Assembly (NCBI GenBank): GCA_947647735.1
Contig: CANSLJ010000012.1
Coordinates: forward strand, 44,721 to 108,720
Length of the DNA stretch: 64,000 nucleotides
Source: an uncultured bacterium
GTDB lineage: Bacteria; Bacillota; Clostridia; Lachnospirales; Lachnospiraceae
Direction: 5' to 3'
Each line of letters begins with the position of its first letter. Within the stretch, counting starts at the first letter, position 1. Below the pieces are notes generated by a model. That model worked only from the letters and a program-made list of their open reading frames with translations, had not been told where the DNA came from and made no database searches. A program made the translations under genes and the position numbers. Below, piece by piece: positions 1 through 64,000 of the stretch.

Positions 1-2
1 AT

Positions 3-260
3 GGAGGGCCGTGCCGGTATTATGGCGCTGAAGATATGCAGAATATTGTAGAATCATCCATGTGGCATGTGTCCTATCACAGAACTTACTGTAATGCCCT
101 CAATATGTGGATTGCCGGATGCGAGAACGTGGAGGAGGTGCAGGAGATATTCTACGGCGCTGACGTTCCGGAAAAATACAGGAACGAAGTGCTTAACGAT
201 TATCTTACGCAGATTGCTGAGATGGCGGCGGAAAGGAGGAGCGATGAAGAAACTGTATAA
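3..260 (+). CDS. Phage protein of unknown function, 5' end outside window
   Basis: The reading frame is open to the left edge of the window, so the true start is upstream or at an internal ATG (position 36). The visible 85 residues are hydrophilic, with an acidic middle (NVEEVQEIFYG) and no recognised motif. Its stop overlaps the start of the next gene by 17 bases, and the next gene's ribosome site lies inside it. This is the usual packing of a late phage operon. It precedes a lysis cassette, so a tail or accessory structural role is possible, but nothing in the sequence shows one. Confidence 0.6.
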   Translation, partial: GGPCRYYGAEDMQNIVESSMWHVSYHRTYCNALNMWIAGCENVEEVQEIFYGADVPEKYRNEVLNDYLTQIAEMAAERRSDEETV

Positions 261-660
261 GTATGTAGTGCTATTGCTTGTAGGCGGCGGATTGTACGTA
301 TTGTTGGAACTGATCTGGAGAGGACGGAGCCACTGGACTATGTTCCTGCTGAGCGGGATATGTTTTGTGAGTCTGGGATTGATCAATGAGATCCTTCCGT
401 GGGAGATGCCGGTCTGGCAGCAGATTATTATCGGCGCCTGCATCGTCACTGCGCTAGAATTTTTAACGGGGTGCATTGTCAATTTGTGGCTTGGATTGGG
501 CGTGTGGGATTACAGCGCTCTTCCGGGAAACGTAATGGGGCAGATATGCCCACAGTTTTTCTTACTATGGATTCCGGTGGCGCTGGCAGCCATCATATTG
601 GATGATTGGTTACGGTACTGGTGGTGGGATGAAGAGAAGCCGCATTACAATTTGATTTGA
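244..660 (+). CDS. Small multi-pass membrane protein, CmpB/ABC-type IV-like (PF06541), in prophage
   Basis: A 138-residue protein with four or so hydrophobic segments. Its C-terminal half (FLTGCIVNLWLGLGVWDYS, then PGNVMGQICPQFFLLWIPVALAAI) resembles the putative ABC-transporter type IV / CmpB membrane family often carried by Lachnospiraceae prophages. Start 244 is chosen because GGAAAGGAGGAGCG precedes it directly; longer in-frame starts have no ribosome site. It overlaps the previous gene and is followed by a lysis cassette. Transport activity is not demonstrated for this family; a phage membrane or superinfection role is equally possible. Confidence 0.65.
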   Translation: MKKLYKYVVLLLVGGGLYVLLELIWRGRSHWTMFLLSGICFVSLGLINEILPWEMPVWQQIIIGACIVTALEFLTGCIVNLWLGLGVWDYSALPGNVMGQICPQFFLLWIPVALAAIILDDWLRYWWWDEEKPHYNLI

Positions 661-734
661 AAAAACTATGAAACGATTATTTGAGACCGTCTGAATAAGA
701 CGGTTTTTTTATGTGGAAGGAGGTGAGAAAAATA

Positions 735-1064
735 ATGGATAACCCGGTAACACATAGGGAGCTGGAAGAGTTCCGGCGGCTGATGGAGTCAGAAAACGCA
801 CAGCTGAGGCAGGAGAACGACCGGCAGAACCACCGTATCGAGAACCTTGAGAAAAATCTCGAAAAGATAACAGAAATATCGGAATCTGTACATGAGCTGG
901 CTATTGTTATGAAATCCATGAAGGACGAGCAGACACGACAGGGAGAGCAGCTGAAGCAGATTGAGGGCAGGGACGGCGAGAAGTGGCGGAAAGCGATGGC
1001 ATATATTGGAACGGCCATATTGGGAGCTGTCCTAGCTATCGTTTTTGCGAAGATTGGGCTGTAG
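735..1064 (+). CDS. Coiled-coil protein with C-terminal membrane anchor, XhlA-like lysis accessory
   Basis: A 109-residue protein. Residues 1-80 are a charged coiled coil (RELEEFRRLMESENAQLRQE, QNHRIENLEKNLEKI) and the last 20 residues form one transmembrane helix (IGTAILGAVLAIVFAKIGL). This is the architecture of XhlA-type haemolysin/lysis accessory proteins next to holins. Start 735 follows GGAAGGAGGTGAGAAAAATA; an earlier in-frame ATG at 711 lies upstream of that site and is unlikely. It is separated from the membrane gene before it by a short A/T-rich hairpin region, and is followed 13 bases later by another membrane protein. Function is inferred from architecture and neighbours. Confidence 0.7.
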   Translation: MDNPVTHRELEEFRRLMESENAQLRQENDRQNHRIENLEKNLEKITEISESVHELAIVMKSMKDEQTRQGEQLKQIEGRDGEKWRKAMAYIGTAILGAVLAIVFAKIGL

Positions 1065-1077
1065 GAGGCGGGTGTGC

Positions 1078-1398
1078 ATGAGAAGCAGAAAAAAGAAAGG
1101 AGTCCGCCCATATAGGAAACTGAAAGAGGTTATAGACAAGATAGGCACACTGAATTTGATACTGATTCTGGTCGGTGCCTTTTTTGTTTGGTTCAATTGT
1201 CAGATGCTTGAGATTTTCCGGGAATATGCGAGCATTCCTGAAACTTATGCCTGCGCAGTCGTGGCGGCGACTATTGGTGAGTGTGGCATCTGTGGCTGGA
1301 TCAGGACTAATAAGGATCGAAAGCAGGAACACATATGGGAGAAAGAGGCAGAGAAAACAGCAAAATCAGAAGAAAGTGAGGAAAAGAGAAATGAATGA
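1078..1398 (+). CDS. Small phage membrane protein
   Basis: A 106-residue protein with a basic N-terminus (RSRKKKGVRPYRK), two hydrophobic segments (LNLILILVGAFFVWFN and a second around TYACAVVAATIGECGICGW) and a highly charged C-tail. Start 1078 follows AGGAGGCGGGTGTGC. The gene overlaps the holin gene that follows by 8 bases (1391-1398). It sits between the XhlA-like protein and the holin, so it is probably part of the lysis cassette, perhaps a second holin or pinholin-type protein. I do not recognise the family with certainty. Confidence 0.6.
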   Translation: MRSRKKKGVRPYRKLKEVIDKIGTLNLILILVGAFFVWFNCQMLEIFREYASIPETYACAVVAATIGECGICGWIRTNKDRKQEHIWEKEAEKTAKSEESEEKRNE

Positions 1399-1708
1399 AA
1401 TTGTTTTTGAGATCATTAAGATCATAGTTATGATTGCAGCTCTGGTTGTTACAAGGTATCTGGTTCCGTGGCTGAAGGAGAGGATTGGTGCCGAAAAGCT
1501 GGGGCAGGTTGAGAAGTGGGTAAAGTATGCGGTGGAAATGGCACAGCAGGTGCATAGGTACAAGCTCGGAGAGGACAGGAAAGCAATCGTTACGGAATTT
1601 CTGAGGGAAATCCTGATTGCAAAAAATATATCCATATCTGATGAGCAGCTGAATGTGCTGATTGAGGCAGCTGTCAAGGAAATGAAAATGCAGGAAAATA
1701 CGAATTAA
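1391..1708 (+). CDS. Phage holin, LLH family
   Basis: A 105-residue protein with one N-terminal transmembrane helix (FEIIKIIVMIAALVVTRYLVPWL) followed by a soluble helical domain (GQVEKWVKYAVEMAQQVHRYKLGEDRKAIVTEF). This fits the LLH (phage_holin_6) type found beside endolysins in Firmicutes phages. Holins oligomerise in the inner membrane and time host lysis. The start codon lies inside the end of the previous gene, implying translational coupling, and the endolysin gene begins 21 bases downstream. Confidence 0.8.
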   Translation: MNEIVFEIIKIIVMIAALVVTRYLVPWLKERIGAEKLGQVEKWVKYAVEMAQQVHRYKLGEDRKAIVTEFLREILIAKNISISDEQLNVLIEAAVKEMKMQENTN

Positions 1709-1729
1709 GAAAAGAACGGAGGTTATGTT

Positions 1730-2461
1730 ATGGCTATAATGATTGGAAGTGCAAGGATTGATGAACACGGACGATTAAGCGGGGGAGCTGCCGGAGACCA
1801 GAAACAGGCATCAGCTGTGAATGATACAACCGGTGAGGTGAGCATGCAGAAGATGTATACTCATTCAAAAGGATGGTATATATTGCGCCCGAAGAATCCT
1901 GATCATGCGGAACTGATTGCAGGCAAGATGGTTCAGGCTTGCAATAATGCCAATATTGGGTACGATCAGGGAAATCGTCTTGGTGTTATTACATACGGTA
2001 TAGGCACAACGGTCAAGACAGAATGCGACTGCAGTTCTTTAGTGCGGGCATGTGTCAAAGAAGTAACAGGAAAGGATCCCGGCAATTTTACAACGGCAAA
2101 TGAGGCGGCCATGCTGGAAACGACGGGCCTATTCGAGAAACGACAGGCGTATGTTTCCCAGAGCAAAACGCCGGTATACAATGGAGATGTGCTTGTCACA
2201 AAGAAGAAAGGACATACGGTTATCGTGACGAGCGGAAATCCTCGTGCTGTTCTGAAACCCGTAGAAGGCTATTATCCCAAATATACTGGAACGAGTTCCA
2301 GTATTGTGAGTGCCTTGGCAGCAGCAGGTGAAAAAGATACATCTATTGCGCACCGAAAAAAGATTGCGGTGGCAAATGATATAGCCGGTTATACTGGTAC
2401 TGCTTTGCAGAATATCAGCATGGTAAATCTGTTGAAGGCAGGAAAGTTAAAAAGGGCGTGA
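1730..2461 (+). CDS. Phage endolysin, NlpC/P60-like peptidoglycan hydrolase
   Basis: A 243-residue cell-wall hydrolase expected to cut peptidoglycan for phage release. The N-terminal domain carries the candidate catalytic cysteine (ECDCSSLVRACV, about residue 100-110) and a histidine in KKGHTVIVTSG about 60 residues later, the Cys-His order of NlpC/P60/CHAP enzymes. The start region (MIGSARIDEHGRLSGGAAGDQK) is shared by many Lachnospiraceae prophage lysins. The C-terminus (ALAAAGEKDTSIAHRKKIAVANDIAGYTGTA) looks like a short wall-binding repeat. It follows the holin, with ribosome site GGAGGTTATGTT, and ends a lysis cassette. Confidence 0.85.
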   Translation: MAIMIGSARIDEHGRLSGGAAGDQKQASAVNDTTGEVSMQKMYTHSKGWYILRPKNPDHAELIAGKMVQACNNANIGYDQGNRLGVITYGIGTTVKTECDCSSLVRACVKEVTGKDPGNFTTANEAAMLETTGLFEKRQAYVSQSKTPVYNGDVLVTKKKGHTVIVTSGNPRAVLKPVEGYYPKYTGTSSSIVSALAAAGEKDTSIAHRKKIAVANDIAGYTGTALQNISMVNLLKAGKLKRA

Positions 2462-2486
2462 ATCTGCATTCTATAATTAATGAAAA

Positions 2487-2508
2487 GGCGGTAGGTTACC
2501 CTGCCGCC
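2487..2508 (+). terminator. Hairpin after the lysis cassette
   Basis: A G+C-rich inverted repeat (GGCGGTAGG / CCCTGCCGCC) begins 26 bases after the endolysin stop. It lacks a clean T-tract, so it may act as a weak terminator or an mRNA 3' protector. Almost the same hairpin recurs at 4056-4088. Confidence 0.5.
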
Positions 2509-2582
2509 TGCTCCTCTAATAATTCTATTTCAATTCTGTTATAAGTAGATTTTTATAAGCATCTTTTGATACATTCGATAAA

Positions 2583-2601
2583 TTAATCAAAAAAAGATTA
2601 A
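2583..2601. promoter_or_regulatory. Candidate operator upstream of the XRE gene
   Basis: An A/T-rich inverted repeat, TTAATC-7 bases-GATTAA, followed by a further partial copy (AATAATCAAAAATC). It lies about 100 bases before the XRE start and upstream of a possible promoter (TTTACA, 17 bases, TAAAGT around 2620-2650). A phage-type regulator would be expected to bind such a site; the assignment is inference. Confidence 0.35.
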
Positions 2602-2690
2602 TAAAATAATCAAAAATCTGTTTACAAATAAATCAATATATGGTAAAGTTTAGAAAATAAGGAAGGCGACTGTGAATGGAGGAGAAGACT

Positions 2691-3038
2691 ATGGTAACAA
2701 AATTCGGGAAATTTTGTCGTAACATAAGAATGGATCATGGCGATTTGTTATATGATATGGCAAGGAAATTAGGGGTGTCATCTGCTTTTTTGTCTAGGGT
2801 TGAAAATGGTAAGGCGAAGCCGCCTATGGAGTGGAAGAAAACCATTATATCAGAATATCAATTAAATAAGGAGCAAGAACTGGAACTGGAAAAGTGTATG
2901 AGTGAAGCCAGGGAAAATGTGATAAGAATAGATTCTTTATCACAGGAGGATAAGGATATGATGTTTGCATTCGCAAGACAATTAGATGGACTTGGTGAAG
3001 GTGAAAAAGATAAATGGCGAAAGCTGTTGAAAATGTGA
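2691..3038 (+). CDS. XRE-family HTH regulator, partner of ImmA-type peptidase
   Basis: A 115-residue DNA-binding protein with an N-terminal Cro/CI helix-turn-helix (LLYDMARKLGVSSAFLSRVENGK, residues about 20-43) and an acidic helical C-terminus. Start 2691 gives the usual short leader before the HTH and follows GGAGGAGAAGACT; an in-frame ATG at 2676 also has a purine-rich site. The ImmA/IrrE-type gene starts 17 bases after its stop. Such pairs control lysogeny or conjugative elements (ImmR/ImmA of ICEBs1) or act as toxin-antitoxin modules. It sits at the prophage end, so a prophage maintenance or stress-response role is likely. Confidence 0.8.
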   Translation: MVTKFGKFCRNIRMDHGDLLYDMARKLGVSSAFLSRVENGKAKPPMEWKKTIISEYQLNKEQELELEKCMSEARENVIRIDSLSQEDKDMMFAFARQLDGLGEGEKDKWRKLLKM

Positions 3039-3055
3039 GATGGAGGGAGAATATT

Positions 3056-3565
3056 ATGGAAAAAATATCTGTGGCGCCGATGTCGAGAAGGAATTTGAGA
3101 GAATTTGCTTGTAAGTTTAGGCACATATTTGGACTGGAAAATGAATTAAATTTTCCAATCGTTAGATTTATCGAATGGATATTGCCAATGTTAGGATTTG
3201 ATTATGAAATTGTTCCAGTGAATGAAATGGGAAATGCTTATGGCGTTACTCACACAGGGATGAGAGTTATGAAAATCAGAGAGGATGTATATGACAAGGC
3301 CGTAGAAGGTAATCCACGGCATAGATTTACATTGGCGCATGAATTAGGACATTTTCTTCTTCATACACCAGATAGGGTTAGTTTTGCCAGGGGAGAAGTA
3401 CCGGCATATATGAATCCTGAATGGCAAGCAAATGTTTTTGCGGGCGAATTACTGGCTCCATGCGAATTGGTTCGGGGAATGACAGTGCAAGACATAGCAG
3501 AGAAATGCGGAATGTCATTTACAGCAGCCCAGATACAATATAATGAATACCACAAAGCGATGTAA
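3056..3565 (+). CDS. ImmA/IrrE-family zinc metallopeptidase
   Basis: A 169-residue protein with the zinc-binding HELGH motif (RFTLAHELGHFLLHTP) and a downstream Glu-rich segment (WQANVFAGELLAP) that would supply the third ligand, as in COG2856 peptidases. In ICEBs1 and phages these enzymes cleave the paired repressor during the SOS response; in other systems they are toxins neutralised by the XRE partner. Start 3056 follows GGAGGGAGAATATT. The gene is co-directional with and 17 bases after the XRE gene, which supports a functional pair. Confidence 0.85.
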   Translation: MEKISVAPMSRRNLREFACKFRHIFGLENELNFPIVRFIEWILPMLGFDYEIVPVNEMGNAYGVTHTGMRVMKIREDVYDKAVEGNPRHRFTLAHELGHFLLHTPDRVSFARGEVPAYMNPEWQANVFAGELLAPCELVRGMTVQDIAEKCGMSFTAAQIQYNEYHKAM

Positions 3566-3591
3566 TGAGGCGACTCTTTACATAGAAAAAA

Positions 3592-3612
3592 CCAAGCACA
3601 CGAGATGCTTGG
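3592..3612. terminator. Hairpin after the XRE/ImmA pair
   Basis: Inverted repeat CCAAGCA-7 bases-TGCTTGG located 26 bases after the ImmA-type stop. An A-tract precedes it on the + strand, so the stem is followed by a T-tract only when read on the - strand. It could terminate in that direction or simply cap the + transcript. Confidence 0.5.
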
Positions 3613-3726
3613 CTCTTGCTGAAAAGTATTGCTACAGTTCAGCTGGTTATACTTCTGTCTGAACAACTTTAGTATAGCACTGTGGTAACCTTTTCGCAAG
3701 AGAAATTTGCGAAAGGAGGGAGCATT

Positions 3727-3849
3727 ATGTATATTTTCCGTGCTAGTATTACCACAAAGGATGGAACAAAAATTTATGCTAAAGATTATGGCAAGCGCGC
3801 GTTCCGCATTTGGGTAGGATCCAAACCGGAACCGGTTAAAGGGAACTAA
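3727..3849 (+). CDS. Tiny prophage protein (40 aa)
   Basis: A 40-codon ORF with a strong ribosome site (AAAGGAGGGAGCATT). The product is basic and soluble (starts MYIFRASITTKDGTKIYAKD, ends GSKPEPVKGN). A hairpin at about 3691-3714 (CCTTTTCGCAA...TTTGCGAAAGG) overlaps the ribosome site and could control translation. The KDGTKIYAKDYGKRAF pattern (Lys-Asp-Gly-Thr then aromatic/basic) suggests a short beta fold. No function is recognised. Confidence 0.55.
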   Translation: MYIFRASITTKDGTKIYAKDYGKRAFRIWVGSKPEPVKGN

Positions 3850-3913
3850 TTAACTGAGGCAGCATTTTGCCAGCTGGGATGCTGCTATTTCTCAATGATG
3901 TGGAGGAATAGAT

Positions 3914-4033
3914 ATGGCAAAAACAAAGTCCAGCATTAGAGGTAAACGTAATAAAAAGATTGTACCAGTAAAATCTTATGTGAAAAGAGATGGTACTAGA
4001 GTAAATGGATATAGGCGGTCAACGCCTAATTGA
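3914..4033 (+). CDS. Tiny basic prophage protein (39 aa)
   Basis: A 39-codon ORF preceded by GTGGAGGAATAGAT. The product is strongly basic (MAKTKSSIRGKRNKKIVPVK...) and ends with a KRDGTRVNGYRRSTPN motif. Similar basic tails (KDGT-x-V-x2-Y-x-R-S-x-PN) occur in other small phage and mobilome proteins. An inverted repeat (GCAGCAT...ATGCTGC, 3859-3885) separates it from the previous tiny ORF. Its charge suggests nucleic-acid binding; no function is known. Confidence 0.55.
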   Translation: MAKTKSSIRGKRNKKIVPVKSYVKRDGTRVNGYRRSTPN

Positions 4034-4055
4034 GGAAAAAGTAGAATATTTTATA

Positions 4056-4088
4056 GAACAGGTGGTAGGATTACCCTGCCGCCTGTTC
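4056..4088 (+). terminator. Hairpin terminator, near-copy of the 2487 hairpin
   Basis: A long stem (GAACAGGTGGTAGG / CCCTGCCGCCTGTTC) 22 bases after the 39-aa ORF, followed by a short T-run. Its centre is nearly identical to the hairpin at 2487-2508, so the two are a dispersed repeat that closes two separate prophage transcription units. Confidence 0.65.
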
Positions 4089-4168
4089 TTTAAGGAGAAT
4101 GCCAAGTAACTATTTAGGGTGGATTAAGCAGAACCATTTAGAGCAGTGGGAAAAGATTGGGGGCAAGG

Positions 4169-4363
4169 CTAACGATAGTCGAGCATAAGAAGGTCTCTGG
4201 TGATAGTGTAAAAAACTTCACCAGAGGCATTTTCGATTTGACACCCTGAAAATGCTGCGGCATCAATATACTGGTATGCGTAGTCCATAGCATCTTCCAG
4301 GCTAGAAAACGGCTTGCTTTTTTCTTTATGGCAATGATAGGAGTATTTTATAAGATAGAACAT
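4169..4363 (-). CDS. Hypothetical small protein (64 aa)
   Basis: A 64-residue ORF whose composition looks like a real protein (HKEKSKPFSSLEDAMDYAY, then an acidic Cys-containing middle and FYTITRDLL). There is no clear ribosome site upstream, and it is the only reversed gene of the prophage end. It faces the attachment junction, so it may be a cargo gene read from the prophage edge. No family is recognised. Confidence 0.45.
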   Translation of the reverse strand: MFYLIKYSYHCHKEKSKPFSSLEDAMDYAYQYIDAAAFSGCQIENASGEVFYTITRDLLMLDYR

Positions 4364-4466
4364 TTTTATAATTTCGTTGTGAAATCTGTTTTATTTGTAC
4401 TTACATATGCTATTCTTTCATAGGTGTTTTTTGTAACTGTACATTGAAAAGAAATAGTAAATTACG

Positions 4467-5108
4467 TTATATAATTTGATTGCAATGAATGATATCTTGG
4501 AGTAGTAAAATATATTTTACTACCGTAAATTCTCCCTGTCCTCCTGAAAAAGCGGCAGCGGTGGAGCCAAAGTCGATGGACTGATCGATATTCACTTCGG
4601 ATTTGTCAATATTGTTTTTGGAGAGTATGTACTCAAAGACCATCTCCGGCATACCGCCTGCCCTGCCGCCCAGCACATCTTTTCCTTTCAGCATATCCCA
4701 GGTGAAATTGTCGATGGGCTCTCTTGCCACAAGGAAGTTTCCGGCGCGCTGGGTGAGCTGCGCGAAGTTCACGGCGCTGTCCTCCACGCCCTCCGCGTAG
4801 CTGTAGATCGTCGCTTCCGCCCCCATAAAGCCGATGTCGGCTTCCCCGGACAGCAGGGCGGTCATGGTCTTGTCGGCGCCGTATCCTGTGACAAGTTCCA
4901 CATCGAGCCCTTCTTCCGCAAAGTAGCCTTCTTCGATCGCCACATACATGGGTGCATAAAAGATGGAATGCGCCACCTCGTTCAACACCACATGCGTTTT
5001 ATCTCCCGCAGGTTGTTCTTCTGAGCCGCATCCTGTGAGCAGTGCGGTCATACTAAAGAGCATTACCGTGCTCAACAGCAATGCGATCACTTTTTTTGCC
5101 TTTTTCAT
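4467..5108 (-). pseudogene. ABC substrate-binding lipoprotein (SsuA/NMT1-like), 3'-truncated at prophage junction
   Basis: The product begins with a lipoprotein signal peptide (VIALLLSTVMLFSMTALLTGC), followed by the NMT1/SsuA-type fold (HSIFYAPMYVAIEEGYFAEEG, KTMTALLSGEADIGFMG). These proteins deliver sulfonates, taurine, nitrate or thiamine precursors to an ABC importer. Homologues run to about 320-340 residues. Here the homology stops after FSGGQGEFTV, at roughly residue 195, and unrelated residues lead to a stop. The break coincides with a perfect palindrome at 4502-4523. The remainder of the gene and its permease/ATPase are expected at the far end of the prophage, outside the window. Start 5108 follows GGGAGAACCT. 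Confidence 0.8.
4502..4523. other. Candidate prophage attachment junction (attR-like), 22-bp perfect palindrome
   Basis: A perfect 22-bp palindrome (left half GTAGTAAAATA) sits exactly where the homology of the substrate-binding protein gene ends and prophage-type DNA begins. Core sites of tyrosine integrases are short inverted repeats around an overlap region, so this is a plausible crossover site. The matching copy would lie beyond the left edge. Confidence 0.55.
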
Positions 5109-5120
5109 AGGTTCTCCCAT

Positions 5121-5370
5121 TGTTGGTTTTATACATTATATGCGGGAAAGAAAAAAAGTGATTGCCGGAGTAAAGTTTTTGAAGAATGATAGTTCGATCA
5201 TTTATGTGGCAGGGCATAAAGTTACGATAATTGATATCCCACGGATCATTTGGAACAGCATATCCGCGTTCGCGCTTCAACAGATTGCGTTCATTTGATC
5301 TTCCTCCTGCCGATTCTATCATGTGTCGGGATCAGTAGTATCATAAGATTTCGATATCCAGGTTTTCCTT
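5121..5370. other. Intergenic, no supported gene
   Basis: This stretch between the truncated lipoprotein gene and the aldolase gene shows no protein I can support. On the - strand a good ribosome site (GGCAGGAGGAAGATCAA) precedes an ATG near 5290 that stops after five codons. The segment may be the 5' leader of the former transporter operon. Confidence 0.4.
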
Positions 5371-6048
5371 TTATAATTCAGCGATCGTACAGTCTCCGAA
5401 AATGGATATCCAGTCAGAGCTGAAATCCGCAACCGCCTTTGTGATATACGGCTGCTCCAGTGCCTGGAAGAGTATTGACGGATCGAGTGTAGCGGTCTGG
5501 GCGCCGGCAAGATGCGCTTTGTTCACCTGGCCTGCGTTCTTGAAACTTGCGGCAAGAATGATGGTGCCGTAATTATATTGCGCTATCATCTCCGCAAACG
5601 ATGCAATAATGTCTTCCGGATCCAAACCCATATTCTCCATGCGGTTGTAATATGGCGCTATGTAATCGGCGCCTGCCTCCATTGCCAGAAATCCCTGCAT
5701 TTTACTGTAGATTGCAGTAGCGGTGACATTGATCCCCCGGGCTTTCAGCAGTTTGATCGTTTTGATTCCGTCCGTGGTTACCGGAATTTTAATATATACG
5801 TCTTTGTCGACATTTGTCAGGATCTTGTCAGCATCCTTCAACATACCTTCTGTATCTAAAGCGGTTACCTGGATATGCAGTGATTTTTCGCTGCCGATAA
5901 TGGAACGGATTTCTTTCATATGGGTAAAAAAGTCAATTTTACCTTCATTCTTGACGATCGAAGGATTGGATGTCACCCCGTCGATCGGGAATATGTCGCA
6001 GCAGCGGCGGATGCTGTTAAGATTTGCTGTGTCTAATAAGTATTTCAT
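5371..6048 (-). CDS. fsa: Fructose-6-phosphate aldolase / transaldolase-like protein
   Basis: A 225-residue member of the small transaldolase subfamily (TalC/FSA), which forms a Schiff base to make or split C6 sugars such as fructose 6-phosphate into dihydroxyacetone and glyceraldehyde 3-phosphate. Lys87 in DVYIKIPVT matches the FSA catalytic lysine (Lys85 in E. coli). The N-terminus (MKYLLDTANL) and the SNPSIVKNEG and NVTATAIYS motifs are typical. The length fits FSA rather than the longer classical transaldolase. It stands alone, with no sugar transporter beside it. Some family members are true transaldolases, so the substrate is open. Confidence 0.85.
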   Translation of the reverse strand: MKYLLDTANLNSIRRCCDIFPIDGVTSNPSIVKNEGKIDFFTHMKEIRSIIGSEKSLHIQVTALDTEGMLKDADKILTNVDKDVYIKIPVTTDGIKTIKLLKARGINVTATAIYSKMQGFLAMEAGADYIAPYYNRMENMGLDPEDIIASFAEMIAQYNYGTIILAASFKNAGQVNKAHLAGAQTATLDPSILFQALEQPYITKAVADFSSDWISIFGDCTIAEL

Positions 6049-6181
6049 AGGTTACCTCCGGTTAAATTTGATGGGCGATCGTACCTGCATTTAGTTGGTT
6101 GTCGATCTGGCTGTCAGACGAATGTTGCCTTTTGATAAAATAGTATGTTAGCAGAGATGGTGGCGTAAGTCAATAAATATA

Positions 6182-6195
6182 CTTTCGTACGAAAG
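6182..6195. promoter_or_regulatory. 14-bp perfect palindrome between divergent genes
   Basis: CTTTCGTACGAAAG is a perfect palindrome in the 281-bp space between the aldolase-like gene and the PAP2-like gene. It has the form of an operator for a dimeric regulator of either gene. The remainder of the gap is A/T-rich with no gene. Confidence 0.4.
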
Positions 6196-6329
6196 GAAAA
6201 GTGCTTATTAAATTTACCGTCAATAAAAAAGTGATAAAAACTATTGCTTTTATACATAAAAAGTGATACCATTACACATAGTATTAAAAACTAGATTATA
6301 AAGATAAAGAAACGATAGGAGGTAGAGAT

Positions 6330-6935
6330 ATGAGTGAAAATATAAAAGCAGACAACAGGACAATGGGAAATATGCTGGCGAAGGGGATCCGGGTACTGAC
6401 AGTGCCGCCGATCCTGATCACTGGTATGCTGATCACATTGACGGTTTCACTGGATAATTTCTGCAGCAGTACGGCGCAGATGACGCTGGCGATCATACTT
6501 TTGGGGCTCGTGCCGATCCTGGCGTATCCGCTTCAGAAGCTTCTGCCGTCCAAAGGGGAAGTGCGGGAGGAGCAGCGCAATATGGCATTTATCCTTACCT
6601 TTACGGGATATCTGACCGCACTGATCTTTTCCATAGCCGGGAATTGCGGCAGACAGCTTCAATATATCATTGTTTCCTATTTTATTTCCATGTCGCTGCT
6701 GGTGTTTTTCAATAAGGTGCTGCATGTGCGGGCAAGCGGGCATGCCTGCAGCGTGACAGGGACGTTGTATTTTCTGTCATTCTTTCTGGGCGCGGATGCG
6801 ATCATTCCCTGTATCTGTATTGCGATAGCGGTCGTGTGGTCTTCCCTGCACCTGAAACGGCATACGATACAGGAGATATTCTGGGGCTCGGCGGTGTGCC
6901 TTCCGTGTATACTGGCATCGATATTTATCCTATAG
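6330..6935 (+). CDS. PAP2-superfamily-like integral membrane protein
   Basis: A 201-residue membrane protein with about five hydrophobic segments. The region NKVLHVRASGHACSVTG and the later SSLHLKRHTIQEIFWGSA resemble the SGH and SR-x5-H motifs of type 2 phosphatidic-acid phosphatases, keeping the two histidines but with a weakened first motif. It may dephosphorylate a lipid phosphate (undecaprenyl pyrophosphate recycling or phosphatidate), or be a diverged non-catalytic relative. Start 6330 follows AGGAGGTAGAGAT. It ends at a terminator shared with the convergent DtxR gene. Confidence 0.6.
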   Translation: MSENIKADNRTMGNMLAKGIRVLTVPPILITGMLITLTVSLDNFCSSTAQMTLAIILLGLVPILAYPLQKLLPSKGEVREEQRNMAFILTFTGYLTALIFSIAGNCGRQLQYIIVSYFISMSLLVFFNKVLHVRASGHACSVTGTLYFLSFFLGADAIIPCICIAIAVVWSSLHLKRHTIQEIFWGSAVCLPCILASIFIL

Positions 6936-6940
6936 AATAA

Positions 6941-6967
6941 AAGAAACCGCCCCGGGGGCGGCTTCTT
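6941..6967. terminator. Bidirectional terminator
   Basis: A G+C-rich stem (CCGCCCC/GGGGCGG core, extended by AAGAAA and TTCTT arms) lies between the convergent PAP2-like and DtxR genes and is flanked by A- and T-runs suited to both directions. Confidence 0.75.
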
Positions 6968-6972
6968 TGTTC

Positions 6973-7356
6973 CTATTTCTGGTGAGATATCGAATTCACA
7001 TAATTCTTAATGGCTTCAAAACTTTCCTTACTGATCACATGCTCGATCCGGCAGGCATCCTGCACGGCGGTCTCCTCCGGGACGCCGAGCTTTCCAAGCC
7101 AGGAGGAGATCAGCAGATGCCGTTCGTAGATCATTTCTGCAATTTCCCTGCCGCTTTCCGTCAGATAGATAAAGCCCTGCTCGGAAACTGTGATATGATC
7201 TTTTTCCCTTAAGTTTTTCATGGCAATGCTGACGCTGGACTTCTTAAAATCCAGTTCGTTGGCGATATCCACAGAGCGGACTACAGGCAGTTTTTTACTT
7301 AATAAGAGAATGGTTTCCAGATAATTTTCTGAAGATTCATTTACAAAAGTTCTCAT
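6973..7356 (-). CDS. DtxR/MntR-family metal-dependent regulator
   Basis: A 127-residue regulator with an N-terminal winged helix (SVDIANELDFKKSSVSIAMKNLREKDHI) and the metal-sensing dimerisation helices (GREIAEMIYERHLLISSWLGKLGV, then DACRIEHVISKESFEAIKNYV). The EDACRIEH-type segment holds the family's metal ligands. It lacks the C-terminal SH3-like domain, as in MntR. It is divergent from the feo operon, whose promoter carries an inverted repeat over the -10 box, so it is probably the iron-responsive repressor of feo. The exact metal cannot be read from the sequence. Confidence 0.85.
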   Translation of the reverse strand: MRTFVNESSENYLETILLLSKKLPVVRSVDIANELDFKKSSVSIAMKNLREKDHITVSEQGFIYLTESGREIAEMIYERHLLISSWLGKLGVPEETAVQDACRIEHVISKESFEAIKNYVNSISHQK

Positions 7357-7567
7357 AACATCATTCCAATCCTGCTGTATTTCTCATATCGTATCCATAC
7401 AGCGTTTTTGCAGGCTGTGCCCTTTATGACGCCCTGCCGTATTGCCAATAAGTATAGCATAATTTTTCCCATGTGACAAATAGAACAAGTGTTGTTTTTG
7501 AAGCTGTTTCAGTGGCTTTTGTGAAAATCTGATAAAATTTCCATGAATTTTTTTATCTATTTTGGTA

Positions 7568-7599
7568 TTGACAACTAATTATAGTTAGCGTATACTAAC
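7568..7599 (+). promoter_or_regulatory. feo promoter with overlapping operator
   Basis: TTGACA (7568-7573), a 17-base spacer and TATACT (7591-7596) make a near-consensus sigma-A promoter about 80 bases before feoA. The inverted repeat GTTAGCGTATACTAAC (7584-7599) covers the -10 box, so a bound regulator would block RNA polymerase. The divergent DtxR-family protein is the obvious candidate. The rest of the 7357-7680 gap has no gene. Confidence 0.75.
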
Positions 7600-7680
7600 T
7601 AAAGAAAGTTAAAACAAATTAAAGATAGATAATAAAAATATGAGGTGTGGCAAACTAACACACAGGAAAGGAGATCCATG

Positions 7681-7890
7681 ATGCCGCTTACAATGGTAGA
7701 TCCGGAAGAAAAACAGGTTATCAGAAAAGTCGGAGGAAAGGAAGAAACCCGAAAATTTCTGGAAGGAATGGGCTTTGTGACAGGCGGTGAAGTGACTGTT
7801 TTGTCAAAGGCTATGGGAAATGTGATCGTTTCCGTGAAGGGTTCCCGGATAGCGATCGGGAAGGATATGGCAAATAAAATAATGGTTTGA
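7681..7890 (+). CDS. feoA: FeoA-domain protein (first of two)
   Basis: A 69-residue SH3-like FeoA protein that assists FeoB in ferrous iron uptake. The family pattern is visible: FLEGMGFVTGGEVTVLSKAMGNVIVSVKGSRIAIGKDMANKIMV. Start 7681 lies 7 bases after GGAAAGGAG; the adjacent ATG at 7678 is the alternative. It opens a feoA-feoA-feoB-feoB-associated operon behind a metal-regulated promoter. Two tandem FeoA genes before feoB is a common arrangement in Clostridia. Confidence 0.9.
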   Translation: MPLTMVDPEEKQVIRKVGGKEETRKFLEGMGFVTGGEVTVLSKAMGNVIVSVKGSRIAIGKDMANKIMV

Positions 7891-7931
7891 TCAGCTTGTG
7901 CAAAACCAGAATAAAAAGGAGAGTAAAGCTT

Positions 7932-8153
7932 ATGAAAACATTACGGGAGATTGCCTGTGACCAGACAGTAAAGGTGGTAAAGCTGCATGGTGACGGCGCG
8001 ATCAAAAGAAGGATCATGGATATGGGCATCACAAAAGGGGTGCAGGTATATGTCCGCAAGGTGGCGCCGCTGGGCGATCCGGTGGAAGTGACGGTGAGAG
8101 GGTATGAACTTTCGCTGAGGAAAGCGGATGCGGAGATGATAGAGGTAGAGTAA
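7932..8153 (+). CDS. feoA: FeoA-domain protein (second of two)
   Basis: A 73-residue FeoA paralogue (IKRRIMDMGITKGVQVYVRKVAPLGDPVEVTVRGYELSLRKADAEMIEVE). The RRIMDMGI...G.PVEV..RGYELSLR core is the classic FeoA signature, closer to the family consensus than the first copy. It starts 41 bases after the first feoA and precedes feoB by 49 bases. It likely binds the cytoplasmic face of FeoB and modulates GTPase-coupled transport. Confidence 0.9.
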   Translation: MKTLREIACDQTVKVVKLHGDGAIKRRIMDMGITKGVQVYVRKVAPLGDPVEVTVRGYELSLRKADAEMIEVE

Positions 8154-8202
8154 AACAGTAATCGTCCGAACGATTACGGAACTATAATAAAGAGGTGTAA
8201 AA

Positions 8203-10359
8203 ATGGCGATTAAAATTGCACTCGCAGGAAATCCCAACTGCGGTAAAACAACATTATTTAATGCGTTGACCGGTGCAAATCAATATGTGGGAAACTGGCC
8301 CGGCGTGACGGTGGAGAAAAAGGAAGGAAAACTGAAAGGCAATAGGGATGTGACGATCACTGATCTGCCCGGTATCTACTCCCTCTCTCCCTATACTTTA
8401 GAGGAAGTAGTGGCGAGAAATTATCTGATCAAAGAGCGCCCGGATGCGATCATCAATATCATTGACGGCACAAACATTGAGAGAAATCTGTATCTGAGCA
8501 CTCAGATCCTGGAACTTGGCATCCCCGTGGTGATGGCAGTCAATATGATGGATGTTGTACAGAAGTCCGGCGATCAGATCAGCAGTGATAAGCTGGCGGC
8601 AAAGCTTGGATGCAGCGTGGTGGAGATTTCCGCGTTAAAGGGAACAGGCATCGATGAGGCGGCAAAAAAGGCGGTGGAGCTGGCAAAACAGAAGAACGCA
8701 TCGAAACCGGTTCACAGGTTCGCGCCGGAAGTGGAGAGTGTGATCGGCGAGGTGGAAACACAGCTCACGGGCAGGGTTCCGGCAAAACAGGAACGGTTCT
8801 TCGCGATCAAGCTGCTGGAGGGTGATGACAAGATCGGCGAGATGATGAGCGGTCCTCTGGATGTATCGGCTGAGATCAAAGGGCTGGAGGAGGCTATGGA
8901 TGACGATGTGGAGAGCATTGTTGCCAATGAGCGTTATACATACATTTCCTCGATCATCGGAGATTGCGTTGTGAAGGCAAGGCAGGGCGGGTTGACAAGA
9001 TCCGATAAAATTGATAAATTTGTGACAAACAGGATTCTGGCGCTGCCGTTCTTTGCGCTGGTAATGTTTGGCGTATACTATATCGCTATGGTGACGGTGG
9101 GGGCTTTCTGTACGGACTGGACAAATGATGTGCTGTTTGGCGAGATCGTTCCGCCGGCTGTGGAGAGCGTGCTTTCCTCCATCGGCTGTGCAGACTGGCT
9201 TTCCGGCCTGATCCTGGACGGTATCATCGGCGGCGTGGGCGCGGTGCTTGGCTTTGTGCCGCAGATGCTGGTGTTGTTTATCCTGCTCGCCATTCTGGAG
9301 GGGTGCGGCTATATGGCGCGTATCGCGTTTATCATGGACAGGATATTCCGCAAGTTCGGACTTTCCGGGAAATCCTTTATCCCCATGCTGGTGGGCGTGG
9401 GCTGCGGCGTGCCGGGGGTTATGGCGTCCCGCACCATTGAAAACGACAGAGACCGCAAGATGACGATCATGACGACCACCTTTATCCCCTGCGGCGCGAA
9501 AATGCCTATCGTGGGGCTGATCGCGGGCGCGCTCTTCGGCGGTGCGGCGTGGGTGGCGACCAGCGCTTATTTCATCGGTGTGGCGGCGATCATCGTATCC
9601 GGTATTATCTTAAAGAAGACAAAGATGTTTGCGGGTGATCCGGCTCCTTTCGTGATGGAGCTTCCGGCATATCATGTGCCCACGGTGTCCTTTGTGCTCC
9701 ACAGCATGTGGGAGAGGGGCTGGTCCTTCATCAAGAAGGCAGGTACGATCATCCTGTTATCCACGATCGTTCTGTGGTTTTTGATGAACTTCGGCTGGGT
9801 GGACGGCGGTTTTGGCATGCTGGAGGCGGAACAGCTTGACGTCAGCATTCTGGCAGGCCTTGGCAATCTGATCGCATGGATCTTTACACCGCTGGGCTTT
9901 GGCGACTGGAGAATGGCGGTGGCGACAGTGACGGGACTGATCGCAAAAGAAAACGTGGTTATGACTTTCGGACAGTTATTCCTGCATGTGGCGGAAGTCA
10001 GCGAGGAGGGCGAGGAAGTCTGGGGCAGTCTGGCAGCGGCGCTCACACCGGTCGCAGGTTATGCGTTCCTCGTATTCAATCTGCTCTGTGCTCCCTGTTT
10101 CGCAGCGATGGGCGCTATCAAGAGAGAGATGAACAATGCGAAATGGTTCTGGTTTGCCTTCAGCTATCAGTGTCTGTTCGCCTATGTGATCGCAATGATC
10201 GTATACAGGATCGGCGGGTTGTTTTTCGGTGTGCCCTTCGGCATCTGGACGGTTGTAGCATTCATCCTGCTGGCAGGGCTTTTATATCTGCTGTTCAGGC
10301 CTTATCAGGTGAGCAACACGTTGAAGGTGGATATGAAAAAGACTGTGGCTGTAAAGTGA
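8203..10359 (+). CDS. feoB: Ferrous iron transporter FeoB
   Basis: A 718-residue Fe(II) permease. The N-terminal G domain has the P-loop GNPNCGKTT (residues 8-16), switch region NWPGVTVEKKEG, DLPGIYSL and the NMMD guanine-recognition motif. A helical GDI region follows, then about eight transmembrane segments with two gate motifs (FVPQMLVLF..., LVGVGCGVPGVMASRTIENDRDRK). The conserved Cys in VGVGCGVPG is present. The length is near the usual 700-770. It is the transport subunit of the feo operon and probably provides iron for the many Fe-S and radical enzymes encoded further along. Confidence 0.97.
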   Translation: MAIKIALAGNPNCGKTTLFNALTGANQYVGNWPGVTVEKKEGKLKGNRDVTITDLPGIYSLSPYTLEEVVARNYLIKERPDAIINIIDGTNIERNLYLSTQILELGIPVVMAVNMMDVVQKSGDQISSDKLAAKLGCSVVEISALKGTGIDEAAKKAVELAKQKNASKPVHRFAPEVESVIGEVETQLTGRVPAKQERFFAIKLLEGDDKIGEMMSGPLDVSAEIKGLEEAMDDDVESIVANERYTYISSIIGDCVVKARQGGLTRSDKIDKFVTNRILALPFFALVMFGVYYIAMVTVGAFCTDWTNDVLFGEIVPPAVESVLSSIGCADWLSGLILDGIIGGVGAVLGFVPQMLVLFILLAILEGCGYMARIAFIMDRIFRKFGLSGKSFIPMLVGVGCGVPGVMASRTIENDRDRKMTIMTTTFIPCGAKMPIVGLIAGALFGGAAWVATSAYFIGVAAIIVSGIILKKTKMFAGDPAPFVMELPAYHVPTVSFVLHSMWERGWSFIKKAGTIILLSTIVLWFLMNFGWVDGGFGMLEAEQLDVSILAGLGNLIAWIFTPLGFGDWRMAVATVTGLIAKENVVMTFGQLFLHVAEVSEEGEEVWGSLAAALTPVAGYAFLVFNLLCAPCFAAMGAIKREMNNAKWFWFAFSYQCLFAYVIAMIVYRIGGLFFGVPFGIWTVVAFILLAGLLYLLFRPYQVSNTLKVDMKKTVAVK

Positions 10360-10395
10360 TATAAGATATTATAAGAACAGAAAGGTTGTGAAAAA

Positions 10396-10533
10396 ATGGG
10401 CACAGCAATAGTAGGACTGCTCCTTGCGGGCGCAGTGGCGCTGATCATCAGGAGTATGGTCCGGGATAAGAAAAAGGGCAAATCCCTGCAATGCGGCGCG
10501 GACTGCTCACATTGCGGCGGGCACTGCCATTAA
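10396..10533 (+). CDS. FeoB-associated Cys-rich membrane protein
   Basis: A 45-residue peptide with one transmembrane helix (TAIVGLLLAGAVALIIRSMV), a basic stretch and a Cys/His tail (CGADCSHCGGHCH). This matches the FeoB-associated Cys-rich family (PF12669) found directly after feoB in Firmicutes. It begins 36 bases after the feoB stop behind AGAAAGGTTGTGAAAAA. It may form part of the pore or hand over iron; the tail resembles a metal-binding or redox site. Confidence 0.88.
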   Translation: MGTAIVGLLLAGAVALIIRSMVRDKKKGKSLQCGADCSHCGGHCH

Positions 10534-10571
10534 AGATGTCAACATGTTTTTTCTCTTTATGTATAAATGCA

Positions 10572-10608
10572 CAGGAAAGCCAGGCTTTTTATAAAGTCTG
10601 GTTTCCTG
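10572..10608 (+). terminator. Terminator of the feo operon
   Basis: A long stem (CAGGAAAGCCAGGCTTT / AAAGTCTGGTTTCCTG) with a four-base loop, followed by TTTTTC. It lies 39 bases after the Cys-rich gene and may also serve the convergent small gene that follows. Confidence 0.85.
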
Positions 10609-10623
10609 TTTTTCTGTATTGGC

Positions 10624-10818
10624 TTACAGATTTTCATTTTTGATTTGTTTTTGCAGCTTTTCCAAGGCCCGTTTCCGGTCATTTTCGGTGATTTCGAAAT
10701 CTGGTTTATAATTTTTCATCTCGTTTTCTACTTTTTCCACATATTTGTCATATAACTCCGGAAATTCTTCACTTAACTTCATAAAAATCGTCCATGCTTC
10801 CATGACATCTATTTTCAT
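10624..10818 (-). CDS. Small helical hypothetical protein
   Basis: A 64-residue, highly charged helical protein (MKIDVMEAWTIFMKLSEEFP..., ...RALEKLQKQIKNENL). The start has a strong ribosome site on the - strand (AAAGGAGGGGCGCAGT), so it is very probably translated. It is convergent with the feo operon and divergent from a small XRE regulator. No function is recognised. Confidence 0.65.
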   Translation of the reverse strand: MKIDVMEAWTIFMKLSEEFPELYDKYVEKVENEMKNYKPDFEITENDRKRALEKLQKQIKNENL

Positions 10819-11025
10819 ACTGCGCCCCTCCTTTCATATTTGTCATATATTCACTATAAACAATGCGTTCACTTTTCGCAATATGTTCATTTTGGGGATG
10901 AAAAGTCATAATGAAGGAAAGGTATTTACCTTTTGGCCAATATCTTTCTGCTGTTTCTCAAATTGTGTTACAGATTGAGAAGGTTCTCGTATATATGCAA
11001 AAAACAAAAGAAAAAGGAGGATGTT

Positions 11026-11292
11026 ATGTATAATTACGATTCATTATGGCGAACCATGAAAGAACGGAGGATAACAACGTATAGTTTAATTAATCATTAT
11101 AATATCAGCAGTCACACAATGAGTAATATCAGACATAATGAAAATATTACAGTAGAAACGTTGCATAAGCTGTGCCAGATTCTGCACTGTCAGGCGAGTG
11201 ATGTGGTGGAGATTATATTTGATGAGGAAGAAGATGTTGTTTACAGGGAGGTGAAGGATAAAAATCAAAATAGGGCAGATGAAAATAATTGA
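11026..11292 (+). CDS. Small XRE/Cro-type HTH regulator
   Basis: An 88-residue Cro/CI-type protein (MKERRITTYSLINHYNISSHTMSNIRHNENITVETLHKLCQILHCQASDVVEII), the HTH_26 subtype in which the recognition helix is followed by a Leu/Cys-rich helix and an acidic tail. Start 11026 follows AAAAGGAGGATGTT. It is divergent from the small gene at 10624-10818, with about 200 A/T-rich bases between them. Its targets are unknown. Confidence 0.8.
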   Translation: MYNYDSLWRTMKERRITTYSLINHYNISSHTMSNIRHNENITVETLHKLCQILHCQASDVVEIIFDEEEDVVYREVKDKNQNRADENN

Positions 11293-11312
11293 TAAATAGA
11301 AAAGCGGTCAGG

Positions 11313-11340
11313 CTGTTGTATCTGACTGCTCTTCTAAAAT
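11313..11340 (+). terminator. Hairpin after the XRE gene
   Basis: AGCGGTCAG / CTGACTGCT stem with a ten-base loop, 20 bases after the stop, followed by CTTCT. It is probably the end of the small regulator transcript. Confidence 0.55.
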
Positions 11341-11480
11341 ATATTTTATGGGAAGCAATATGAAACAATGTATGAGCTGACACTTTGAGTTGACATTTGC
11401 GTTCAAATATTTTCAGGGTGGAGCAGCGGATAAAATAAAGGAATCCCGCATAAATACTGGATTCCTTTACATTAAAAAAG

Positions 11481-11553
11481 AGCGCGAGACGGGACTCGAA
11501 CCCGCGACCCCGACCTTGGCAAGGTCGTGCTCCACCAACTGAGCCACTCGCGC
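11481..11553 (-). tRNA. tRNA-Gly (GCC)
   Basis: The - strand folds as a standard 73-nt tRNA: acceptor GCGCGAG/CTCGCGC, D arm GCTC...GAGC, anticodon stem CGACC/GGTCG around TTGCCAA (anticodon GCC, glycine), T arm GCGGG-TTCGAGT-CCCGT. CCA is not encoded; a T-tract follows as terminator. A consensus promoter lies just upstream. Confidence 0.97.
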
Positions 11554-11593
11554 TTGTGCGTTTTATTTTTTGTATTTCCTCAACGCAAGAATT

Positions 11594-11622
11594 ATATTAC
11601 CAAAGACTAAAACTTTTGTCAA
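11594..11622 (-). promoter_or_regulatory. Promoter of the tRNA-Gly gene
   Basis: On the - strand, TTGACA (11617-11622), 17 bases, TAATAT (11594-11599), about 40 bases before the tRNA 5' end. The 11554-11771 gap otherwise shows only A/T-rich sequence. Confidence 0.75.
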
Positions 11623-11771
11623 CACTTTTTTTGAAAAAAGTTCATTTGATTATTTGACAGGCTTTTTTTGTTTTGCTACATTGGAGATGGATCTAATATT
11701 GAAAGGCTGAAGTGGAGGAAGGGGAATAAAAAGAACAGGCAGATTGACTCCTGCAAAACCCCATATAGTAT

Positions 11772-12584
11772 ATGATAAATAATCGAAAACAGTTTCTTGA
11801 CAGTGATACGTTAAAACTGATAGCGGTGGTAACAATGCTGATCGATCATGTTGCGCTGGCGCTTTTATGGCCAGCTATCACCTTGAACGCGGCAGAAGGC
11901 TATGATAGCTGGCACAGTGTTTATCGTATGCTCCGCAATGTTGGTAGGACAGCATTTCCAATTTTTGCGTTTTTATTGGTGGAGGGTTTTTTTCATACCC
12001 ACAACAGAAAAAAATATTTGGGACGTCTTATTTTTGGGGCGCTGATTTCTGAAATTCCTTTTAATATGGCATTTTATACGGTATTGTTTCATAATAGGCA
12101 TCAGAATGTTTTTTGGACGCTATCCGTAGGCTTTTTTGTGATCTGGGGAATGGAAGAACTGTATAAACGATATGAAACTGGCTGGAAACTTATGAAAAAA
12201 GATAAAAAATTGGCGTATGCTGCAGCGGGTGGTAGGACATATAGTGCATATCATGCTATGATGTGCCTTTTGGCAGCTATACTTATTTTGACAGGGTGGC
12301 TGGCAGCAACGATTTTGCGGACTGACTATAGAGGGTATGGGGTTTTGCTGATTGTACTGTTTTATTTTAGCAGACATGCCGGAGTTTCACGGATGCTTAC
12401 CTGCATTGGAGGATATCTTTTATTCTCTTGGGAACCATATTGTTTTGGTGGATTCTTGCTTATCCTATTTTATAATGGAACAAGAAAGCCCAGAGGAAAA
12501 GTGTTTCAGTACTTTTTTTATCTGTTTTATCCGATACATTTGTTGATTCTGGGATTGACCAGAATGATATTTTGGGCAGGGTGA
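11772..12584 (+). CDS. TraX-family membrane protein
   Basis: A 270-residue polytopic membrane protein. The N-terminus (SDTLKLIAVVTMLIDHVALALLW) and the NVGRTAFPIFAFLLVEGFFHTHNRKKYLGRL block are the hallmark of TraX (PF05857). TraX acetylates F-pilin in the F plasmid, but chromosomal Firmicutes homologues have unknown substrates. There are about eight hydrophobic segments; the length is close to family norms. No strong ribosome site is seen before the ATG at 11772. No conjugation genes are nearby, so this is probably a housekeeping membrane acyltransferase-like protein. Confidence 0.85.
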   Translation: MINNRKQFLDSDTLKLIAVVTMLIDHVALALLWPAITLNAAEGYDSWHSVYRMLRNVGRTAFPIFAFLLVEGFFHTHNRKKYLGRLIFGALISEIPFNMAFYTVLFHNRHQNVFWTLSVGFFVIWGMEELYKRYETGWKLMKKDKKLAYAAAGGRTYSAYHAMMCLLAAILILTGWLAATILRTDYRGYGVLLIVLFYFSRHAGVSRMLTCIGGYLLFSWEPYCFGGFLLILFYNGTRKPRGKVFQYFFYLFYPIHLLILGLTRMIFWAG

Positions 12585-12702
12585 TGGTATATGATAAAGT
12601 CGGCTTTAGAGTGATTAAGTTGGCTATATATGAAAGAAGATTCTTGTATTCATTGATTGGTTGGAGTATATTAAATAAAAAGGGATTTTTGGGGGAAATA
12701 GC

Positions 12703-15700
12703 ATGTATCATTGCCATATACAATTTTATTTTGTCGGAAACTGGAACACTGTATTTGAAACTGTAAAGGGAATGATGCCGCTAGGACATTTTACACATAC
12801 ATTCCTGGAAAGCGAAAAGCCGGAAGCGGAAATGGCTGTGCAGGCTGATGTGCTGTTTGTCAATGTGCAGGGAACAGATGTGGAAAAAATGCTGAAACCG
12901 CTTATTACATATAAGAAGAAAGAGGCAGAACTAATTCTTCTTGCAGGCAGAGAAGAGATGCAATCTCTGACGGATGACATACTGAAAATAGAAGATGTAT
13001 GGATTATGCCTGCACCAGAACAGGAAATAGTATTTCGTTTCCGAAAATGGCAGAGAGATTATAAGCGGAAGACAGATCTCTGGGAATCCCGGCAATTCAT
13101 GAATATCTGTATAAACAGTTCTCCTAATCTGATCTGGTTTAAAGACAAGGAGGGGATTCACGAAATTGTAAATGAGAGTTTTTGTAAAGTGGTCAATAAA
13201 ACGAGAGAACAAGTGGAGGGGCGTAGACATGCCTACATTTGGGATGTAGAACAGGATGATCCGGCATGTATTGAGTCGGAACTGGAAGTGATGCGCAAGA
13301 AAGAGACCTGTGTGGCACAGGAGTTTATCCAAACTGGTGATGGTGACAGAACGCTAACTACTTATAAATCGCCACTGTACGATTGGGATGGAAGTGTTAT
13401 GGGAACTGTGGGCGTTGCCATCGATGTGACGAAAGAGCAGGCTTACGAGAGGGAGATTACTGAGAAAAATAGAACTTTAGAGATGCTTTTTTCCACGATG
13501 GACTGTGGCGTGATGTGCCATAGCGTCGATGGAACGCGGATACTCAGTGTGAATCAGGCGGCTCTCAGTCTTTTGGGCTACGAGTCACGGGAAGAAATGG
13601 CGACGGATGGCTTTGATCTGATTGCCCAGACAGTTGCAGATGAAGATAAGGGAAAGTTAAGGGAAAGTATCAATTCTCTGAAAAAGGCAGGGGATAGCAT
13701 CAGTGTGCAGTATGGCGTACGACATAAAGATGGGAAAGAACTGCATATTTTAGGAAATGTAAAGTTGATTGAAGAAGGTGGGGAACTGTATTACCAGCGT
13801 TTCCTGTTGGATTTTACTGCTCAGAAACTGAAGGATGAGCAAAAGTTGGCAAAGAAAAATCGGCAGATTCAGTACCAGGAACGGATATTTGAGATATTTT
13901 TCAATTTCCTGTCGGATAATATAGATGATGTTTATATGATGTTGGATGAGAGCAAGGGAGAGGCTGAGTTTGTCAGCCCCAATATTGAGCGTGTGCTGGG
14001 CATACCCTGGAAGGCCGTGATGGATGATGTGAAAATGCTGGGCCGTGCTGGGTACTTTACAGGAAAAGAAATCAACCTGGAGGATCTGACCGGACTGGAA
14101 CCTGGTATGATGCTGGAGCCTATGGAGACGGAGCGTATCCATAGGAAAACTGGAGAGCGGAAATGGTTCCGTGAAAGCGTACATTGTGTATCGGCACAGG
14201 GGACCAAAAAGTTTTTTATTTATATTTCTGATCGGACGAAAGAGAAACAGATTCAGAACACTCTTTCCGAGGCGTTGAGTATGGCTCAGGCGGCAAACAA
14301 GGCGAAGAGTACATTTTTAAGCAGTGTAAGCCATGATATCCGTACACCCATGAATGCGATCATGGGATTTATTCCGCTGCTTCAGGAGGAGGCGGATAAT
14401 CCGAAGCATGTGCAAGAATATACGCAGAAGATATCTGCGGCAAGCCAACATCTGTTGGGGCTGATCAATGATGTGTTGGATATGAACAAGATTGAAAGCG
14501 GCGATGCAGTACTGAAGATTTCCGAGTTGAATTTGGCGGAGATCATTGATGAGATCAATACGATCATTCGTCCTCAGGCGAATGCAAAGAAACAAAGATT
14601 TGAAATAGCAACAAAATCGCTGACCAATGAGCATTTGCTGGGAGACCGATTGCGAATCAATCAGATTTTAATCAATATTTTGTCGAATTCGGTGAAATAT
14701 ACGCAGAGTGGCGGTAATATTAGGATGGTAGTGGATGAGGTACAGCAAGTGGATAAAAGCTATAGCCGCATCCGGTTTACCATCAGTGATGATGGGATGG
14801 GAATGAGTGAGGAATATCAGAAAGTGATATTTGAGCCTTTCAGCCGTGAGCAGAGCGCAGTATCTAGCAATATACAGGGTACTGGTCTGGGCATGGCAAT
14901 CACAAAGAGCCTGGTGGATATGATGCATGGTTCTATTAAATTGGAGAGTAGACTTGGCGAAGGAAGTACTTTTATTGTGGAATTGGAATTGCTGAAGCAG
15001 AAGAAGGAAGATGATTCCAAGTTCTGGAGTAAGCATGGGGTGACACGAATGATTATTGCGGATGATGAGGAGGATGTCTGCCGTGATATTGTAAGAAAGA
15101 TGACAGGAACAGGTGTGGAAGTACACTATGCGACAAGAGGTATTCAGGTTATTAAAATGATCCAAAACGCACAGAAAGAAGGGAATCCTTATGATTTGAT
15201 TTTGCTCGATTGGAAGATGCCAGGGATGGATGGGATGGCTACAGCACAGTTGATCCGGGAGAATTATTCAGAAAAGATACCAATTCTTTTGTTTACTGCA
15301 TATGATTGGAGGGAGATTGAGCAGGAGGCTTTAGAGATCGGTGTGGAGCAGTTTTTGCAGAAACCGTTTTTTATGAGCAGCTTTAAAGAGGCGATTCAAC
15401 GGATGAAGGGGACGGAGCAGAAGGACACTTTAAATGATCATAAAAGGGATTTTATGGCAGGAAAGCGTGTTCTTGTGGCAGAGGACATTGCTGTGAATCA
15501 GTTGGTGATCAGAAAGCTTTTAAGTACGTTGAAAGCTGAGTGCGAGATTGCAGAAGATGGACAGAAGGCGGTGGAGAAATTTGTAAATGCGCCTGCGGAC
15601 AGGTATGATCTGATCCTAATGGATATACAGATGCCTGTTATGAATGGGTATGATGCGACTAGGGCGATTCGGACGAGCGGGCACCCTTCGGCAAAGGGGA

Positions 15701-15840
15701 TTCCAATCGTTGCTATGTCTGCCAATGCATTTGTGGAGGATGTAAGGAATGCGCTGGATGCAGGGATGAATGCGCATATTTCCAAGCCGGTTGTGTTTGA
15801 GAAGTTGATAGAGACTCTGCAGGAGATGCTGGGGGAATAA
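12703..15840 (+). CDS. Cytoplasmic hybrid sensor histidine kinase with three PAS and two receiver domains
   Basis: A 1045-residue hybrid kinase. After an N-terminal receiver-like region (about 1-125) come PAS domains at about 130-245, 250-370 and 390-510, the phosphoacceptor domain (His544 in SSVSHDIRTPMNAIMG), the ATPase domain (NILSNSVKYT, DDGMGMS, GTGLGMAI) and two receiver domains (Asp836 in LILLDWKMPG; Asp974 in LILMDIQMPV). No transmembrane segment or output domain is visible, so it senses a cytoplasmic signal and must pass phosphate to another protein or act by contact. It starts behind GGGGGAAATAGC, 118 bases after TraX, and ends at a hairpin. No cognate regulator is adjacent. Confidence 0.92.
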   Translation: MYHCHIQFYFVGNWNTVFETVKGMMPLGHFTHTFLESEKPEAEMAVQADVLFVNVQGTDVEKMLKPLITYKKKEAELILLAGREEMQSLTDDILKIEDVWIMPAPEQEIVFRFRKWQRDYKRKTDLWESRQFMNICINSSPNLIWFKDKEGIHEIVNESFCKVVNKTREQVEGRRHAYIWDVEQDDPACIESELEVMRKKETCVAQEFIQTGDGDRTLTTYKSPLYDWDGSVMGTVGVAIDVTKEQAYEREITEKNRTLEMLFSTMDCGVMCHSVDGTRILSVNQAALSLLGYESREEMATDGFDLIAQTVADEDKGKLRESINSLKKAGDSISVQYGVRHKDGKELHILGNVKLIEEGGELYYQRFLLDFTAQKLKDEQKLAKKNRQIQYQERIFEIFFNFLSDNIDDVYMMLDESKGEAEFVSPNIERVLGIPWKAVMDDVKMLGRAGYFTGKEINLEDLTGLEPGMMLEPMETERIHRKTGERKWFRESVHCVSAQGTKKFFIYISDRTKEKQIQNTLSEALSMAQAANKAKSTFLSSVSHDIRTPMNAIMGFIPLLQEEADNPKHVQEYTQKISAASQHLLGLINDVLDMNKIESGDAVLKISELNLAEIIDEINTIIRPQANAKKQRFEIATKSLTNEHLLGDRLRINQILINILSNSVKYTQSGGNIRMVVDEVQQVDKSYSRIRFTISDDGMGMSEEYQKVIFEPFSREQSAVSSNIQGTGLGMAITKSLVDMMHGSIKLESRLGEGSTFIVELELLKQKKEDDSKFWSKHGVTRMIIADDEEDVCRDIVRKMTGTGVEVHYATRGIQVIKMIQNAQKEGNPYDLILLDWKMPGMDGMATAQLIRENYSEKIPILLFTAYDWREIEQEALEIGVEQFLQKPFFMSSFKEAIQRMKGTEQKDTLNDHKRDFMAGKRVLVAEDIAVNQLVIRKLLSTLKAECEIAEDGQKAVEKFVNAPADRYDLILMDIQMPVMNGYDATRAIRTSGHPSAKGIPIVAMSANAFVEDVRNALDAGMNAHISKPVVFEKLIETLQEMLGE

Positions 15841-15869
15841 AAGCGCAGTTTTGTTGGTAGAGGGTTGAA

Positions 15870-15899
15870 AGGGAGTCCAAAATGAAGAATGGGCTCCCT
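15870..15899. terminator. Terminator between kinase and TSUP genes
   Basis: AGGGAGTCC / GGGCTCCCT stem with a 12-base loop in the 65-bp space between convergent genes; it can serve both directions. Confidence 0.7.
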
Positions 15900-15905
15900 A
15901 TTGCT

Positions 15906-16673
15906 CTATTTCAGATAATTTACGATAAGGATCGCCGTTCCGAGAACCGCGAGCACAACGCCGGTGGCACGGTTTAAGGTAATGGCGCTGGCTTTGTTGG
16001 CGAATTTTGCGGCGATCCTTGCCCAGAGCAGAGTGGAAGCCACACAGAAGATCAGGCAGAGCATATCCGGCATACCGCCGATGGCGAAATGGCTGAGAGC
16101 TCCTGTGAGGGCCGTGAAAGTCATGATGAAGACGCTTGTTCCGACAGCGGTCTTCAGTTCATATCCTAAGAGACTGGTGAGAAGCAGGAGCATCATCATG
16201 CCGCCGCCTGCCCCGATAAAGCCGCATATAAAGCCGATGATCGTGCCGCTGATGACGGACTGGATGATACGCTTTTTGGCGCTGACGGACTGCATGGATT
16301 CCTTGGTCGTCATGACCGGCTTCACGATAAATTTGATGCCGAGCAGCAGTGTCATAAAGACGGAGAAACTGCCCATCGTGGTGTTCGGGACAAGGCTTGC
16401 AACAAAGCTCCCGACCAGTGTAAAGAGCAGTACGAAAGCCATCATGACGACACCGTTTTTGATATCAAGGTTTTTGTTTTTTCCGTAGGTATAGGCGCTG
16501 ACGGCGCTTGCCAGCACATCGCTGGCGAGGGCGATGCCCACGGCTTCATAGGCGGGAAGCCCTAAAAAGGTGATCAGCATGGGGCTGATGACAGCGGCGG
16601 CGCTCATGCCCGCAAATCCTGTGCCGAGTCCGGCTCCCATACCTGCGATAAAGCATATGATAAACTGAAACAT
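15906..16673 (-). CDS. TSUP-family anion exporter/permease (TauE/SafE)
   Basis: A 255-residue membrane protein with about eight transmembrane segments and the duplicated glycine-rich motifs of the TSUP family (GLGTGFAGMSAAAVISPML near the N-terminus and GFICGFIGAGGGMMMLLLL in the second half). The family exports or imports sulfite, sulfoacetate, thiosulfate or similar anions. Its ATG overlaps the stop of the MarR gene by one base (TAATG), so the two are translationally coupled and the MarR protein probably controls it. Substrate unknown. Confidence 0.88.
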   Translation of the reverse strand: MFQFIICFIAGMGAGLGTGFAGMSAAAVISPMLITFLGLPAYEAVGIALASDVLASAVSAYTYGKNKNLDIKNGVVMMAFVLLFTLVGSFVASLVPNTTMGSFSVFMTLLLGIKFIVKPVMTTKESMQSVSAKKRIIQSVISGTIIGFICGFIGAGGGMMMLLLLTSLLGYELKTAVGTSVFIMTFTALTGALSHFAIGGMPDMLCLIFCVASTLLWARIAAKFANKASAITLNRATGVVLAVLGTAILIVNYLK

Positions 16674-17113
16674 TATTCTGCCTCCTTTAAATGTGAATTG
16701 ATATTGCGGCGCATGCGGTCTGTGTATGTGCGCATATTTTCTATTTCTTCCGCGGAAAATCCATCCAGCATGACAGAGAGAAATTTCTCCTGTGCGTATT
16801 GTCCGTCATGGATGATGTCCATTGCCGCATCACAGATCTTCAGATGGGCCGTTTTCCGGTTATTTTCTGTATATTCTTTTCTGAGAAGCCCCTTTTTTTC
16901 CAAAAGCTTGATGGAAGCAGATACCTGTGATTTTGCCAGAAAGCGGATCTCAATGATATCGGTCGCGGTGTCGTAGAGAGGGTTGTTGGCTAAAAAAAGC
17001 AGGATATCAAGCTCCATGCGGGTGATCCGGTATGTGGTGCAGACGGTTTCGATGCATTTGGCGTATAAAGTTTTTAATGCGTTCTGGTGTTCCCAGGGGT
17101 TTAATGGGATCAT
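16673..17113 (-). CDS. MarR-family transcriptional regulator
   Basis: A 146-residue winged-helix regulator (ITRMELDILLFLANNP, then FLAKSQVSASIKLLEKKGLLRKEYTENNRKTAHLKIC, with the wing in ENNRKTAHL). It is upstream of and coupled to the TSUP transporter gene. MarR proteins usually repress the gene next door and release DNA upon binding a small anion or phenolic compound, so it likely gates the transporter in response to its substrate. Confidence 0.88.
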   Translation of the reverse strand: MIPLNPWEHQNALKTLYAKCIETVCTTYRITRMELDILLFLANNPLYDTATDIIEIRFLAKSQVSASIKLLEKKGLLRKEYTENNRKTAHLKICDAAMDIIHDGQYAQEKFLSVMLDGFSAEEIENMRTYTDRMRRNINSHLKEAE

Positions 17114-17236
17114 AGGGATGTCCTCACTGCGTATTTTGTTCTTTTTAGAACTATTTTACTCAGGGAGGATGATTTGTCAAGGGGGGAAATAGTAAAATTT
17201 ATATTGCAAGGATCGTTTCTGCCTGTTATACTTATG

Positions 17237-17331
17237 TTGTGAAAACAATTCGGACGGGTGTTCTGCCCGTTTCATCTATCAGGCGTTTCGCCATAGCTGT
17301 TCGCTGTATTTTCACAAAAGGAAATTGTTTT
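17237..17331 (+). ncRNA. Candidate structured 5' leader with two exclusive pairings
   Basis: TTGTGAAAA (17237-17245) pairs perfectly with TTTTCACAA (17309-17317), closing a region with three short hairpins: ACGGG/CCCGT (17254-17270), GGCG/CGCC (17282-17292) and AGC/GCT (17295-17305). The partly overlapping strand AAAACAATT (17242-17250) pairs perfectly with AATTGTTTT (17323-17331). The two long stems cannot form together, as in a switching leader. It ends about 90 bases before the Rpn gene. No known riboswitch class is recognised. The remainder of the 17114-17420 gap shows no ORF. Confidence 0.4.
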
Positions 17332-17420
17332 ATAAAAGAAACTGCTTTGCATTTCGGGCAAAAGAGGAAGGAACCTGAAATGGGGCAAAATCACTGATTT
17401 TAACCAAAGAAAGGATGATT

Positions 17421-18335
17421 ATGACAGAACAAATGATCACGGGCGGGAAGCTGTGGGATGAAATCCTGAAAGCGATCGTCTACGTTATGCCAAGGCAATT
17501 ATTGCCATTTATCAGGGAGGTATACGGAAAAGAATATCCACCGGACACGCCGGTCAGGTTTCTGGGGACGGAGCATTCCACTTTTCTGGATAAATCGGAG
17601 GATTCACTGTCGTCGAACTTGATGGATATTTCACTGCTGGTTGGGGAAACGGATTATTATCATATCGAATGTCAGATGGAAAATGATAAACTGATGGTGA
17701 TACGCATGATCTCTTATGACCTGCATTATGCGATAGAGCATTGTATTACGGAGGACGGAGATGAGATAACGATACGATTTCCGCATTCTGTTGTGCTGTA
17801 TCCTGATAAAAACGGGAATCTTCCGGACGAACTGCGGTGTCGTGTTATATTTCAGGATGAAAGCCAGCATATCTATCGGATTCCGACGGTTAAGATTCAA
17901 TCGTACTCCCTTGAGGAAGTGCATAAAAAGCATCTGACTCTGTTTATCCCATATCTTTTACTCAGATTAAAACCCCGGATCAAATCAAAAACACACCCTT
18001 TAACCCAAAAAGAATTGACAGGATTTTTGCGTGAGATTATACTGATACTACAAGACGAATTAACTGATGGATATTTGACGAGGCAGGAATGCAATGATTA
18101 TCTAAGACTGCTTGTATTGGCGTCAGAACGTGTATTTTTTCATTATCCGAAGTATCATGAGGAGGTAAAACGTATGACGAAACCCTTGATTTATTTGCCG
18201 AGTATGAAGATTATGGAGTTGGAAGAAAAGATAGCTGAAATGGATCTGAAATTAACAGAAAAGGAAAAAGAAATGAAAAAATTATCTTTAGAAAATGAAA
18301 AGCTCAGAAAAGAACTTCAAAAAGCCGCCAGATAA
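17421..18335 (+). CDS. Rpn-family recombination-promoting nuclease/putative transposase
   Basis: A 304-residue protein with the PD-(D/E)XK nuclease core of the Rpn (YhgA-like) family: LMDISLLVGETDYYHIECQMEND gives the Asp...Glu-x-Gln signature. An Arg/His-rich middle and a long C-terminal coiled coil (LEEKIAEMDLKLTEKEKEM) follow. E. coli RpnA promotes RecA-independent recombination and cuts DNA; others act in phage defence. Start 17421 lies 6 bases after AAAGG. The gene stands alone between a structured leader and a terminator, which is typical of these dispersed, multicopy Lachnospiraceae genes. Confidence 0.8.
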   Translation: MTEQMITGGKLWDEILKAIVYVMPRQLLPFIREVYGKEYPPDTPVRFLGTEHSTFLDKSEDSLSSNLMDISLLVGETDYYHIECQMENDKLMVIRMISYDLHYAIEHCITEDGDEITIRFPHSVVLYPDKNGNLPDELRCRVIFQDESQHIYRIPTVKIQSYSLEEVHKKHLTLFIPYLLLRLKPRIKSKTHPLTQKELTGFLREIILILQDELTDGYLTRQECNDYLRLLVLASERVFFHYPKYHEEVKRMTKPLIYLPSMKIMELEEKIAEMDLKLTEKEKEMKKLSLENEKLRKELQKAAR

Positions 18336-18339
18336 CAAT

Positions 18340-18389
18340 ATCCCTGAATGACTCATGAGATGCGGTGAGGCATTCAGGGGATTTTTTTG
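18340..18389 (+). terminator. Rho-independent terminator of the Rpn gene
   Basis: ATCCCTGAATG / CATTCAGGGGAT stem followed by a seven-T tract, directly after the stop codon. Confidence 0.85.
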
Positions 18390-18424
18390 TGCAAAACAGA
18401 TATGCGGAATATATCGGTCATTGT

Positions 18425-19066
18425 TTAAAGATCAAAATATTTCGCCAGATAAAACTTTCTTAATGTACGGATATGTTCCTGTACGGCGAGCACAGCCCCC
18501 TCTTTATCCTTCGCCATGATGCATGTCATCAGTTTTTCATGTGCTTTTATAGCGATTTCCGGAATCTGGGGATCGTCTACATTGATAAAGGCAAGGCGGC
18601 TGATCTGATCATAAATATTGTTCAGCGCTGCACTCAGGCGTTTATTGCCGGCAACGGTATCTATCATTCGATGAAATTCCATATCTAATGTCATAAAGGC
18701 ATCAATATCGCCGGAGGCTGCCGCTTCCTCCTGCCTTTCCATCAGTTCGGAGAGTTTTTGCAGGATGGGCGGGGTGGCTCTTCCCATAAAAAGCCGCACG
18801 GCAAGCATTTCCAGCGCCTCGCGCATATCATATATCTCAATGAAGTCCTCCAGTCCGATACTGGGAACGGAGAGTCCAATGCCGGGTGTGACAACAAGCA
18901 TACCCTCGCTTGTAAGGCGGCGGATCGCTTCTCTGACGGGAGTTCTGCTCACATTTAATGTATTACAGATACTGTCCTCGGTGAGAATGGCGCCCGGCGT
19001 CAGTTCGTTGCTGTTAATACGGTCACGAATATATTCGTAAACATATTGTTGTTTTGTCTGTCTCAT
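18425..19066 (-). CDS. GntR-family regulator, FadR subfamily (FCD domain)
   Basis: A 213-residue regulator with an N-terminal winged helix (YVYEYIRDRINSNELTPGAIL, SRTPVREAIRRLTSEGML) and an all-helical FCD ligand domain. The latter has the metal-binding pattern Asp/His...His...His (EFHRMIDTV, KAHEKLMTCI, QEHIRTLRKF). Start 19066 is chosen because GAGGAG lies upstream and the HTH then starts at the usual place. It is divergent from the 4-hydroxybutyrate-type operon. Matching TGTATACA sites lie in its own upstream region and over the operon promoter, so it probably controls both. The ligand is likely an organic acid or sugar acid of that pathway. Confidence 0.88.
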   Translation of the reverse strand: MRQTKQQYVYEYIRDRINSNELTPGAILTEDSICNTLNVSRTPVREAIRRLTSEGMLVVTPGIGLSVPSIGLEDFIEIYDMREALEMLAVRLFMGRATPPILQKLSELMERQEEAAASGDIDAFMTLDMEFHRMIDTVAGNKRLSAALNNIYDQISRLAFINVDDPQIPEIAIKAHEKLMTCIMAKDKEGAVLAVQEHIRTLRKFYLAKYFDL

Positions 19067-19112
19067 AATCAGGTTGCTCCTCATCTTAATAGTAGTGCAC
19101 TTTATTGAAATG

Positions 19113-19124
19113 AATGTATACATT
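19113..19124. promoter_or_regulatory. GntR operator copy 1
   Basis: AATGTATACATT is a perfect 12-bp palindrome just upstream of the GntR gene start. Its TGTATACA core is repeated at 19286-19293 in the promoter of the divergent operon, which points to autoregulation. Confidence 0.6.
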
Positions 19125-19277
19125 ATGGATACTATCATTTTATTTCCGTATATAACTTATCATATCTATTAAAAAAAAGCAAATGAACTTTTCAATTAGC
19201 CAGTGGAAAAAATAGACAAAAAGGAGAAACTAAAATTGTTGATTATAACGAAAATGTTGAAATCATGGAAATTGCCG

Positions 19278-19306
19278 TTGACAAATGTATACAATATGTA
19301 TAATAT
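19278..19306 (+). promoter_or_regulatory. Operon promoter with GntR operator copy 2
   Basis: TTGACA at 19278-19283 is followed by TATAAT at 19299-19304 (15-base spacer) or TAATAT at 19301 (17-base spacer). The TGTATACA core (19286-19293) sits between the boxes, and a second TGTATA half follows. Binding would block the promoter. The mRNA leader from here to 19431 has no other feature. Confidence 0.6.
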
Positions 19307-19431
19307 GAAAATACAAACAAAAAACATGAGGAGTTATAAAGAAGGTATATCACAAAGGTTTGGTAAATCCATATTAAATTAGAATGGTAAAAACATATCA
19401 CAATAATTTTCAAGAAAGGAAGGACAATAAT

Positions 19432-20565
19432 ATGTCAAGAAAAACTTACAAAAAGGAAGTCATGGGTGAAACATGGTGGACAACAGACTACCCCACCATC
19501 AATTTTGAGGATTCTCCGTCAGGCCGCCTGAAAAAGGAGATCTGGGAAGCGTCAGAGGAAGAGATCGATAAGATCCTGGAGGAATATGGACTTCCGGCTG
19601 AATCCGAACTCGGTAAAGCAGGCTGCTACATTCAGAACACACCGCGTCACATCGCGATGGAAAAACGCCGTAAAAACGATGTTGTGCTGATCCCGATCGG
19701 CACGACGGAAAACCACGGTATACATAATCCCTCCGGTCTGGACACCTATATGGTAACACAGATCTGTGAAGGCGTTCGCCGTTACACAGCAAAGCAGGGA
19801 CGTGAAGTTGCGCTGGCACTGCCGCCTATCAACTATGGCGGTCATCCTTATCATCATGTGGCTATGCCCGGAACCTATATGGTGACGGAGGAAGTCGTGA
19901 GGGAGACATTGATCTATACGATGCTTGGCCTGTGGGATGACGGATACCGGAAATTCATTCTTGTAAACAATCATGGACATAAGTGGATGCTGGAGTCCGC
20001 AGTACAGGAGTTCTTTAAACGCTATCAGCTTCCTGCTATCGTATCTGAACTGGAGTGGCATCGTGCCATCCGTGAGTTCTGGGTACCCATCGATGAGCCG
20101 GATTCTCTGACGACACACTTTATCCATGCGGATGAAGCGGAGACAGCAGTGGCAAACCTGCTCTTCGGCGATATGGTTGATATGAGCGTATGCGTGGACG
20201 CGCAGCCGAAGGCGATGGCGCTCCGGAAACATTATGATACATCTGTGGATTCCTATGCACGTCCTCATACATGGTCAGAGGGTGAGGGACAGAATGTGAT
20301 CGAGCGCTACGGCACACCGGAAGGCGTTGTGGGATATCCGAGCCGTGGCGATGCTTTCAAGGCAAAACGGCCGATCGCGGCAATCTGCAAATATATCACA
20401 TTGATGATCGACGATATGCTTGAAAACTTCCCCGCAGGTACTGCGCCGGTAGAAGGATTTACGACCCGTCCGGCAGAGGAAGTGGCAGGATGCTTCAAAG
20501 AGCCTCTCAGCGAGGGCTGGGTATCTGTTCACGAACTTCCGAAACGCGGTATTTTCACAAGATAG
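19432..20565 (+). CDS. Creatininase-family metal hydrolase (IolN-like)
   Basis: A 377-residue member of the creatininase fold. The metal ligands are visible: Glu and His in IGTTENHGIHNPSGLDTYMV, Asp in the same segment, His in VNNHGHKW and Glu in the FIHADEAET region. Members include creatinine amidohydrolase, formamidopyrimidine deformylases, MftE and IolN, which opens the ring of diketo-inositol in Thermotoga. The long N-terminal extension (about 80 residues) and the WHRAIREFW segment look closer to IolN-type proteins than to creatininase; this is from memory of the family, not a search. Start 19432 follows GAAAGGAAGGACAATAAT. First gene of the catabolic operon, behind the GntR-controlled promoter. 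It may open a cyclic (cyclitol or lactone/lactam) substrate. Confidence 0.75.
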   Translation: MSRKTYKKEVMGETWWTTDYPTINFEDSPSGRLKKEIWEASEEEIDKILEEYGLPAESELGKAGCYIQNTPRHIAMEKRRKNDVVLIPIGTTENHGIHNPSGLDTYMVTQICEGVRRYTAKQGREVALALPPINYGGHPYHHVAMPGTYMVTEEVVRETLIYTMLGLWDDGYRKFILVNNHGHKWMLESAVQEFFKRYQLPAIVSELEWHRAIREFWVPIDEPDSLTTHFIHADEAETAVANLLFGDMVDMSVCVDAQPKAMALRKHYDTSVDSYARPHTWSEGEGQNVIERYGTPEGVVGYPSRGDAFKAKRPIAAICKYITLMIDDMLENFPAGTAPVEGFTTRPAEEVAGCFKEPLSEGWVSVHELPKRGIFTR

Positions 20566-20576
20566 TTTGTGTGCTG

Positions 20577-20613
20577 ACAGAGCCGAAGGTTTCCAAAAAA
20601 CTTTCGGCTCTGT
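20577..20613 (+). terminator. Hairpin between the hydrolase and transketolase genes
   Basis: ACAGAGCCGAA / TTCGGCTCTGT, an 11-bp perfect stem followed by ATTAAAAAGG. The T-tract is poor, so it may partially terminate or stabilise the upstream mRNA, giving higher expression of the first gene than of the rest. Confidence 0.6.
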
Positions 20614-20660
20614 ATTAAAAAGGAAGCGTAGTATGGCAGATCGAGCGGGAGGAATAAATC

Positions 20661-21509
20661 ATGCTGAATGATACACAGAGAAAGGAATTGAAACGGTTCT
20701 CCAAGCAGACACAGATGGAGATCGTAAAAATGATATCGCATATACCGGCAGGGCATATCGGAGGTTCTCTCTCTATTACAGATGTATTGTCGGTTTTATA
20801 TAACAAACAGATGAAGATCGATCCTGAAAACCCCAAATGGGAGGACAGGGACTGGCTGGTACTCTCGAAAGGGCACTGCGGACCGGCATTGTATGCGGCA
20901 CTGGCACTGAAAGGATATTTTCCGGTGGAGCAGCTTGCAACATTAAATGCGCCGGGAACAAACCTGCCAAGCCATGCGGACAGAAACCGCACGCCCGGTA
21001 TCGATATGACAACAGGTTCTCTCGGACAGGGCGCATCCACTGCGGCGGGTGTGGCTGCAGGGATGAAAATGGATGAAAAAGAAAATTATGTCTATCTCAT
21101 TCTGGGCGACGGCGAGCTGGATGAAGGCCAGGTATGGGAGATGGCATTGATGGCAAATACAAAAAAACTGGATAACCTGATCGCCTTTGTAGATTATAAC
21201 AAACTGCAGATCGACGGGCGTACCGATAACGATGAAGTGTGCGATCTCGGGGATATTTGTGGAAAGTTTGAGGCGTTCGGCTGGTATGCCCAGAGGGTGA
21301 ACGGACATGATGTGGATGAGATCGATACGGCGATAGACAAGGCAAAAGAGCATAAGGGAAGTCCTTCGGTTATTGTGCTGGATACGGTCAAGGGAAATGG
21401 CTGGAGCAGGATAGCAAATACGGCGGGAAGCCACAGCAGGGGTGTTTCTCCGGAAGAACTTGAGGAGGCGCTTTCCGAAATGCAGGCTGCCATGGACGAG
21501 ATACAGTAA
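20661..21509 (+). CDS. tktA: Transketolase, N-terminal subunit
   Basis: A 282-residue thiamine-diphosphate-binding half of a split transketolase. Motifs: HIPAGHIGGSLSITDVL near the start, LSKGHCGPALYAAL, TGSLGQGASTAAGVA and the ThDP motif LGDGELDEGQVWEMALMANTKKLDNLIAFVDYNKLQIDG. It transfers a two-carbon ketol unit from a ketose donor to an aldose acceptor. The partner subunit follows 15 bases later. Split transketolases recur in Firmicutes operons for particular sugars and sulfosugars (for example sulfo-TK). Here the neighbours are 4-hydroxybutyrate genes, so the donor may be unusual. Confidence 0.93.
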   Translation: MLNDTQRKELKRFSKQTQMEIVKMISHIPAGHIGGSLSITDVLSVLYNKQMKIDPENPKWEDRDWLVLSKGHCGPALYAALALKGYFPVEQLATLNAPGTNLPSHADRNRTPGIDMTTGSLGQGASTAAGVAAGMKMDEKENYVYLILGDGELDEGQVWEMALMANTKKLDNLIAFVDYNKLQIDGRTDNDEVCDLGDICGKFEAFGWYAQRVNGHDVDEIDTAIDKAKEHKGSPSVIVLDTVKGNGWSRIANTAGSHSRGVSPEELEEALSEMQAAMDEIQ

Positions 21510-21524
21510 ATGGAGGACGGTAGT

Positions 21525-22496
21525 ATGAGTAAGATTATTCTTGCGAAAGATCATGGCAAAGATGTGATGGATATGCGCAACGCATACTGTGAGACCATGA
21601 TTGAAATGGCGGAAAAAGATGACAGGATCGTTGCGCTGGATGCGGATCTGATGAGTGCTATGGGGATGAAGCCTTTTGCGAAAAAGTTTCCGGAGAGAAC
21701 GTTGGACTGCGGCATTCAGGAGGCAAATATGATCGGAACTGCCTGCGGGCTGTCCGTATGGGGAAAGGTGCCGTTCGCCCATACCTTTGCTCCGTTCTGT
21801 ACGAGAAGAGCCTGTGACCAGATCTTTATGTCAGGGGCATACAATAAAGCCAATGTGAAAGTGGTGGGTTCCGACCCGGGCATCACCGCTGCCTACAACG
21901 GCGGAACACACATGCCTTTTGAGGATATGGGGATCATGAGAGGGTTTCCGGGCATGACGGTGGTGGAGCCGTCGGATATTGTGATGTTAAAGGATCTGCT
22001 TCCTCAGATCGGGGAGGCTTACGGCATGTTTTATATGAGGCTCGTCAGGAAAGATGTGCGGAAAGTATACGATGAGGGTTCCTCGTTTGAGATCGGCAGA
22101 GCGGCAAGGCTGACGGAGGGTGAGGACGCGGCGATCATTGCCAGCGGATTCTGCGTGGCGGAGGCTTTGGACGCAGTGGAGATGCTGAGAGCGGAAGGAA
22201 TCCGTGTACGGCTTCTCGATATGTTTACATGGAAGCCTCTGGATGAGGAGGCGGTTCTCTGGGCGGCGGAGACAGGCGCTGTGGTGACGGCGGAAAACCA
22301 CAATGTGATAAACGGCCTCGGCTCTGCGGTGAGCTGCCTGCTGGCAAAGAAGAAACCGACACTTGTGGAGATGGTGGGCATACAGGATGAGTTCGGTGAA
22401 GTCGGACCGGTCAGCTATCTGAGAGAGCGCTTCGGGCTGACGGCGGAGAACACTGTGGAGGCGGTACATCGGGCGATCGCGCGGAAAAACGCATAG
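21525..22496 (+). CDS. tktB: Transketolase, C-terminal subunit
   Basis: A 323-residue pyrimidine-binding half of transketolase. It carries the catalytic Glu region (FPERTLDCGIQEANMIGTACGLS), the aromatic-rich VPFAHTFAPFCTRRACDQ loop and the C-terminal domain (ALDAVEMLRAEGIRVRLLDMFTWKPLDEEAV, TAENHNVINGLGSAVS). Start 21525 follows GGAGGACGGTAGT; a longer in-frame start at 21510 lies before that site. It forms the active enzyme with the preceding subunit. Together they could release a C4 aldehyde acted on by the dehydrogenase encoded next. Confidence 0.93.
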   Translation: MSKIILAKDHGKDVMDMRNAYCETMIEMAEKDDRIVALDADLMSAMGMKPFAKKFPERTLDCGIQEANMIGTACGLSVWGKVPFAHTFAPFCTRRACDQIFMSGAYNKANVKVVGSDPGITAAYNGGTHMPFEDMGIMRGFPGMTVVEPSDIVMLKDLLPQIGEAYGMFYMRLVRKDVRKVYDEGSSFEIGRAARLTEGEDAAIIASGFCVAEALDAVEMLRAEGIRVRLLDMFTWKPLDEEAVLWAAETGAVVTAENHNVINGLGSAVSCLLAKKKPTLVEMVGIQDEFGEVGPVSYLRERFGLTAENTVEAVHRAIARKNA

Positions 22497-22531
22497 CCTG
22501 AAACCAGATTTATGATATGAGGTGAAAGAAT

Positions 22532-23656
22532 ATGAAACCATTCAGAATAGTACCATCTGTAACAGAATATGCTGATTTTGCTTCCTATGCAAAGGAGGCG
22601 GGGCTCGGCGGTGAGGATCTGATCCTGACGAATGAATATATTTATGATCCGGTGATCGCGGAACTGGATCTGGGATGCCAGACTCTGTTTCAGGAGAAAT
22701 TCGGCGGCGGGGAACCGACGGACGGGATGGTAGATGCGATACTGGATACACTGCGCGATATGAAATATACACGTATCATCGCGGTGGGCGGCGGAACGAT
22801 CATTGATATTGCGAAAGTGTTGGCGGTGGCGGCGCCGGAAGATAAGGTGGATGATCTTTATGACAGGATGGCAGAGGGGCTTTCCAAGGTGCATCCGCTG
22901 ACGATCGTGCCGACCACCTGTGGAACCGGAAGCGAAGTGACAAATATTTCCATTGTCAACAGGGTATCGAGGGGCGTAAAGCAGGGTATCGTTTCGGAGG
23001 CGATGTTTGCGGATGAGGCGGTGCTGATCCCGGGGATGCTGATGAGCCTTCCCTACGGCGTGTTTGCGACATCCTCCATCGACGCCATGATCCATGCGGT
23101 GGAGAGCTACTTAAGTCCGAATGCCTGCGCACTCTCGGAGATGTTCTCTAGAGAGGCGCTGCACCTGATCCTGCAGGGATGGCAGAGGGCTGTGGGAGAA
23201 GGCGGGAAGGATGCCTGGAAGGCGTCGGCGCCGGAGTTCCTCCGGGCTTCGAATTATGCGGGTATCGCTTTCGGGCATGCGGGCTGCGCGGCGGTGCACG
23301 CTATGGCGTATCCGCTCGGCAGCGTGCACCATATTCCCCACGGGCAGGCAAACCAGCTTATGTTCGCGGATGTGATGAAAAAGTATGCGGAAAAACAGTC
23401 GGGCGGGAAACTGAGCAGTCTGTCCGCGATCCTTGGAAAGGAACTGCATGTGGCGGAAAAGGACGGGCTTACCGCTCTATATAAACTGATGGATGATGTC
23501 CTGAAAAAGGATCCGCTGCGGGAGCATGGCGTGACGGAGGAAGAACTCCCGGTGTTCGCGAAGAACGTGGTGGAGACACAGCAGAGGCTTCTGGGCAACA
23601 ATTTTGTGCCGCTGAGCGAGGAAGAGATTCTGGAAATTTACAAAAATGCGTTTTAG
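22532..23656 (+). CDS. 4hbD: 4-hydroxybutyrate dehydrogenase (iron-type alcohol dehydrogenase)
   Basis: A 374-residue group III (Fe-dependent) alcohol dehydrogenase that reduces succinate semialdehyde to 4-hydroxybutyrate with NADH. It shares long stretches with the Clostridium kluyveri 4hbD protein: IILTNE-type ILTNEYIYDP, VFQEK-type LFQEKFGGGEP, IIAVGGGTIIDIAKVL, IVPTTCGTGSEVTN, GVFATSSIDAMIHAVESYLSPNA, SNYAGIAFGHAG, HIPHGQAN and QQRLLGNN near the C-terminus. The iron ligands Asp, His, His, His are all present in these blocks. It lies between transketolase and 4-hydroxybutyryl-CoA dehydratase. A hydroxylated semialdehyde is an alternative substrate. Confidence 0.88.
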   Translation: MKPFRIVPSVTEYADFASYAKEAGLGGEDLILTNEYIYDPVIAELDLGCQTLFQEKFGGGEPTDGMVDAILDTLRDMKYTRIIAVGGGTIIDIAKVLAVAAPEDKVDDLYDRMAEGLSKVHPLTIVPTTCGTGSEVTNISIVNRVSRGVKQGIVSEAMFADEAVLIPGMLMSLPYGVFATSSIDAMIHAVESYLSPNACALSEMFSREALHLILQGWQRAVGEGGKDAWKASAPEFLRASNYAGIAFGHAGCAAVHAMAYPLGSVHHIPHGQANQLMFADVMKKYAEKQSGGKLSSLSAILGKELHVAEKDGLTALYKLMDDVLKKDPLREHGVTEEELPVFAKNVVETQQRLLGNNFVPLSEEEILEIYKNAF

Positions 23657-23783
23657 GAACTGAAAACAGCATCTGCCTGGACGATGCACAGGACAATTTA
23701 CAGATGCGAAAGCAGCTGGAAATTTGTCCTCGGGCAAGTGCATCGGAAGGGCGGATGCGGAACTGGAATAGGAGATAAAAACA

Positions 23784-25235
23784 ATGGCAATGATGACAGG
23801 CGAGCAGTATGTGGAAAGCATGCGCAACATGAATCTTCAGGTATATATGTTCGGGAAAAAGGTGGAAAATCCGGTGGATGATCCGATCCTTCGGCCTTCC
23901 CTGAATTCCGTAAAGGCGACATATGATCTGGCACAGGATCCTCAGTATGAAGATCTGATGACCGCGACTTCCTCACTGACAGGTGAGAAGATCAATCGTT
24001 TTTTACATATCCATCAGAGCACGGAAGATCTGATGAACAAGGTAAAGATGCAGCGTCTTCTGGGACAGCAGACGGCGGCATGTTTCCAGAGATGTGTGGG
24101 TATGGACGCCTTTAACGCGGTGTTCAGCACCACCTATGAGACAGACAAAAAATACGGGACAGACTATCATAAAAACTTCGTGGAATACGCGAAGTACTGT
24201 CAGGAGAAGGATTTTACGGTGGATGGCGCCATGACGGATCCGAAGGGTGACAGAGGGCTGGCGCCTCACCAGCAGGAGGATCCGGATATGTATCTCCATG
24301 TTGTGGAGAGAAGAGAGGACGGCATTGTGGTGCGGGGCGCCAAGGCGCATCAGACCGGTGCGATCAATTCTCAGGAGATGATCGTTATGCCGACGATCTC
24401 CATGGGGCCGGATGACAGGGACTATGCGGTATCTTTTGCGGTACCTACGGATGCGGAGGGCATTATCATGATCATCGGGCGTCAGTCCTGTGATACGAGA
24501 AAGCAGGAAGGCACGGAGCTGGATGTGGGCAACAGCGAATTTGGCGGCGTGGAGGCGCTGGTTGTTTTCAACGACGTGTTTGTGCCGAACGACAGGATAT
24601 TCTTAAACGGGGAAGTGGAATTTGCGGGAATGCTGGTGGAGCGTTTTGCAGGCTACCACAGACAGAGCTACGGCGGATGTAAAGTCGGCGTGGGCGATGT
24701 GCTGATCGGGGCGGCAGCGCTGGCGGCGGATTATAACGGATGCGCGAAAGCTTCCCATATCAAAGATAAACTGATCGAGATGATGCACCTGAACGAGACA
24801 CTGTACTGCTGCGGCATTGCATGTTCCGCGGAAGGGGCGCCGACGGAATCGGGAAACTATATCATCGATCTGCTGCTGGCAAACGTATGTAAACAGAATG
24901 TGACGAGATTCCCCTATGAGATCGCAAGGCTGGCGGAGGACATTGCCGGCGGTATCGTTGTGACGGCTCCGGCGGAAGCGGATTTCCGCGATCCGGTGGT
25001 AGGTCCGTATGTGGAAAAATACCTGAAGGGCGCGAAGGGCGTTTCCGTGGAAAACCGTCTGAGAGTATTGAGGCTGATCGAGAACCTGTGTCTCGGCACA
25101 GCGGCGGTAGGCTACAGGACAGAATCGCTTCACGGCGCGGGAAGCCCGCAGGCGCAGAGGATCATGATCTCCCGTCAGGGCAACCTTCCGATGAAGAAGG
25201 AACTGGCGAAGAAGATCGCCAAGATCAAAGAGTGA
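23784..25235 (+). CDS. abfD: 4-hydroxybutyryl-CoA dehydratase / vinylacetyl-CoA delta-isomerase
   Basis: A 483-residue flavin and [4Fe-4S] enzyme that dehydrates 4-hydroxybutyryl-CoA to crotonyl-CoA through a ketyl radical. All four cluster ligands known from Clostridium aminobutyricum are present: Cys100 and Cys104 (CFQRC), His292 and Cys299 (YHRQSYGGCK). The length and both flavin-domain blocks (HQTGAINSQEMIVMPT, ESLHGAGSPQAQR) match the family. A weak hairpin (AGGACAA...TTGTCCT, about 23690-23730) lies in the 127-bp gap before it. With the neighbouring dehydrogenase and CoA-transferase it forms the core of 4-hydroxybutyrate fermentation to butyrate. Confidence 0.95.
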   Translation: MAMMTGEQYVESMRNMNLQVYMFGKKVENPVDDPILRPSLNSVKATYDLAQDPQYEDLMTATSSLTGEKINRFLHIHQSTEDLMNKVKMQRLLGQQTAACFQRCVGMDAFNAVFSTTYETDKKYGTDYHKNFVEYAKYCQEKDFTVDGAMTDPKGDRGLAPHQQEDPDMYLHVVERREDGIVVRGAKAHQTGAINSQEMIVMPTISMGPDDRDYAVSFAVPTDAEGIIMIIGRQSCDTRKQEGTELDVGNSEFGGVEALVVFNDVFVPNDRIFLNGEVEFAGMLVERFAGYHRQSYGGCKVGVGDVLIGAAALAADYNGCAKASHIKDKLIEMMHLNETLYCCGIACSAEGAPTESGNYIIDLLLANVCKQNVTRFPYEIARLAEDIAGGIVVTAPAEADFRDPVVGPYVEKYLKGAKGVSVENRLRVLRLIENLCLGTAAVGYRTESLHGAGSPQAQRIMISRQGNLPMKKELAKKIAKIKE

Positions 25236-25254
25236 CGGTATGGAGGAAAAAGGC

Positions 25255-26553
25255 ATGAAGTGGCAGGAAATATATGAGCAGCGGAAAATGGCTGTGGAAG
25301 AAGCCATAAAACTGATCCATTCGGGAGACCGTGTGATGATCGCCCATGCAGTCGGCGTACCTCTCGCCATCACCGATGTGATGGTGGAACATAAAGAAGG
25401 TTATCAGGATGTGGAGATCGTCCAGATGGTGTCCATGGGCAACGCGAAATTCTGTGAGCCCGGGACGGAAGGGCATTTCAGATTGAATTCCCTGTTTCTG
25501 GGCGCTCACTCCAAACCGGCGGTAAAGGAGGGAAGGGGAGATTTTACCCCCTGCTGTTTCAGCGAGATACCGGGGCTTTTGGATGAGATCATGCCGGTGG
25601 ATGTGGCGATCATTCAGGTTTCCCCGCCGGATAAGCACGGGTTTGTGAGCTGCGGCGTGTCCGTGGACTATACGCTCCCGTCAGCGCAGAAGGCAAAAAG
25701 GGTCATCGCGCAGGTCAACAGGGAAATGCCGAGAACCTGGGGAGACACCTGTCTGCATGTGTCGGAGATCGACAGTTTTGTGGAGATAGACCATCCGGTA
25801 CTGGAGCTCCCGCTTCCCCGCATCGGGGAGGTGGAGCGCGCCATCGGGGAGAACTGCGCGAAATTGATCAGGGACGGCGATACGCTTCAGCTCGGCATCG
25901 GCGCGATCCCGGACGCTGTGCTCCTGTTTTTAAAGGACAAGAAGGATCTGGGCATCCATTCGGAGATGATCTCGGACGGCGTGGTGGAACTGATCGAGAG
26001 CGGCGTGATCACGAACAAAAAGAAAACGCTCCATCCGGGAAAGGTGGTGGTTTCCTTCCTGATGGGAACAAAGCGACTGTACGATTTTGCGGACGATAAC
26101 CCGATGATAGCGATGTATCCGGTGGACTATGTGAACGATCCGAACGTGGTGGGACAAAACGACAATCTGGTCTCCATCAATTCTTGTGTACAGGTGGATT
26201 TCATGGGGCAGGTGGCCTCCGAGAGCGTGGGGACAACACAGATCAGCGGCATCGGCGGACAGATCGATTTCGTGAGAGGCGCAAGGTTAAGCAGGGGCGG
26301 GCGTTCGATCATCGCCATAGGTTCCACGGCGGGGAAAGGAAAGATTTCCAAGATCGTACCGTTTTTAGATGAGGGAGCCGCTGTCACGACATCGAGGACA
26401 GATGTGGACTATATCGTGACAGAGTACGGCATTGCCCATCTGAGAGGAAAGACGCTGAAAGAGCGGGCGAGGGCGCTGATCGGTATAGCGCATCCGGATT
26501 TCAGGGAAGAGCTGATCCGTGCGTTTGAGGATCGGTTTCACTGTAAGTTTTGA
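25255..26553 (+). CDS. abfT: 4-hydroxybutyrate CoA-transferase (acetyl-CoA hydrolase/transferase family)
   Basis: A 432-residue class I CoA-transferase that moves CoA from acetyl-CoA or butyryl-CoA to 4-hydroxybutyrate. Glu237 in LGIHSEMISDG corresponds to the catalytic glutamate of C. aminobutyricum AbfT (Glu238). The CoA loops GIGAIPDAVL and GIGGQIDFVRGA and the C-terminal TEYGIAHLRGKTLKERA block are present. Start 25255 lies after GGAGGAAAAAGGC; an ATG at 25240 is in frame but overlaps that site. It directly follows abfD (19 bases) and completes the 4-hydroxybutyrate to crotonyl-CoA step. Confidence 0.93.
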   Translation: MKWQEIYEQRKMAVEEAIKLIHSGDRVMIAHAVGVPLAITDVMVEHKEGYQDVEIVQMVSMGNAKFCEPGTEGHFRLNSLFLGAHSKPAVKEGRGDFTPCCFSEIPGLLDEIMPVDVAIIQVSPPDKHGFVSCGVSVDYTLPSAQKAKRVIAQVNREMPRTWGDTCLHVSEIDSFVEIDHPVLELPLPRIGEVERAIGENCAKLIRDGDTLQLGIGAIPDAVLLFLKDKKDLGIHSEMISDGVVELIESGVITNKKKTLHPGKVVVSFLMGTKRLYDFADDNPMIAMYPVDYVNDPNVVGQNDNLVSINSCVQVDFMGQVASESVGTTQISGIGGQIDFVRGARLSRGGRSIIAIGSTAGKGKISKIVPFLDEGAAVTTSRTDVDYIVTEYGIAHLRGKTLKERARALIGIAHPDFREELIRAFEDRFHCKF

Positions 26554-26575
26554 GTTCAAAGGATCGGAGGGCGGC

Positions 26576-26887
26576 ATGAGCAAAGAAATGCAGACCATAG
26601 AAGATATTCTTGACCGGTATATCCGGCCGAAGCTGAGCGGGCACGGCGGGAATATAGAGACGGACGGGATCAGGGAAGGCGTTTTGTATGTGAAGCTGAA
26701 AGGACATTGCAGCGGCTGCCCTTCTGCAAAATATACGATCGAGAGCCTGGTGAAGGAAGAGGTTTTAAAGCATACCGGCCTGGTGAAAGATGTACGGCTT
26801 TCGGAGGAAGTAAGTCAGGAGCTTTACGATTTCGCAAAAAAGATCCTGTCGGAAAGAAGGATAAATGCCTATGCTGATCGGCGTTAA
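26576..26887 (+). CDS. NifU C-terminal-like Fe-S scaffold protein
   Basis: A 103-residue NifU/NFU-type domain. The Fe-S motif C-x2-C is in LKGHCSGCPSAKYTIESLVKEEVL, preceded by the typical YIRPKLSGHGGNIETDGIREGVLYVKL fold. Such scaffolds deliver [4Fe-4S] clusters to target enzymes. Placed directly after abfD/abfT, with the next gene overlapping its end, it probably matures the AbfD cluster. Start 26576 follows GGAGGGCGGC. Confidence 0.87.
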   Translation: MSKEMQTIEDILDRYIRPKLSGHGGNIETDGIREGVLYVKLKGHCSGCPSAKYTIESLVKEEVLKHTGLVKDVRLSEEVSQELYDFAKKILSERRINAYADRR

Positions 26888-27200
26888 ATACTGCGGCGGG
26901 TGTAATCCCTTTTATGACAGGAAGGCGGAGGTGGACAGGCTGGAGAGAAGTGTGAAGGGCGTCCGCTTCGAGCCGGTGAAGAGCGGCGGGAGATATGATA
27001 AGGTGCTGCTGGTCTGCGGATGTCAGAGAGCGTGCATACGGAAATATTCTATTTCCGAGAAATATTCTATTTCCGGGAAACAGATTGTTTCCGGTAAATA
27101 TGCCTCCCCGCAGACAGGGGCGGAGGCGTATCTTCTGAAAAGCAGAGAGGATTTCGACAGGATACAGGATTTATTAAAGGAAGAAGAAAAGAAGCAGTAG
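26871..27200 (+). CDS. Cys-rich protein with CGGC and CGCQRAC motifs and a tandem-repeat insert
   Basis: A 109-residue protein starting MLIGVKYCGGCNPFYDR, with a second cysteine group LLVCGCQRACI. Small proteins of this pattern occur near amino-acid and hydroxy-acid fermentation genes in Clostridia and may bind Fe-S or another metal; no function is established. The gene overlaps the NifU-like gene by 17 bases. Unusually, three 18-bp units at 27042-27095 (each starting AAATATTC or AAACAGATT and ending TTCCG-G) add a YSISEK/YSISGK/QIVSGK repeat to the protein. The ATG at 26865 is an alternative start. Confidence 0.65.
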   Translation: MLIGVKYCGGCNPFYDRKAEVDRLERSVKGVRFEPVKSGGRYDKVLLVCGCQRACIRKYSISEKYSISGKQIVSGKYASPQTGAEAYLLKSREDFDRIQDLLKEEEKKQ

Positions 27201-27235
27201 AAGAACAGAAGTAAGCGGGAAAGGGGGATACATAT

Positions 27236-28573
27236 ATGACAGCGGTGTCAGGATTGGGCGTGATAGCGGCACTTTGTATGATGACATATCTGATATTCAA
27301 AAAGGTATCCCCTTTGCTGGCGGGGCCTGCGGCGGTCGTTATCGTCTGCCTGAGCAGCCGCCTGTCGGTATTTGATGCGTTGACAGACACCTATTTAAGA
27401 GGAGTGGCGGATTTCTTTGTGTCCTATTTTCCGGTTTTTTTGCTGGGGAATGTGTTCGGGAGTATTTACGAGATGAGCGGCAGTGCCGTCAGGATCGGCC
27501 AGATCATATGCAGGATCTTTGGCGCGAAGAAGGAACGCAATTGTATGATCGCCTGCCTCGTCTGTGCGGCGCTTTTGAGTTACGGCGGAATAAACAGTTT
27601 TGTCATTATATTTGCGGTATATCCAATTTCCTTCCAACTATTCCGGGAAGCGGATATACCGGTGAAATTGCTTCCCGGAATCATCTGCGGCGGAATGTGG
27701 ACCTTTGCTATGACAGGTCCCTTCACCCCGCAGATCCCCAACATATTATCCATGGAAAATCTGGGGACAACGTCCTATGCGGGACTCTTTCCCGGATTGT
27801 GTGCCAGTGTCTGTATGGCGGTTATGATCGTGGCATATATGACCCGCGAGGCGAAAAAATGCAAACGGGAGGGACAGGGATTCGAGGGCGGCAGAACGGA
27901 GGCGGGGTTTCCTGCGGCCGGAGGTGTCTGCAGGGAGGAAGAAAACGGAGAGGGATACCCTTCTGCGTTTGCGGGATTTTTTCCGCTGATACTGGTCGTT
28001 CTGGGGTTTAATCTGACAGATTTCGGGATTCTGGTGTGGCTTTGCATCGGAATTCTGGCAGCGATCCTTCTGCAGTTTCGCTGTCTCGATAAAAAGAGTA
28101 TGATGCAGCGGATAAATCAGGCGGCGGCGCAGGCGCTCACGATCAATATGAACACGGCGGCTGTGGTGGGATTCGGCAGCGTGACAGGATTGACATTGTT
28201 TTACCGGGCTTTGATAAGAGGACTGTCTCAGGCGCAGGTAAACCCGTATATCATGGCGGTGATCGGTTCCAATCTGTGCGTATGCATTCTGGGCTCTTCC
28301 TCCGGCGGGATGGCGCTCATGTACACATCTCTGAGGGATGTATTTCTGCATTACGGTGTAAACGGATACAATATGGGGTATATTCACAGGCTGGCGGCCA
28401 TGGGCGGGGGATGTCTTGACAGTATGCCGTGGAACGGTTCGATCATCTCGATCTTTGCGATCTGCGGTACGACGCATAAGGAATCCTACAAATATAATTT
28501 TATAACCTGCGGGCTTATACCGCTGCTCTGTACCATAGGGATCGCGCTTCCGCTCTGCATGTTGACGGGATGA
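27236..28573 (+). CDS. GntP-type carboxylate permease
   Basis: A 445-residue transporter with about twelve transmembrane segments and GntP-family features (LLSYGGINSFVIIFAVYPI, GGGCLDSMPWNGSIISIFAICGTTHKESYKY near the C-terminus). The family moves gluconate, hydroxybutyrate and related acids in symport with protons. A hydrophilic, Gly/Glu-rich loop (about residues 205-240) lies in the middle. It sits between the AbfT/NifU genes and a second CoA-transferase, so uptake or release of a hydroxy acid such as 4-hydroxybutyrate is likely. Start 27236 follows GGGAAAGGGGGATACATAT. Confidence 0.8.
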   Translation: MTAVSGLGVIAALCMMTYLIFKKVSPLLAGPAAVVIVCLSSRLSVFDALTDTYLRGVADFFVSYFPVFLLGNVFGSIYEMSGSAVRIGQIICRIFGAKKERNCMIACLVCAALLSYGGINSFVIIFAVYPISFQLFREADIPVKLLPGIICGGMWTFAMTGPFTPQIPNILSMENLGTTSYAGLFPGLCASVCMAVMIVAYMTREAKKCKREGQGFEGGRTEAGFPAAGGVCREEENGEGYPSAFAGFFPLILVVLGFNLTDFGILVWLCIGILAAILLQFRCLDKKSMMQRINQAAAQALTINMNTAAVVGFGSVTGLTLFYRALIRGLSQAQVNPYIMAVIGSNLCVCILGSSSGGMALMYTSLRDVFLHYGVNGYNMGYIHRLAAMGGGCLDSMPWNGSIISIFAICGTTHKESYKYNFITCGLIPLLCTIGIALPLCMLTG

Positions 28574-28610
28574 GCGGACGGGAACTCATATGGGTGTAAG
28601 GAGAAAAGGT

Positions 28611-30227
28611 ATGTGTGGGGAATCTGCCGGATCACAGAGCAGGGAAAACCGGCGGGACGGAAGGGACAGAGTGAGGAAGATGAGACAGAGAGTGATCACC
28701 GGGCGTGAGGCGGCGGCACTGATCCCGGATAAGAGCACAGTAGCCCTCTCCGGTTTTATCGGATTCGGACTGGCGGAGGAGGTGCTGTGCGCTATGGAGG
28801 AGGCTTTTCTGGAGACAGGGCATCCGCGGGGCCTAAACCTGATCTCCGTGGCAGGACTGGGAGGGGATGGAAAAAGCAGGGGTTTTAACCATTTTGGACA
28901 CCCCGGTATGGTCGGAAGGCTGTATGCATCCAATCTGAGCAAAGCCGATAAACTGGCGTATCTGGTACATAAAAATGAATTTCCGGCCTATCTGCTGCCG
29001 CAGGGGGTCCTCGCACAGCAGTTTCGGGCTATTGCGGGAAAAAAGCCCGGCGTGGTCAGCAGGGTGGGACTTCATACATTTGTGGATCCGCGGGTGGAGG
29101 GTGCCAGGGCAAACAGGGCTGCACGTGATGCCGGCGATGAGGTTGTGGAATTGATAGAGCTGCACGGCGAGGAGTATCTGTTTTATCCGGCTTTTCCGGT
29201 GGATGTGGCGGTGATAAAGGGGACTCTCTGTGATGAACAGGGAAACCTTGCCTGTGGAAAGGAAGCCTTGAGGCTGGAACAGTTTGAGATGGCGGCGGCC
29301 GCAAAGAGCAGCGGCGGACTGGTGATCGCGCAGGTGGAGAGGATCGTAAAAAACGGGGAGATCCATCCGAAACAGGTGGAAGTTCCCGGCTCCCTGATCG
29401 ATTTTTTTGTGATCGGACAGGGGGAGAACAGGAGACAGCAGTTTGCGATAGAAAGCCCCTATGAGCCTTCCTGGGCAGGCAACGCGAGGACGGCGCCGGA
29501 GGGGATCCCTCCTATGGAAATGGGAATCCGCAAGGTCATTGCGAGAAGGGCGGCAAGGGAGATACGGGACGGAGATTTTGTCAATCTGGGGATTGGCATA
29601 CCGGACGGGATATCCCGGGTGTTACAGGAGGAGGGAAGGATCGAAAAGGTGACGTTGTCGGTGGAGTCCGGCGTGATCGGAGGCGTGCCAGCAGGAGGGC
29701 TTGCCACAGGAGCCGCCTATAATCCGGAGGCAATACTGACACAGAGCGACATGTTTGCGCTTTATGACGGAGGAAAGATAGATTTCGCCTGTCTCGGCGG
29801 GGCACAGTTTGATCCCTGCGGGAATGTGAATGTTTCCAGATTTAACGGGAAGGTGACAGGGCCGGGAGGGTTTATCAATATCACGCAGAACGCGAAAAAA
29901 GTGTGTTTTGCGGGGAGTTTTACGGCGGGGGATCCCCGGATCAGGATCCGTGATGGAAAACTGATCATTGAAAAAGAGGGAACGATCAAAAAATTCTGCA
30001 GAGAGGTGGAGCAGATCACATTCTCCGGTAGATACGCTATGGAGCAGGCGCATCAGAAGGTGGTGATCGTGACGGAGCGGGCTGTCCTTCGGCTGACGCC
30101 AAAAGGTCTTGTCCTGACGGAGATCGCGCCGGGGATCGACCTGCAGAAAGATATACTGGAACAGATGGAATTTAGTCCGATCGTAGCAGAGCCGCTGCAA
30201 TGTATGGACAGGGCATTGTTTTTATGA
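28611..30227 (+). CDS. Acyl-CoA:acetate/3-ketoacid CoA-transferase, fused alpha-beta (YdiF-like)
   Basis: A 538-residue family I CoA-transferase with alpha (GFIGFGLAEEVLCAMEE, GLGGDGKSRGFNHFGHPGMV) and beta halves joined in one chain, as in propionate CoA-transferase and YdiF. The catalytic Glu is in TLSVESGVIGGVPAGG, and GLNI-type LGIGIPDGI loops follow. It likely exchanges CoA between acetate and butyrate/propionate or a pathway acid. The ribosome site AAGGAGAAAAGGT supports the ATG at 28611; homologues usually start near MRQRVITGREAAALI (28680), so about 23 residues are extra. It lies in the same run of genes as abfT. Confidence 0.85.
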   Translation: MCGESAGSQSRENRRDGRDRVRKMRQRVITGREAAALIPDKSTVALSGFIGFGLAEEVLCAMEEAFLETGHPRGLNLISVAGLGGDGKSRGFNHFGHPGMVGRLYASNLSKADKLAYLVHKNEFPAYLLPQGVLAQQFRAIAGKKPGVVSRVGLHTFVDPRVEGARANRAARDAGDEVVELIELHGEEYLFYPAFPVDVAVIKGTLCDEQGNLACGKEALRLEQFEMAAAAKSSGGLVIAQVERIVKNGEIHPKQVEVPGSLIDFFVIGQGENRRQQFAIESPYEPSWAGNARTAPEGIPPMEMGIRKVIARRAAREIRDGDFVNLGIGIPDGISRVLQEEGRIEKVTLSVESGVIGGVPAGGLATGAAYNPEAILTQSDMFALYDGGKIDFACLGGAQFDPCGNVNVSRFNGKVTGPGGFINITQNAKKVCFAGSFTAGDPRIRIRDGKLIIEKEGTIKKFCREVEQITFSGRYAMEQAHQKVVIVTERAVLRLTPKGLVLTEIAPGIDLQKDILEQMEFSPIVAEPLQCMDRALFL

Positions 30228-30291
30228 TGTCGGACTGGATGAGCAACACGATCATAAAAAGATGAATGGAAGGAAAGGAGGGAACCGGAAT

Positions 30292-31821
30292 ATGGAACAA
30301 CAGCAGGTATTGCTGGAGATAAAAAATTTAACAAAGGTTTTTCCGGGGGTTGTTGCGGTCGATCATGTGAGCTTCGACATAAGACGGGGAGAGGTGCATG
30401 TGCTGATCGGCGAAAATGGAGCGGGGAAATCCACTCTTGTGAAGATGCTTGCCGGTATTAACGGAATCGATGAAGGGGAATTGATCTTTGACGGGGAGCG
30501 GTTTAAACCGGCGGATGTTCTGGATGCGCAGAATCACGGGATAAACATGGTGCATCAGGAACTCAGCCTGATGCCGAACAGAACGGTTGCCCAGAATATT
30601 TTTGTCGGAAGGGAACCGGTAAAGGAAAAGGGGCTCAAATGGGTTGACCTGAAAAAAATGAATGAGGAAAGCCAGAAACTGCTGGACGGGCTGGGCGTCG
30701 GTGAGAATATCAGGGCTGACGCATGGGTGAAAGATCTGAGTATCGCCCTGCAGCAGATGGTGGAGGTGGCGAAAGCCACATCGACGGAGAATAAGCTGCT
30801 TATTCTGGATGAGCCCACATCAAGCCTGACGACGCCGGAGATCAAAGCGCTGTTTGAGATCATTCAGCGCCTGAAGGAGAGAGGACTGGGGATCATTTAT
30901 ATCTCCCACCGTATGAATGAGATATTTGAGGTGGGCGACAGGATCACGGTCATGCGGGACGGTAAATATGTCGGTACCCGGGAGGTGAAGAACACAAATG
31001 TTGATGAAGTCATCAATATGATGATCGGGCGTAACATCGGGCAGTTGTTCGACAGAAAGTGGAATAAGCCCGGGAAGGTGCTTTTAGAGACAAAGGGGCT
31101 GACAGGACTGCGCTTCAGAAATGTAAATCTAAAGGTACATGCCGGGGAGATCGTCGGTGTCGCAGGCCTGGTAGGCGCGGGCAGAACAGAGGTGGCGAAG
31201 GCAATCTTCGGGTTTGATCCGATCGAGGGCGGACAGTTATTCCGCGAGGGCGAGGAAGTATCGCTGAAGGGATATACGCCGAAGAAAGCGATCGAAAAGG
31301 GAATAGCATATCTTTCGGAGGACCGTAAACAGGAAGGGCTGTTTCTGGATTTTACGATCTCCGACAATATCGTCCCGGTCATGCTGTCGAAGCTGTTTCC
31401 CAACGGATTTGTCAACAACAGGAAGAAAGTGCAGGTTGCGGATGAGTATATTAAGAAGCTTTCCGTTGCCACTACGGATTCTGAAAAGATAGTCGGGAGC
31501 CTCTCGGGCGGTAATCAGCAGAAGGTTGCTCTCGCAAAATGGCTTCTGACGAAAGCGGATCTGTTTATTTTTGACGAACCGACAAGAGGCATCGATATCG
31601 GCGCCAAAGCCGAGATATATTCTCTGATGGATGAACTGGTGAGGGAAGGAGCTGGCATACTGATGATCTCCTCGGAGATGACGGAAGTGTGCGGCGTTTC
31701 AGACAGAATATATGCGATGCATGACGGCGAGATTTCGGGAGAACTGATCCGGGGAAAAGATGAATTTTCAGAGGACAATGTTTTATCCATTATGTTGAAA
31801 AAGAGAGGGAGCCATGAATAA
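30292..31821 (+). CDS. Sugar ABC transporter ATPase, RbsA/MglA type (two ABC domains)
   Basis: A 509-residue duplicated ABC ATPase. The first domain has Walker A GENGAGKSTLVKML, the signature region and Walker B LLILDEPTSSL; the second has a degenerate Walker A (GLVGAGRTEVAKAIFG), LSGGNQQKVALAKWL and Walker B LFIFDEPTRGIDIGAKAEIY. This is the architecture of ribose, galactose and inositol importers. Start 30292 follows AAGGAGGGAACCGGAAT. Two permease genes and a binding protein follow in overlapping order. The transporter probably brings in the substrate of the catabolic operon. Confidence 0.93.
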   Translation: MEQQQVLLEIKNLTKVFPGVVAVDHVSFDIRRGEVHVLIGENGAGKSTLVKMLAGINGIDEGELIFDGERFKPADVLDAQNHGINMVHQELSLMPNRTVAQNIFVGREPVKEKGLKWVDLKKMNEESQKLLDGLGVGENIRADAWVKDLSIALQQMVEVAKATSTENKLLILDEPTSSLTTPEIKALFEIIQRLKERGLGIIYISHRMNEIFEVGDRITVMRDGKYVGTREVKNTNVDEVINMMIGRNIGQLFDRKWNKPGKVLLETKGLTGLRFRNVNLKVHAGEIVGVAGLVGAGRTEVAKAIFGFDPIEGGQLFREGEEVSLKGYTPKKAIEKGIAYLSEDRKQEGLFLDFTISDNIVPVMLSKLFPNGFVNNRKKVQVADEYIKKLSVATTDSEKIVGSLSGGNQQKVALAKWLLTKADLFIFDEPTRGIDIGAKAEIYSLMDELVREGAGILMISSEMTEVCGVSDRIYAMHDGEISGELIRGKDEFSEDNVLSIMLKKRGSHE

Positions 31822-32803
31822 AGTAAAGAATTTTTTGAAAGGAATTTCCGGTTCCAGCTGGGCAGGGATCGCATTGATCATATTTTTTGCCGTTGCGATC
31901 GACAATTATCTTGGAAGCAGGAACCTGATGAATATTCTCAGAAGTACTTCGGCGCTCGTGGTGGTGTCGGTCGGCATGACGATGGCGATACTGCTCGGTG
32001 AGATCGATATGTCGGTGGGCGGTGTGATCACGATCTCGGCGACACTGGCAGGAATGTATATGCAGGCGGCCGGGACGGTGACGGTGGGTACCGTTGTGAT
32101 CGCAGTGATCATCTGCTGTCTCGTCGGACTGGCGTTCGGCCTGTTTAACGGTTTTATGATCGGTATTAAAAAGTTTAATTTCTGGCTGGTGACGTTCGGA
32201 AGCATGAGCATATCCTTCGGCCTGGCAAAGGGCGTCACAAACGGCGGTGTGATCAGCGGATTTGACAAGAAATTTCAGTGGATCAGCACCGGCCGTGTAC
32301 TCGGGATCAGCACATGCATCATATGGGCGGTGATCATCTGCATCATATCGGTGCTGATACTGTACAAGACAAGGTTCGGACTCCATATCTATGCGATCGG
32401 GGATTCCGAGGTCTGTGCGGCGAATTCCGGCATCAATGTGAGAAAAACGAGATTCTGGGTCTATGCGTTGTCCGGGCTGACGGCAGGGCTGGCGGCGGTT
32501 CTCCTTCTGGCAAGAACGAATTCCGCGGGGGCTACGATCGGTGAGGGATATGAGTTCAGCGCCATTGCGGCGGTTGTGATAGGCGGCACGGCGATGGAAG
32601 GCGGAAAAGGCGGCTTTAAGGGAACCATTTTCGGAGCCATTTTCATCTCGGCTATGAAAAACGGCCTGCAGCTGATCGGCCTTAGCAATTACTGGCAGCA
32701 GGTACTACTTGGCGTCGTGATCATCGCCATCATTCTGTACGATGTCATAAATGCCAGAGTACGTTTCAAGAAGAGTCTGAGGAGGGTTTACAGTGAAGGC
32801 TGA
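31814..32803 (+). CDS. Sugar ABC transporter permease, RbsC type (1)
   Basis: A 329-residue membrane permease with about ten hydrophobic segments and the RbsC/BPD_transp_2 pattern (MTMAILLGEIDMSVGGVITISATLAG, then AIGDSEVCAANSGINVRKTRFWVYALSG, IGGTAMEGGKGGFKGTIFGA). It begins 8 bases inside the ATPase gene, behind GAGAGGGAGCC, showing translational coupling, and overlaps the second permease. Two different permeases suggest a heterodimeric channel. Confidence 0.92.
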   Translation: MNKVKNFLKGISGSSWAGIALIIFFAVAIDNYLGSRNLMNILRSTSALVVVSVGMTMAILLGEIDMSVGGVITISATLAGMYMQAAGTVTVGTVVIAVIICCLVGLAFGLFNGFMIGIKKFNFWLVTFGSMSISFGLAKGVTNGGVISGFDKKFQWISTGRVLGISTCIIWAVIICIISVLILYKTRFGLHIYAIGDSEVCAANSGINVRKTRFWVYALSGLTAGLAAVLLLARTNSAGATIGEGYEFSAIAAVVIGGTAMEGGKGGFKGTIFGAIFISAMKNGLQLIGLSNYWQQVLLGVVIIAIILYDVINARVRFKKSLRRVYSEG

Positions 32804-33752
32804 AAAGTTGAATTTGAAGTTGCTTTTTATTAAGGGGTCGCGTGTTGTTGTCCTGCTCGTGTTATTTATTGTATTTTCCGTATTTACTGAAAATTTCTTC
32901 CGGTTTGACAACTGGAGCAACATCGGGAATATCCTGCTGCAGGAGGCGCCCTTTTACATGATGCTTGCGCTCGCCATGGTGATTCCCATGATCGTGGGCG
33001 GCCTGGATCTGTCCGTGGGATCGAATATTTCCTTATCCTCGTTTGTGTGCGCCATGGTGATCCGGGAGACAGAAAATCCGCTGCTTGCCATCATAGCGGG
33101 GCTTATGGTCGGCTGTCTGATCGGCACGCTGAACGGATATATGATCGCAAAGATCGGTGTGCCTCCTTTCGTGGCCACCTACTCCATGGACTGGATAGCC
33201 AAGGGAGCGGTGCTGGTCATCTCGAAGGGCGGCCAGATAACAGGATTTAACTCGTTCCGCGCGATCTTTAATTCCTGGCGGGGTACTTACCTGCTGATAT
33301 CGCTGGTGTTTATGGTGCTGGCATGGATATTATACACAAAAACAGTTTTCGGAAAGAGAACATACTGTGTGGGATGTAATGCCGAGGCGGCGAGGATCTC
33401 GGGCATGAAATCCGCACAGATCAGGATTCTGGCCTATCTGGCAAGCGGGTTTGTGGCGGCGATGACAGGTATGATGTACATTTCCAAGCTGGGAGCGGCG
33501 GAACCCACACTGGGCGGCGCATTTACGATGGAGGCGATCGCGGCGGCCCTGATCGGCGGTGCTTCCTTTGTCGGAGCAAAAAGTAAAATATCCAACGCGC
33601 TGGTCGGCGGCCTGATCATCGTCGTTTTAAACAACGGCCTGATCCATATCGGCGTACCGGGGGTATGGCAGGATTGCGCGCAGGGCGTCATCATCATAGC
33701 GGCAATTTTACTGGAACGTTTACTGGAAAAAATGCAGACGGAGAGATCTTGA
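32793..33752 (+). CDS. Sugar ABC transporter permease, RbsC type (2)
   Basis: A 319-residue permease starting at GTG behind GAGGAGGGTTTACA. The membrane pattern matches the first permease (VIPMIVGGLDLSVGSNISLSSF, AEAARISGMKSAQIRILAYLASGFVAAMTG, ALIGGASFVGAKSKISNALVGG). The start lies 11 bases inside the previous gene. It probably pairs with the first permease in the importer. Confidence 0.92.
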   Translation: MKAEKLNLKLLFIKGSRVVVLLVLFIVFSVFTENFFRFDNWSNIGNILLQEAPFYMMLALAMVIPMIVGGLDLSVGSNISLSSFVCAMVIRETENPLLAIIAGLMVGCLIGTLNGYMIAKIGVPPFVATYSMDWIAKGAVLVISKGGQITGFNSFRAIFNSWRGTYLLISLVFMVLAWILYTKTVFGKRTYCVGCNAEAARISGMKSAQIRILAYLASGFVAAMTGMMYISKLGAAEPTLGGAFTMEAIAAALIGGASFVGAKSKISNALVGGLIIVVLNNGLIHIGVPGVWQDCAQGVIIIAAILLERLLEKMQTERS

Positions 33753-33827
33753 GTATCATCCGGTATCAATGGATTATCATATATCGTGTATGATATAAAA
33801 ATATATTAAAAAAGTGGAGGAAAAGAA

Positions 33828-34925
33828 ATGAAGAAAAAATTGTTGGGAGTACTTTTAACAGCAGTGGTGACCACATCGCTTCTGGCAGGCTGCGGAAGTT
33901 CCGAGGAACCGGCGGCACCTGCGGCGCAGGAGGAGCCTGAGAATGTCGAGGAGGCTGAGGAAGAGACAGAGGCTGCCGGGGAGGTAGCGGAGCCGGAAGA
34001 GGCGACTGAGGAAGCCGCAACTTCCGAGGGCATCGATACATCCGAAAACTATCTGGAGGGGAAGAAGATCGTCGTACTGCTCAAGAGCTATACCCATATG
34101 TTCTGGGTGGAAGCGGCCAACGAGGCGGAGATGCTGGCGGATCAGTACGGCTGTGAGGTTGAGATCCTTGCGCCGACCGTTGCGAACAGCAATGAGGAGC
34201 AGATCGAGCTTTTGGAGAATTCTCTTGTAAGCCCTCCGGATCTTTATATCATTGTTCCGGCAGACTCACAGGGTATTGCTCCGGCTATCGCGGAGATCAA
34301 CAATGAGGGTATCCCCATTGTCAATGTGAATACACAGATCACAGACGAGAGCGTTTCCTATGATTCCTATGTAAGCGCAAACCAGTATGATCTTGGTTAC
34401 ACAACGGTTTCCACGGCGATCGAAAAACTCGGTGAGGAAGGAAAAGCGATCGTGATCTTCGGAAAACCCGGCGCTCAGACATATATGGAGCGTGATGAAG
34501 GCGCATCAGCGGCATTTGCGGAGCATGCAGGATGGGAAGTGCTGGACAACCAGGTGGCAAACGGCGACAGAAACGAAGCTATGACAGTTATGCAGACACT
34601 GATGACAAAGTATTCCGACATCGACCTTGTGTACGCGGAGGACGGCGAGATGGCACTGGGCGCGGCGGAAGCGATCAAGGCGGCCGGCAAGGAAGGCGAG
34701 ATCAAGGTAGTGGGCGATAACAGTTCCGTGGAGATCTGTGACGCGATCAAATCAGGCGCCCTCTATATGGTTTATGATGATGCGGCATGGTCACAGATGG
34801 AAACAGGATTTAAGGTGGCGAATCTGGTACTTGGCGGACAGTCAGTGGAAGATACTTATTATTCACCGATCTATCTGGTGGATTCTGATAATGTTGAGGA
34901 ATATTCAAAACGTTACGATGAATAG
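33828..34925 (+). CDS. Sugar-type ABC substrate-binding lipoprotein
   Basis: A 365-residue lipoprotein of the type 1 periplasmic-binding fold. A signal peptide with lipobox (VVTTSLLAGC, Cys about 22) is followed by a 45-residue Glu/Ala-rich linker, then the sugar-binding domain (KKIVVLLKSYTHMFWVEAANEAEMLADQYGCEVEILAP, NSLVSPPDLYIIVPADSQGIAPAI). It would capture a monosaccharide, inositol or similar ligand for the RbsA/RbsC-type importer encoded just before. Start 33828 follows GTGGAGGAAAAGAA. It ends at a strong terminator. Confidence 0.93.
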   Translation: MKKKLLGVLLTAVVTTSLLAGCGSSEEPAAPAAQEEPENVEEAEEETEAAGEVAEPEEATEEAATSEGIDTSENYLEGKKIVVLLKSYTHMFWVEAANEAEMLADQYGCEVEILAPTVANSNEEQIELLENSLVSPPDLYIIVPADSQGIAPAIAEINNEGIPIVNVNTQITDESVSYDSYVSANQYDLGYTTVSTAIEKLGEEGKAIVIFGKPGAQTYMERDEGASAAFAEHAGWEVLDNQVANGDRNEAMTVMQTLMTKYSDIDLVYAEDGEMALGAAEAIKAAGKEGEIKVVGDNSSVEICDAIKSGALYMVYDDAAWSQMETGFKVANLVLGGQSVEDTYYSPIYLVDSDNVEEYSKRYDE

Positions 34926-34939
34926 GACGGATGAGGAGA

Positions 34940-34965
34940 GGGGAGCGGCAAGCCGCTCCCCTTTT
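34940..34965 (+). terminator. Terminator of the ABC transporter/catabolic operon
   Basis: GGGGAGCGGC-AA-GCCGCTCCCC, a perfect 10-bp stem followed by a T-run, 15 bases after the binding-protein stop. It marks the end of the long operon. Confidence 0.9.
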
Positions 34966-35046
34966 CCGCATAAAAATAAAAAGTCTGCTTTTTTATCGGA
35001 GGGATAAGAGATATAATAGAGATGGCAGAGAAGGAGATGGAAGATC

Positions 35047-35967
35047 ATGGGAAATATATTGCTGCAATCATGTATCCTGATCATTATCATGGTGTTGGGG
35101 TACGTTGTAAAAAAGGCAGGACTGTTTGGTAAGGAGGATTACCGGATCGTGACCAGAATGGTAATGTATTTTACGCTGCCCTGTACGATCATCACAAATT
35201 TTTCAAAATTTGAGTGGGAGAATACATTGTTTCTGATACCTCTTCTGGGGATAGGCATCAATGTCCTGATGCAGATCTGCGCTTATCTTTTCTGTAAAAA
35301 GGGCAGCGATGATAAAAAGATCTTTTATATGCTCAATCTCCCCGGTTTCAGTATGGGAACCTTTGCGCTGCCGTTCATACAGAATTCCCTTGGAACGGAG
35401 GGCGTGGTGGCAGCCTGTATGTTTGATGCGGGCGGTACGATCATGCCCTCCGGCGCAAGCTATGTCTGCACCAGCGCTATCTTGAATGAGCGGAGACAGG
35501 CGGAGAAGGTGAACGCCGCCTTCGTGATAAAGAGAATGCTCACATCGCCGCCCTTTTTGACCTACCTGGTCATGATTCCGCTGAAGGTATGCGATATATC
35601 GCTGCCCTCCTTTCTGCTGTCGTTTGCGGGAAAGGTCAGCGATGCGAACGCGTTTTTGTGCATGGTGATGATCGGGATGATGTTCGAGATGAAATTCCAG
35701 AAGGATCAGTTAAAAAATGTGGTGAAACTACTGACGGCGAGGCTTGTATTTTCCACGCTGGCGGCGCTTGTTATTTTGTCATGCAGTTTCGGGACGGAGA
35801 GCCTGCGCAAGGCGCTTGCCATTGTGCTGTTTTCGCCGATCGCGGCGCTTAGCCTGATCTTTACGGATAAGATAAAAGGGGATACGGAGCTGGCGGGATT
35901 TGTGAACTCGCTTTCTATCATTTTGAGTATGGTCGTGATGACGGTTTTGATGATGGTGCTGGTGTGA
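35047..35967 (+). CDS. AEC-family transporter (auxin efflux carrier-like)
   Basis: A 306-residue membrane protein with about ten transmembrane segments arranged as two five-helix repeats. The N-terminus (CILIIIMVLGYVVKKAGLFGKED) and the MYFTLPCTIITNFSKF block are typical of bacterial AEC transporters, which carry malate, malonate and other organic acids. It follows the importer operon terminator, with its own ribosome site (AGAGAAGGAGATGGAAGATC). Its link to the upstream pathway is only by position. Confidence 0.85.
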   Translation: MGNILLQSCILIIIMVLGYVVKKAGLFGKEDYRIVTRMVMYFTLPCTIITNFSKFEWENTLFLIPLLGIGINVLMQICAYLFCKKGSDDKKIFYMLNLPGFSMGTFALPFIQNSLGTEGVVAACMFDAGGTIMPSGASYVCTSAILNERRQAEKVNAAFVIKRMLTSPPFLTYLVMIPLKVCDISLPSFLLSFAGKVSDANAFLCMVMIGMMFEMKFQKDQLKNVVKLLTARLVFSTLAALVILSCSFGTESLRKALAIVLFSPIAALSLIFTDKIKGDTELAGFVNSLSIILSMVVMTVLMMVLV

Positions 35968-36036
35968 CCAAAAAGGAATTGACAGGAAAAATCTGAATTA
36001 ACTGACAGATATTTAACAGGAAAGGGATACGGATTT

Positions 36037-36942
36037 ATGGAAATACAATATTTCACAACAATGGAAGAGGCGTTATCCGAACTTTTCGGAAACGGCGTTG
36101 CCATTGCAGAGACAGAGCGTATTTTCGGCGGGGATATCAATGAATCCTATGCCCTGACGCTGTCTAACGGGCATTCTGTTTTTATGAAGGCAAACGCAGG
36201 AAAAGGCGCGTCATTTTTCAGGGCAGAGGCGGCAGGTCTGAGCGCTGTTGCACAGACAGGGGCGATCGGTACGCCAAAGATTCTCGGCTATGGGGAAAAC
36301 GCGGGCAGGTTCGGGAAATTTTTTCTGCTGTTAGAGTTTGTTTATGGCGGGAGACGGATATCGGATTACTGGGAGACATTGGGACGTCAGCTTGCCGGTA
36401 TGCATAGGGCAGAAACCGCAGATTACGTGAAAGGCGGAAGATATGGTTTCTATTGTGACAATTACATCGGTGAAGGAAGCCAGATCAATACACCCTGTGG
36501 AAGCTGGATAGAATTTTTTCGGGACTGTCGTCTTGCGCCGCAGTTTCAGCGTGCCGCCGGCTATTTCGGTAAAACGGACACGCGGAAGATCACGCATCTG
36601 ATGGATCATCTGGATACGTTTCTGACTGAGCCGGAGTATCCCTCGCTGTTGCATGGCGATCTGTGGGCAGGAAATGTGATGACGGGAGATGACGGCAGGG
36701 CATGGCTGATCGATCCGGCGGTTTATGTCGGACATGCCGAGGCGGATATTGCCATGACAGAACTCTTCGGCGGATTTCCGGCGGCATTTTATGATGCCTA
36801 CAGGGAGGCTGGAATGCTGCCGCCGGATTATAAAGACCGCCGTGACCTGTATAATCTGTATCACCTTCTGAATCATCTGAATATGTTCGGAGGCGGTTAT
36901 CTGGCTTCGGTGAAGCGGATATTAGAGAGATATGCGCAATGA
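36037..36942 (+). CDS. Fructosamine kinase-family protein
   Basis: A 301-residue kinase of the fructosamine/ketosamine-3-kinase family (choline-kinase fold). Visible motifs are the catalytic loop LLHGDLWAGNVM, the metal-binding DPAVYVGHAEADIAMTELFGG, and the N-terminal GGDINESYAL glycine loop. It phosphorylates sugar adducts on amines, which leads to their breakdown (deglycation). It starts behind GGAAAGGGATACGGATTT and ends with a hairpin terminator at 36949-36978 (ATTTGAGA / TCTCAAAT). It is convergent with pdxT. Confidence 0.9.
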   Translation: MEIQYFTTMEEALSELFGNGVAIAETERIFGGDINESYALTLSNGHSVFMKANAGKGASFFRAEAAGLSAVAQTGAIGTPKILGYGENAGRFGKFFLLLEFVYGGRRISDYWETLGRQLAGMHRAETADYVKGGRYGFYCDNYIGEGSQINTPCGSWIEFFRDCRLAPQFQRAAGYFGKTDTRKITHLMDHLDTFLTEPEYPSLLHGDLWAGNVMTGDDGRAWLIDPAVYVGHAEADIAMTELFGGFPAAFYDAYREAGMLPPDYKDRRDLYNLYHLLNHLNMFGGGYLASVKRILERYAQ

Positions 36943-36948
36943 AACAAT

Positions 36949-36978
36949 ATTTGAGACGTCAGAAAAGGCATCTCAAAT
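36949..36978. terminator. Hairpin between fructosamine kinase and pdxT
   Basis: ATTTGAGA / TCTCAAAT stem between convergent genes; a short hairpin with A-rich loop. It can end either transcript. Confidence 0.55.
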
Positions 36979-36984
36979 GAGGTA

Positions 36985-37554
36985 TTAAGTATTACAGATA
37001 TCTTTCAGAAACATCCGATGGATCCTTCGGTCAGAGTCCAGTTCGGGATGAAAAGATATAGCCAGTTGGTTCTGATAGCGCACGCCGACGATATTGCCGT
37101 CCACCTTTGCCAGGATTTCCACGTCTTTCCGCACGGATTCGATATAAGGCGCGCGGATGAAGGTCATGGGCACGGCGGATAAGGAGCCGAAATCCTGTAC
37201 GGCGTGAAAACTCCCGAGCTGCCTGCCGTAGGCATTTCTTCTGACCGTAACAGGCAGCGTCTGAAACCAGGCGCGCTCATCATTACAGCTTTTTTCCGCA
37301 AGCAGTATCAGCCCGGCACAGGTGGCAAGAACGGGTAGTCCGCCCCGGATCTTCTCCTGCAGCGGTTCAAACATCCCCAGTTCTTTTAGTAGCTTTCCCT
37401 GAGCGGTACTTTCGCCGCCGGGCAGGATCAGTCCGTCGAAGGAATCTGACAGGTCTTCTTTTTTCCGAAGTTCCATATAGTCCGCTCCCAGTTCCGTCAG
37501 GATCATTTCATGTTCATAAAAAGCGCCCTGCAGCGCAAGTACCGCGATTTTCAT
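36985..37554 (-). CDS. pdxT: Pyridoxal 5'-phosphate synthase glutaminase subunit
   Basis: A 189-residue glutamine amidotransferase that feeds ammonia to PdxS. Motifs: MKIAVLALQGAFYEH, LILPGGESTA, ATCAGLILLA with the nucleophile Cys, and SFHPELDSD with the catalytic His-x-Glu. Start 37554 gives the conserved N-terminus; the upstream ATG at 37578 would add eight residues. It follows pdxS by 39 bases in the same operon. Confidence 0.95.
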   Translation of the reverse strand: MKIAVLALQGAFYEHEMILTELGADYMELRKKEDLSDSFDGLILPGGESTAQGKLLKELGMFEPLQEKIRGGLPVLATCAGLILLAEKSCNDERAWFQTLPVTVRRNAYGRQLGSFHAVQDFGSLSAVPMTFIRAPYIESVRKDVEILAKVDGNIVGVRYQNQLAISFHPELDSDRRIHRMFLKDICNT

Positions 37555-37593
37555 AGGGATCGTTATTCCTTTCGTCATTTCGGTTCTGCGGGA

Positions 37594-38469
37594 TCATTTG
37601 CCCCGTTCCGCCATTAAAAGCTGAATCTCCTGCTCGTTGATGCCGACCATCGCTTCCCCCAGATCTTCTGATAAAGATGCGATCAGTTTTGCGTCCGTAT
37701 AGTTGGTGACTGCCTGCACGATGGCGGATGCTCTCTTAGCCGGATCGCCGGATTTGAAGATGCCGGAACCCACGAAGACACCCTCCGCACCGAGCTGCAT
37801 CATCAGCGCGGCATCCGCCGGCGTTGCAACGCCGCCTGCCGCAAAGTTGACGACAGGGAGTTTTCCGTTTTCATGGACATACTTCACAAGCTCATAGGGC
37901 ACCCGGAGCTCTTTTGCCTCCTCGTAGAGTTCATCCTCCCGCATGGATGTAACTTTGGCGATCTCCTGGTTCATTTTTCGCATATGGCGGACTGCCTGTA
38001 CCACATCGCCGGTGCCGGGCTCACCCTTTGTGCGGATCATAGACGCCCCCTCGCTGATCCGGCGAAGCGCCTCACCGAGATCTCTGGCACCGCAGACAAA
38101 GGGCACTTTAAACTTTGTTTTATCGATATGATAGACATCATCCGCCGGGGAGAGCACCTCGCTCTCATCGATATAGTCGATCTCGATGGCCTCTAAAAGC
38201 TGTGCCTCCACAAAATGCCCGATCCGGCATTTCGCCATAACAGGAATGGAAACAGCCTCCTGAATGCCCCGGATCATCTTCGGATCGCTCATCCGGGAAA
38301 CCCCGCCCGCGGCCCTGATATCCGCCGGGATCCTCTCTAACGCCATCACCGCGCAGGCTCCCGCCGCCTCCGCGATCCTCGCCTGCTCCGGCGTCGTAAC
38401 ATCCATAATAACCCCGCCTTTCAACATCTGGGCAAGCTGCTTGTTTAACTGGTATCTTTCTTCTGACAT
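37594..38469 (-). CDS. pdxS: Pyridoxal 5'-phosphate synthase lyase subunit
   Basis: A 291-residue PLP synthase that condenses ribose 5-phosphate, glyceraldehyde 3-phosphate and ammonia to PLP. Catalytic lysines are visible in [10 protein letters not shown] and [11 protein letters not shown], with the phosphate-binding [36 protein letters not shown]. Start 38469 follows GAGAGGAGGACTAACC; an ATG at 38496 is in frame but upstream of that site. It is divergent from a MocR-type regulator, the usual PdxR arrangement. Confidence 0.97.
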
Positions 38470-38524
38470 GGTTAGTCCTCCTCTCACCACTTGCAAATCT
38501 CATCATCCCTTAGTATAATAAAAT

Positions 38525-38570
38525 CTGACCATATTTAAATACCCACTTTAAAGAAAATCAAAAAGGTCAG
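38525..38570. promoter_or_regulatory. Candidate PdxR binding region
   Basis: CTGACC at 38525-38530 and GGTCAG at 38565-38570 form a spaced inverted repeat across the pdxS/regulator intergenic region. MocR/PdxR proteins bind such spaced repeats between divergent genes. Assignment is inference. Confidence 0.5.
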
Positions 38571-38589
38571 TCTGGAGAAAAATTACAAG

Positions 38590-40008
38590 ATGCTCACCTA
38601 CTCTTTCGAGGCAGCAAGGTCAGAACCCTTATACCAGCATTTATACCAATGTATCAAAAACGACATCATGCAGGGCGTTTTATCCCCGAACGAGAAGCTG
38701 CCCTCCAAGCGCAGTTTTGCGAAAAATCTGGGCGTAAGCACGATCACGGTGGAGAATGCCTACGCGCAATTGGCAGCGGAAGGCTATGTTTATTCCCTGC
38801 CGAAAAAAGGATTTTTTGTGACAGATATCAGAAATGATCTGTCAAGAGAAAAGGAAAAGAACTGTAAAAGAGAAGAAAAAGAGCAGACAGAGCAGAAGAG
38901 ATATCTGGCGGATTTCACCAGCAATCAGACCTGTTCGGAGCAGTTTCCTTTTTCCATCTGGGCAAAGCTGATGCGGGCGGTGCTGAAGGAGGAACGGGAG
39001 GGGTTGATGAAAAATGCCCCCTGTGCCGGTATCTTGCCGCTTCGGGAAGCCATTGCGGGACATCTGAAGGCTTTCAGGGGTATGGATGTGGAACCGGAAC
39101 AGATCGTGATAGGAGCCGGAACAGAATATCTTTACGGGCTTCTGCTGCAGCTTCTGGGGATGGAAAAATGCTATGGAGTGGAAGATCCGGGCTACCATAA
39201 AATATATAAAGTATATAAGAGCCACCGGGTGCCCTGCAGTTATGTGGAGATGGACGGCGCGGGGGTGGTGGTCTCGTCACTGGAGGATGGCGGAGTGGAT
39301 GTGGTACATATTTCTCCATCCCATCATTTCCCAACAGGTATTGTGATGCCGGTGAGCAGGCGCTATGAGCTTTTGGGCTGGGCGGCGAAAGCGGAGGGAC
39401 GCTATATTATCGAGGATGATTATGACAGCGAGTTCCGCCTGACGGGAAAACCGGTCCCCTCTCTGCAGAGTATTGATGTGCAGGAAAAGGTGATCTATAT
39501 GAACACCTTTACCAAGACTCTCTCCTCCACAGTGCGCGTCAGCTATATGGTGCTGCCGTCGCATCTGGCACAGCAGTTTAGGGGAACGCTTTCCTTTTAT
39601 TCCTGCACGGTGTCCAATTTTGAACAGTATGTGCTTGCCCGTTTCATTCAGGAGGGTTATTTTGAAAGGCATATCAACCGCATGCGGAATTACTATCATG
39701 AGAAGAGAGACCTTCTGTTAAAACAGATAGCGGGCAGTCCGATAGCAGACTGCTGCGGGATATCGGAGGAGGATGCGGGACTGCATTTCCTGATGAAGGT
39801 CGATACGGATATTCCGGACGAGGAGATCTGCAGGGAACTGGATCGGGAGGGCGTGCGGATCTCTTCCGTGGCGCAGTATTATGTAAATCCGCCGGAGAAG
39901 AAGGAGCATGTGTTTGTGATGAATTACTCATCCTTGGAGGAGGAAAACCTGAAGAAGGTAATGGCGGTTTTTGAGCGTGTTTTTGCCAGAAAAAGGAAAA
40001 AGCAGTAA
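38590..40008 (+). CDS. pdxR: MocR-family regulator with aminotransferase domain (PdxR)
   Basis: A 472-residue fusion of an N-terminal GntR winged helix (YQCIKNDIMQGVLSPNEKLPSKRSFAKNLGVSTITVENAYAQLAAEGYV) with a fold-type I aminotransferase domain. The PLP lysine is in YMNTFTKTLSS. Another typical block is IIEDDYDSEFR. A Lys/Glu-rich linker joins the parts. PdxR homologues sense PLP and control the PdxS/PdxT operon, which is divergent here with a spaced repeat between. Start 38590 has a weak site (CTGGAG, 12 bases away). Confidence 0.92.
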   Translation: MLTYSFEAARSEPLYQHLYQCIKNDIMQGVLSPNEKLPSKRSFAKNLGVSTITVENAYAQLAAEGYVYSLPKKGFFVTDIRNDLSREKEKNCKREEKEQTEQKRYLADFTSNQTCSEQFPFSIWAKLMRAVLKEEREGLMKNAPCAGILPLREAIAGHLKAFRGMDVEPEQIVIGAGTEYLYGLLLQLLGMEKCYGVEDPGYHKIYKVYKSHRVPCSYVEMDGAGVVVSSLEDGGVDVVHISPSHHFPTGIVMPVSRRYELLGWAAKAEGRYIIEDDYDSEFRLTGKPVPSLQSIDVQEKVIYMNTFTKTLSSTVRVSYMVLPSHLAQQFRGTLSFYSCTVSNFEQYVLARFIQEGYFERHINRMRNYYHEKRDLLLKQIAGSPIADCCGISEEDAGLHFLMKVDTDIPDEEICRELDREGVRISSVAQYYVNPPEKKEHVFVMNYSSLEEENLKKVMAVFERVFARKRKKQ

Positions 40009-40119
40009 CATTATAAAGAAATGCTTCTGAAATACACGAAAGAAAGATATGTTCTTTTTAAGAATTATATGATATTATATAGAAGCGGGAAGAACAGCGT
40101 ATCACGAAGGGAATGAACT

Positions 40120-40866
40120 ATGGCTTCAAAGCGGCATAAACGAAAAGTCGGTTATACGATCATGATCGTGTCCGATTCCGTTGAGAAAAATCAGAAAAAA
40201 TTCCATATCAATACCGGCATTCTTTCCATCGTGGCTTTTGTGCTTCTGGTCGTGGTGGTCTGTTATGCGGAATATACAACGATCCTGATGCATGGGGCGA
40301 CAGAGCGGAGCGAGGTCTACGCGGGCCAGATAGCGGAATTACAGAAGGATAACGAACAGCTCCTGAAGGATAAGGAAGAACTGGAGAAACAGGTTGCAAA
40401 TCTGAACCAGACGCTGAGTCAGAAGGAGACTCAGGTGCAGAAACAGGAGGAAACGCTCCAGACTACTGCCGAGGAGGAAAAAATGCCGAGAGGCTTTCCT
40501 GTCAGCGGCGCGGCACAGATCAAAGAGGCAGGCGGGGAGGAAACCGCCGGGCTGCAGCCGAACGAGGACTGGAAGGAAGTGATCTTCACCGCCGCACCCG
40601 GGACCAATGTGATCGCCTCCGGCGCGGGTACGGTCGCAGGAGTGGCGGCAGAGGGCGATGAGCCTGCCGGCATCAGCATCGACCACGGCAATGGTTATGT
40701 CAGCAACTACCGCAATGCCGGAACACCGAAGGTTGCGGCGGGCGATGAGGTGGAACAGGGAGCGGTATTGTTTGAAATAGAAGAGAATAATGTGGAAATC
40801 GGTTACAGCATCAGCAGAGAGAATGAGTTTCTGGAGCCGATGGAAATAATAGAAATCAAAGGATAA
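40120..40866 (+). CDS. Membrane-anchored coiled-coil protein with degenerate LytM/M23 domain
   Basis: A 248-residue protein. A basic cytoplasmic N-terminus and one transmembrane helix (NTGILSIVAFVLLVVVVCYA) lead to a coiled coil (about 65-125), then a LytM-like beta domain (AAPGTNVIASGAGTVAGVA..., GISIDHGNGYVSNYRNAG). An M23 peptidase normally needs His-x3-Asp and His-x-His ligands. The first His/Asp pair is missing (DWKEVIFTAAPG), and the usual tyrosine-histidine pair is replaced by YRN. It is probably a scaffold or activator like EnvC, not a hydrolase. It lies 13 bases before bactofilin. Confidence 0.85.
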   Translation: MASKRHKRKVGYTIMIVSDSVEKNQKKFHINTGILSIVAFVLLVVVVCYAEYTTILMHGATERSEVYAGQIAELQKDNEQLLKDKEELEKQVANLNQTLSQKETQVQKQEETLQTTAEEEKMPRGFPVSGAAQIKEAGGEETAGLQPNEDWKEVIFTAAPGTNVIASGAGTVAGVAAEGDEPAGISIDHGNGYVSNYRNAGTPKVAAGDEVEQGAVLFEIEENNVEIGYSISRENEFLEPMEIIEIKG

Positions 40867-40879
40867 GGAGAGGAAGACA

Positions 40880-41290
40880 GTGTTAAAGAAATCAACAGAA
40901 CAGACAACTGCAAGGATCAACAGTATCATAGGCTCGGATATGGTTGTGGAAGGCAATATTCGAGCGAAGGAAACGGTGCGTGTGGAAGGAAGCGTGACCG
41001 GGAATGTGGAGACGGAAGGTGCCCTGATCATCAGCGCCACCGGCAAGGTGAAAGGGAATATAAAGGGCAGCAGCATTGTGGTAGGCGGCGTGCTGGAGGG
41101 CGACCTTTCCTCTTCCGGAAAGACTGAAGTGATCTCCACCGGCAAAGTGATCGGCAATATGCATACGAAGAGCCTGATCGTGGATGAGAACGCGGTATTC
41201 CAGGGACAGTGTATCATGAATACGAATGATGTACCGGTGCTGCCGGAGGTGGAAGACATCATGCAGATCGAGGACAAGAAGAAAAAATAG
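40880..41290 (+). CDS. Bactofilin (polymer-forming cytoskeletal protein)
   Basis: A 136-residue bactofilin. The core is a right-handed beta-helix of Gly-x-Val repeats (VEGNIRAKETVRVEGSVTGNVETEGALIISATGKVKGNIKGSSIVVGG, SSSGKTEVISTGKVIG). Short polar tails flank it. Bactofilins polymerise without nucleotide and position cell-wall enzymes. The partner LytM-domain gene directly upstream is the classic association. Start is GTG at 40880 after AAGGAGAGGAAGACA. It ends at a terminator. Confidence 0.92.
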   Translation: MLKKSTEQTTARINSIIGSDMVVEGNIRAKETVRVEGSVTGNVETEGALIISATGKVKGNIKGSSIVVGGVLEGDLSSSGKTEVISTGKVIGNMHTKSLIVDENAVFQGQCIMNTNDVPVLPEVEDIMQIEDKKKK

Positions 41291-41307
41291 AATCATGGCA
41301 AGAAGTG

Positions 41308-41349
41308 ATAAAAAGCAGTGAGTTTCTGGAAGGGATCACTGCTTTTTAT
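41308..41349 (+). terminator. Terminator after bactofilin
   Basis: AAAAAGCAGTGA / TCACTGCTTTTT stem with a 14-base loop and T-tract inside the right arm. Confidence 0.85.
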
Positions 41350-41378
41350 TTCTGTCCAGAAAAACATTTCCTTATGTG

Positions 41379-41439
41379 TTGACAAACAGGAGAAGAGATG
41401 ATAAGCTGAAAACACAAAAAGGTATTATATGTGAATACC
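41379..41439 (+). promoter_or_regulatory. Promoter and operator of the glycyl radical enzyme genes
   Basis: TTGACA (41379-41384), 17 bases, TAAGCT (41402-41407), followed by the inverted repeat GGTATT-7-AATACC (41421-41439) in the early transcribed region. A GntR-family regulator encoded after the enzyme could bind it and block transcription. Confidence 0.6.
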
Positions 41440-41520
41440 AATTATAGAAGACAAAAATCAGGCAGATTGGTGTGATATAAGGAGCGGTGGAATAGATCGA
41501 GAAGGCAGGAGTGAGGGAAT

Positions 41521-42393
41521 ATGAATATTCGGGTTTTTCAGAAGGGGTTTAATTATTCTCAGGATGGGACAGGAAATCGGCTGATACTGCATCTTCAGGG
41601 GTGCAATATGCACTGTCCCTGGTGTTCGAATCCGGAGGGGATGCCGATGGACGGGGTGATCCTGACGGAGAAGGAGTGGCTGAATGAGAGCTGTTGTCCG
41701 AAGGGGGCTGTCAAGGATGGGGAACTGGACCGGCAGGTATGTGATCTGTGTGAGGAGAAATCCTGTATCAGGAACCGGAGGCAGAAGGGGATCCGGCTTT
41801 CCTGTCAGGAGTATTCCGTGGAGGAACTGGTGCGGGAATGTGAGGCGGCAAAGCCCATGTTTTTTGACGGAGGCGGCGTTACGCTGACCGGCGGTGAGAT
41901 CAGCATGCAGTTTGAGGCGGTTAAGGAGCTGTTGCGGAAGCTGGGGGATAAGGGGATTCACCGGGCGATCGAGTGCAACGGCAGCCATCCGCGGATGGAG
42001 GAGCTGATCCCGTATGTGGATCAGTGGATCATGGATGTGAAGCATTATGATGAGGAAAAGCACAGGGAATGGATCGGCGTTTCCAATCAGTGGACGGTGA
42101 GGAATCTGGAGAGGGTATCTGAGCTGCATGGTGATGTATTGATCCGCGTTCCGCTGATTCCCGGATTTAATGACAGCAGGGAGGATGCGGAAGGGTTTGC
42201 GGGACTGTTTAAGGAAAAGATTCGCGGAGAGCATACCAGGGTGGAGTTTCTCATTTACCATGAGTATGGAAAGGGGAAGTGGGAACAGTGCGGCTGGGAA
42301 TACCGGATGAAACCGGGGAGGATAGCGCCGGGAGTACAGGAATTGTTTGAAAATACCCTGAAAGAAAACGGCATAGCCTGCGTGAGAACATGA
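41521..42393 (+). CDS. Glycyl radical enzyme activating protein (radical SAM)
   Basis: A 290-residue activase. The radical SAM motif C-x3-C-x2-C is in LHLQGCNMHCPWCSNPEG. A Cys-rich insert (CCPKGAVKDG..., CDLCEEKSCIRN) provides an auxiliary cluster, and GGGVTLTGGEISMQ is the SAM-binding part. The enzyme abstracts a hydrogen from the glycine of its partner to make the glycyl radical. The partner gene lies 66 bases downstream. The insert is shorter than in activases with two full ferredoxin clusters. Confidence 0.93.
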   Translation: MNIRVFQKGFNYSQDGTGNRLILHLQGCNMHCPWCSNPEGMPMDGVILTEKEWLNESCCPKGAVKDGELDRQVCDLCEEKSCIRNRRQKGIRLSCQEYSVEELVRECEAAKPMFFDGGGVTLTGGEISMQFEAVKELLRKLGDKGIHRAIECNGSHPRMEELIPYVDQWIMDVKHYDEEKHREWIGVSNQWTVRNLERVSELHGDVLIRVPLIPGFNDSREDAEGFAGLFKEKIRGEHTRVEFLIYHEYGKGKWEQCGWEYRMKPGRIAPGVQELFENTLKENGIACVRT

Positions 42394-42459
42394 AGAAGCC
42401 AATGATTGGTATGAGAACATAGAAAGAGCGTATTCATAAAAAGAAAGAGAGGAAAGAAA

Positions 42460-44850
42460 ATGAGAATTGAAGAGATTTATTCAGCCGGGGAGTTGACAGA
42501 TCTGGCGAAATCCCGTTTCCAGGAGGAGAGAGCGATCGATCATCTGGAAGGGTGGTTTCTGGCAAGGGAGATCGCAATGGAATGCGATGAGAAGTTTAAG
42601 GATGATCCGGACAGCATCCGTATCGGGAAGACACTGGTGGAAGTGATGAAAAAAATCCCGCTGACATTGGGGGATTACCATGTATTTGCGGGAACACAGG
42701 ACGACGCTTTCGCCCGTTCCTACGCCCTGATCAATCCGGCATTTCAGGTAAGTTCTTTCAGCGGATACTGTGATCCGGTGGCGGTATTCGGCGATATCGA
42801 TCCGATCGGCGATATAACAAAAGAGCGTATTGACCATGTGAAAGAGTATTATTCCAAAAATGATTTTGCAAAGGTATTGACGGCAGCCTATGCACCGGCG
42901 GAGAAATATACGGAGGAAGCGGTTTTCTTCCTGGAGCAGGTGACCGGACACGTGATCCCTGACGCAAGAGGGTATCTGGCAAAGGGCGCGCTGGGGATCA
43001 GAGAGGAGATCAGCAGGAAACAGGAAGAGACGCAGGATGCGGAGAAAAAAGAATATTATGAGGCAATGAAATACAGCGTTGACGCGCTGCTTGTTCTTGC
43101 GGACAGATACCGTCAGATGGCTCAGGAGAAGGCGGCACAGTCCGAGGGGAAGATGAAGGAGCGGTTTGCGCTGATGGCGGATACGCTGGCAAAGGTTCCG
43201 GCGGAGGGCGCATCAAACCTTTATGAGGCGATCCAGTCCTTCCTGCTTGTATGGCAGACCATGTGTCTGGAACAGACGCCGAATCCCTTTGCTTTTTCCG
43301 TGGGAAATGCAGACCGCATCTTTGAGCCCTACAGAAGCATGGAAGACACGGGCCGTGATATGACGGCGGCATTGTTTAAACATCTGCTGGTATTTTATAA
43401 TGTGGCAGACAGGAGCTGGGCGATCTCCCAGAACCTGATCATCGGCGGAAGGGATCAGGCGGGGAACGATCTGACCAATGAAACTTCCTATGCTATGTTT
43501 GACGCTTATTTTGATATGAACCTTCCGCAGCCGATCTTATCTGTGAAGTTACATAAAAATACACCCGACAGGCTGTATGAGGAGATGGGAAGATTTTTCT
43601 TCACGCCGGGCGTGCTGACGCCGTCCCTGTTTAATGACGATGCCCTGTTCGAGGTATTAAAATCTCACGGCGTGGAGGAGGAGGATCTGCCGAGCTATTC
43701 TGTTGCGGGCTGCCAGGAGCCGTTGATCATGGGGAAAGACAATGGAAATACAACAAACAGCTGGCTGAATATGCCGAAAGTGCTGGAACTAGTGCTGCAG
43801 GGCGGAAAATCGGAGATCACCGGAAAGCAGATCGGAAAAACAGCGGAAGAACTGGGATATACGGATTCTCTGGAACTGCTGAAAAATATCAGAGAAGTTT
43901 TCTATAAAGAGCTGGATCATTATGTGGAGGAGATGACACAGGCGGCAAATAATGCGTCCAGGGCGATCGGGCTGTATCAGGTGCCTTTCCTGTCCTCCAT
44001 GATGGGCGGCATTGACTCCGGCATCGATATGAGAAATACGGAAAAACAGGGAACAAAATATAACGGGAGCGGCTGTCTGATCCATGGTTCCAGCGTGGTG
44101 GCGGATTCCTTTATCGCCATTGATACACTGATAAAAGAGAGGCCGCAGGATGCGGACAGAATGCTGGAAGCGCTGAGGACAAATTTCGAGAACGATCCGG
44201 AAATGCACCAGTATCTGTTGGCATGTGATAAATTCGGAAACAATCTGGAAACGGTGGATAGAGAAGCGGCGGAAGTAGTGAGAAAAGCGGCGGATATCGT
44301 GGCTTCCAAGAAAAACTATCTGGGCAATCAGTTCAGGCCGGATTTTGCTACACCTTCCACTCATTTGATGTACGGTTACTGGGTCGGTGCGACGCCGGAT
44401 GGAAGAAAAGCGAGAGAGATGCTTAACTACGGCGTGGACCCTTTGTTCGGAGATGCTTCTGGTGGTTTGGGTATGAGAATGCTTTCTAACAGGAACCTTC
44501 CGTTTGAGAAGATGGTGGGTGGCTGTGCGTCCCATTTCGGCATTGATCCTGGGTATTTTAAAGGAAAAACTGATGAGGAAAAGGGGCTGGAGTTCAAAAC
44601 AAAAATCTTTACACCGTTGTTCTTTAACGGCTATGATAAAGAAGAAGTTTCGCCGTTTTATCTTTATGTGAATGTGACAACACCGGAAATGCTGCGTAAA
44701 GTACTGGCGAATCCGAAAAAATATGCACCCAGCGGAGTTTATATTGTGAGGATTCACGGGACTTTCGTGAATTTCCTTGATCTTTCCCCGGAAATTCAGG
44801 AGGATATCATCAAGCGTCTGGACCCGGCTTCTACCAGTCTGAGTGCTTAA
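42460..44850 (+). CDS. Glycyl radical enzyme with atypical glycyl motif
   Basis: A 796-residue radical enzyme of the pyruvate formate-lyase fold. The active-site loop is SYSVAGCQEP (thiyl Cys418, Glu420). The C-terminal glycine is Gly767 in VRIHGTFVNFLDLSPEIQEDII. In characterised dehydratases and lyases these are GC[VI]E and RV[AS]GYSA.F, so the Gln after Cys and the His-Gly-Thr are unusual. The N-terminal half has the expected helices (LGDYHVFAGTQDDAFARSYAL). It likely performs dehydration or C-X cleavage on an unidentified substrate. Neighbours are the activase and a GntR-type regulator with a sugar-binding domain, which hints at a sugar-like ligand. Confidence 0.9.
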   Translation: MRIEEIYSAGELTDLAKSRFQEERAIDHLEGWFLAREIAMECDEKFKDDPDSIRIGKTLVEVMKKIPLTLGDYHVFAGTQDDAFARSYALINPAFQVSSFSGYCDPVAVFGDIDPIGDITKERIDHVKEYYSKNDFAKVLTAAYAPAEKYTEEAVFFLEQVTGHVIPDARGYLAKGALGIREEISRKQEETQDAEKKEYYEAMKYSVDALLVLADRYRQMAQEKAAQSEGKMKERFALMADTLAKVPAEGASNLYEAIQSFLLVWQTMCLEQTPNPFAFSVGNADRIFEPYRSMEDTGRDMTAALFKHLLVFYNVADRSWAISQNLIIGGRDQAGNDLTNETSYAMFDAYFDMNLPQPILSVKLHKNTPDRLYEEMGRFFFTPGVLTPSLFNDDALFEVLKSHGVEEEDLPSYSVAGCQEPLIMGKDNGNTTNSWLNMPKVLELVLQGGKSEITGKQIGKTAEELGYTDSLELLKNIREVFYKELDHYVEEMTQAANNASRAIGLYQVPFLSSMMGGIDSGIDMRNTEKQGTKYNGSGCLIHGSSVVADSFIAIDTLIKERPQDADRMLEALRTNFENDPEMHQYLLACDKFGNNLETVDREAAEVVRKAADIVASKKNYLGNQFRPDFATPSTHLMYGYWVGATPDGRKAREMLNYGVDPLFGDASGGLGMRMLSNRNLPFEKMVGGCASHFGIDPGYFKGKTDEEKGLEFKTKIFTPLFFNGYDKEEVSPFYLYVNVTTPEMLRKVLANPKKYAPSGVYIVRIHGTFVNFLDLSPEIQEDIIKRLDPASTSLSA

Positions 44851-44873
44851 GCAGTGAGAAAGGCGTAGGAAAA

Positions 44874-45902
44874 TTGAACCTGTCGGAAGAAAATCTGTAT
44901 AAAAAAGTAAAGAGCGATCTGTGCAGGAAGATATTTGAGGGTATTTATCAGGACGGCGATCTGATTCCTCCAGAGCGAAAGCTTTCGGAGGAACTGGGCG
45001 TCAGCCGGGTGACAACACGCAAGGCATTGAAACTTCTGGAAGAGGAGAGAATTATTTCCAGAGTGCAGGGGAGCGGTACAAGAGTTACCATGCATTATGG
45101 CGCCCGTCCGGGAAATATGGAGATCATTACGCTGGTGGCATCGGCGCAAAATGAGTTTTTTTCCAGATTTTTGGATGCTTTTCAGACGGAAGCAGATAAA
45201 CAGGATGCGCTGGTATTGTACAAGCAGAAGCCGCACAGGATTTCGTTGGAAAAATGCCTTTATCAGATCTATGAAAAGGGAATCCGAAATGTTGTGCTGT
45301 GGCCGGAAAATATACAGGTGGAAGAAGAAACATTCAGGCTGCTGAGGGGGCTTGGCATGAATCTTGTTCTGTTTGACGCGGTGGCAGGCGGAAAGTATGC
45401 GGATGCGGTATGTCTGGATAATAAGGATGCGCTTACGGGGATTTACCGGAAATTAGAGCAGGCAGGTTGCAAAAAGATCGGCTATGTCGGATGGGATAAA
45501 AACGGGATAGGAAGTCTTCGAGTAAGGGAAAATACGTTTCAAAAGCTGAAACCGGATGGGCATATAGAATATATATCTTATGAATATCATAACCGGTTGA
45601 ATGATCTTTCGGATCAGATGATACGGAGGACACTGGAGGCAATGAAAGACTGTGACGGGATTCTTTATGCAGTAGGTGAACTGGGTGTCAAATTTGAAAA
45701 TTACGCAAGACTGAAAGGGATTTCCCATAAAGCGGGAATGATCGGTGTTATGCCGGGAGCGGAGGAACTGGGAATCTATATGGTTGCACAGGATTTTACA
45801 GGCATGGCAAAGCAGATATTCAGATGTCTCCAGATGCAGAATCAGGTAGAAGATATCTGGGAGGCTGCAGATTATTTTGTAAAAGGACATCAGCAGTTTT
45901 AG
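44874..45902 (+). CDS. GntR-type regulator with LacI-like effector domain
   Basis: A 342-residue regulator with an N-terminal GntR winged helix (KVKSDLCRKIFEGIYQDGDLIPPERKLSEELGVSRVTTRKALKLLEEE) and a C-terminal periplasmic-binding-like domain (ALVLYKQKPHRISLEKCLYQIYEKGIRNVVLW, CDGILYAVGELGVKFENYA). This AraR-type combination senses sugars. The start is TTG at 44874 after GTAGGAAAA; no other start fits. It lies 23 bases after the glycyl radical enzyme gene and probably controls that pair through the repeat at 41421-41439. Confidence 0.83.
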   Translation: MNLSEENLYKKVKSDLCRKIFEGIYQDGDLIPPERKLSEELGVSRVTTRKALKLLEEERIISRVQGSGTRVTMHYGARPGNMEIITLVASAQNEFFSRFLDAFQTEADKQDALVLYKQKPHRISLEKCLYQIYEKGIRNVVLWPENIQVEEETFRLLRGLGMNLVLFDAVAGGKYADAVCLDNKDALTGIYRKLEQAGCKKIGYVGWDKNGIGSLRVRENTFQKLKPDGHIEYISYEYHNRLNDLSDQMIRRTLEAMKDCDGILYAVGELGVKFENYARLKGISHKAGMIGVMPGAEELGIYMVAQDFTGMAKQIFRCLQMQNQVEDIWEAADYFVKGHQQF

Positions 45903-45969
45903 TCAAAAGTAAAAAATTCCACTTTACAGAAATGTATTTTCAGGTTAAAATAGGAAATCATAAACAGAA

Positions 45970-46326
45970 TAGAAATAAAACGTTGATGAGAAGAGTACCT
46001 GTGCGGAACGCATCAGAGAGAGGGACCGGAGAAGCCGAAGATATAGTTCGGATTTCCGAGCTGGAAGTGCCTTGGCGGGAGCATACGGGAAGACCACCTC
46101 GGAGTGACCCCAATCCGGTCCGCATGCCTGCGTTACGGGCAAATTGAGTGGTTCTGGTATCTGTTGGAAGCAGACTGCGTGAAATGTATATCTGTATAGT
46201 TTATAGAATATATTACAGGATATACTGTGCGAAGAGCTGTTTTCAGGGATGGCAGGGCAAGCTGGGTGGAACCGCGTAATTTACGTCCCATGCATTACAT
46301 GTTGTAGTGCATGGGATTTTTTGGCG
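45970..46326 (+). promoter_or_regulatory. T-box riboswitch leader (threonyl) with terminator
   Basis: A long leader with T-box elements: a stem I start containing GATGAGAAGAGTA, the AGAGAG segment near 46014-46020, outer stem AACGCA/TGCGTT, and the invariant T-box sequence GGGTGGAACCGCG (46264-46276). The terminator CCCATGCATTACA / TGTAGTGCATGGG (46287-46315) plus six T follows. Uncharged tRNA would stabilise the antiterminator and let transcription proceed to thrS. I could not assign the specifier codon with confidence; threonine is inferred from the downstream gene. This accounts for most of the 45903-46382 gap. Confidence 0.9.
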
Positions 46327-46382
46327 TAAAGACGATTGCGGAGATCACATCGATGAGTAAAAAGGAATAGGAGGAGGAAAAG

Positions 46383-46751
46383 ATGGCGGATAAGAAAACA
46401 AAAAAGGGCAGAAGCGGGCTTCCCACACAGATGGGGCTGACCTTTCGTATTATAGCGGGTGCGTACCTGATGTATCTCGCCTACAGTATCTATACCGGTT
46501 CCGGCGAGATCGTCGGAGCGGAGAAGATCGCCTTTATCGGAGCTATCGTTATTTTTGTGGCAGTCGGGGCGTATATCATCGTCACATCCCTGCGGGCGAT
46601 GCAGCGCGGCGAGTATGAAGGCGGAGCGGCGGATCACAGGAAGGATGCGGAGGAAGAGGAAGCGGATGAGAATGTGAAGACGTCCGTGACGGACCGGATC
46701 AGGTTCGGCGAGGAGGAGACGCTGCCTGAGAAGAAGGAAGAGGAGCGGTAG
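46383..46751 (+). CDS. Small membrane protein between T-box and thrS
   Basis: A 122-residue protein with two transmembrane helices (LTFRIIAGAYLMYLAYSIYTG and IAFIGAIVIFVAVGAYIIVTSL) and an acidic cytoplasmic tail ending EEETLPEKKEEER. It starts behind AGGAGGAGGAAAAG and lies within the T-box-controlled transcript, 96 bases before thrS. Many Lachnospiraceae carry similar acidic-tail membrane proteins, of unknown function. Its placement makes it respond to threonyl-tRNA charging. Confidence 0.7.
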   Translation: MADKKTKKGRSGLPTQMGLTFRIIAGAYLMYLAYSIYTGSGEIVGAEKIAFIGAIVIFVAVGAYIIVTSLRAMQRGEYEGGAADHRKDAEEEEADENVKTSVTDRIRFGEEETLPEKKEEER

Positions 46752-46847
46752 TTATAAAAGGAAAAAGCGGAAAAGCGAAGAAGGTAATATGAAAGAAAAG
46801 TCAAAAAGGCTGTAAAAAGAAGAAAGTAGAAGGAGGAAAGAGAGAAG

Positions 46848-48803
46848 ATGAAGATTACATTAAAGGATGGCAGCGTAAAAGAATACGAAGCCAGCATGAG
46901 CGTCATTGAGATCGCAAAGGATATCAGCGAAGGGCTGGCGAGGGCTGCCTGCGCCGGGGAAATAAATGGTGAGGTGGTGGATCTCAGAACCGAGGTCAGC
47001 GAGGACTGCGAACTGAATATTCTGACGGCAAATGACAAGGAGGGGCTGCAGGTGGTGCGCCACACGGCATCCCATGTGATGGCGGAAGCGGTAAAGAGGC
47101 TGTTTCCCGAGGCGAAGCTGGCGATCGGCCCCAGCATTGACACAGGATATTATTATGATTTTGAACATGAACCCTTTTCCAGGGAGGATCTGGATAAGAT
47201 CGAAGCCGAGATGAAGAAGATCATCAAGGAAGGGCATGAACTGAAACGTTTTACGCTGCCGAGGGCGGAAGCGATCAAATTTATGGAGGAGCGGAACGAG
47301 CCTTATAAGGTAGAGCTGATTCAGGATCTGCCGGAGGATGCGGAGATTTCCTTCTATGATCAGGGCGGTTTTGTGGATCTCTGTGCGGGGCCTCATCTGA
47401 TGAGCACAAAAGGGATCAAGGCATTTAAGCTGACTTCCTCCTCAGGCGCTTACTGGAGAGGGGATTCCGACAGAACCATGCTTCAGAGGATTTACGGCAC
47501 CGCATTTAATAAGAAGGAAGAGCTGGCTGAGTATCTGGAATATCTGGAGAATATCAGGCTTCGCGATCACAATAAACTGGGACGTGAGATGGAGCTGTTC
47601 ACCACGGTGGATGTGATAGGCCAGGGACTTCCGCTGCTCATGCCCAAGGGGGCAAAGATGATCCAGACCATGCAGCGCTGGATCGAGGATCTGGAGGATA
47701 ACGAGTGGGGCTATATCAGAACCAAGACGCCTCTGATGGCGAAGAGCGATCTGTATAAAATGTCCGGACACTGGGATCATTATAAAGAAGGCATGTTTGT
47801 ATTGGGGGATGAGGAGAAGGATAAGGAAGTGTTTGCGCTTCGTCCGATGACCTGTCCGTTCCAGTATTTTGTATATAAGGCGACACAGCATTCCTACAGG
47901 GATCTGCCGCTGCGCTACGGCGAGACTTCCACATTGTTCAGGAATGAGGATTCCGGCGAGATGCACGGCCTGACAAGGGTGCGCCAGTTTACGATCTCCG
48001 AGGGACATCTGATCGTGAGGCCGGATCAGATGGTGGAAGAGTTTAAAAACTGTATCGCGCTGGCACAGCACTGCCTGAAAACGCTGGGCGTGGAGGAGGA
48101 TGTAACCTATCATCTTTCCAAATGGGATCCTGATAACCGGGAGAAATATATCGGAGAGCCGGAAGTCTGGGAGGAGACTCAGGAGCATATGCGGAACATG
48201 ATGAACGAGTTGCAGATCCCGTTTGTGGAAGATGTGGGGGAGGCGGCGTTCTACGGGCCGAAGATAGATATCAATACAAAGAATGTGTACGGCAAGGAGG
48301 ATACGATGATCACGATCCAGTGGGATGCGCTTCTTGCGGAACAGTTTGATATGTATTATATCGATCAGAACGGCGAGAAAGTACGTCCCTGCATCATTCA
48401 CAGGACTTCCATGGGCTGTTATGAGAGGACATTGGCATGGCTGATCGAGAAGTATGAGGGCAAATTCCCCACATGGCTCTGTCCGGTACAGGTGAGAATT
48501 CTGCCTATTTCCGATAAATATGAGGAATATGCACAGAAGGTGCAAAAAGAGCTGAAAGCAAACGGCGTGCTGGCGGAAGTGGACAGCCGTTCCGAGAAGA
48601 TCGGCTTTAAGATCCGGGAGGCAAGGCTCGCGAGACTGCCCTATATGCTTGTGGTAGGACAGCAGGAGGAAGCGGATGGAACGGTGTCCGTGAGAAGCCG
48701 TTTTGCAGGCGATGAGGGCGTGAAGCCGCTTTCCGAATTTATCGATCAGATCTGTAAGGAGATCAGGACAAAGGAGATCCGGCAGGAAGTGCAGGAGAAA
48801 TAG
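46848..48803 (+). CDS. thrS: Threonyl-tRNA synthetase
   Basis: A 651-residue class II synthetase. Domains in order: TGS (MKITLKDGSVKEYEASMSVIEIAKDI), the editing domain with RHTASHVMAEAVKRLFP, the catalytic core with RPMTCPFQYFVYK (zinc Cys), RYGETSTLFRNEDSGEMHGLTRVRQFT and HRTSMGCYERTLAWLIE, and the anticodon-binding domain (CPVQVRILPISDKYEEYA). The length is close to normal (about 640). It lies behind a threonyl T-box, so its expression rises when tRNA-Thr is uncharged. Start 46848 follows GAAGGAGGAAAGAGAAG. Confidence 0.98.
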   Translation: MKITLKDGSVKEYEASMSVIEIAKDISEGLARAACAGEINGEVVDLRTEVSEDCELNILTANDKEGLQVVRHTASHVMAEAVKRLFPEAKLAIGPSIDTGYYYDFEHEPFSREDLDKIEAEMKKIIKEGHELKRFTLPRAEAIKFMEERNEPYKVELIQDLPEDAEISFYDQGGFVDLCAGPHLMSTKGIKAFKLTSSSGAYWRGDSDRTMLQRIYGTAFNKKEELAEYLEYLENIRLRDHNKLGREMELFTTVDVIGQGLPLLMPKGAKMIQTMQRWIEDLEDNEWGYIRTKTPLMAKSDLYKMSGHWDHYKEGMFVLGDEEKDKEVFALRPMTCPFQYFVYKATQHSYRDLPLRYGETSTLFRNEDSGEMHGLTRVRQFTISEGHLIVRPDQMVEEFKNCIALAQHCLKTLGVEEDVTYHLSKWDPDNREKYIGEPEVWEETQEHMRNMMNELQIPFVEDVGEAAFYGPKIDINTKNVYGKEDTMITIQWDALLAEQFDMYYIDQNGEKVRPCIIHRTSMGCYERTLAWLIEKYEGKFPTWLCPVQVRILPISDKYEEYAQKVQKELKANGVLAEVDSRSEKIGFKIREARLARLPYMLVVGQQEEADGTVSVRSRFAGDEGVKPLSEFIDQICKEIRTKEIRQEVQEK

Positions 48804-48832
48804 GAAGTATAGGGGATTTCATACGTTAAAGG

Positions 48833-48869
48833 TTCAGGCAGAATATCCGGAAGGATGGTTTTGCCTGAA
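48833..48869 (+). terminator. Hairpin after thrS
   Basis: TTCAGGCA / TGCCTGAA enclosing an inner ATCC/GGAT hairpin, about 30 bases after the stop codon. The T-run is weak; termination is probable but not sure. Confidence 0.5.
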
Positions 48870-48962
48870 TTATTGTGGAAAAAGAGGCGGCAATGGCATA
48901 AATAAAAGCAAATCTGCCCATACTGATTTTGTAGAGAATGCAAAGAATCAGGAGGTAGAAAG

Positions 48963-49280
48963 ATGGCTGAATTACGTTGTTCCGTGGAAAACTGTACCTA
49001 TAACTGTGACAGGTGCTGCTGCAAGGGGGATATCATGGTGGAGGGCAGGCACGCCTGCCGTAAGGATGATACCTGTTGCGGCAGCTTTAAAGACAGAAGC
49101 GATATGGGGGTATTCACAAGTGCCATATCCCATCCAAGCAATACCATCAGCATTGACTGTGAGGCGGACAAATGCATTTATAATACGAATTATAAGTGCT
49201 ATGCGGATCATGTGGATATCAAAGGCTGCGGGGCGGATCATTGCGGAGAAACAACATGTGCTACATTTAAGGAAAAATAA
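48963..49280 (+). CDS. DUF1540 double-domain Cys-rich protein
   Basis: A 105-residue protein with two DUF1540 units (CSVENCTYNCDRCCCKGDIMVEG...CCGSF and CEADKCIYNTNYKCYADHVDIKG...CATF). Each has the C-x4-C-x4-C spacing and terminal Cys of the family, and probably binds a metal. The function is unknown; such proteins are widespread in Firmicutes. Start 48963 follows AGGAGGTAGAAAG. It stands alone. Confidence 0.88.
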   Translation: MAELRCSVENCTYNCDRCCCKGDIMVEGRHACRKDDTCCGSFKDRSDMGVFTSAISHPSNTISIDCEADKCIYNTNYKCYADHVDIKGCGADHCGETTCATFKEK

Positions 49281-49394
49281 ATCAATATTTTGTGGTTTTT
49301 GTTTACAGGAGTAGCGCTTCGGTAGCACTTCGTGAGATATGATAGGTTTTGTAAAAGGGGAATGGCTATCAGGAATAAATCCTGAAAGCCGAAA

Positions 49395-49425
49395 GGAGCC
49401 GGGAAGAGATTTCCGGCTTCTTTTA
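49395..49425 (+). terminator. Terminator before lacI
   Basis: GAGCCGG / CCGGCTT stem followed by CTTTTA; a second hairpin (GGCTATCAGGA / TCCTGAAAGCC, 49365-49391) lies directly before it. The remainder of the 49281-49584 gap carries a likely promoter (TTGATT, 16 bases, TATAAT at about 49443-49470) for the regulator. Confidence 0.65.
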
Positions 49426-49584
49426 TGTTCGGCAAAAAGGCTTGATTATTTTTAGAAGTGTACTATAATAAATATACGCAGGGTAAAAGAGTGTGTGAAC
49501 ATCGCATAAAATCTGTATGAAGATGCTGTGATCGTCAAAGGTTACAGCATTTTCTGAATATATTTCATTTGAAAAGGGGGATAT

Positions 49585-50589
49585 ATGGCGGCAACGATCC
49601 GTGATATCAAAGAACAGACAGGACTGTCTTTAGCAACTATCTCCAAATATTTAAACGGCGGCAATGTGCTTCCGGAGAACAGGGTAAAGATTGAGGCGGC
49701 AATCAAAGAACTCCACTATGAGGTGAACGAGATCGCAAGAGGACTGGTAACGAATCGTACACGGACGGTGGGGGTGCTTGTTTACAGTGTGGAGAGTATT
49801 TTCATCGGGACGCTTCTGCGGCATATCAGCAACAGCCTGAGAAAAGCGGGATATGGGCTGATGATCTGCGATTCCGGCGATGATCCGGGGATCGAGGCGG
49901 AGAATGTGAGCTTTCTGCTGAATAAGAAAGTGGACGGCATCATTGTGATTCCGGTCTCCATAAAAACGGATTCTCTGGAGATGGCAAGAAAGGCAAAAGT
50001 GCCGGTGGTTCTGCTTGACCGCCCTTCGCAGGATGCAGAGTTTGACTGTGTCAGGATAGACAATCGCCGGGCGGCTTATCAGGCGGTGAAATTTTTGCTG
50101 GAAAACGGGCATGAGAAAATAGGGGTGATCTGTTCTCATACAGAGTATACAGGAAAAGAGCGCTATATGGGATACAAGGAAGCGCTGGAGGAGGCTGGGT
50201 GTGCGTTGCGGGATGAATATTGTGCCGCGGGAACGCATTCCATTGAGTTCGGGTTTGAGGGAATGAGCAGGCTGCTTTCTCTTGAAGACCGTCCCACAGC
50301 GGTTTTTATGACAAATTATGAAGTTGCACTGGGGGCGGTGATGGCACTGAACAAGACAAGGATCCATTGCCCGGAGGATATTTCGCTGATGGGGTTTGAT
50401 GACCTGATCATGTCCCATGTGATCCATCCGCGGCTTCATATGGTGGTGCAGCCGATGAAGGAGATGGGGGAGAAGGCGGTGGAACTTCTGCTTCAGCGCA
50501 TTGGAAGCAGGGAAGAGCAGATGGCGATGGAGATCGTGATGGGGACGCGTATCAGTGAGGGGGATTCTGTTGCGCGGGTTGAGGGATAG
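49585..50589 (+). CDS. LacI-family transcriptional regulator
   Basis: A 334-residue LacI/GalR regulator. The HTH (MAATIRDIKEQTGLSLATISKYLNGG) and hinge (KIEAAIKELHYEVNEIARGLVTNRT) precede a type 1 binding domain (VGVLVYSVESIFIGTLLRHISNSLRKAGYGLMICDSGDD, VVLLDRPSQDAEFDCVRIDN). It starts after GAAAAGGGGGATAT. The divergence in position and two AGCGAAACG-type palindromes flanking the xylB-like promoter immediately downstream suggest it represses the polyol cluster. Confidence 0.92.
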   Translation: MAATIRDIKEQTGLSLATISKYLNGGNVLPENRVKIEAAIKELHYEVNEIARGLVTNRTRTVGVLVYSVESIFIGTLLRHISNSLRKAGYGLMICDSGDDPGIEAENVSFLLNKKVDGIIVIPVSIKTDSLEMARKAKVPVVLLDRPSQDAEFDCVRIDNRRAAYQAVKFLLENGHEKIGVICSHTEYTGKERYMGYKEALEEAGCALRDEYCAAGTHSIEFGFEGMSRLLSLEDRPTAVFMTNYEVALGAVMALNKTRIHCPEDISLMGFDDLIMSHVIHPRLHMVVQPMKEMGEKAVELLLQRIGSREEQMAMEIVMGTRISEGDSVARVEG

Positions 50590-50697
50590 GATGGCGAAAG
50601 AAAGGTGTGAGCCGGACGCCGTAAGTGGAAACGAGAATTTCTTTCGGCAGGTACGGTAAACAACAGCGCAGCAGAATTAAAAAGTAAGAGTGGTAAA

Positions 50698-50812
50698 AGC
50701 GAAACGTTTCGCTCATATGGTATTGACAGTTAGACTGGATTGTACTATAATTTGAGAAAAGATAGAGATAAAGTGAAAAAGAATCAGAACAATAAAAGCG
50801 AAACGATTCGCT
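50698..50812 (+). promoter_or_regulatory. Promoter of the polyol operon, bracketed by two LacI operators
   Basis: AGCGAAACGTTTCGCT (50698-50713, perfect palindrome) lies upstream of TTGACA (50723-50728). A 17-base spacer and TATAAT (50746-50751) make a consensus promoter. AGCGAAACGATTCGCT (50797-50812) lies downstream. The operators differ by one base and are 99 bp apart centre to centre, which would allow repression by looping or double blocking. Confidence 0.85.
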
Positions 50813-50825
50813 TTGGAGGGAATGC

Positions 50826-52298
50826 ATGGGGAAATTATTGCTGGGGATCGATATCGGGACTTCTGCCTGTAAGGTGGCGGTTTTTGATGAAGACGGAAGA
50901 GTACTGGCGCAGGCGAATAAAGAGTACAGGGTTTACTATCCGAAGAGCGGCTGGGCGGAGCAGGATCCGGAAGAGTGGTGGAATGCGATATGTGCAGGGA
51001 TAAAAGATGTGCTGGCTGAGAAAGAGGTGTCGGCGGATGCGATCTGCGGTATCGGTGTAGACGGACAGAGCTGGTCAGCCATTCCGGTGGACAGAGAGGG
51101 ACGGGTACTTTGCAGGACGCCGATCTGGATGGATACCAGAGCGAGGGATATCTGTGGGAGAGTGAAGAAGGAAACTTTTGCGGAGGAAATCTTTGAGATT
51201 GCCGGGAATGATTTTCTGCCTTCTTATACGACGCCGAAGATGCTTTGGTTTCGGGAAGAGATGCCGGAGGTTTTCGGAAAGGTCTATAAGTTTCTGCAGA
51301 GCAACAGTTATATCGTATATAAGCTGACTGACCGAATGAGTCAAGATTGTTCTCAGGGATACGGGATTCATTTCTTTGATATGAATAAACTTGCCTATGA
51401 TGAGGATCTGGCGAATAAGCTGGGGCTTTCGCAGGAACTGGTTCCGGAGCTTTACGCCTGTGATGCCGTGGCAGGTGAAGTGACGGAGGAAGCGGCAAGG
51501 GTTACGGGCCTGAGGACAGGAACGCCGGTTGTGGCAGGCGGTCTGGATGCGGCATGCGGAACCTTGGGAGCAGGCGTTTACCAGGTCGGTCAAACTCAGG
51601 AGCAGGGAGGCCAGGCGGGGGGAATGAGCATCTGCATGGACAGGGCGCTGGCACATAAGAAACTGATACTGGGGACACATGTGGTGCCAGGACTCTGGCT
51701 TTTGCAGGGCGGGACGGTAGGCGGAGGCGGTACGCTGAAATGGTTCCGGCAGGAGCTGGGACAGGGCATGGATTTTGATGAGCTGACTGAGGAGGCGGAA
51801 AAAGTGCCTGCAGGTGCGGAAGGCGTACTGTTCCTTCCTTATATGGCGGGGGAGCGTTCCCCGATCTGGAACCCGGATGCGAAGGGTGTTTTCTACGGAT
51901 TGTCCTACGATAAGACGAGGGGACATATGATCCGTGCGGTTTTGGAGGGCGTAGCGTTTTCACTGGAGCATAATCTGCGCACGGCGAAGGAGGCAGGAGC
52001 AGAGGCGGGTGTTCTGAATGCTATGGGCGGTTCTGCAAACTCCCGCCTCTGGACACAGATCAAGGCGGATGTGACGGGAAAGACGATACAGGTGCCGGCT
52101 TCCGACACGGCAACTACGCTGGGAGCGGCGTTGCTGGCAGGCGTGGGATGCGGTGTTTACAAGGATTATGAAGAGGCGGTGAACCGGACAATCCAGATCA
52201 CGAGAGTGCAGGAGCCGGATGTGGAACGGCATGAGATCTATCAGGAGTGCATGGAGCGGTATTTGAGATTGTCGGAGAAAATGCAGGAGGTGTATTAA
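50826..52298 (+). CDS. FGGY carbohydrate kinase (xylulokinase-like)
   Basis: A 490-residue FGGY kinase with MGKLLLGIDIGTSACKVAVFDEDGRVLAQ (phosphate 1), IGVDGQSWSAIPVD and IWMDTRARDI in the sugar site, GGLDAACGTLGAGVY, and C-terminal AMGGSANSRLWTQIKADVTG (adenosine region). The closest pattern is XylB, but polyol or ketose kinases share it. It likely phosphorylates the ketose or polyol entering this cluster. It is the first gene behind the LacI-controlled promoter, with start after GGAGGGAATGC. Confidence 0.88.
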   Translation: MGKLLLGIDIGTSACKVAVFDEDGRVLAQANKEYRVYYPKSGWAEQDPEEWWNAICAGIKDVLAEKEVSADAICGIGVDGQSWSAIPVDREGRVLCRTPIWMDTRARDICGRVKKETFAEEIFEIAGNDFLPSYTTPKMLWFREEMPEVFGKVYKFLQSNSYIVYKLTDRMSQDCSQGYGIHFFDMNKLAYDEDLANKLGLSQELVPELYACDAVAGEVTEEAARVTGLRTGTPVVAGGLDAACGTLGAGVYQVGQTQEQGGQAGGMSICMDRALAHKKLILGTHVVPGLWLLQGGTVGGGGTLKWFRQELGQGMDFDELTEEAEKVPAGAEGVLFLPYMAGERSPIWNPDAKGVFYGLSYDKTRGHMIRAVLEGVAFSLEHNLRTAKEAGAEAGVLNAMGGSANSRLWTQIKADVTGKTIQVPASDTATTLGAALLAGVGCGVYKDYEEAVNRTIQITRVQEPDVERHEIYQECMERYLRLSEKMQEVY

Positions 52299-52305
52299 AA
52301 TAGTT

Positions 52306-53355
52306 ATGAAAGCAGGAGTTGTTCACGCAAAAAATGATATTCGTTATGAGGAGATCGGAAAGCCGGCAGCGGAGCCGGGGAAAGTGGTTGTCAGGGTAAA
52401 GTATACCGGGATCTGCGGCTCTGATATTCCCAGAGTCAACGGGGATGCCTGTCATTATTTTCCGAATGTTCTCGGGCATGAGTTTTCCGGTACAGTGGAG
52501 GAAGTGGGAGAAGGCGTAACGAGCGTAAAACCCGGTGACAGGGTGGCGGGGGTGCCGCTTGTACCCTGTATGGAATGTGAGGACTGTCAGAAAGGGAATT
52601 ATTCGCTCTGCAAGCATTACAGCTTTATCGGTTCCAGAGAGTTCGGCAGTTTCGCAGAGTATGTGTCGATGCCGGAACGGAATGTGGTAAAATTTGACGA
52701 TGAAGTGAGTTTTGAGATGGGGGCGTTTTTTGAGCCGGCAACGGTGGCACTGCACGGACTCAGAAGGCTGGATTACCAGGGCGGAAAGACAGTGGCGATC
52801 TTAGGCGGCGGCACCATCGGTATGCTGACGATGCAGTGGGCGAAGATATTTGGCGCGAAAAAGGTCGTGGTCTTTGATATCGTGGAAGAGCGGCTGGAAC
52901 TTGCGGCAAGGCTGGGGGCTGATGCAGGCGTCAATTCCTCGAAAGAAGGTTTTATGGAGCAGGTGAAGGAGCTGACAGGCGGACGTGGGTTTGATTATGT
53001 ATATGAAACGGCAGGTAACACGGTGACGATGAAGATGGCGTTTCAGCTTGCCGCCAACAAAGCCCAGGTATGTTTTATCGGGACGCCTACCAGAGAGCTG
53101 ACCTTCAGCGTGGAGGAATGGGAGAACATCAACAGGAAAGAATTTTATCTGACCGGTTCTTGGATGAGCTATTCAGCGCCTTTCCCCGGCGATGAATGGG
53201 AGCTGGCGGCGCACTATTTCAAGACAGGGGAGCTGAAATTTGATGAGTCCTTTATCTTCCGGAAGATACCCCTGTCTCAGATTGATACAGCATTTGAGAT
53301 GTTTAAGACGCCGGGGATGGTGAAAGGGAAGATTTTGATCGACAGTGAGGCTTGA
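52306..53355 (+). CDS. Zinc-dependent polyol dehydrogenase, GatD-like
   Basis: A 349-residue medium-chain dehydrogenase. Catalytic zinc: GICGSDIPRVNGDACHYFPNVLGHEFSG. Structural zinc: CMECEDCQKGNYSLC. NAD fold: VAILGGGTIGMLTMQWAKIFGAKK. The C-terminal segment (GSWMSYSAPFPGDEWE) closely matches E. coli GatD (galactitol-1-phosphate 5-dehydrogenase), but L-iditol/sorbitol dehydrogenases are alternatives. It starts 8 bases after the kinase gene. Confidence 0.87.
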   Translation: MKAGVVHAKNDIRYEEIGKPAAEPGKVVVRVKYTGICGSDIPRVNGDACHYFPNVLGHEFSGTVEEVGEGVTSVKPGDRVAGVPLVPCMECEDCQKGNYSLCKHYSFIGSREFGSFAEYVSMPERNVVKFDDEVSFEMGAFFEPATVALHGLRRLDYQGGKTVAILGGGTIGMLTMQWAKIFGAKKVVVFDIVEERLELAARLGADAGVNSSKEGFMEQVKELTGGRGFDYVYETAGNTVTMKMAFQLAANKAQVCFIGTPTRELTFSVEEWENINRKEFYLTGSWMSYSAPFPGDEWELAAHYFKTGELKFDESFIFRKIPLSQIDTAFEMFKTPGMVKGKILIDSEA

Positions 53356-53540
53356 GGAGGTTGACGGCTAGAGACAGCTGACATTCATAAAAGCTGTTCA
53401 AAGACATGGATTTCGACAATCATAAGATACAGGCATAAAATTGTTTTGTATAAGCCAACAAAATAGACAGGGAATATATATAGAAATATAATAATATAAA
53501 ACATGGATAATAGTGTCCGCAATAAGAAGGAGGTACTACT

Positions 53541-54554
53541 ATGGCAGTAGAAGCAGCAAAAGTTCCACAGATCACATTAAACACAGGAGATAAGGTGCCC
53601 TGTATCGGTATGGGTACATTCGGCTCCGACAGATTTACCGCGGAGCAGGTATCAAACGCGGTGGCAGGCGCGATCCGTGCCGGGTACAGGATGTTTGACT
53701 GTGCGGCATGCTACGGTAATGAGGATCAGATCGGTGAGGTTTTCGAAGCCGCTTTCAAGGAAGGCGTGGTGGAGAGAAAAGACCTTTACATCATGACGAA
53801 GGTATGGAATGATATGCACAGGGACGTGGAGAAATCCTGCAGGAAGAGCATTGCCGACCTGAAATGTGATTATATCGATCTGTTCTTTATTCACTGGCCG
53901 TTCCCGAATTATCATGCGCCCCATTGTACGGTGGATTCCAGAAATCCGGATTCCAAACCCTTCTCTGTGGCGGAATTTATGGATACTTACAGACAGTGCG
54001 AGGAGCTGGTGAGAAAGGGGCTCATCCGCCATATCGGTATTTCCAATATGACGATCCCGAAACTGAATGCAGTGATCGACAAATTTGAGATCAAGCCTGT
54101 GGCCTGTGAATTAGAACTTCATCCCTGTTTCCAGCAGCAGGAGCTGTTCGATTATCTGAAGGCGCACGATATCCAGCCCATCGGCTTTATGCCTCTTGGT
54201 TCTCCCCAGAGGCCGGAGCGTGATATGGAACCCACAGATATTGCAGATATGCAGGTGCCTGAGTTTAAGGCGATCGCGGAGGCGCATGGTGTGCATCCGG
54301 CAATCATAGCGCTGAAATGGGCAGTGCAGAGAGGGCAGATCCCGATCCCGTTCTCCATTCATGAGATGGAGTATACAAGCAATCTGGAATCCACTGTGAC
54401 AGAGCCGCTGACGGAGGAAGAGATGAAGGTGATCGCAGGCCTTGAGAAAAATAACCGGCTGGTGAAAGGGCAGGTATTCTTATGGGAAGGCGCAAACGAC
54501 TGGCATGACCTCTGGGACGAGGACGGCGTGATCGTGGATTGTCCGGACGCGTGA
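53541..54554 (+). CDS. Aldo/keto reductase
   Basis: A 337-residue NAD(P)H-dependent reductase. The catalytic Asp, Tyr, Lys and His are in FDCAACYGNEDQIG, IMTKVWND and YIDLFFIHWPFPNYH. The TIM-barrel motifs RHIGISNMTIPKLNA and ELELHPCFQQQEL follow. It may reduce a sugar or open the route of polyol to aldose. It follows GatD after a 185-bp A/T-rich gap, with ribosome site AAGGAGGTACTACT, so it may have an extra promoter. Confidence 0.9.
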   Translation: MAVEAAKVPQITLNTGDKVPCIGMGTFGSDRFTAEQVSNAVAGAIRAGYRMFDCAACYGNEDQIGEVFEAAFKEGVVERKDLYIMTKVWNDMHRDVEKSCRKSIADLKCDYIDLFFIHWPFPNYHAPHCTVDSRNPDSKPFSVAEFMDTYRQCEELVRKGLIRHIGISNMTIPKLNAVIDKFEIKPVACELELHPCFQQQELFDYLKAHDIQPIGFMPLGSPQRPERDMEPTDIADMQVPEFKAIAEAHGVHPAIIALKWAVQRGQIPIPFSIHEMEYTSNLESTVTEPLTEEEMKVIAGLEKNNRLVKGQVFLWEGANDWHDLWDEDGVIVDCPDA

Positions 54555-54679
54555 TGAAAGTTTTTTCGAGACAGGCATGAGAACTGCATGTTGATCGTGC
54601 AGAAACAGACAGCCTGAGAAGATTGAAACCGTGTATGCGAGGAGGGCGTATTTTCGCATACACTGAAGGAGAACAGGAT

Positions 54680-55615
54680 ATGATAACAACTGTCACATTA
54701 AATGCTTCTATTGACAAAGCATATTATATGGAAGGCAGCATCCAAAACGGAACGGTGATGCGTGTGAGGGCCGTGCATAATTCCGCCGGCGGGAAGGGAC
54801 TGAATGTGGCAAGAGCAGCGCATTTGTGCGGAGAGGACGTACTTGCCACAGGACTTGTGGGCGGTTTTAACGGAAAATATCTGGAAGCCATGCTGGATGA
54901 GGACGGCGTTGCCCATGATTTTGTGCATATAGCAGGGGAGACAAGAAGCTGTATCAATATTCTGGATGAAGCATACGGCTCCACGGAATATCTGGAGCCG
55001 GGCTGTCATGTGACAGAGCAGGAGAAGGAAAGATTTCTGGAGAGATTTCCGGAGATCATAAAAAACAGTTCGGTAGTCACGATGTCCGGCAGTGTGCCTG
55101 ACGGACTGCCGAAGGATATTTACAAAGATCTGATAACAGCGGCGAAAAAGGCGGGAAAGCAGGTGATCCTGGACACCAGCGGGGAGCTGCTGGAGAAAGG
55201 ATTGGAGGCTGTTCCGACGATCATAAAGCCCAATCAGGATGAGCTGGAGCTGTTATTCGGCGAGGAGATCAGCGGCAGGGAGGATATCATATCCCGGGCG
55301 AAGGAGCTATATGGCAGAGGGATTCCCTATGTGGTCATTTCCCTCGGCGGGGACGGCGCACTGATGGTCTGTAAAGATGGCGTACTCCGGGGAATTCCGC
55401 CGAAGGTGGAAGCGGTAAATACGGTGGGCTGCGGAGATTCCATGGTGGGCGCTATGGCAGCAGCCCTGCACAGAGGCTGGGAGCCGGAGAAAATGCTGCG
55501 GTATGCGGTGGCAGTGGCAACGGCCAATGCGCTTTCGCCGAATACCGGGGATTTTGAACCGGAGATCATCGGGAAGCTGTTGGAAGAAATAAAATGCGAG
55601 AGGAAAGAAGGATAA
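54680..55615 (+). CDS. PfkB-family sugar phosphate kinase (1-phosphofructokinase / tagatose-6-phosphate kinase)
   Basis: A 311-residue kinase of the ribokinase family. It has MITTVTLNASIDKAYYMEG, the SAGGKGLNVARAAHLCGEDVLATGLVGG loop, IKPNQDELELLFG and the catalytic NTVGCGDSMVGAMAAA. The pattern is typical of LacC/FruK-type enzymes that make 1,6-bisphosphates of fructose or tagatose. The aldolase gene starts 4 bases later, so the product is probably cut immediately. Start 54680 follows GAAGGAGAACAGGAT. Confidence 0.9.
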   Translation: MITTVTLNASIDKAYYMEGSIQNGTVMRVRAVHNSAGGKGLNVARAAHLCGEDVLATGLVGGFNGKYLEAMLDEDGVAHDFVHIAGETRSCINILDEAYGSTEYLEPGCHVTEQEKERFLERFPEIIKNSSVVTMSGSVPDGLPKDIYKDLITAAKKAGKQVILDTSGELLEKGLEAVPTIIKPNQDELELLFGEEISGREDIISRAKELYGRGIPYVVISLGGDGALMVCKDGVLRGIPPKVEAVNTVGCGDSMVGAMAAALHRGWEPEKMLRYAVAVATANALSPNTGDFEPEIIGKLLEEIKCERKEG

Positions 55616-55619
55616 GAGC

Positions 55620-56468
55620 ATGTCATTGGTTACATCAAAACAGTTATTGCTGGATGCCCAGAAAGGCGGTTATGCTGTGGGGGCATTCAATGTGGAAAAT
55701 ATGGAGATGGTGATGGCGGTGGTAAAGGCGGCGGAGCAGATGAAGGCGCCTGTCATTTTACAGACAACACCGTCAACGATAAAGTATGCGGGAATTTCCA
55801 TGTACTATGCGAATGTGAAGGCGGCTGCGGAGCAGGCGGAGGTGCCGGTTGCGCTGCACCTGGATCACGGCAGCAGTTTTGCCCTCGCCATGCAGGCGCT
55901 GCGCACAGGATATACTTCCATTATGATCGACGGGTCAAAGGAGGCCTTTGAGGATAATATCGCATTGTCGAAGAGAGTGGTGGATGCCTGCGGCGCATCC
56001 GGGATTCCTGTGGAGGCGGAGCTCGGCAAAGTGGGCGGGAAGGAAGATGATCTGGAGTGCAATGACCCGGGTTACACTGATCCGGAGGACGCGGTGCGGT
56101 TTGTGGAAGAGACCGGGATCGATTCCCTGGCGGTTGCCATCGGGACGGCCCACGGGATCTACAAGGGGGAGCCGAAGCTGGATCTGGAGCGGCTTTCAGA
56201 GATCAGAGGGAAGGTATCGATCCCGCTGGTGCTCCACGGTGCTTCCGGCGTGCCCGACGAGACGGTGCGGGAGTGCATCAGAAGAGGCATCTGTAAGGTG
56301 AATTTTGCGACAGAGCTGAGGATCGCGTACAGTGACGGCGTGAAAGAGTATCTGAAAGAAAATCCGGACGCTTTTGATCCGAAGAAATACGGGATGAAAG
56401 GGATGGAGCACGTTACAGAGCTGGTTTGTGAGAAAATCAAACTTTGCGGGAGTGATGGAAAGGCTTAA
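55620..56468 (+). CDS. Class II ketose-1,6-bisphosphate aldolase (GatY/FbaA type)
   Basis: A 282-residue zinc aldolase. Zinc ligands are in VALHLDHGSS and IGTAHGIYKG and VLHGASGV; the Asp of LHLDHG is the catalytic acid. The length is that of GatY/KbaY tagatose-1,6-bisphosphate aldolases rather than the longer E. coli FbaA. It makes DHAP and glyceraldehyde 3-phosphate. With the PfkB kinase and GatD-like dehydrogenase it gives a tagatose/galactitol-type route. Confidence 0.9.
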   Translation: MSLVTSKQLLLDAQKGGYAVGAFNVENMEMVMAVVKAAEQMKAPVILQTTPSTIKYAGISMYYANVKAAAEQAEVPVALHLDHGSSFALAMQALRTGYTSIMIDGSKEAFEDNIALSKRVVDACGASGIPVEAELGKVGGKEDDLECNDPGYTDPEDAVRFVEETGIDSLAVAIGTAHGIYKGEPKLDLERLSEIRGKVSIPLVLHGASGVPDETVRECIRRGICKVNFATELRIAYSDGVKEYLKENPDAFDPKKYGMKGMEHVTELVCEKIKLCGSDGKA

Positions 56469-56494
56469 ATTAATTTTATAAAAGCATGTGAGAT

Positions 56495-56538
56495 AAAATC
56501 GCTGTAGAGTAGGAATAGGGCTTTATGGCGATTTTTTT
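56495..56538 (+). terminator. Terminator of the polyol operon
   Basis: AAAATCGC / GCGATTTT stem with a long loop, followed by seven T, 27 bases after the aldolase stop. Confidence 0.7.
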
Positions 56539-56667
56539 GTGATGAAAAAGGCGGGTTTCTTTCCGGTTTTGAAATATGATATGGTACTATAGTGCAGTGA
56601 AATTTTGAGGGTATGGTGAGGATATATAACGAAGAAGACAGGATGGATAGGAAACGGAGGATGAAAA

Positions 56668-57513
56668 ATGAAGAATCGTGTGATGACGATGGAAAGACAG
56701 GAGGAATTTGCAGAGTACTTGAAAAGGGAAGAGTACGAGAATGCAACGGTGGAAAAGTACCTGCGGGAAGTGCAAAAGTTTCAGCAATGGATGGGCAGCA
56801 GAGGTGTGGATAAGGAAGCTGTCACAGAATTTAAGCGGCATTTGCAGGAGAAGGGGTATGCACCATCTACGGTAAACGGCAAGCTTTCGGCACTGAATAT
56901 GTTTTTTAGATTTGCCGGGTGGGAGGATTGCCGGGTGAAATTTCTGCGCATCCAACGGCAGATATTCCGAAACAGTACAAAAGAACTAAGTCGGGAAGAA
57001 TACAGTAGATTACTGAAAACAGCAAAAGAAAAAGGAAATGAGAGACTTGCACTGCTGATGGAGACGATATGTGGGACAGGAATCCGTGTCAGCGAGGTTC
57101 CCTGTATTACGGTAGAAGCATTGAAAGCGGGAAAGACAGAGGTCAGTTTAAAGGGAAAAGTGCGTGTTGTCTTTCTGTCGGGGAAGCTGTGTCGTAAGCT
57201 GCTGAAATATGCGAAAAAACAGGAGATTTCTGCCGGAGAGATATTTCTGACGGGAAGTGGAAGAAGGTTATCGAGAAGGCAGATCTGGAGAGAGATGAAG
57301 GGATTATGTGATAGTGCGGGGGTGGAAGCGGAAAAAGTTTTTCCACATAATCTCCGCCATTTATTTGCGACAGCTTTTTATAAGGTTAGCAAGGATATTG
57401 TAAAACTGGCGGATGTATTGGGACACAGTTCTGTTGAGACAACTAGAATTTATCTAAAAACGGCTGGGGAAGAGCATATACGGTATCTGAATAGAATGGG
57501 CTTGGTGGTGTAG
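56668..57513 (+). CDS. Tyrosine recombinase (XerC/D-like) adjacent to invertible segment
   Basis: A 281-residue tyrosine recombinase. The N-terminal SAM-like core-binding domain (EYENATVEKYLREVQKFQQWM) precedes the catalytic domain with Arg140 (GTGIRVSE), Lys in SLKGKVRVV, His-x2-Arg in HNLRH, His in LGHSS and nucleophile Tyr262 in RIYLKT. All six residues are present. Its stop (57513) is one base before the left 23-bp inverted repeat of the segment at 57515-57771. It is very likely the invertase for that switch. Start 56668; ATG at 56686 is an alternative. Confidence 0.92.
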   Translation: MKNRVMTMERQEEFAEYLKREEYENATVEKYLREVQKFQQWMGSRGVDKEAVTEFKRHLQEKGYAPSTVNGKLSALNMFFRFAGWEDCRVKFLRIQRQIFRNSTKELSREEYSRLLKTAKEKGNERLALLMETICGTGIRVSEVPCITVEALKAGKTEVSLKGKVRVVFLSGKLCRKLLKYAKKQEISAGEIFLTGSGRRLSRRQIWREMKGLCDSAGVEAEKVFPHNLRHLFATAFYKVSKDIVKLADVLGHSSVETTRIYLKTAGEEHIRYLNRMGLVV

Positions 57514-57514
57514 G

Positions 57515-57537
57515 CAGATTTTACATTCTGACTACAA
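57515..57537 (+). repeat. Left inverted repeat of the invertible segment
   Basis: A 23-bp sequence starting CAGATTTTACATTC whose exact reverse complement is at 57749-57771. It begins right after the recombinase stop codon. It is the likely recognition and crossover site of the tyrosine recombinase. Confidence 0.93.
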
Positions 57538-57748
57538 AGATAGTATAAATATTCAAATTCGGTAAAATTATATCACAGTTAAATAAGCATTTGCAAGATA
57601 AAATTTGCATTTTAGAGCATGAAAATTAGAGCCGGGTAAAAATTTTTCGCCCGGTTCTGATTGATTGTGCTCTGAAACAAGTCTGGCAAAAACCGCCGAC
57701 AGGAAATGTTTTATTTTCATTTAAAAAGGCAATCTATTTCGTGGCTGA
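57538..57748. other. Invertible promoter segment (OFF orientation as sequenced)
   Basis: 211 bp between perfect 23-bp inverted repeats. It is A/T-rich and noncoding. On the - strand it holds TTGCAA-18-TATAAT (57567-57596), facing left. It also has a hairpin (AGAGCCGGG / CCCGGTTCT, 57628-57658) that may insulate. No comparable + strand promoter is seen. Inversion would place the promoter in front of the regulator at 57823. Confidence 0.8.
57567..57596 (-). promoter_or_regulatory. Promoter inside the invertible segment
   Basis: Read on the - strand: TTGCAA (57591-57596), 18 bases, TATAAT (57567-57572). In this orientation the transcript runs leftward across the recombinase gene as antisense RNA. 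After inversion it would run to the BTAD regulator. Confidence 0.7.
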
Positions 57749-57771
57749 TTGTAGTCAGAATGTAAAATCTG
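57749..57771 (-). repeat. Right inverted repeat of the invertible segment
   Basis: Exact reverse complement of 57515-57537 (starts TTGTAGTCAGAATG). It ends 51 bases before the start of the regulator gene. Confidence 0.93.
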
Positions 57772-57822
57772 TATACAGATTACGACAAAAAATGAAACAT
57801 TACTTAACGGAGGGATGAGATC

Positions 57823-59073
57823 ATGTCAGAAAAAGTATTACAGATCCAAATGTTTGGCGGTTTTGTCATGCGTTATAACAATGAGGTTGTTGTGATGAAC
57901 AAGGCGGGAAGTTCAAAATCAGTAAGGCTTCTTCAGATGCTTCTATTATCTATGCCGGAAGGAGTATCCAAGGGAGAGATTATGGATAATCTGTACGGTT
58001 GGAATGAGAAGGCAGATACTGCGAACCGTAATAAGAATCTGAATAATCTGATCTATCGATTAAAGGGGCAGTTGGCGGCAGGAGGACTTCCAGAAAAGGA
58101 TTATGTGGAAATTCGGGATGGTATGTGTTTTTTTAAGAGTGAGATTCCACTGAAAATGGATATTCTGGAATTTGAGGAACTTGTAGAGAAAGCGAAAAGT
58201 GCAAAAGGAGCAGAGAGAAAAGAACTTCTCTGGAAAGCAAATGAGATATATTGTGGGGAACTGTTACCGGCTAATCAGTCAGAAATGTGGTTTTTCCAGA
58301 GGAGCAGATATTATAAGGAACTTTATACCTGGTCTGTAGGGGAATTGGAGAAAGAGCTTCAAAAAAGCAGAGATTATAAAAACAGACTGTTGCTTTACGC
58401 AAGAGCTGCGAATATATATCCGTTTGATAACTGGCAGATGCGGCAGATGCGTTGTAATCTGGAACTGTATCGCTATGATGAGGCACTGAATATATATAAT
58501 GAAACAATGGAATTGTATGCCCGAGAGATGGGTGGGACAGCGCCAGCGGAGGAGATGCAGGAGTGTTTTGAGACACTGAGATTGATGGATGATAATCATA
58601 ACAGGAATGTGGATGATATAGATGGCTGGCGAAATATGGATAGAGTATTCATAGGAAGAAAGGATGCCATTTTAGAGGCACTTGTATCAGAGGATAATAT
58701 AAAGAGCGCCTATTATTGTACATATCCGAGTTTTGTGGATTATTGTCATTTGGTCGTAAGGGCTAAGGACAGGAATGACTTTACGGCAATACTAATGTTT
58801 CTTACCCTGAGTCAGAAAAAGACGCAGAGATCTATGGATCTCCAGGAGCAGATGGAACTGTTAAAGGAAGTGCTGGGGGACAGTCTGAGAATAGGGGATG
58901 CCTATACCAGATATGGGAACAGACATTTTATCCTGATGCTGGTGAACACAGAAATGGAATTTTGCAGTACCATTTTCCGGAGGATCGAGACAGCATATAA
59001 GAAAAGGGCTGGAAAGGGAGATTTGTGGTATTATGCGGATATGACGCAGGAGATTGAGGAAGCGGTGATTTAA
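57823..59073 (+). CDS. BTAD/SARP-like transcriptional regulator
   Basis: A 416-residue regulator. Residues 1-95 form an OmpR-like winged helix (LQIQMFGGFVMRYNN, KSVRLLQMLLLSMPEGVSKGEIMDNLYGWNEKADTANRNKNLNNLIYRLK). A BTAD-type helical repeat domain follows (LLWKANEIYCGELLPANQSEMW, LLLYARAANIYPFDNWQMRQMRCNLELYRYDEAL). The last 130 residues form an unassigned domain. Such proteins activate transcription from direct repeats. Ribosome site GGAGGGATGAGATC. The only promoter seen upstream lies inside the invertible segment, so it is probably phase-variable. Tandem palindromes at 59088-59153 lie just after it. Confidence 0.85.
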   Translation: MSEKVLQIQMFGGFVMRYNNEVVVMNKAGSSKSVRLLQMLLLSMPEGVSKGEIMDNLYGWNEKADTANRNKNLNNLIYRLKGQLAAGGLPEKDYVEIRDGMCFFKSEIPLKMDILEFEELVEKAKSAKGAERKELLWKANEIYCGELLPANQSEMWFFQRSRYYKELYTWSVGELEKELQKSRDYKNRLLLYARAANIYPFDNWQMRQMRCNLELYRYDEALNIYNETMELYAREMGGTAPAEEMQECFETLRLMDDNHNRNVDDIDGWRNMDRVFIGRKDAILEALVSEDNIKSAYYCTYPSFVDYCHLVVRAKDRNDFTAILMFLTLSQKKTQRSMDLQEQMELLKEVLGDSLRIGDAYTRYGNRHFILMLVNTEMEFCSTIFRRIETAYKKRAGKGDLWYYADMTQEIEEAVI

Positions 59074-59087
59074 GGGAATTAAGGACT

Positions 59088-59153
59088 GATGTATATGTCA
59101 TATGAAATATTGGTAGTGACATATATGTCAGATAAGATAGTGACATATATGTC
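59088..59153. repeat. Tandem 12-bp palindromes, likely operator array
   Basis: Two perfect copies of GACATATATGTC (59118-59129, 59142-59153) and one imperfect copy (59088-59099) spaced 30 and 24 bp. They lie after the BTAD regulator and upstream of the surface protein gene, separated from it by a terminator. A role as binding site for the regulator is plausible. Confidence 0.7.
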
Positions 59154-59172
59154 ATGTACAGATAAAGAAATG

Positions 59173-59217
59173 AAAACAGGAATAATGCCATGAATAAAGG
59201 ACTGTTCCTGTTTTTTA
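59173..59217 (+). terminator. Terminator after the BTAD regulator
   Basis: AAAACAGGAA / TTCCTGTTTT stem followed by further T. It separates the regulator transcript from the surface protein gene. The following leader (59218-59439) contains a hairpin CCCGGAA/TTCCGGG (59241-59267) and a possible -10 TATAAA near 59306; no ORF is seen. Confidence 0.8.
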
Positions 59218-59439
59218 TTTACAGATTATGTATTAGGACGCCCGGAAGGTACAAAGTATGTTCCGGGTAAAATTTTGCCTGAAAATGAAAAAGAAAGTTG
59301 TTCGATATAAAATGAGGCAGTTTGCGAGATACCCCCTTTGATACGATTATTTCAAGATAGAAATATCTACGCTGAAGCATTCTCGGCAGTCCGGTGTGCT
59401 GGAGAACGCTTGGAACTATCAAAGGAAAGGAGTGATATG

Positions 59440-62400
59440 ATGAAGTTCAAAAGATGGAAGAAAATGATTGTTATGCTGATGATAGCGACCATGTTCCTCC
59501 AGAGCGTGGTTGTGTACGCCGATGATATTGTACCGGAAGAACCGAAAACAGAGGACGTACAGGACACTGCGGATGATGCCGCAGATAAGCAGGATGCGCC
59601 GGATGATGACAAGGAAAGCAATCCGGAAGCGGGATCGCCGGAGACCTCGGATGAGGGAGAAAATATACCGGCGGTGGACGGAAGTACCGGCGGCGAAGAA
59701 AAGCCGAAGGTAGAGACAGACACAGGGGGTTCCACAGAAGGTGAAACCAATGAAAACGGGGAAGAAACAAATAATCCGGATGAGATCGTAGATAACCTGG
59801 AAGAGGTTGAAGGTGAGATCATTGAGGAGGAAATCCCCGAGGAGGAAGTACCGGAGGAAATCCCTGAGGAAGTACCAGAAGAGGTTCAGGCATTTCTGGA
59901 TGCAGTAGCAGCCCTTCCCTCTGTGGAGGAAGTTACTGTGGAAAACGCAGAGGAGATCGGCGTACAGGTGAACGCCGTGATCGATATGTGGGAGGATCTG
60001 AACGTAGAGTTCTACGAGCGCGAAGATGTGCAGGCGGCTATGGAAGTAGTCCATGAGTTGTTTGAGGCGGTTCTGGCGGCGGAAGAGATTGAGAAGCCGG
60101 AAGTGTATGCGATGGGAACAGTTGAGAAGAGTTCAATCGCAAATGAGTTTCATCAGTTTCCATGGGGTAATGACTTTTCTTACGATGGCTATAATTACTA
60201 TTGTCAAGCAACAAAAGGTAAAGTTACTATCACTGATGAAGAGGGCGTTTATGATTTCGGGGTGCCCGCTATTTTTCCGAATCATAGCGGCTGGACGAAA
60301 CCCAATCCGGGAACTTTTTATAATCCTATTGTATCTGGTGCAGGCGGCATAGTAAATGTGACGGTAGAAAATTCCGGGGATGGATTGAGGATAAACTTTA
60401 AGCCCGGCAGTAAAACCGGAACAACGACCGTAAAAGTATCGATATCTTTTTATTACACAACAACAGGTATTTATACTGAAACAGTACCAGGTAACCTTTA
60501 CTTTTGGTATACGGTTACCAATAAATATGGCGGGGATACCAAGCCTGTTGAAAAACCTGAAAAACCTACAGATGCAGAGGTACAAGATTTCTATGATGGA
60601 AATAATATAGCTATTATTGTCAGATGCGTGGATAATAAAGGACATAATGGCAGCCTGAAACGGCTTGCAAAAGGTTCCTATACCATCGGTGAGGTTGAAG
60701 CTTATGACGGCAGCAATGAGGAGCTGTCAGAAGACGAATGGTCTTGGATGTGCAAGGTTCATGTGGACCAGAAATACTATTTGGATATGTGGCATACAAA
60801 CTTTCAGAGTAAATGGGGTACACATTATCTGACAGATAAGGATGCGGATGTTTATGCACCATTTTATTACTTTAATGGTGGATATTGCAGTTATGCAGAT
60901 GATGATTTGCCGGAAGGCTGGTATTGTCTGACGGAAGACGCACCGGTTTATGTGGATATTACACATAAGACACCGGTTCAACCGATAAAGGAGTATACGG
61001 TTACTTATACGGATGGGGTACCTGGTACAGTAGTATTTCCTGATCAGAGTTATGAGGAATTAAAAGAAGGCGCTCAAACTCCGAAATTTGTTGGAACACC
61101 TGAGCGTGAGGGATATACGTTTGCAGGTTGGAAGCTTACCAGTGTAAAGCCTAATAAAGATGGCGTACAGGATACCGTGAAAGCAGAGGATGCTAATAGT
61201 GAGAACGAAATCATCTATACTGCGATATGGGAGAAAGTAAAGAAAAATTTAACGGACATACAGAAGGAAATTGTTGCTGAAAAGGATGTGCCTGATCCGG
61301 TAAAAGAAAGTCTTGGACAGAAGAATCTCACAATCAGTTACCCTGATCTTGGTGGAAAGGTTAAGATTCCAAGCGGTAGCGAAGGCGTTACACTTCTTTA
61401 TAAGATTACAGTAACCGGCGATGAAGGGGCTGCTTATAAAGTAACTGATGATGGTGCGACCAGAGTAGGCGGCGATGGAACACAGACAGGAAAGGGTGCT
61501 CCTATCACAGGAACGATCGACAGTACAAAGAAGGCAGAGATTTATGTTGTGAAGACTTTTACTGCTGAGAATATTAATCAGGATGGAGAAGTTGTAAACA
61601 ACGCAGTTCTTGAAAGCGGTAATTCTGAGACAACAGATCCGATTGACAAGGAAGACTCGGAAAAGACACCTGTAGAAGAGGAAATTCCCAAGCCCGTCAA
61701 AGATAAGCTGGGATTAGAGGTTATCGTGGATTGTGTCAATACAACGATCGATCCGCTCCACAAAGATAAGACATATGATGTGCAGGACGGCAGTGTGACA
61801 GTCGGTGAAATCACCAAATCAGGTGATGAATATACCTGCGAAGTGACTGTCCTTGCAGATGAGTATGTGAAGAAATATACAGAGGAGATGAAGGAAGCAC
61901 ATGTACTTGTTGATCCCTCTAAAGGAACTGCCAAACTGACGCTGAAATGGAATGAGGATGATCAGAAATGGGAAGCAGAAAAGAAGCAAGTAACCTTTAA
62001 GGTTCGCTGCGGTAAACCTTCTGCCAATGTAAACATCATTCGCAATTACAGCTATGAATTAGTAGATGAAAACCCCGTGAAAGAATCAAAACGGGAAAAG
62101 GGTACAACGCCTGTAGAAATCAAAGAGGGCAAAGTAACCGTAAATGCAGATGCATACAAGGTTTATGACGGCATGGAAGGGATTGACGCGAAAGAGTATG
62201 AACTCAAGTCGGTAACCGTGAAAAAAGGCAGCGAAGTAATTACGGATGTTGTTCCGGATTCCGGGAAACCACTCAGCTTTGCGGCAGAGGCAGATGGCCT
62301 GTATGAAGTGACACTCAACTATGAGCTGGTTGAAACGGCAAAGAAAACAGTTACCGTTATTTATGTGGATGAAGACGGCAGAGAACTGGGGAGAGTAGAT

Positions 62401-63579
62401 GATATTCCGAAAGTGAATTATAAAGATCCCTATGATGTCAGCGACAAAGTGACGGAAACTTATACAGATGAAGACGGAAACAACTATATTGTCCTTGGCG
62501 TAGATGAGGATGGCGATCCCGAAGAGGGAACAGCAGATAAAGACATCGTAGTAACGATCATCTGCACGCTGGATAATATCGGTCCTGAGGGTCCGGATAA
62601 GATTCCCGACAAGTATCAGGTTATTGTAACCTATGAAGCAGTGAACGGGACGATAAACGGTTCCAAGAGGGAGATTGTAAGCCTGAAAAAAACGGATGAG
62701 AATGGGAAGGAAGAATACGCAACAGCGGAGGACGGCGGAAAAGGCTATCTGACAGCAGGGCAGATCCCTGGTACTTCTGCAAATGAGGGATATGGAAACG
62801 GAGTCTGGGCTCCGGCAGAGCCGACCGTTACCTATGAGATTACAAAGAATACAGATTTTGTGATCACATATTCACGGAATACGCAGCCTACGCCTCCCGG
62901 TGGCGGTGGAAATAATGACGACGATGACGATGACGACGACGATGATCCAGACCCGACGCCCACACCGACATCAGACCCGACACCACCTGTACCGCCCACA
63001 CCGATCCTGCCCGGGCCTACAGTGACACCTACGCCTGTACCGCCCACACCGACGGTAACAAACGTGACACCTGTACCGCCCACACCTACGGCAGCGCTGG
63101 CGACAGCAGATCCCGAAGTGGCACAACTCCTGGATGAGATCGTACCGCTGGCCGGCGGGGAGGAAGCAGACGGTGAGGCTGAACCGGAACCGGTGGAACT
63201 GGATGAGGAAGGCGTGCCGAAAGCAGGCAAGGGCCTTAGCTGGGCACTGGTGAACTTCGCACTGATGAATCTGGCAGTCTTTGAATCCCTGATGCTTCTG
63301 GTCGGATATTTTGTGAAGACGAAGAACTCATCTGAGGAAGAGGACGAAGAAGAGAAGAAGAAGTTAAAGAAAAAAGGTATTATGCGTATCATCAGCCTGC
63401 CGGTAGCGATCATCTCTATCATCGCATTCTGCCTGACAGAAGATATCACGCTTCCGACCGCATTCGTAGACCGTTATACACTCCTGATGGCGATCATCGC
63501 GCTTGTACAGACAGCAGTAGTAGCACTGTCCCGCAAGGAGTTGGAAGACGAAGAGGAAGAAGTTAAGGTTGAAGCATAA
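59440..63579 (+). CDS. Large repetitive surface protein with membrane-anchored C-terminus
   Basis: A 1379-residue extracellular protein. A signal peptide (MIVMLMIATMFLQSVVVYA) is followed by an acidic Glu/Asp/Pro linker (about 30-160), a helical segment, unassigned beta domains, a flg_new/InlB-type B repeat (PGTVVFPDQSYEELKEGAQ... GYTFAGW), DUF11-like and MucBP-like beta units (VTVIYVDEDGRELG), a poly-Asp run and a Pro/Thr wall-spanning stretch (TPTPTSDPTPPVPPTP). The end has no LPxTG; instead it has three or so hydrophobic helices and charged loops. It may be an adhesin. Start 59440 lies after AAAGGAGTGATATG; 59437 is also possible. Confidence 0.88.
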   Translation: MKFKRWKKMIVMLMIATMFLQSVVVYADDIVPEEPKTEDVQDTADDAADKQDAPDDDKESNPEAGSPETSDEGENIPAVDGSTGGEEKPKVETDTGGSTEGETNENGEETNNPDEIVDNLEEVEGEIIEEEIPEEEVPEEIPEEVPEEVQAFLDAVAALPSVEEVTVENAEEIGVQVNAVIDMWEDLNVEFYEREDVQAAMEVVHELFEAVLAAEEIEKPEVYAMGTVEKSSIANEFHQFPWGNDFSYDGYNYYCQATKGKVTITDEEGVYDFGVPAIFPNHSGWTKPNPGTFYNPIVSGAGGIVNVTVENSGDGLRINFKPGSKTGTTTVKVSISFYYTTTGIYTETVPGNLYFWYTVTNKYGGDTKPVEKPEKPTDAEVQDFYDGNNIAIIVRCVDNKGHNGSLKRLAKGSYTIGEVEAYDGSNEELSEDEWSWMCKVHVDQKYYLDMWHTNFQSKWGTHYLTDKDADVYAPFYYFNGGYCSYADDDLPEGWYCLTEDAPVYVDITHKTPVQPIKEYTVTYTDGVPGTVVFPDQSYEELKEGAQTPKFVGTPEREGYTFAGWKLTSVKPNKDGVQDTVKAEDANSENEIIYTAIWEKVKKNLTDIQKEIVAEKDVPDPVKESLGQKNLTISYPDLGGKVKIPSGSEGVTLLYKITVTGDEGAAYKVTDDGATRVGGDGTQTGKGAPITGTIDSTKKAEIYVVKTFTAENINQDGEVVNNAVLESGNSETTDPIDKEDSEKTPVEEEIPKPVKDKLGLEVIVDCVNTTIDPLHKDKTYDVQDGSVTVGEITKSGDEYTCEVTVLADEYVKKYTEEMKEAHVLVDPSKGTAKLTLKWNEDDQKWEAEKKQVTFKVRCGKPSANVNIIRNYSYELVDENPVKESKREKGTTPVEIKEGKVTVNADAYKVYDGMEGIDAKEYELKSVTVKKGSEVITDVVPDSGKPLSFAAEADGLYEVTLNYELVETAKKTVTVIYVDEDGRELGRVDDIPKVNYKDPYDVSDKVTETYTDEDGNNYIVLGVDEDGDPEEGTADKDIVVTIICTLDNIGPEGPDKIPDKYQVIVTYEAVNGTINGSKREIVSLKKTDENGKEEYATAEDGGKGYLTAGQIPGTSANEGYGNGVWAPAEPTVTYEITKNTDFVITYSRNTQPTPPGGGGNNDDDDDDDDDDPDPTPTPTSDPTPPVPPTPILPGPTVTPTPVPPTPTVTNVTPVPPTPTAALATADPEVAQLLDEIVPLAGGEEADGEAEPEPVELDEEGVPKAGKGLSWALVNFALMNLAVFESLMLLVGYFVKTKNSSEEEDEEEKKKLKKKGIMRIISLPVAIISIIAFCLTEDITLPTAFVDRYTLLMAIIALVQTAVVALSRKELEDEEEEVKVEA

Positions 63580-63616
63580 GAGTTAGAAACAACATAGCGA
63601 TATGATGAAAAGGCTG

Positions 63617-63639
63617 GCGCCGGGGCATTGCTCCGGCGC
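63617..63639 (+). terminator. Terminator of the surface protein gene
   Basis: GCGCCGG / CCGGCGC stem about 37 bases after the stop; the following sequence lacks a strong T-run. Confidence 0.55.
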
Positions 63640-63757
63640 TGCTTAGAGTATGGGCTTTAGCCTGTTGAGGGCATTGGAGTTTTTCGTGTTCCGAAAAATG
63701 GAAATGCCCGAAACCAAAACCCACCCGCTGTGCGGGTGGAGACAATTCGTTATACAA

Positions 63758-63821
63758 AAAATCACCTTTCCGCTACAATAGAGTTGTTCAGGCACTATTG
63801 CAGGAAAGGAAAGGTGATTTT
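63758..63821 (+). promoter_or_regulatory. RBS-sequestering stem in the IS200 leader
   Basis: AAAATCACCTTTCC (63758-63771) is the exact complement of GGAAAGGTGATTTT (63808-63821), which contains the transposase ribosome site and touches its ATG. IS200 elements are known to hide the tnpA ribosome site this way to limit transposition. Confidence 0.8.
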
Positions 63822-63950
63822 ATGGCGAATAAGAATTATGACTTGGCACATACAAAGTGGATGTGCAAATATCACATCGTATTCACTCCTAAGTATAGGA
63901 GAAAAATTATTTATAATCAATTAAAAAGTGATATACGGGATATTTTGTGA
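63822..63950 (+). pseudogene. tnpA: IS200-type transposase TnpA, N-terminal fragment
   Basis: 42 codons starting MANKNYDLAHTKWMCKYHIVFTPKYRR, the conserved N-terminus of IS200 TnpA (Y1 transposase). The catalytic HUH motif and tyrosine should follow but are absent: the frame ends at 63950 after KSDIRDIL. The DNA after about 63943 (gactgtcaagtaaacg...) does not belong to TnpA and may be another insertion. Inactive. Confidence 0.85.
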
Positions 63951-64000
63951 CTGTCAAGTAAACGTTGGCAAATTTTTTTCATACAGATTTTTCTACTCTG

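Follow-up and report, generated by a model that had tools for sequence, protein, structure and literature searches.

The window, a stretch of 64,000 nucleotides from an uncultured bacterium of the family Lachnospiraceae, carried a tyrosine recombinase gene, a short segment bounded by inverted repeats, a gene for a BTAD regulator and a gene for a giant secreted surface protein, in this order. The segment is very probably an invertible promoter, assembled in the OFF state, which controls the BTAD regulator as activator of the neighbouring surface protein. The recombinase would recognise both repeats and reversibly invert the 211-bp segment; as assembled, the promoter would read leftwards over the recombinase gene (OFF), and a hairpin in the segment may stop read-through from that gene. 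Upon inversion the promoter would face the regulator (ON), with its -10 at about 103 nt (29 bp plus 74 bp) before the regulator start, and the regulator would in turn activate the giant surface-protein gene via a 22-bp motif placed beside the -10 of that gene. The proposed arrangement is thus an all-or-none relay, from the recombinase to promoter orientation, to a dedicated activator and to one surface protein. The features of the locus were as follows:

56668..57513, plus strand: tyrosine recombinase, proposed invertase of the adjoining segment (281 aa; ORF open and complete)
57509..57537, plus strand: left inverted repeat, perfect over 57515-57537, into which the recombinase stop falls
57538..57748, no strand: proposed invertible segment (211 bp); the same module type was seen inverted between sister species
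57567..57596, minus strand: extended -10 promoter, TTGCAA-18-TATAAT, directed towards the recombinase (OFF), by consensus match
57610..57677, plus strand: long hairpin inside the segment, possible terminator (-37.3 kcal/mol, z -7.5)
57749..57777, plus strand: right inverted repeat (perfect part 57749-57771)
57809..57814, plus strand: GGAGGG, ribosome-binding-site-like sequence of the regulator, read from the sequence
57823..59073, plus strand: BTAD regulator (416 aa; ORF open and complete; wHTH about 30-87, weak; BTAD 113-252; GGDEF-like about 317-410)
59312..59333, plus strand: 22-bp conserved motif, candidate operator upstream of the surface gene, from spacer alignment and PWM
59342..59347, plus strand: TACGAT, -10-like, 8 bp after the motif, with the same spacing in relatives
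59440..63579, plus strand: giant secreted surface protein, presumed output (1379 aa from this ATG; FILTED domain)

Recombinase, repeats and promoter

The preliminary description of this DNA had proposed a complete tyrosine recombinase gene followed by perfect 23-bp inverted repeats bounding 211 bp, and both proposals held. The recombinase ORF was open and complete, its product matched Phage_integrase (Pfam, 3.3e-25) together with a SAM-like N-domain, and matches to XerA/XerD-like families fell under the NCBIfam cut-offs. A viral collection scanned for relatives of the recombinase contained none at the sensitivity used, and phage carriage is thus not indicated there. The coordinates of the repeats were exact: 23 bp were perfectly inverted and 29 nt agreed at 93%, with 211 nt between the perfect parts. 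The left repeat was a near-palindrome by itself, a form that we take to resemble a Xer-type site. A search of the organism's own genome (86.6% complete) for a second copy or the other orientation of the locus DNA returned only self-matches and the match of one repeat to the other.

The sole strong sigma-70-like promoter in the segment was located on the minus strand (57596-57567), with a score of 14.4 against a mean of 11.3 and a 95% level of 12.8 in shuffled segments, by consensus scoring only. On the plus strand, candidates reached at most 10.9 within the segment and in the adjacent intervals 57300-57540 and 57740-57822. On this consensus scale the earlier statement that the only promoter of the segment faces away from the regulator was borne out, and the promoter outside the segment that would have spoken against it, one driving the gene at 57823, was looked for in those two intervals without any candidate above that value. 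The regulator was therefore left with no visible promoter as assembled, since the promoter of the segment faces the recombinase and the plus-strand candidates are weak. The bounding inverted repeats, the adjacent recombinase and a promoter inside (by consensus only) are among the features by which an inverton is recognised.

A scan of genome contigs with the regulator yielded 19 loci (L004-L022). Recombinase and repeat were both found upstream of the regulator in L004, L008, L009 and L012 (repeats of 31, 22, 17 and 25 bp, respectively), and in these four the promoter pointed in the same direction as in the window. The interior of the segment had diverged among the window, L004, L008 and L009, yet the repeats, the promoter and its direction were kept, and the left repeat itself was retained in these relatives. 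In L005 the recombinase was present and a promoter could be recognised by eye, with no repeat above 11 bp, and the short segment of L022 showed no promoter that was convincing. As a separate observation, L006 and L007 carried 34-35-bp repeats approximately 1.1 kb upstream, beyond another ORF.

The long hairpin was located between the minus-strand promoter and the regulator. Hairpins as strong as that of the window were present in L009 (z -10.6) and L005 (z -8.1), and weaker ones were obtained where tested in L004 (z -2.8 and -4.9), L008 (-3.5) and L012 (-2.2). The window hairpin was absent from the output of a consensus terminator scan, and termination at this site is therefore something that we infer.

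Regulator, surface protein and conserved motif

In the assignment of the regulator to a BTAD/SARP-like type, the BTAD domain was confirmed by a Pfam match (6.5e-6, 27.0 bits against a cut-off of 22.1) in a complete ORF, while Trans_reg_C remained below its cut-off (18.8 against 26.2 bits). Within an alignment of 12 relatives, members matched BTAD, Trans_reg_C and GGDEF at E<=1 in 12, 9 and 4 cases, respectively, and the profile built from them matched AfsR structures in the PDB over residues 35-251 (0.0015) and diguanylate cyclases over residues 317-410 approximately (best 0.0038). The GGDEF signature of diguanylate cyclases was absent from the window regulator in this alignment, GNRHF standing in its place in 11 of the 12 rows, window included; the exception was the distant L029. 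The C-terminal end, as read from the alignment, is thus a degenerate GGDEF-like region, a trait not included in the earlier assignment, and cyclase activity is not expected because of the replaced signature. Long matches to the regulator were found in three of the nine genomes of the window's genus (that of G003 being frame-broken), and two others showed an N-terminal match only.

The giant surface protein reported beside the regulator was confirmed as well, its product matching the FILTED surface-protein domain of NCBIfam (8.2e-30). A large secreted-looking gene followed in 14 of the 19 regulator loci, four of them cut by the end of the stretch; none was present in the stretch examined for L010, L019 and L021, and the stretches of L011 and L013 end too early. 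When the spacers between regulator and surface gene of seven loci were aligned, the block ATGAGRCAGTTYGCRGGATA was conserved, against a mean column identity of 37% elsewhere. A PWM derived from those seven loci scored at least 19.6 in 10 of the 13 other regulator loci, on which it had not been trained, the motif being missing from L011, L019 and L021. Above a score of 17, the only hit in 609,472 background bases (approximately 14% of which repeat an earlier locus) was L088, a second copy of the training locus L005. The distance from regulator to motif varied widely (1.5 kb in L012, 2.5 kb in L017 and 5.9 kb in L020), and in L012 and L017 the giant gene began 148 bp and 128 bp, respectively, after the motif, while in L020 a small gene stood between the two; in L010 no giant gene followed the motif in the locus stretch examined.

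At the genome level, exact matches to the motif, in a pattern widened by one R, were detected in three of the nine genomes of the genus, the same three that had a long regulator match, and no second site with up to 2 mismatches was present in the organism's own genome. Allowing up to 1 mismatch, 6 of 397 family genomes contained the motif: a close regulator is present in three of them; the other three lack a regulator match at E<=1e-30 and carry the motif within an ORF. Specificity was lost at 2 mismatches (53 of 397 family genomes, against 11 for the reversed pattern). This co-occurrence suggests that the conserved motif links the regulator to the surface gene, and it is there that the regulator would bind.

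Another operator candidate was considered and rejected. Three TGACATATATGTCA-like palindromes (59087-59154) exceeded chance expectation (3 against 0.16, with up to 2 mismatches), and their exact sequence occurred only at the window among the 58 loci compared, for which reason the 22-bp motif was preferred.

Modules in relatives and orientation of the switch

Recombinase homologues (E<=1e-45) were found in 82 of 397 family genomes. In the window's genus this recombinase was present in three of nine genomes, G003 having three modules and G006 two. From 136 matches, 5 that fell short of residue 250 and 13 with too short a tail were dropped, and deduplication of the remaining 118 resulted in 79 modules. 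A repeat of at least 13 bp starting between -48 and +78 bp from the recombinase stop was present in 71 of these 79, against 0-1 of 79 in each of ten shuffled sets (9-base seed in the shuffle test and 8-base seed in the observed set, with perfect repeats of at least 13 bp counted in both). Among the eight modules with no 13-bp repeat, allowing mismatches gave long imperfect repeats in L210 and L208, lengths of 13-14 in L099 and L060, 11 in two others, and values below the null maximum of 10 in the last two. The repeat (median 22 bp) began a median of 11 bp past the recombinase stop and bounded a segment of 240 bp (median), and the median distance from -10 to repeat was 41 bp (53 strong promoter calls), so that transcripts running leftwards would soon be antisense to the recombinase. 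The first or second downstream gene looked secreted or membrane-like, by a crude N-terminal rule, in 39 of the 67 modules that had a repeat and a sufficient length of sequence, and a BTAD gene was found downstream (E<=1e-5) in only 11 of 79.

Two of these modules, G003:C4 and G006:C4, were orthologous and lay between collinear flanks of 86% identity (763/886 positions on the recombinase side and 1696/1962 on the downstream side). Their segments aligned solely as reverse complement (181/218 positions), with scores of 194 in the reversed and 21 in the forward direction against a null maximum of 43, and their promoters pointed in opposite directions. Within the genus of the window, the module type was thus found in both orientations, at loci that are orthologous between two sister species. 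Since the segment aligned only in reverse between collinear flanks, the comparison of sequences demonstrates that the switch type inverts within this genus, in a module other than the window's own copy. A second inverted pair (L197/L200) was found in one genome, and all 20 segment pairs scoring at least 70 agreed with the orientation called from promoters (15 same, 5 inverted). The preliminary description had read the locus as a recombinase-associated invertible promoter assembled OFF, and with this anatomy repeated in many relatives and the G003:C4/G006:C4 segment inverted, it is the best-supported reading.

Regarding orientation, 52 of 69 modules were OFF, 7 ON and 10 ambiguous (46 OFF and 7 ON with a strong promoter), two of the 71 segments being left out for their N runs. 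The ON state is therefore seldom seen in assemblies, and no exact probability is attached to the bias because the modules are related by ancestry. At the orthologous locus of the window itself, the window, G003 and G006 (three species) were all OFF. This uniform orientation would fit a switch that is real but frozen in this species, with the recombinase or its sites dead and the regulator permanently silent or driven otherwise, as would the lack of a longer repeat in L005 and the two of nine genus genomes in which the regulator match is confined to the N terminus. Decay would be expected at a frozen site, and the 23-bp repeat is still perfect, both ORFs are intact and the promoter is near consensus; we therefore regard a frozen switch as improbable.

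The predominance of leftward promoters (52/69) could also mean that the promoter mainly serves that direction, yielding RNA antisense to the recombinase that damps inversion, with the regulator controlled only secondarily. Against this very unlikely explanation, the promoter of L228, an ON example, aims straight into the operon, and the downstream genes look secreted or membrane-anchored in 39 of 67 modules. Within the preferred reading, that of a promoter switch controlling the regulator, leftward RNA antisense to the recombinase could, as a hypothesis, stabilise the OFF state. That the repeats arose by chance or have a structural role, for example in a terminator, instead of being recombination sites, as the strong hairpin inside the segment might suggest, is scarcely credible in view of the shuffled sets (0-1 against 71 of 79) and is contradicted for the module type by the inversion between collinear flanks in G003:C4 and G006:C4.

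Poly-G tracts in orthologous regulators

Ten of the 19 orthologous regulators (L010, L011 and L013-L020) had 7-10 G in succession at the same codon position, between wHTH and BTAD. The tract was in frame in L010, L011 and L019, and the other seven were out of frame after it. Homopolymer assembly error could alter the exact tract lengths and would hardly account for their presence; among the out-of-frame cases, L013 and L020 are named strains. Runs of at least 7 G or C were rare elsewhere: 8 were counted in 609,472 background bases and 2 in 233,648 bases outside the regulators, against 11 inside regulators. Among more distant BTAD genes (L164 and those below L021), only L171 had a run, at another place.

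The tract was present in none of the six loci with recombinase (the window plus five) and in 10 of the 14 others (0.0054 by counting, with ancestry ignored), and the window regulator contained no G run of 7 or more. L008 had an inverton and, near codon 352, a run of 8 G distinct from this tract and accompanied by a frame break, and L006, L007, L021 and L022 had neither recombinase nor poly-G tract. Both switch types were present in one MAG, Roseburia sp. NALB_7963_7, which contained L012 (inverton) and L019 (poly-G). In the tree of the regulators, the window, L004, L005 and L008 were placed together, and the poly-G Parablautia pair and L006/L007 joined them in a wider group; L009 and L012 were placed elsewhere, among poly-G rows. 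The number of gains is not settled by this tree, since 15 of its 20 inner forks are open.

Judging from these patterns, one and the same regulator seems to be phase-variable in two ways, some lineages using inversion of a promoter and others slippage of a G tract, and the tracts suggest that phase variation has repeatedly targeted the regulator gene. The occurrence of the two switches in different lineages and of both in the L012/L019 MAG, and that of an inverton with a different G tract in L008, would fit selection on the switchability of the regulator. It appears reasonably likely that the regulator is a dedicated phase-variation hub that was made switchable more than once, by inversion in the genus of the window, L009 and L012 and by poly-G at a fixed linker codon elsewhere, with selection on switchability and not on mechanism.

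Discussion

Invertible promoters with a neighbouring recombinase had been presented as already known, and published data for Clostridia agree. Inverton group 139 together with invertase group 35 is found in Clostridia (32/33), nearly always near a tyrosine recombinase, and orientation changes of such invertons were measured in reads, for example in Clostridium sp. D5, where the printed coordinates leave 205 bp between the repeats (Jin et al. 2025, PMC11892184). The geometry of the window is compatible with this group, a comparison made by geometry alone, and BTAD is not mentioned in the main text of that study (PMC11892184). In Clostridioides difficile, the cmr switch is an inverted segment that provides a promoter when ON and controls regulators of colony and surface behaviour (Garrett et al. 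2022, PMC8844915). Its output is CmrRST (a kinase and two response regulators), with a c-di-GMP riboswitch as a further control (PMC8844915), whereas in the window a BTAD regulator lies next to the recombinase and would serve one surface gene. The large surface protein CwpV of the same species is phase-variable through a genetic switch that acts on cwpV expression itself (PMC2784873), unlike the window, where a regulator is interposed. For the poly-G tracts, the parallel is found in pili of Bifidobacterium, a surface structure of a gut commensal turned ON and OFF by intragenic G-tract slippage (Penno et al. 2022, PMC9187656). In that case the pilus clusters contain the tract, whereas in the present one it occurs in regulators from other species, orthologous to that of the window, and is absent from the window.

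Regarding the activator, SARPs are regulators of antibiotic clusters in actinobacteria, and SARP/AfsR-type regulators bind direct repeats overlapping the -35. The window regulator resembles them in its BTAD domain and profile match to AfsR structures, and perhaps in a wHTH, and differs from them in its degenerate GGDEF-like end and in adjoining a surface-protein gene. Searches of titles and abstract starts in the open-licence literature for phase variation or inversion of BTAD/SARP regulators, for BTAD combined with GGDEF and for Lachnospiraceae invertons returned nothing on this system; within this limited range, the earlier impression that control of a SARP-type activator beside a giant surface protein is little described was upheld, neither this target nor the convergence of two switch types upon it having been found in print. 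The novelty therefore lies in the target, since recombinase-linked invertons are already published for Clostridia; as far as these limited searches reach, the new elements are this target, its dedicated motif and poly-G as an alternative switch of that gene, and the mechanism is known.

If the proposed relay is true, a little-studied class of gut surface proteins would be under all-or-none control through one activator. Two unrelated switch mechanisms on one orthologous gene would then represent a clean natural case of convergent phase variation, and selection would appear to want heterogeneity in the regulator and not in the adhesin.

Paralogous switches upstream of other operons

Paralogous switches were found in the two sister species of the genus (G003 and G006), at loci L231 (G003:C4) and L232 (G006:C4), where they preceded an operon encoding a GGDEF protein (Pfam GGDEF match of the L232 product, 7.8e-32) and a second BTAD regulator. 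The orientation of this switch differed between them, being ON in one species and OFF in the other. A GGDEF and BTAD pair was also present in the window genome (L233, 4190-6351; GGDEF identified by eye), with no recombinase adjoining it. At a further locus of G003 (L230, G003:C88), the same recombinase and switch, in the OFF orientation, lay upstream of a gene run that is probably a polysaccharide operon, as suggested by a PelF match among its genes (NF038011, 7.5e-115).

In several modules of the genus (L230, L231 and L232, as well as L004 and L008, two relatives with an orthologous regulator), the switch was followed by a small ORF, some 134-164 aa long, that was absent from the window module; the L232 copy had no match in Pfam. 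In the window, the interval between the regulator and the surface-protein gene contained three near-identical copies of a palindrome, TGACATATATGTCA (59087-59154), of which no exact copies were seen among the relatives' loci compared.

The modules of L005, L060 and L089 had a second, divergent recombinase gene after the first, about 30% identical to it, and no clear inverted repeat.
2899-3723 (L005), second recombinase gene
Another integrase of the window genome (L056, G000:C4) was followed just downstream by a 21-bp inverted repeat with arms 89 bp apart.

G tracts and inverted repeats in and near orthologous regulators

At ten loci (L010, L011 and L013-L020), the orthologous regulators had a poly-G tract, 7-10 G long, all at the same codon position; the reading frame was kept across it in three and lost in seven.
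About 7378-7393 of the locus (L010, L011, L013-L020), poly-G tract in the regulator
In the sister species L008, which also has the invertible promoter, the regulator contained a separate 8-G run (8053-8060), and its reading frame was broken near codon 352. G runs of 7-8 also adjoined the 34-35-bp inverted repeats of L006 (5682-5903) and L007 (5701-5921), whose arms were 143 bp apart and lay ~1.1 kb upstream of the regulator. At L022, a perfect 17-bp inverted repeat (6743-6885, arms 109 bp apart) was located directly upstream of the regulator, with no recombinase beside it and preceded by genes that appear to be ribosomal; it is perhaps a third way of switching the regulator.
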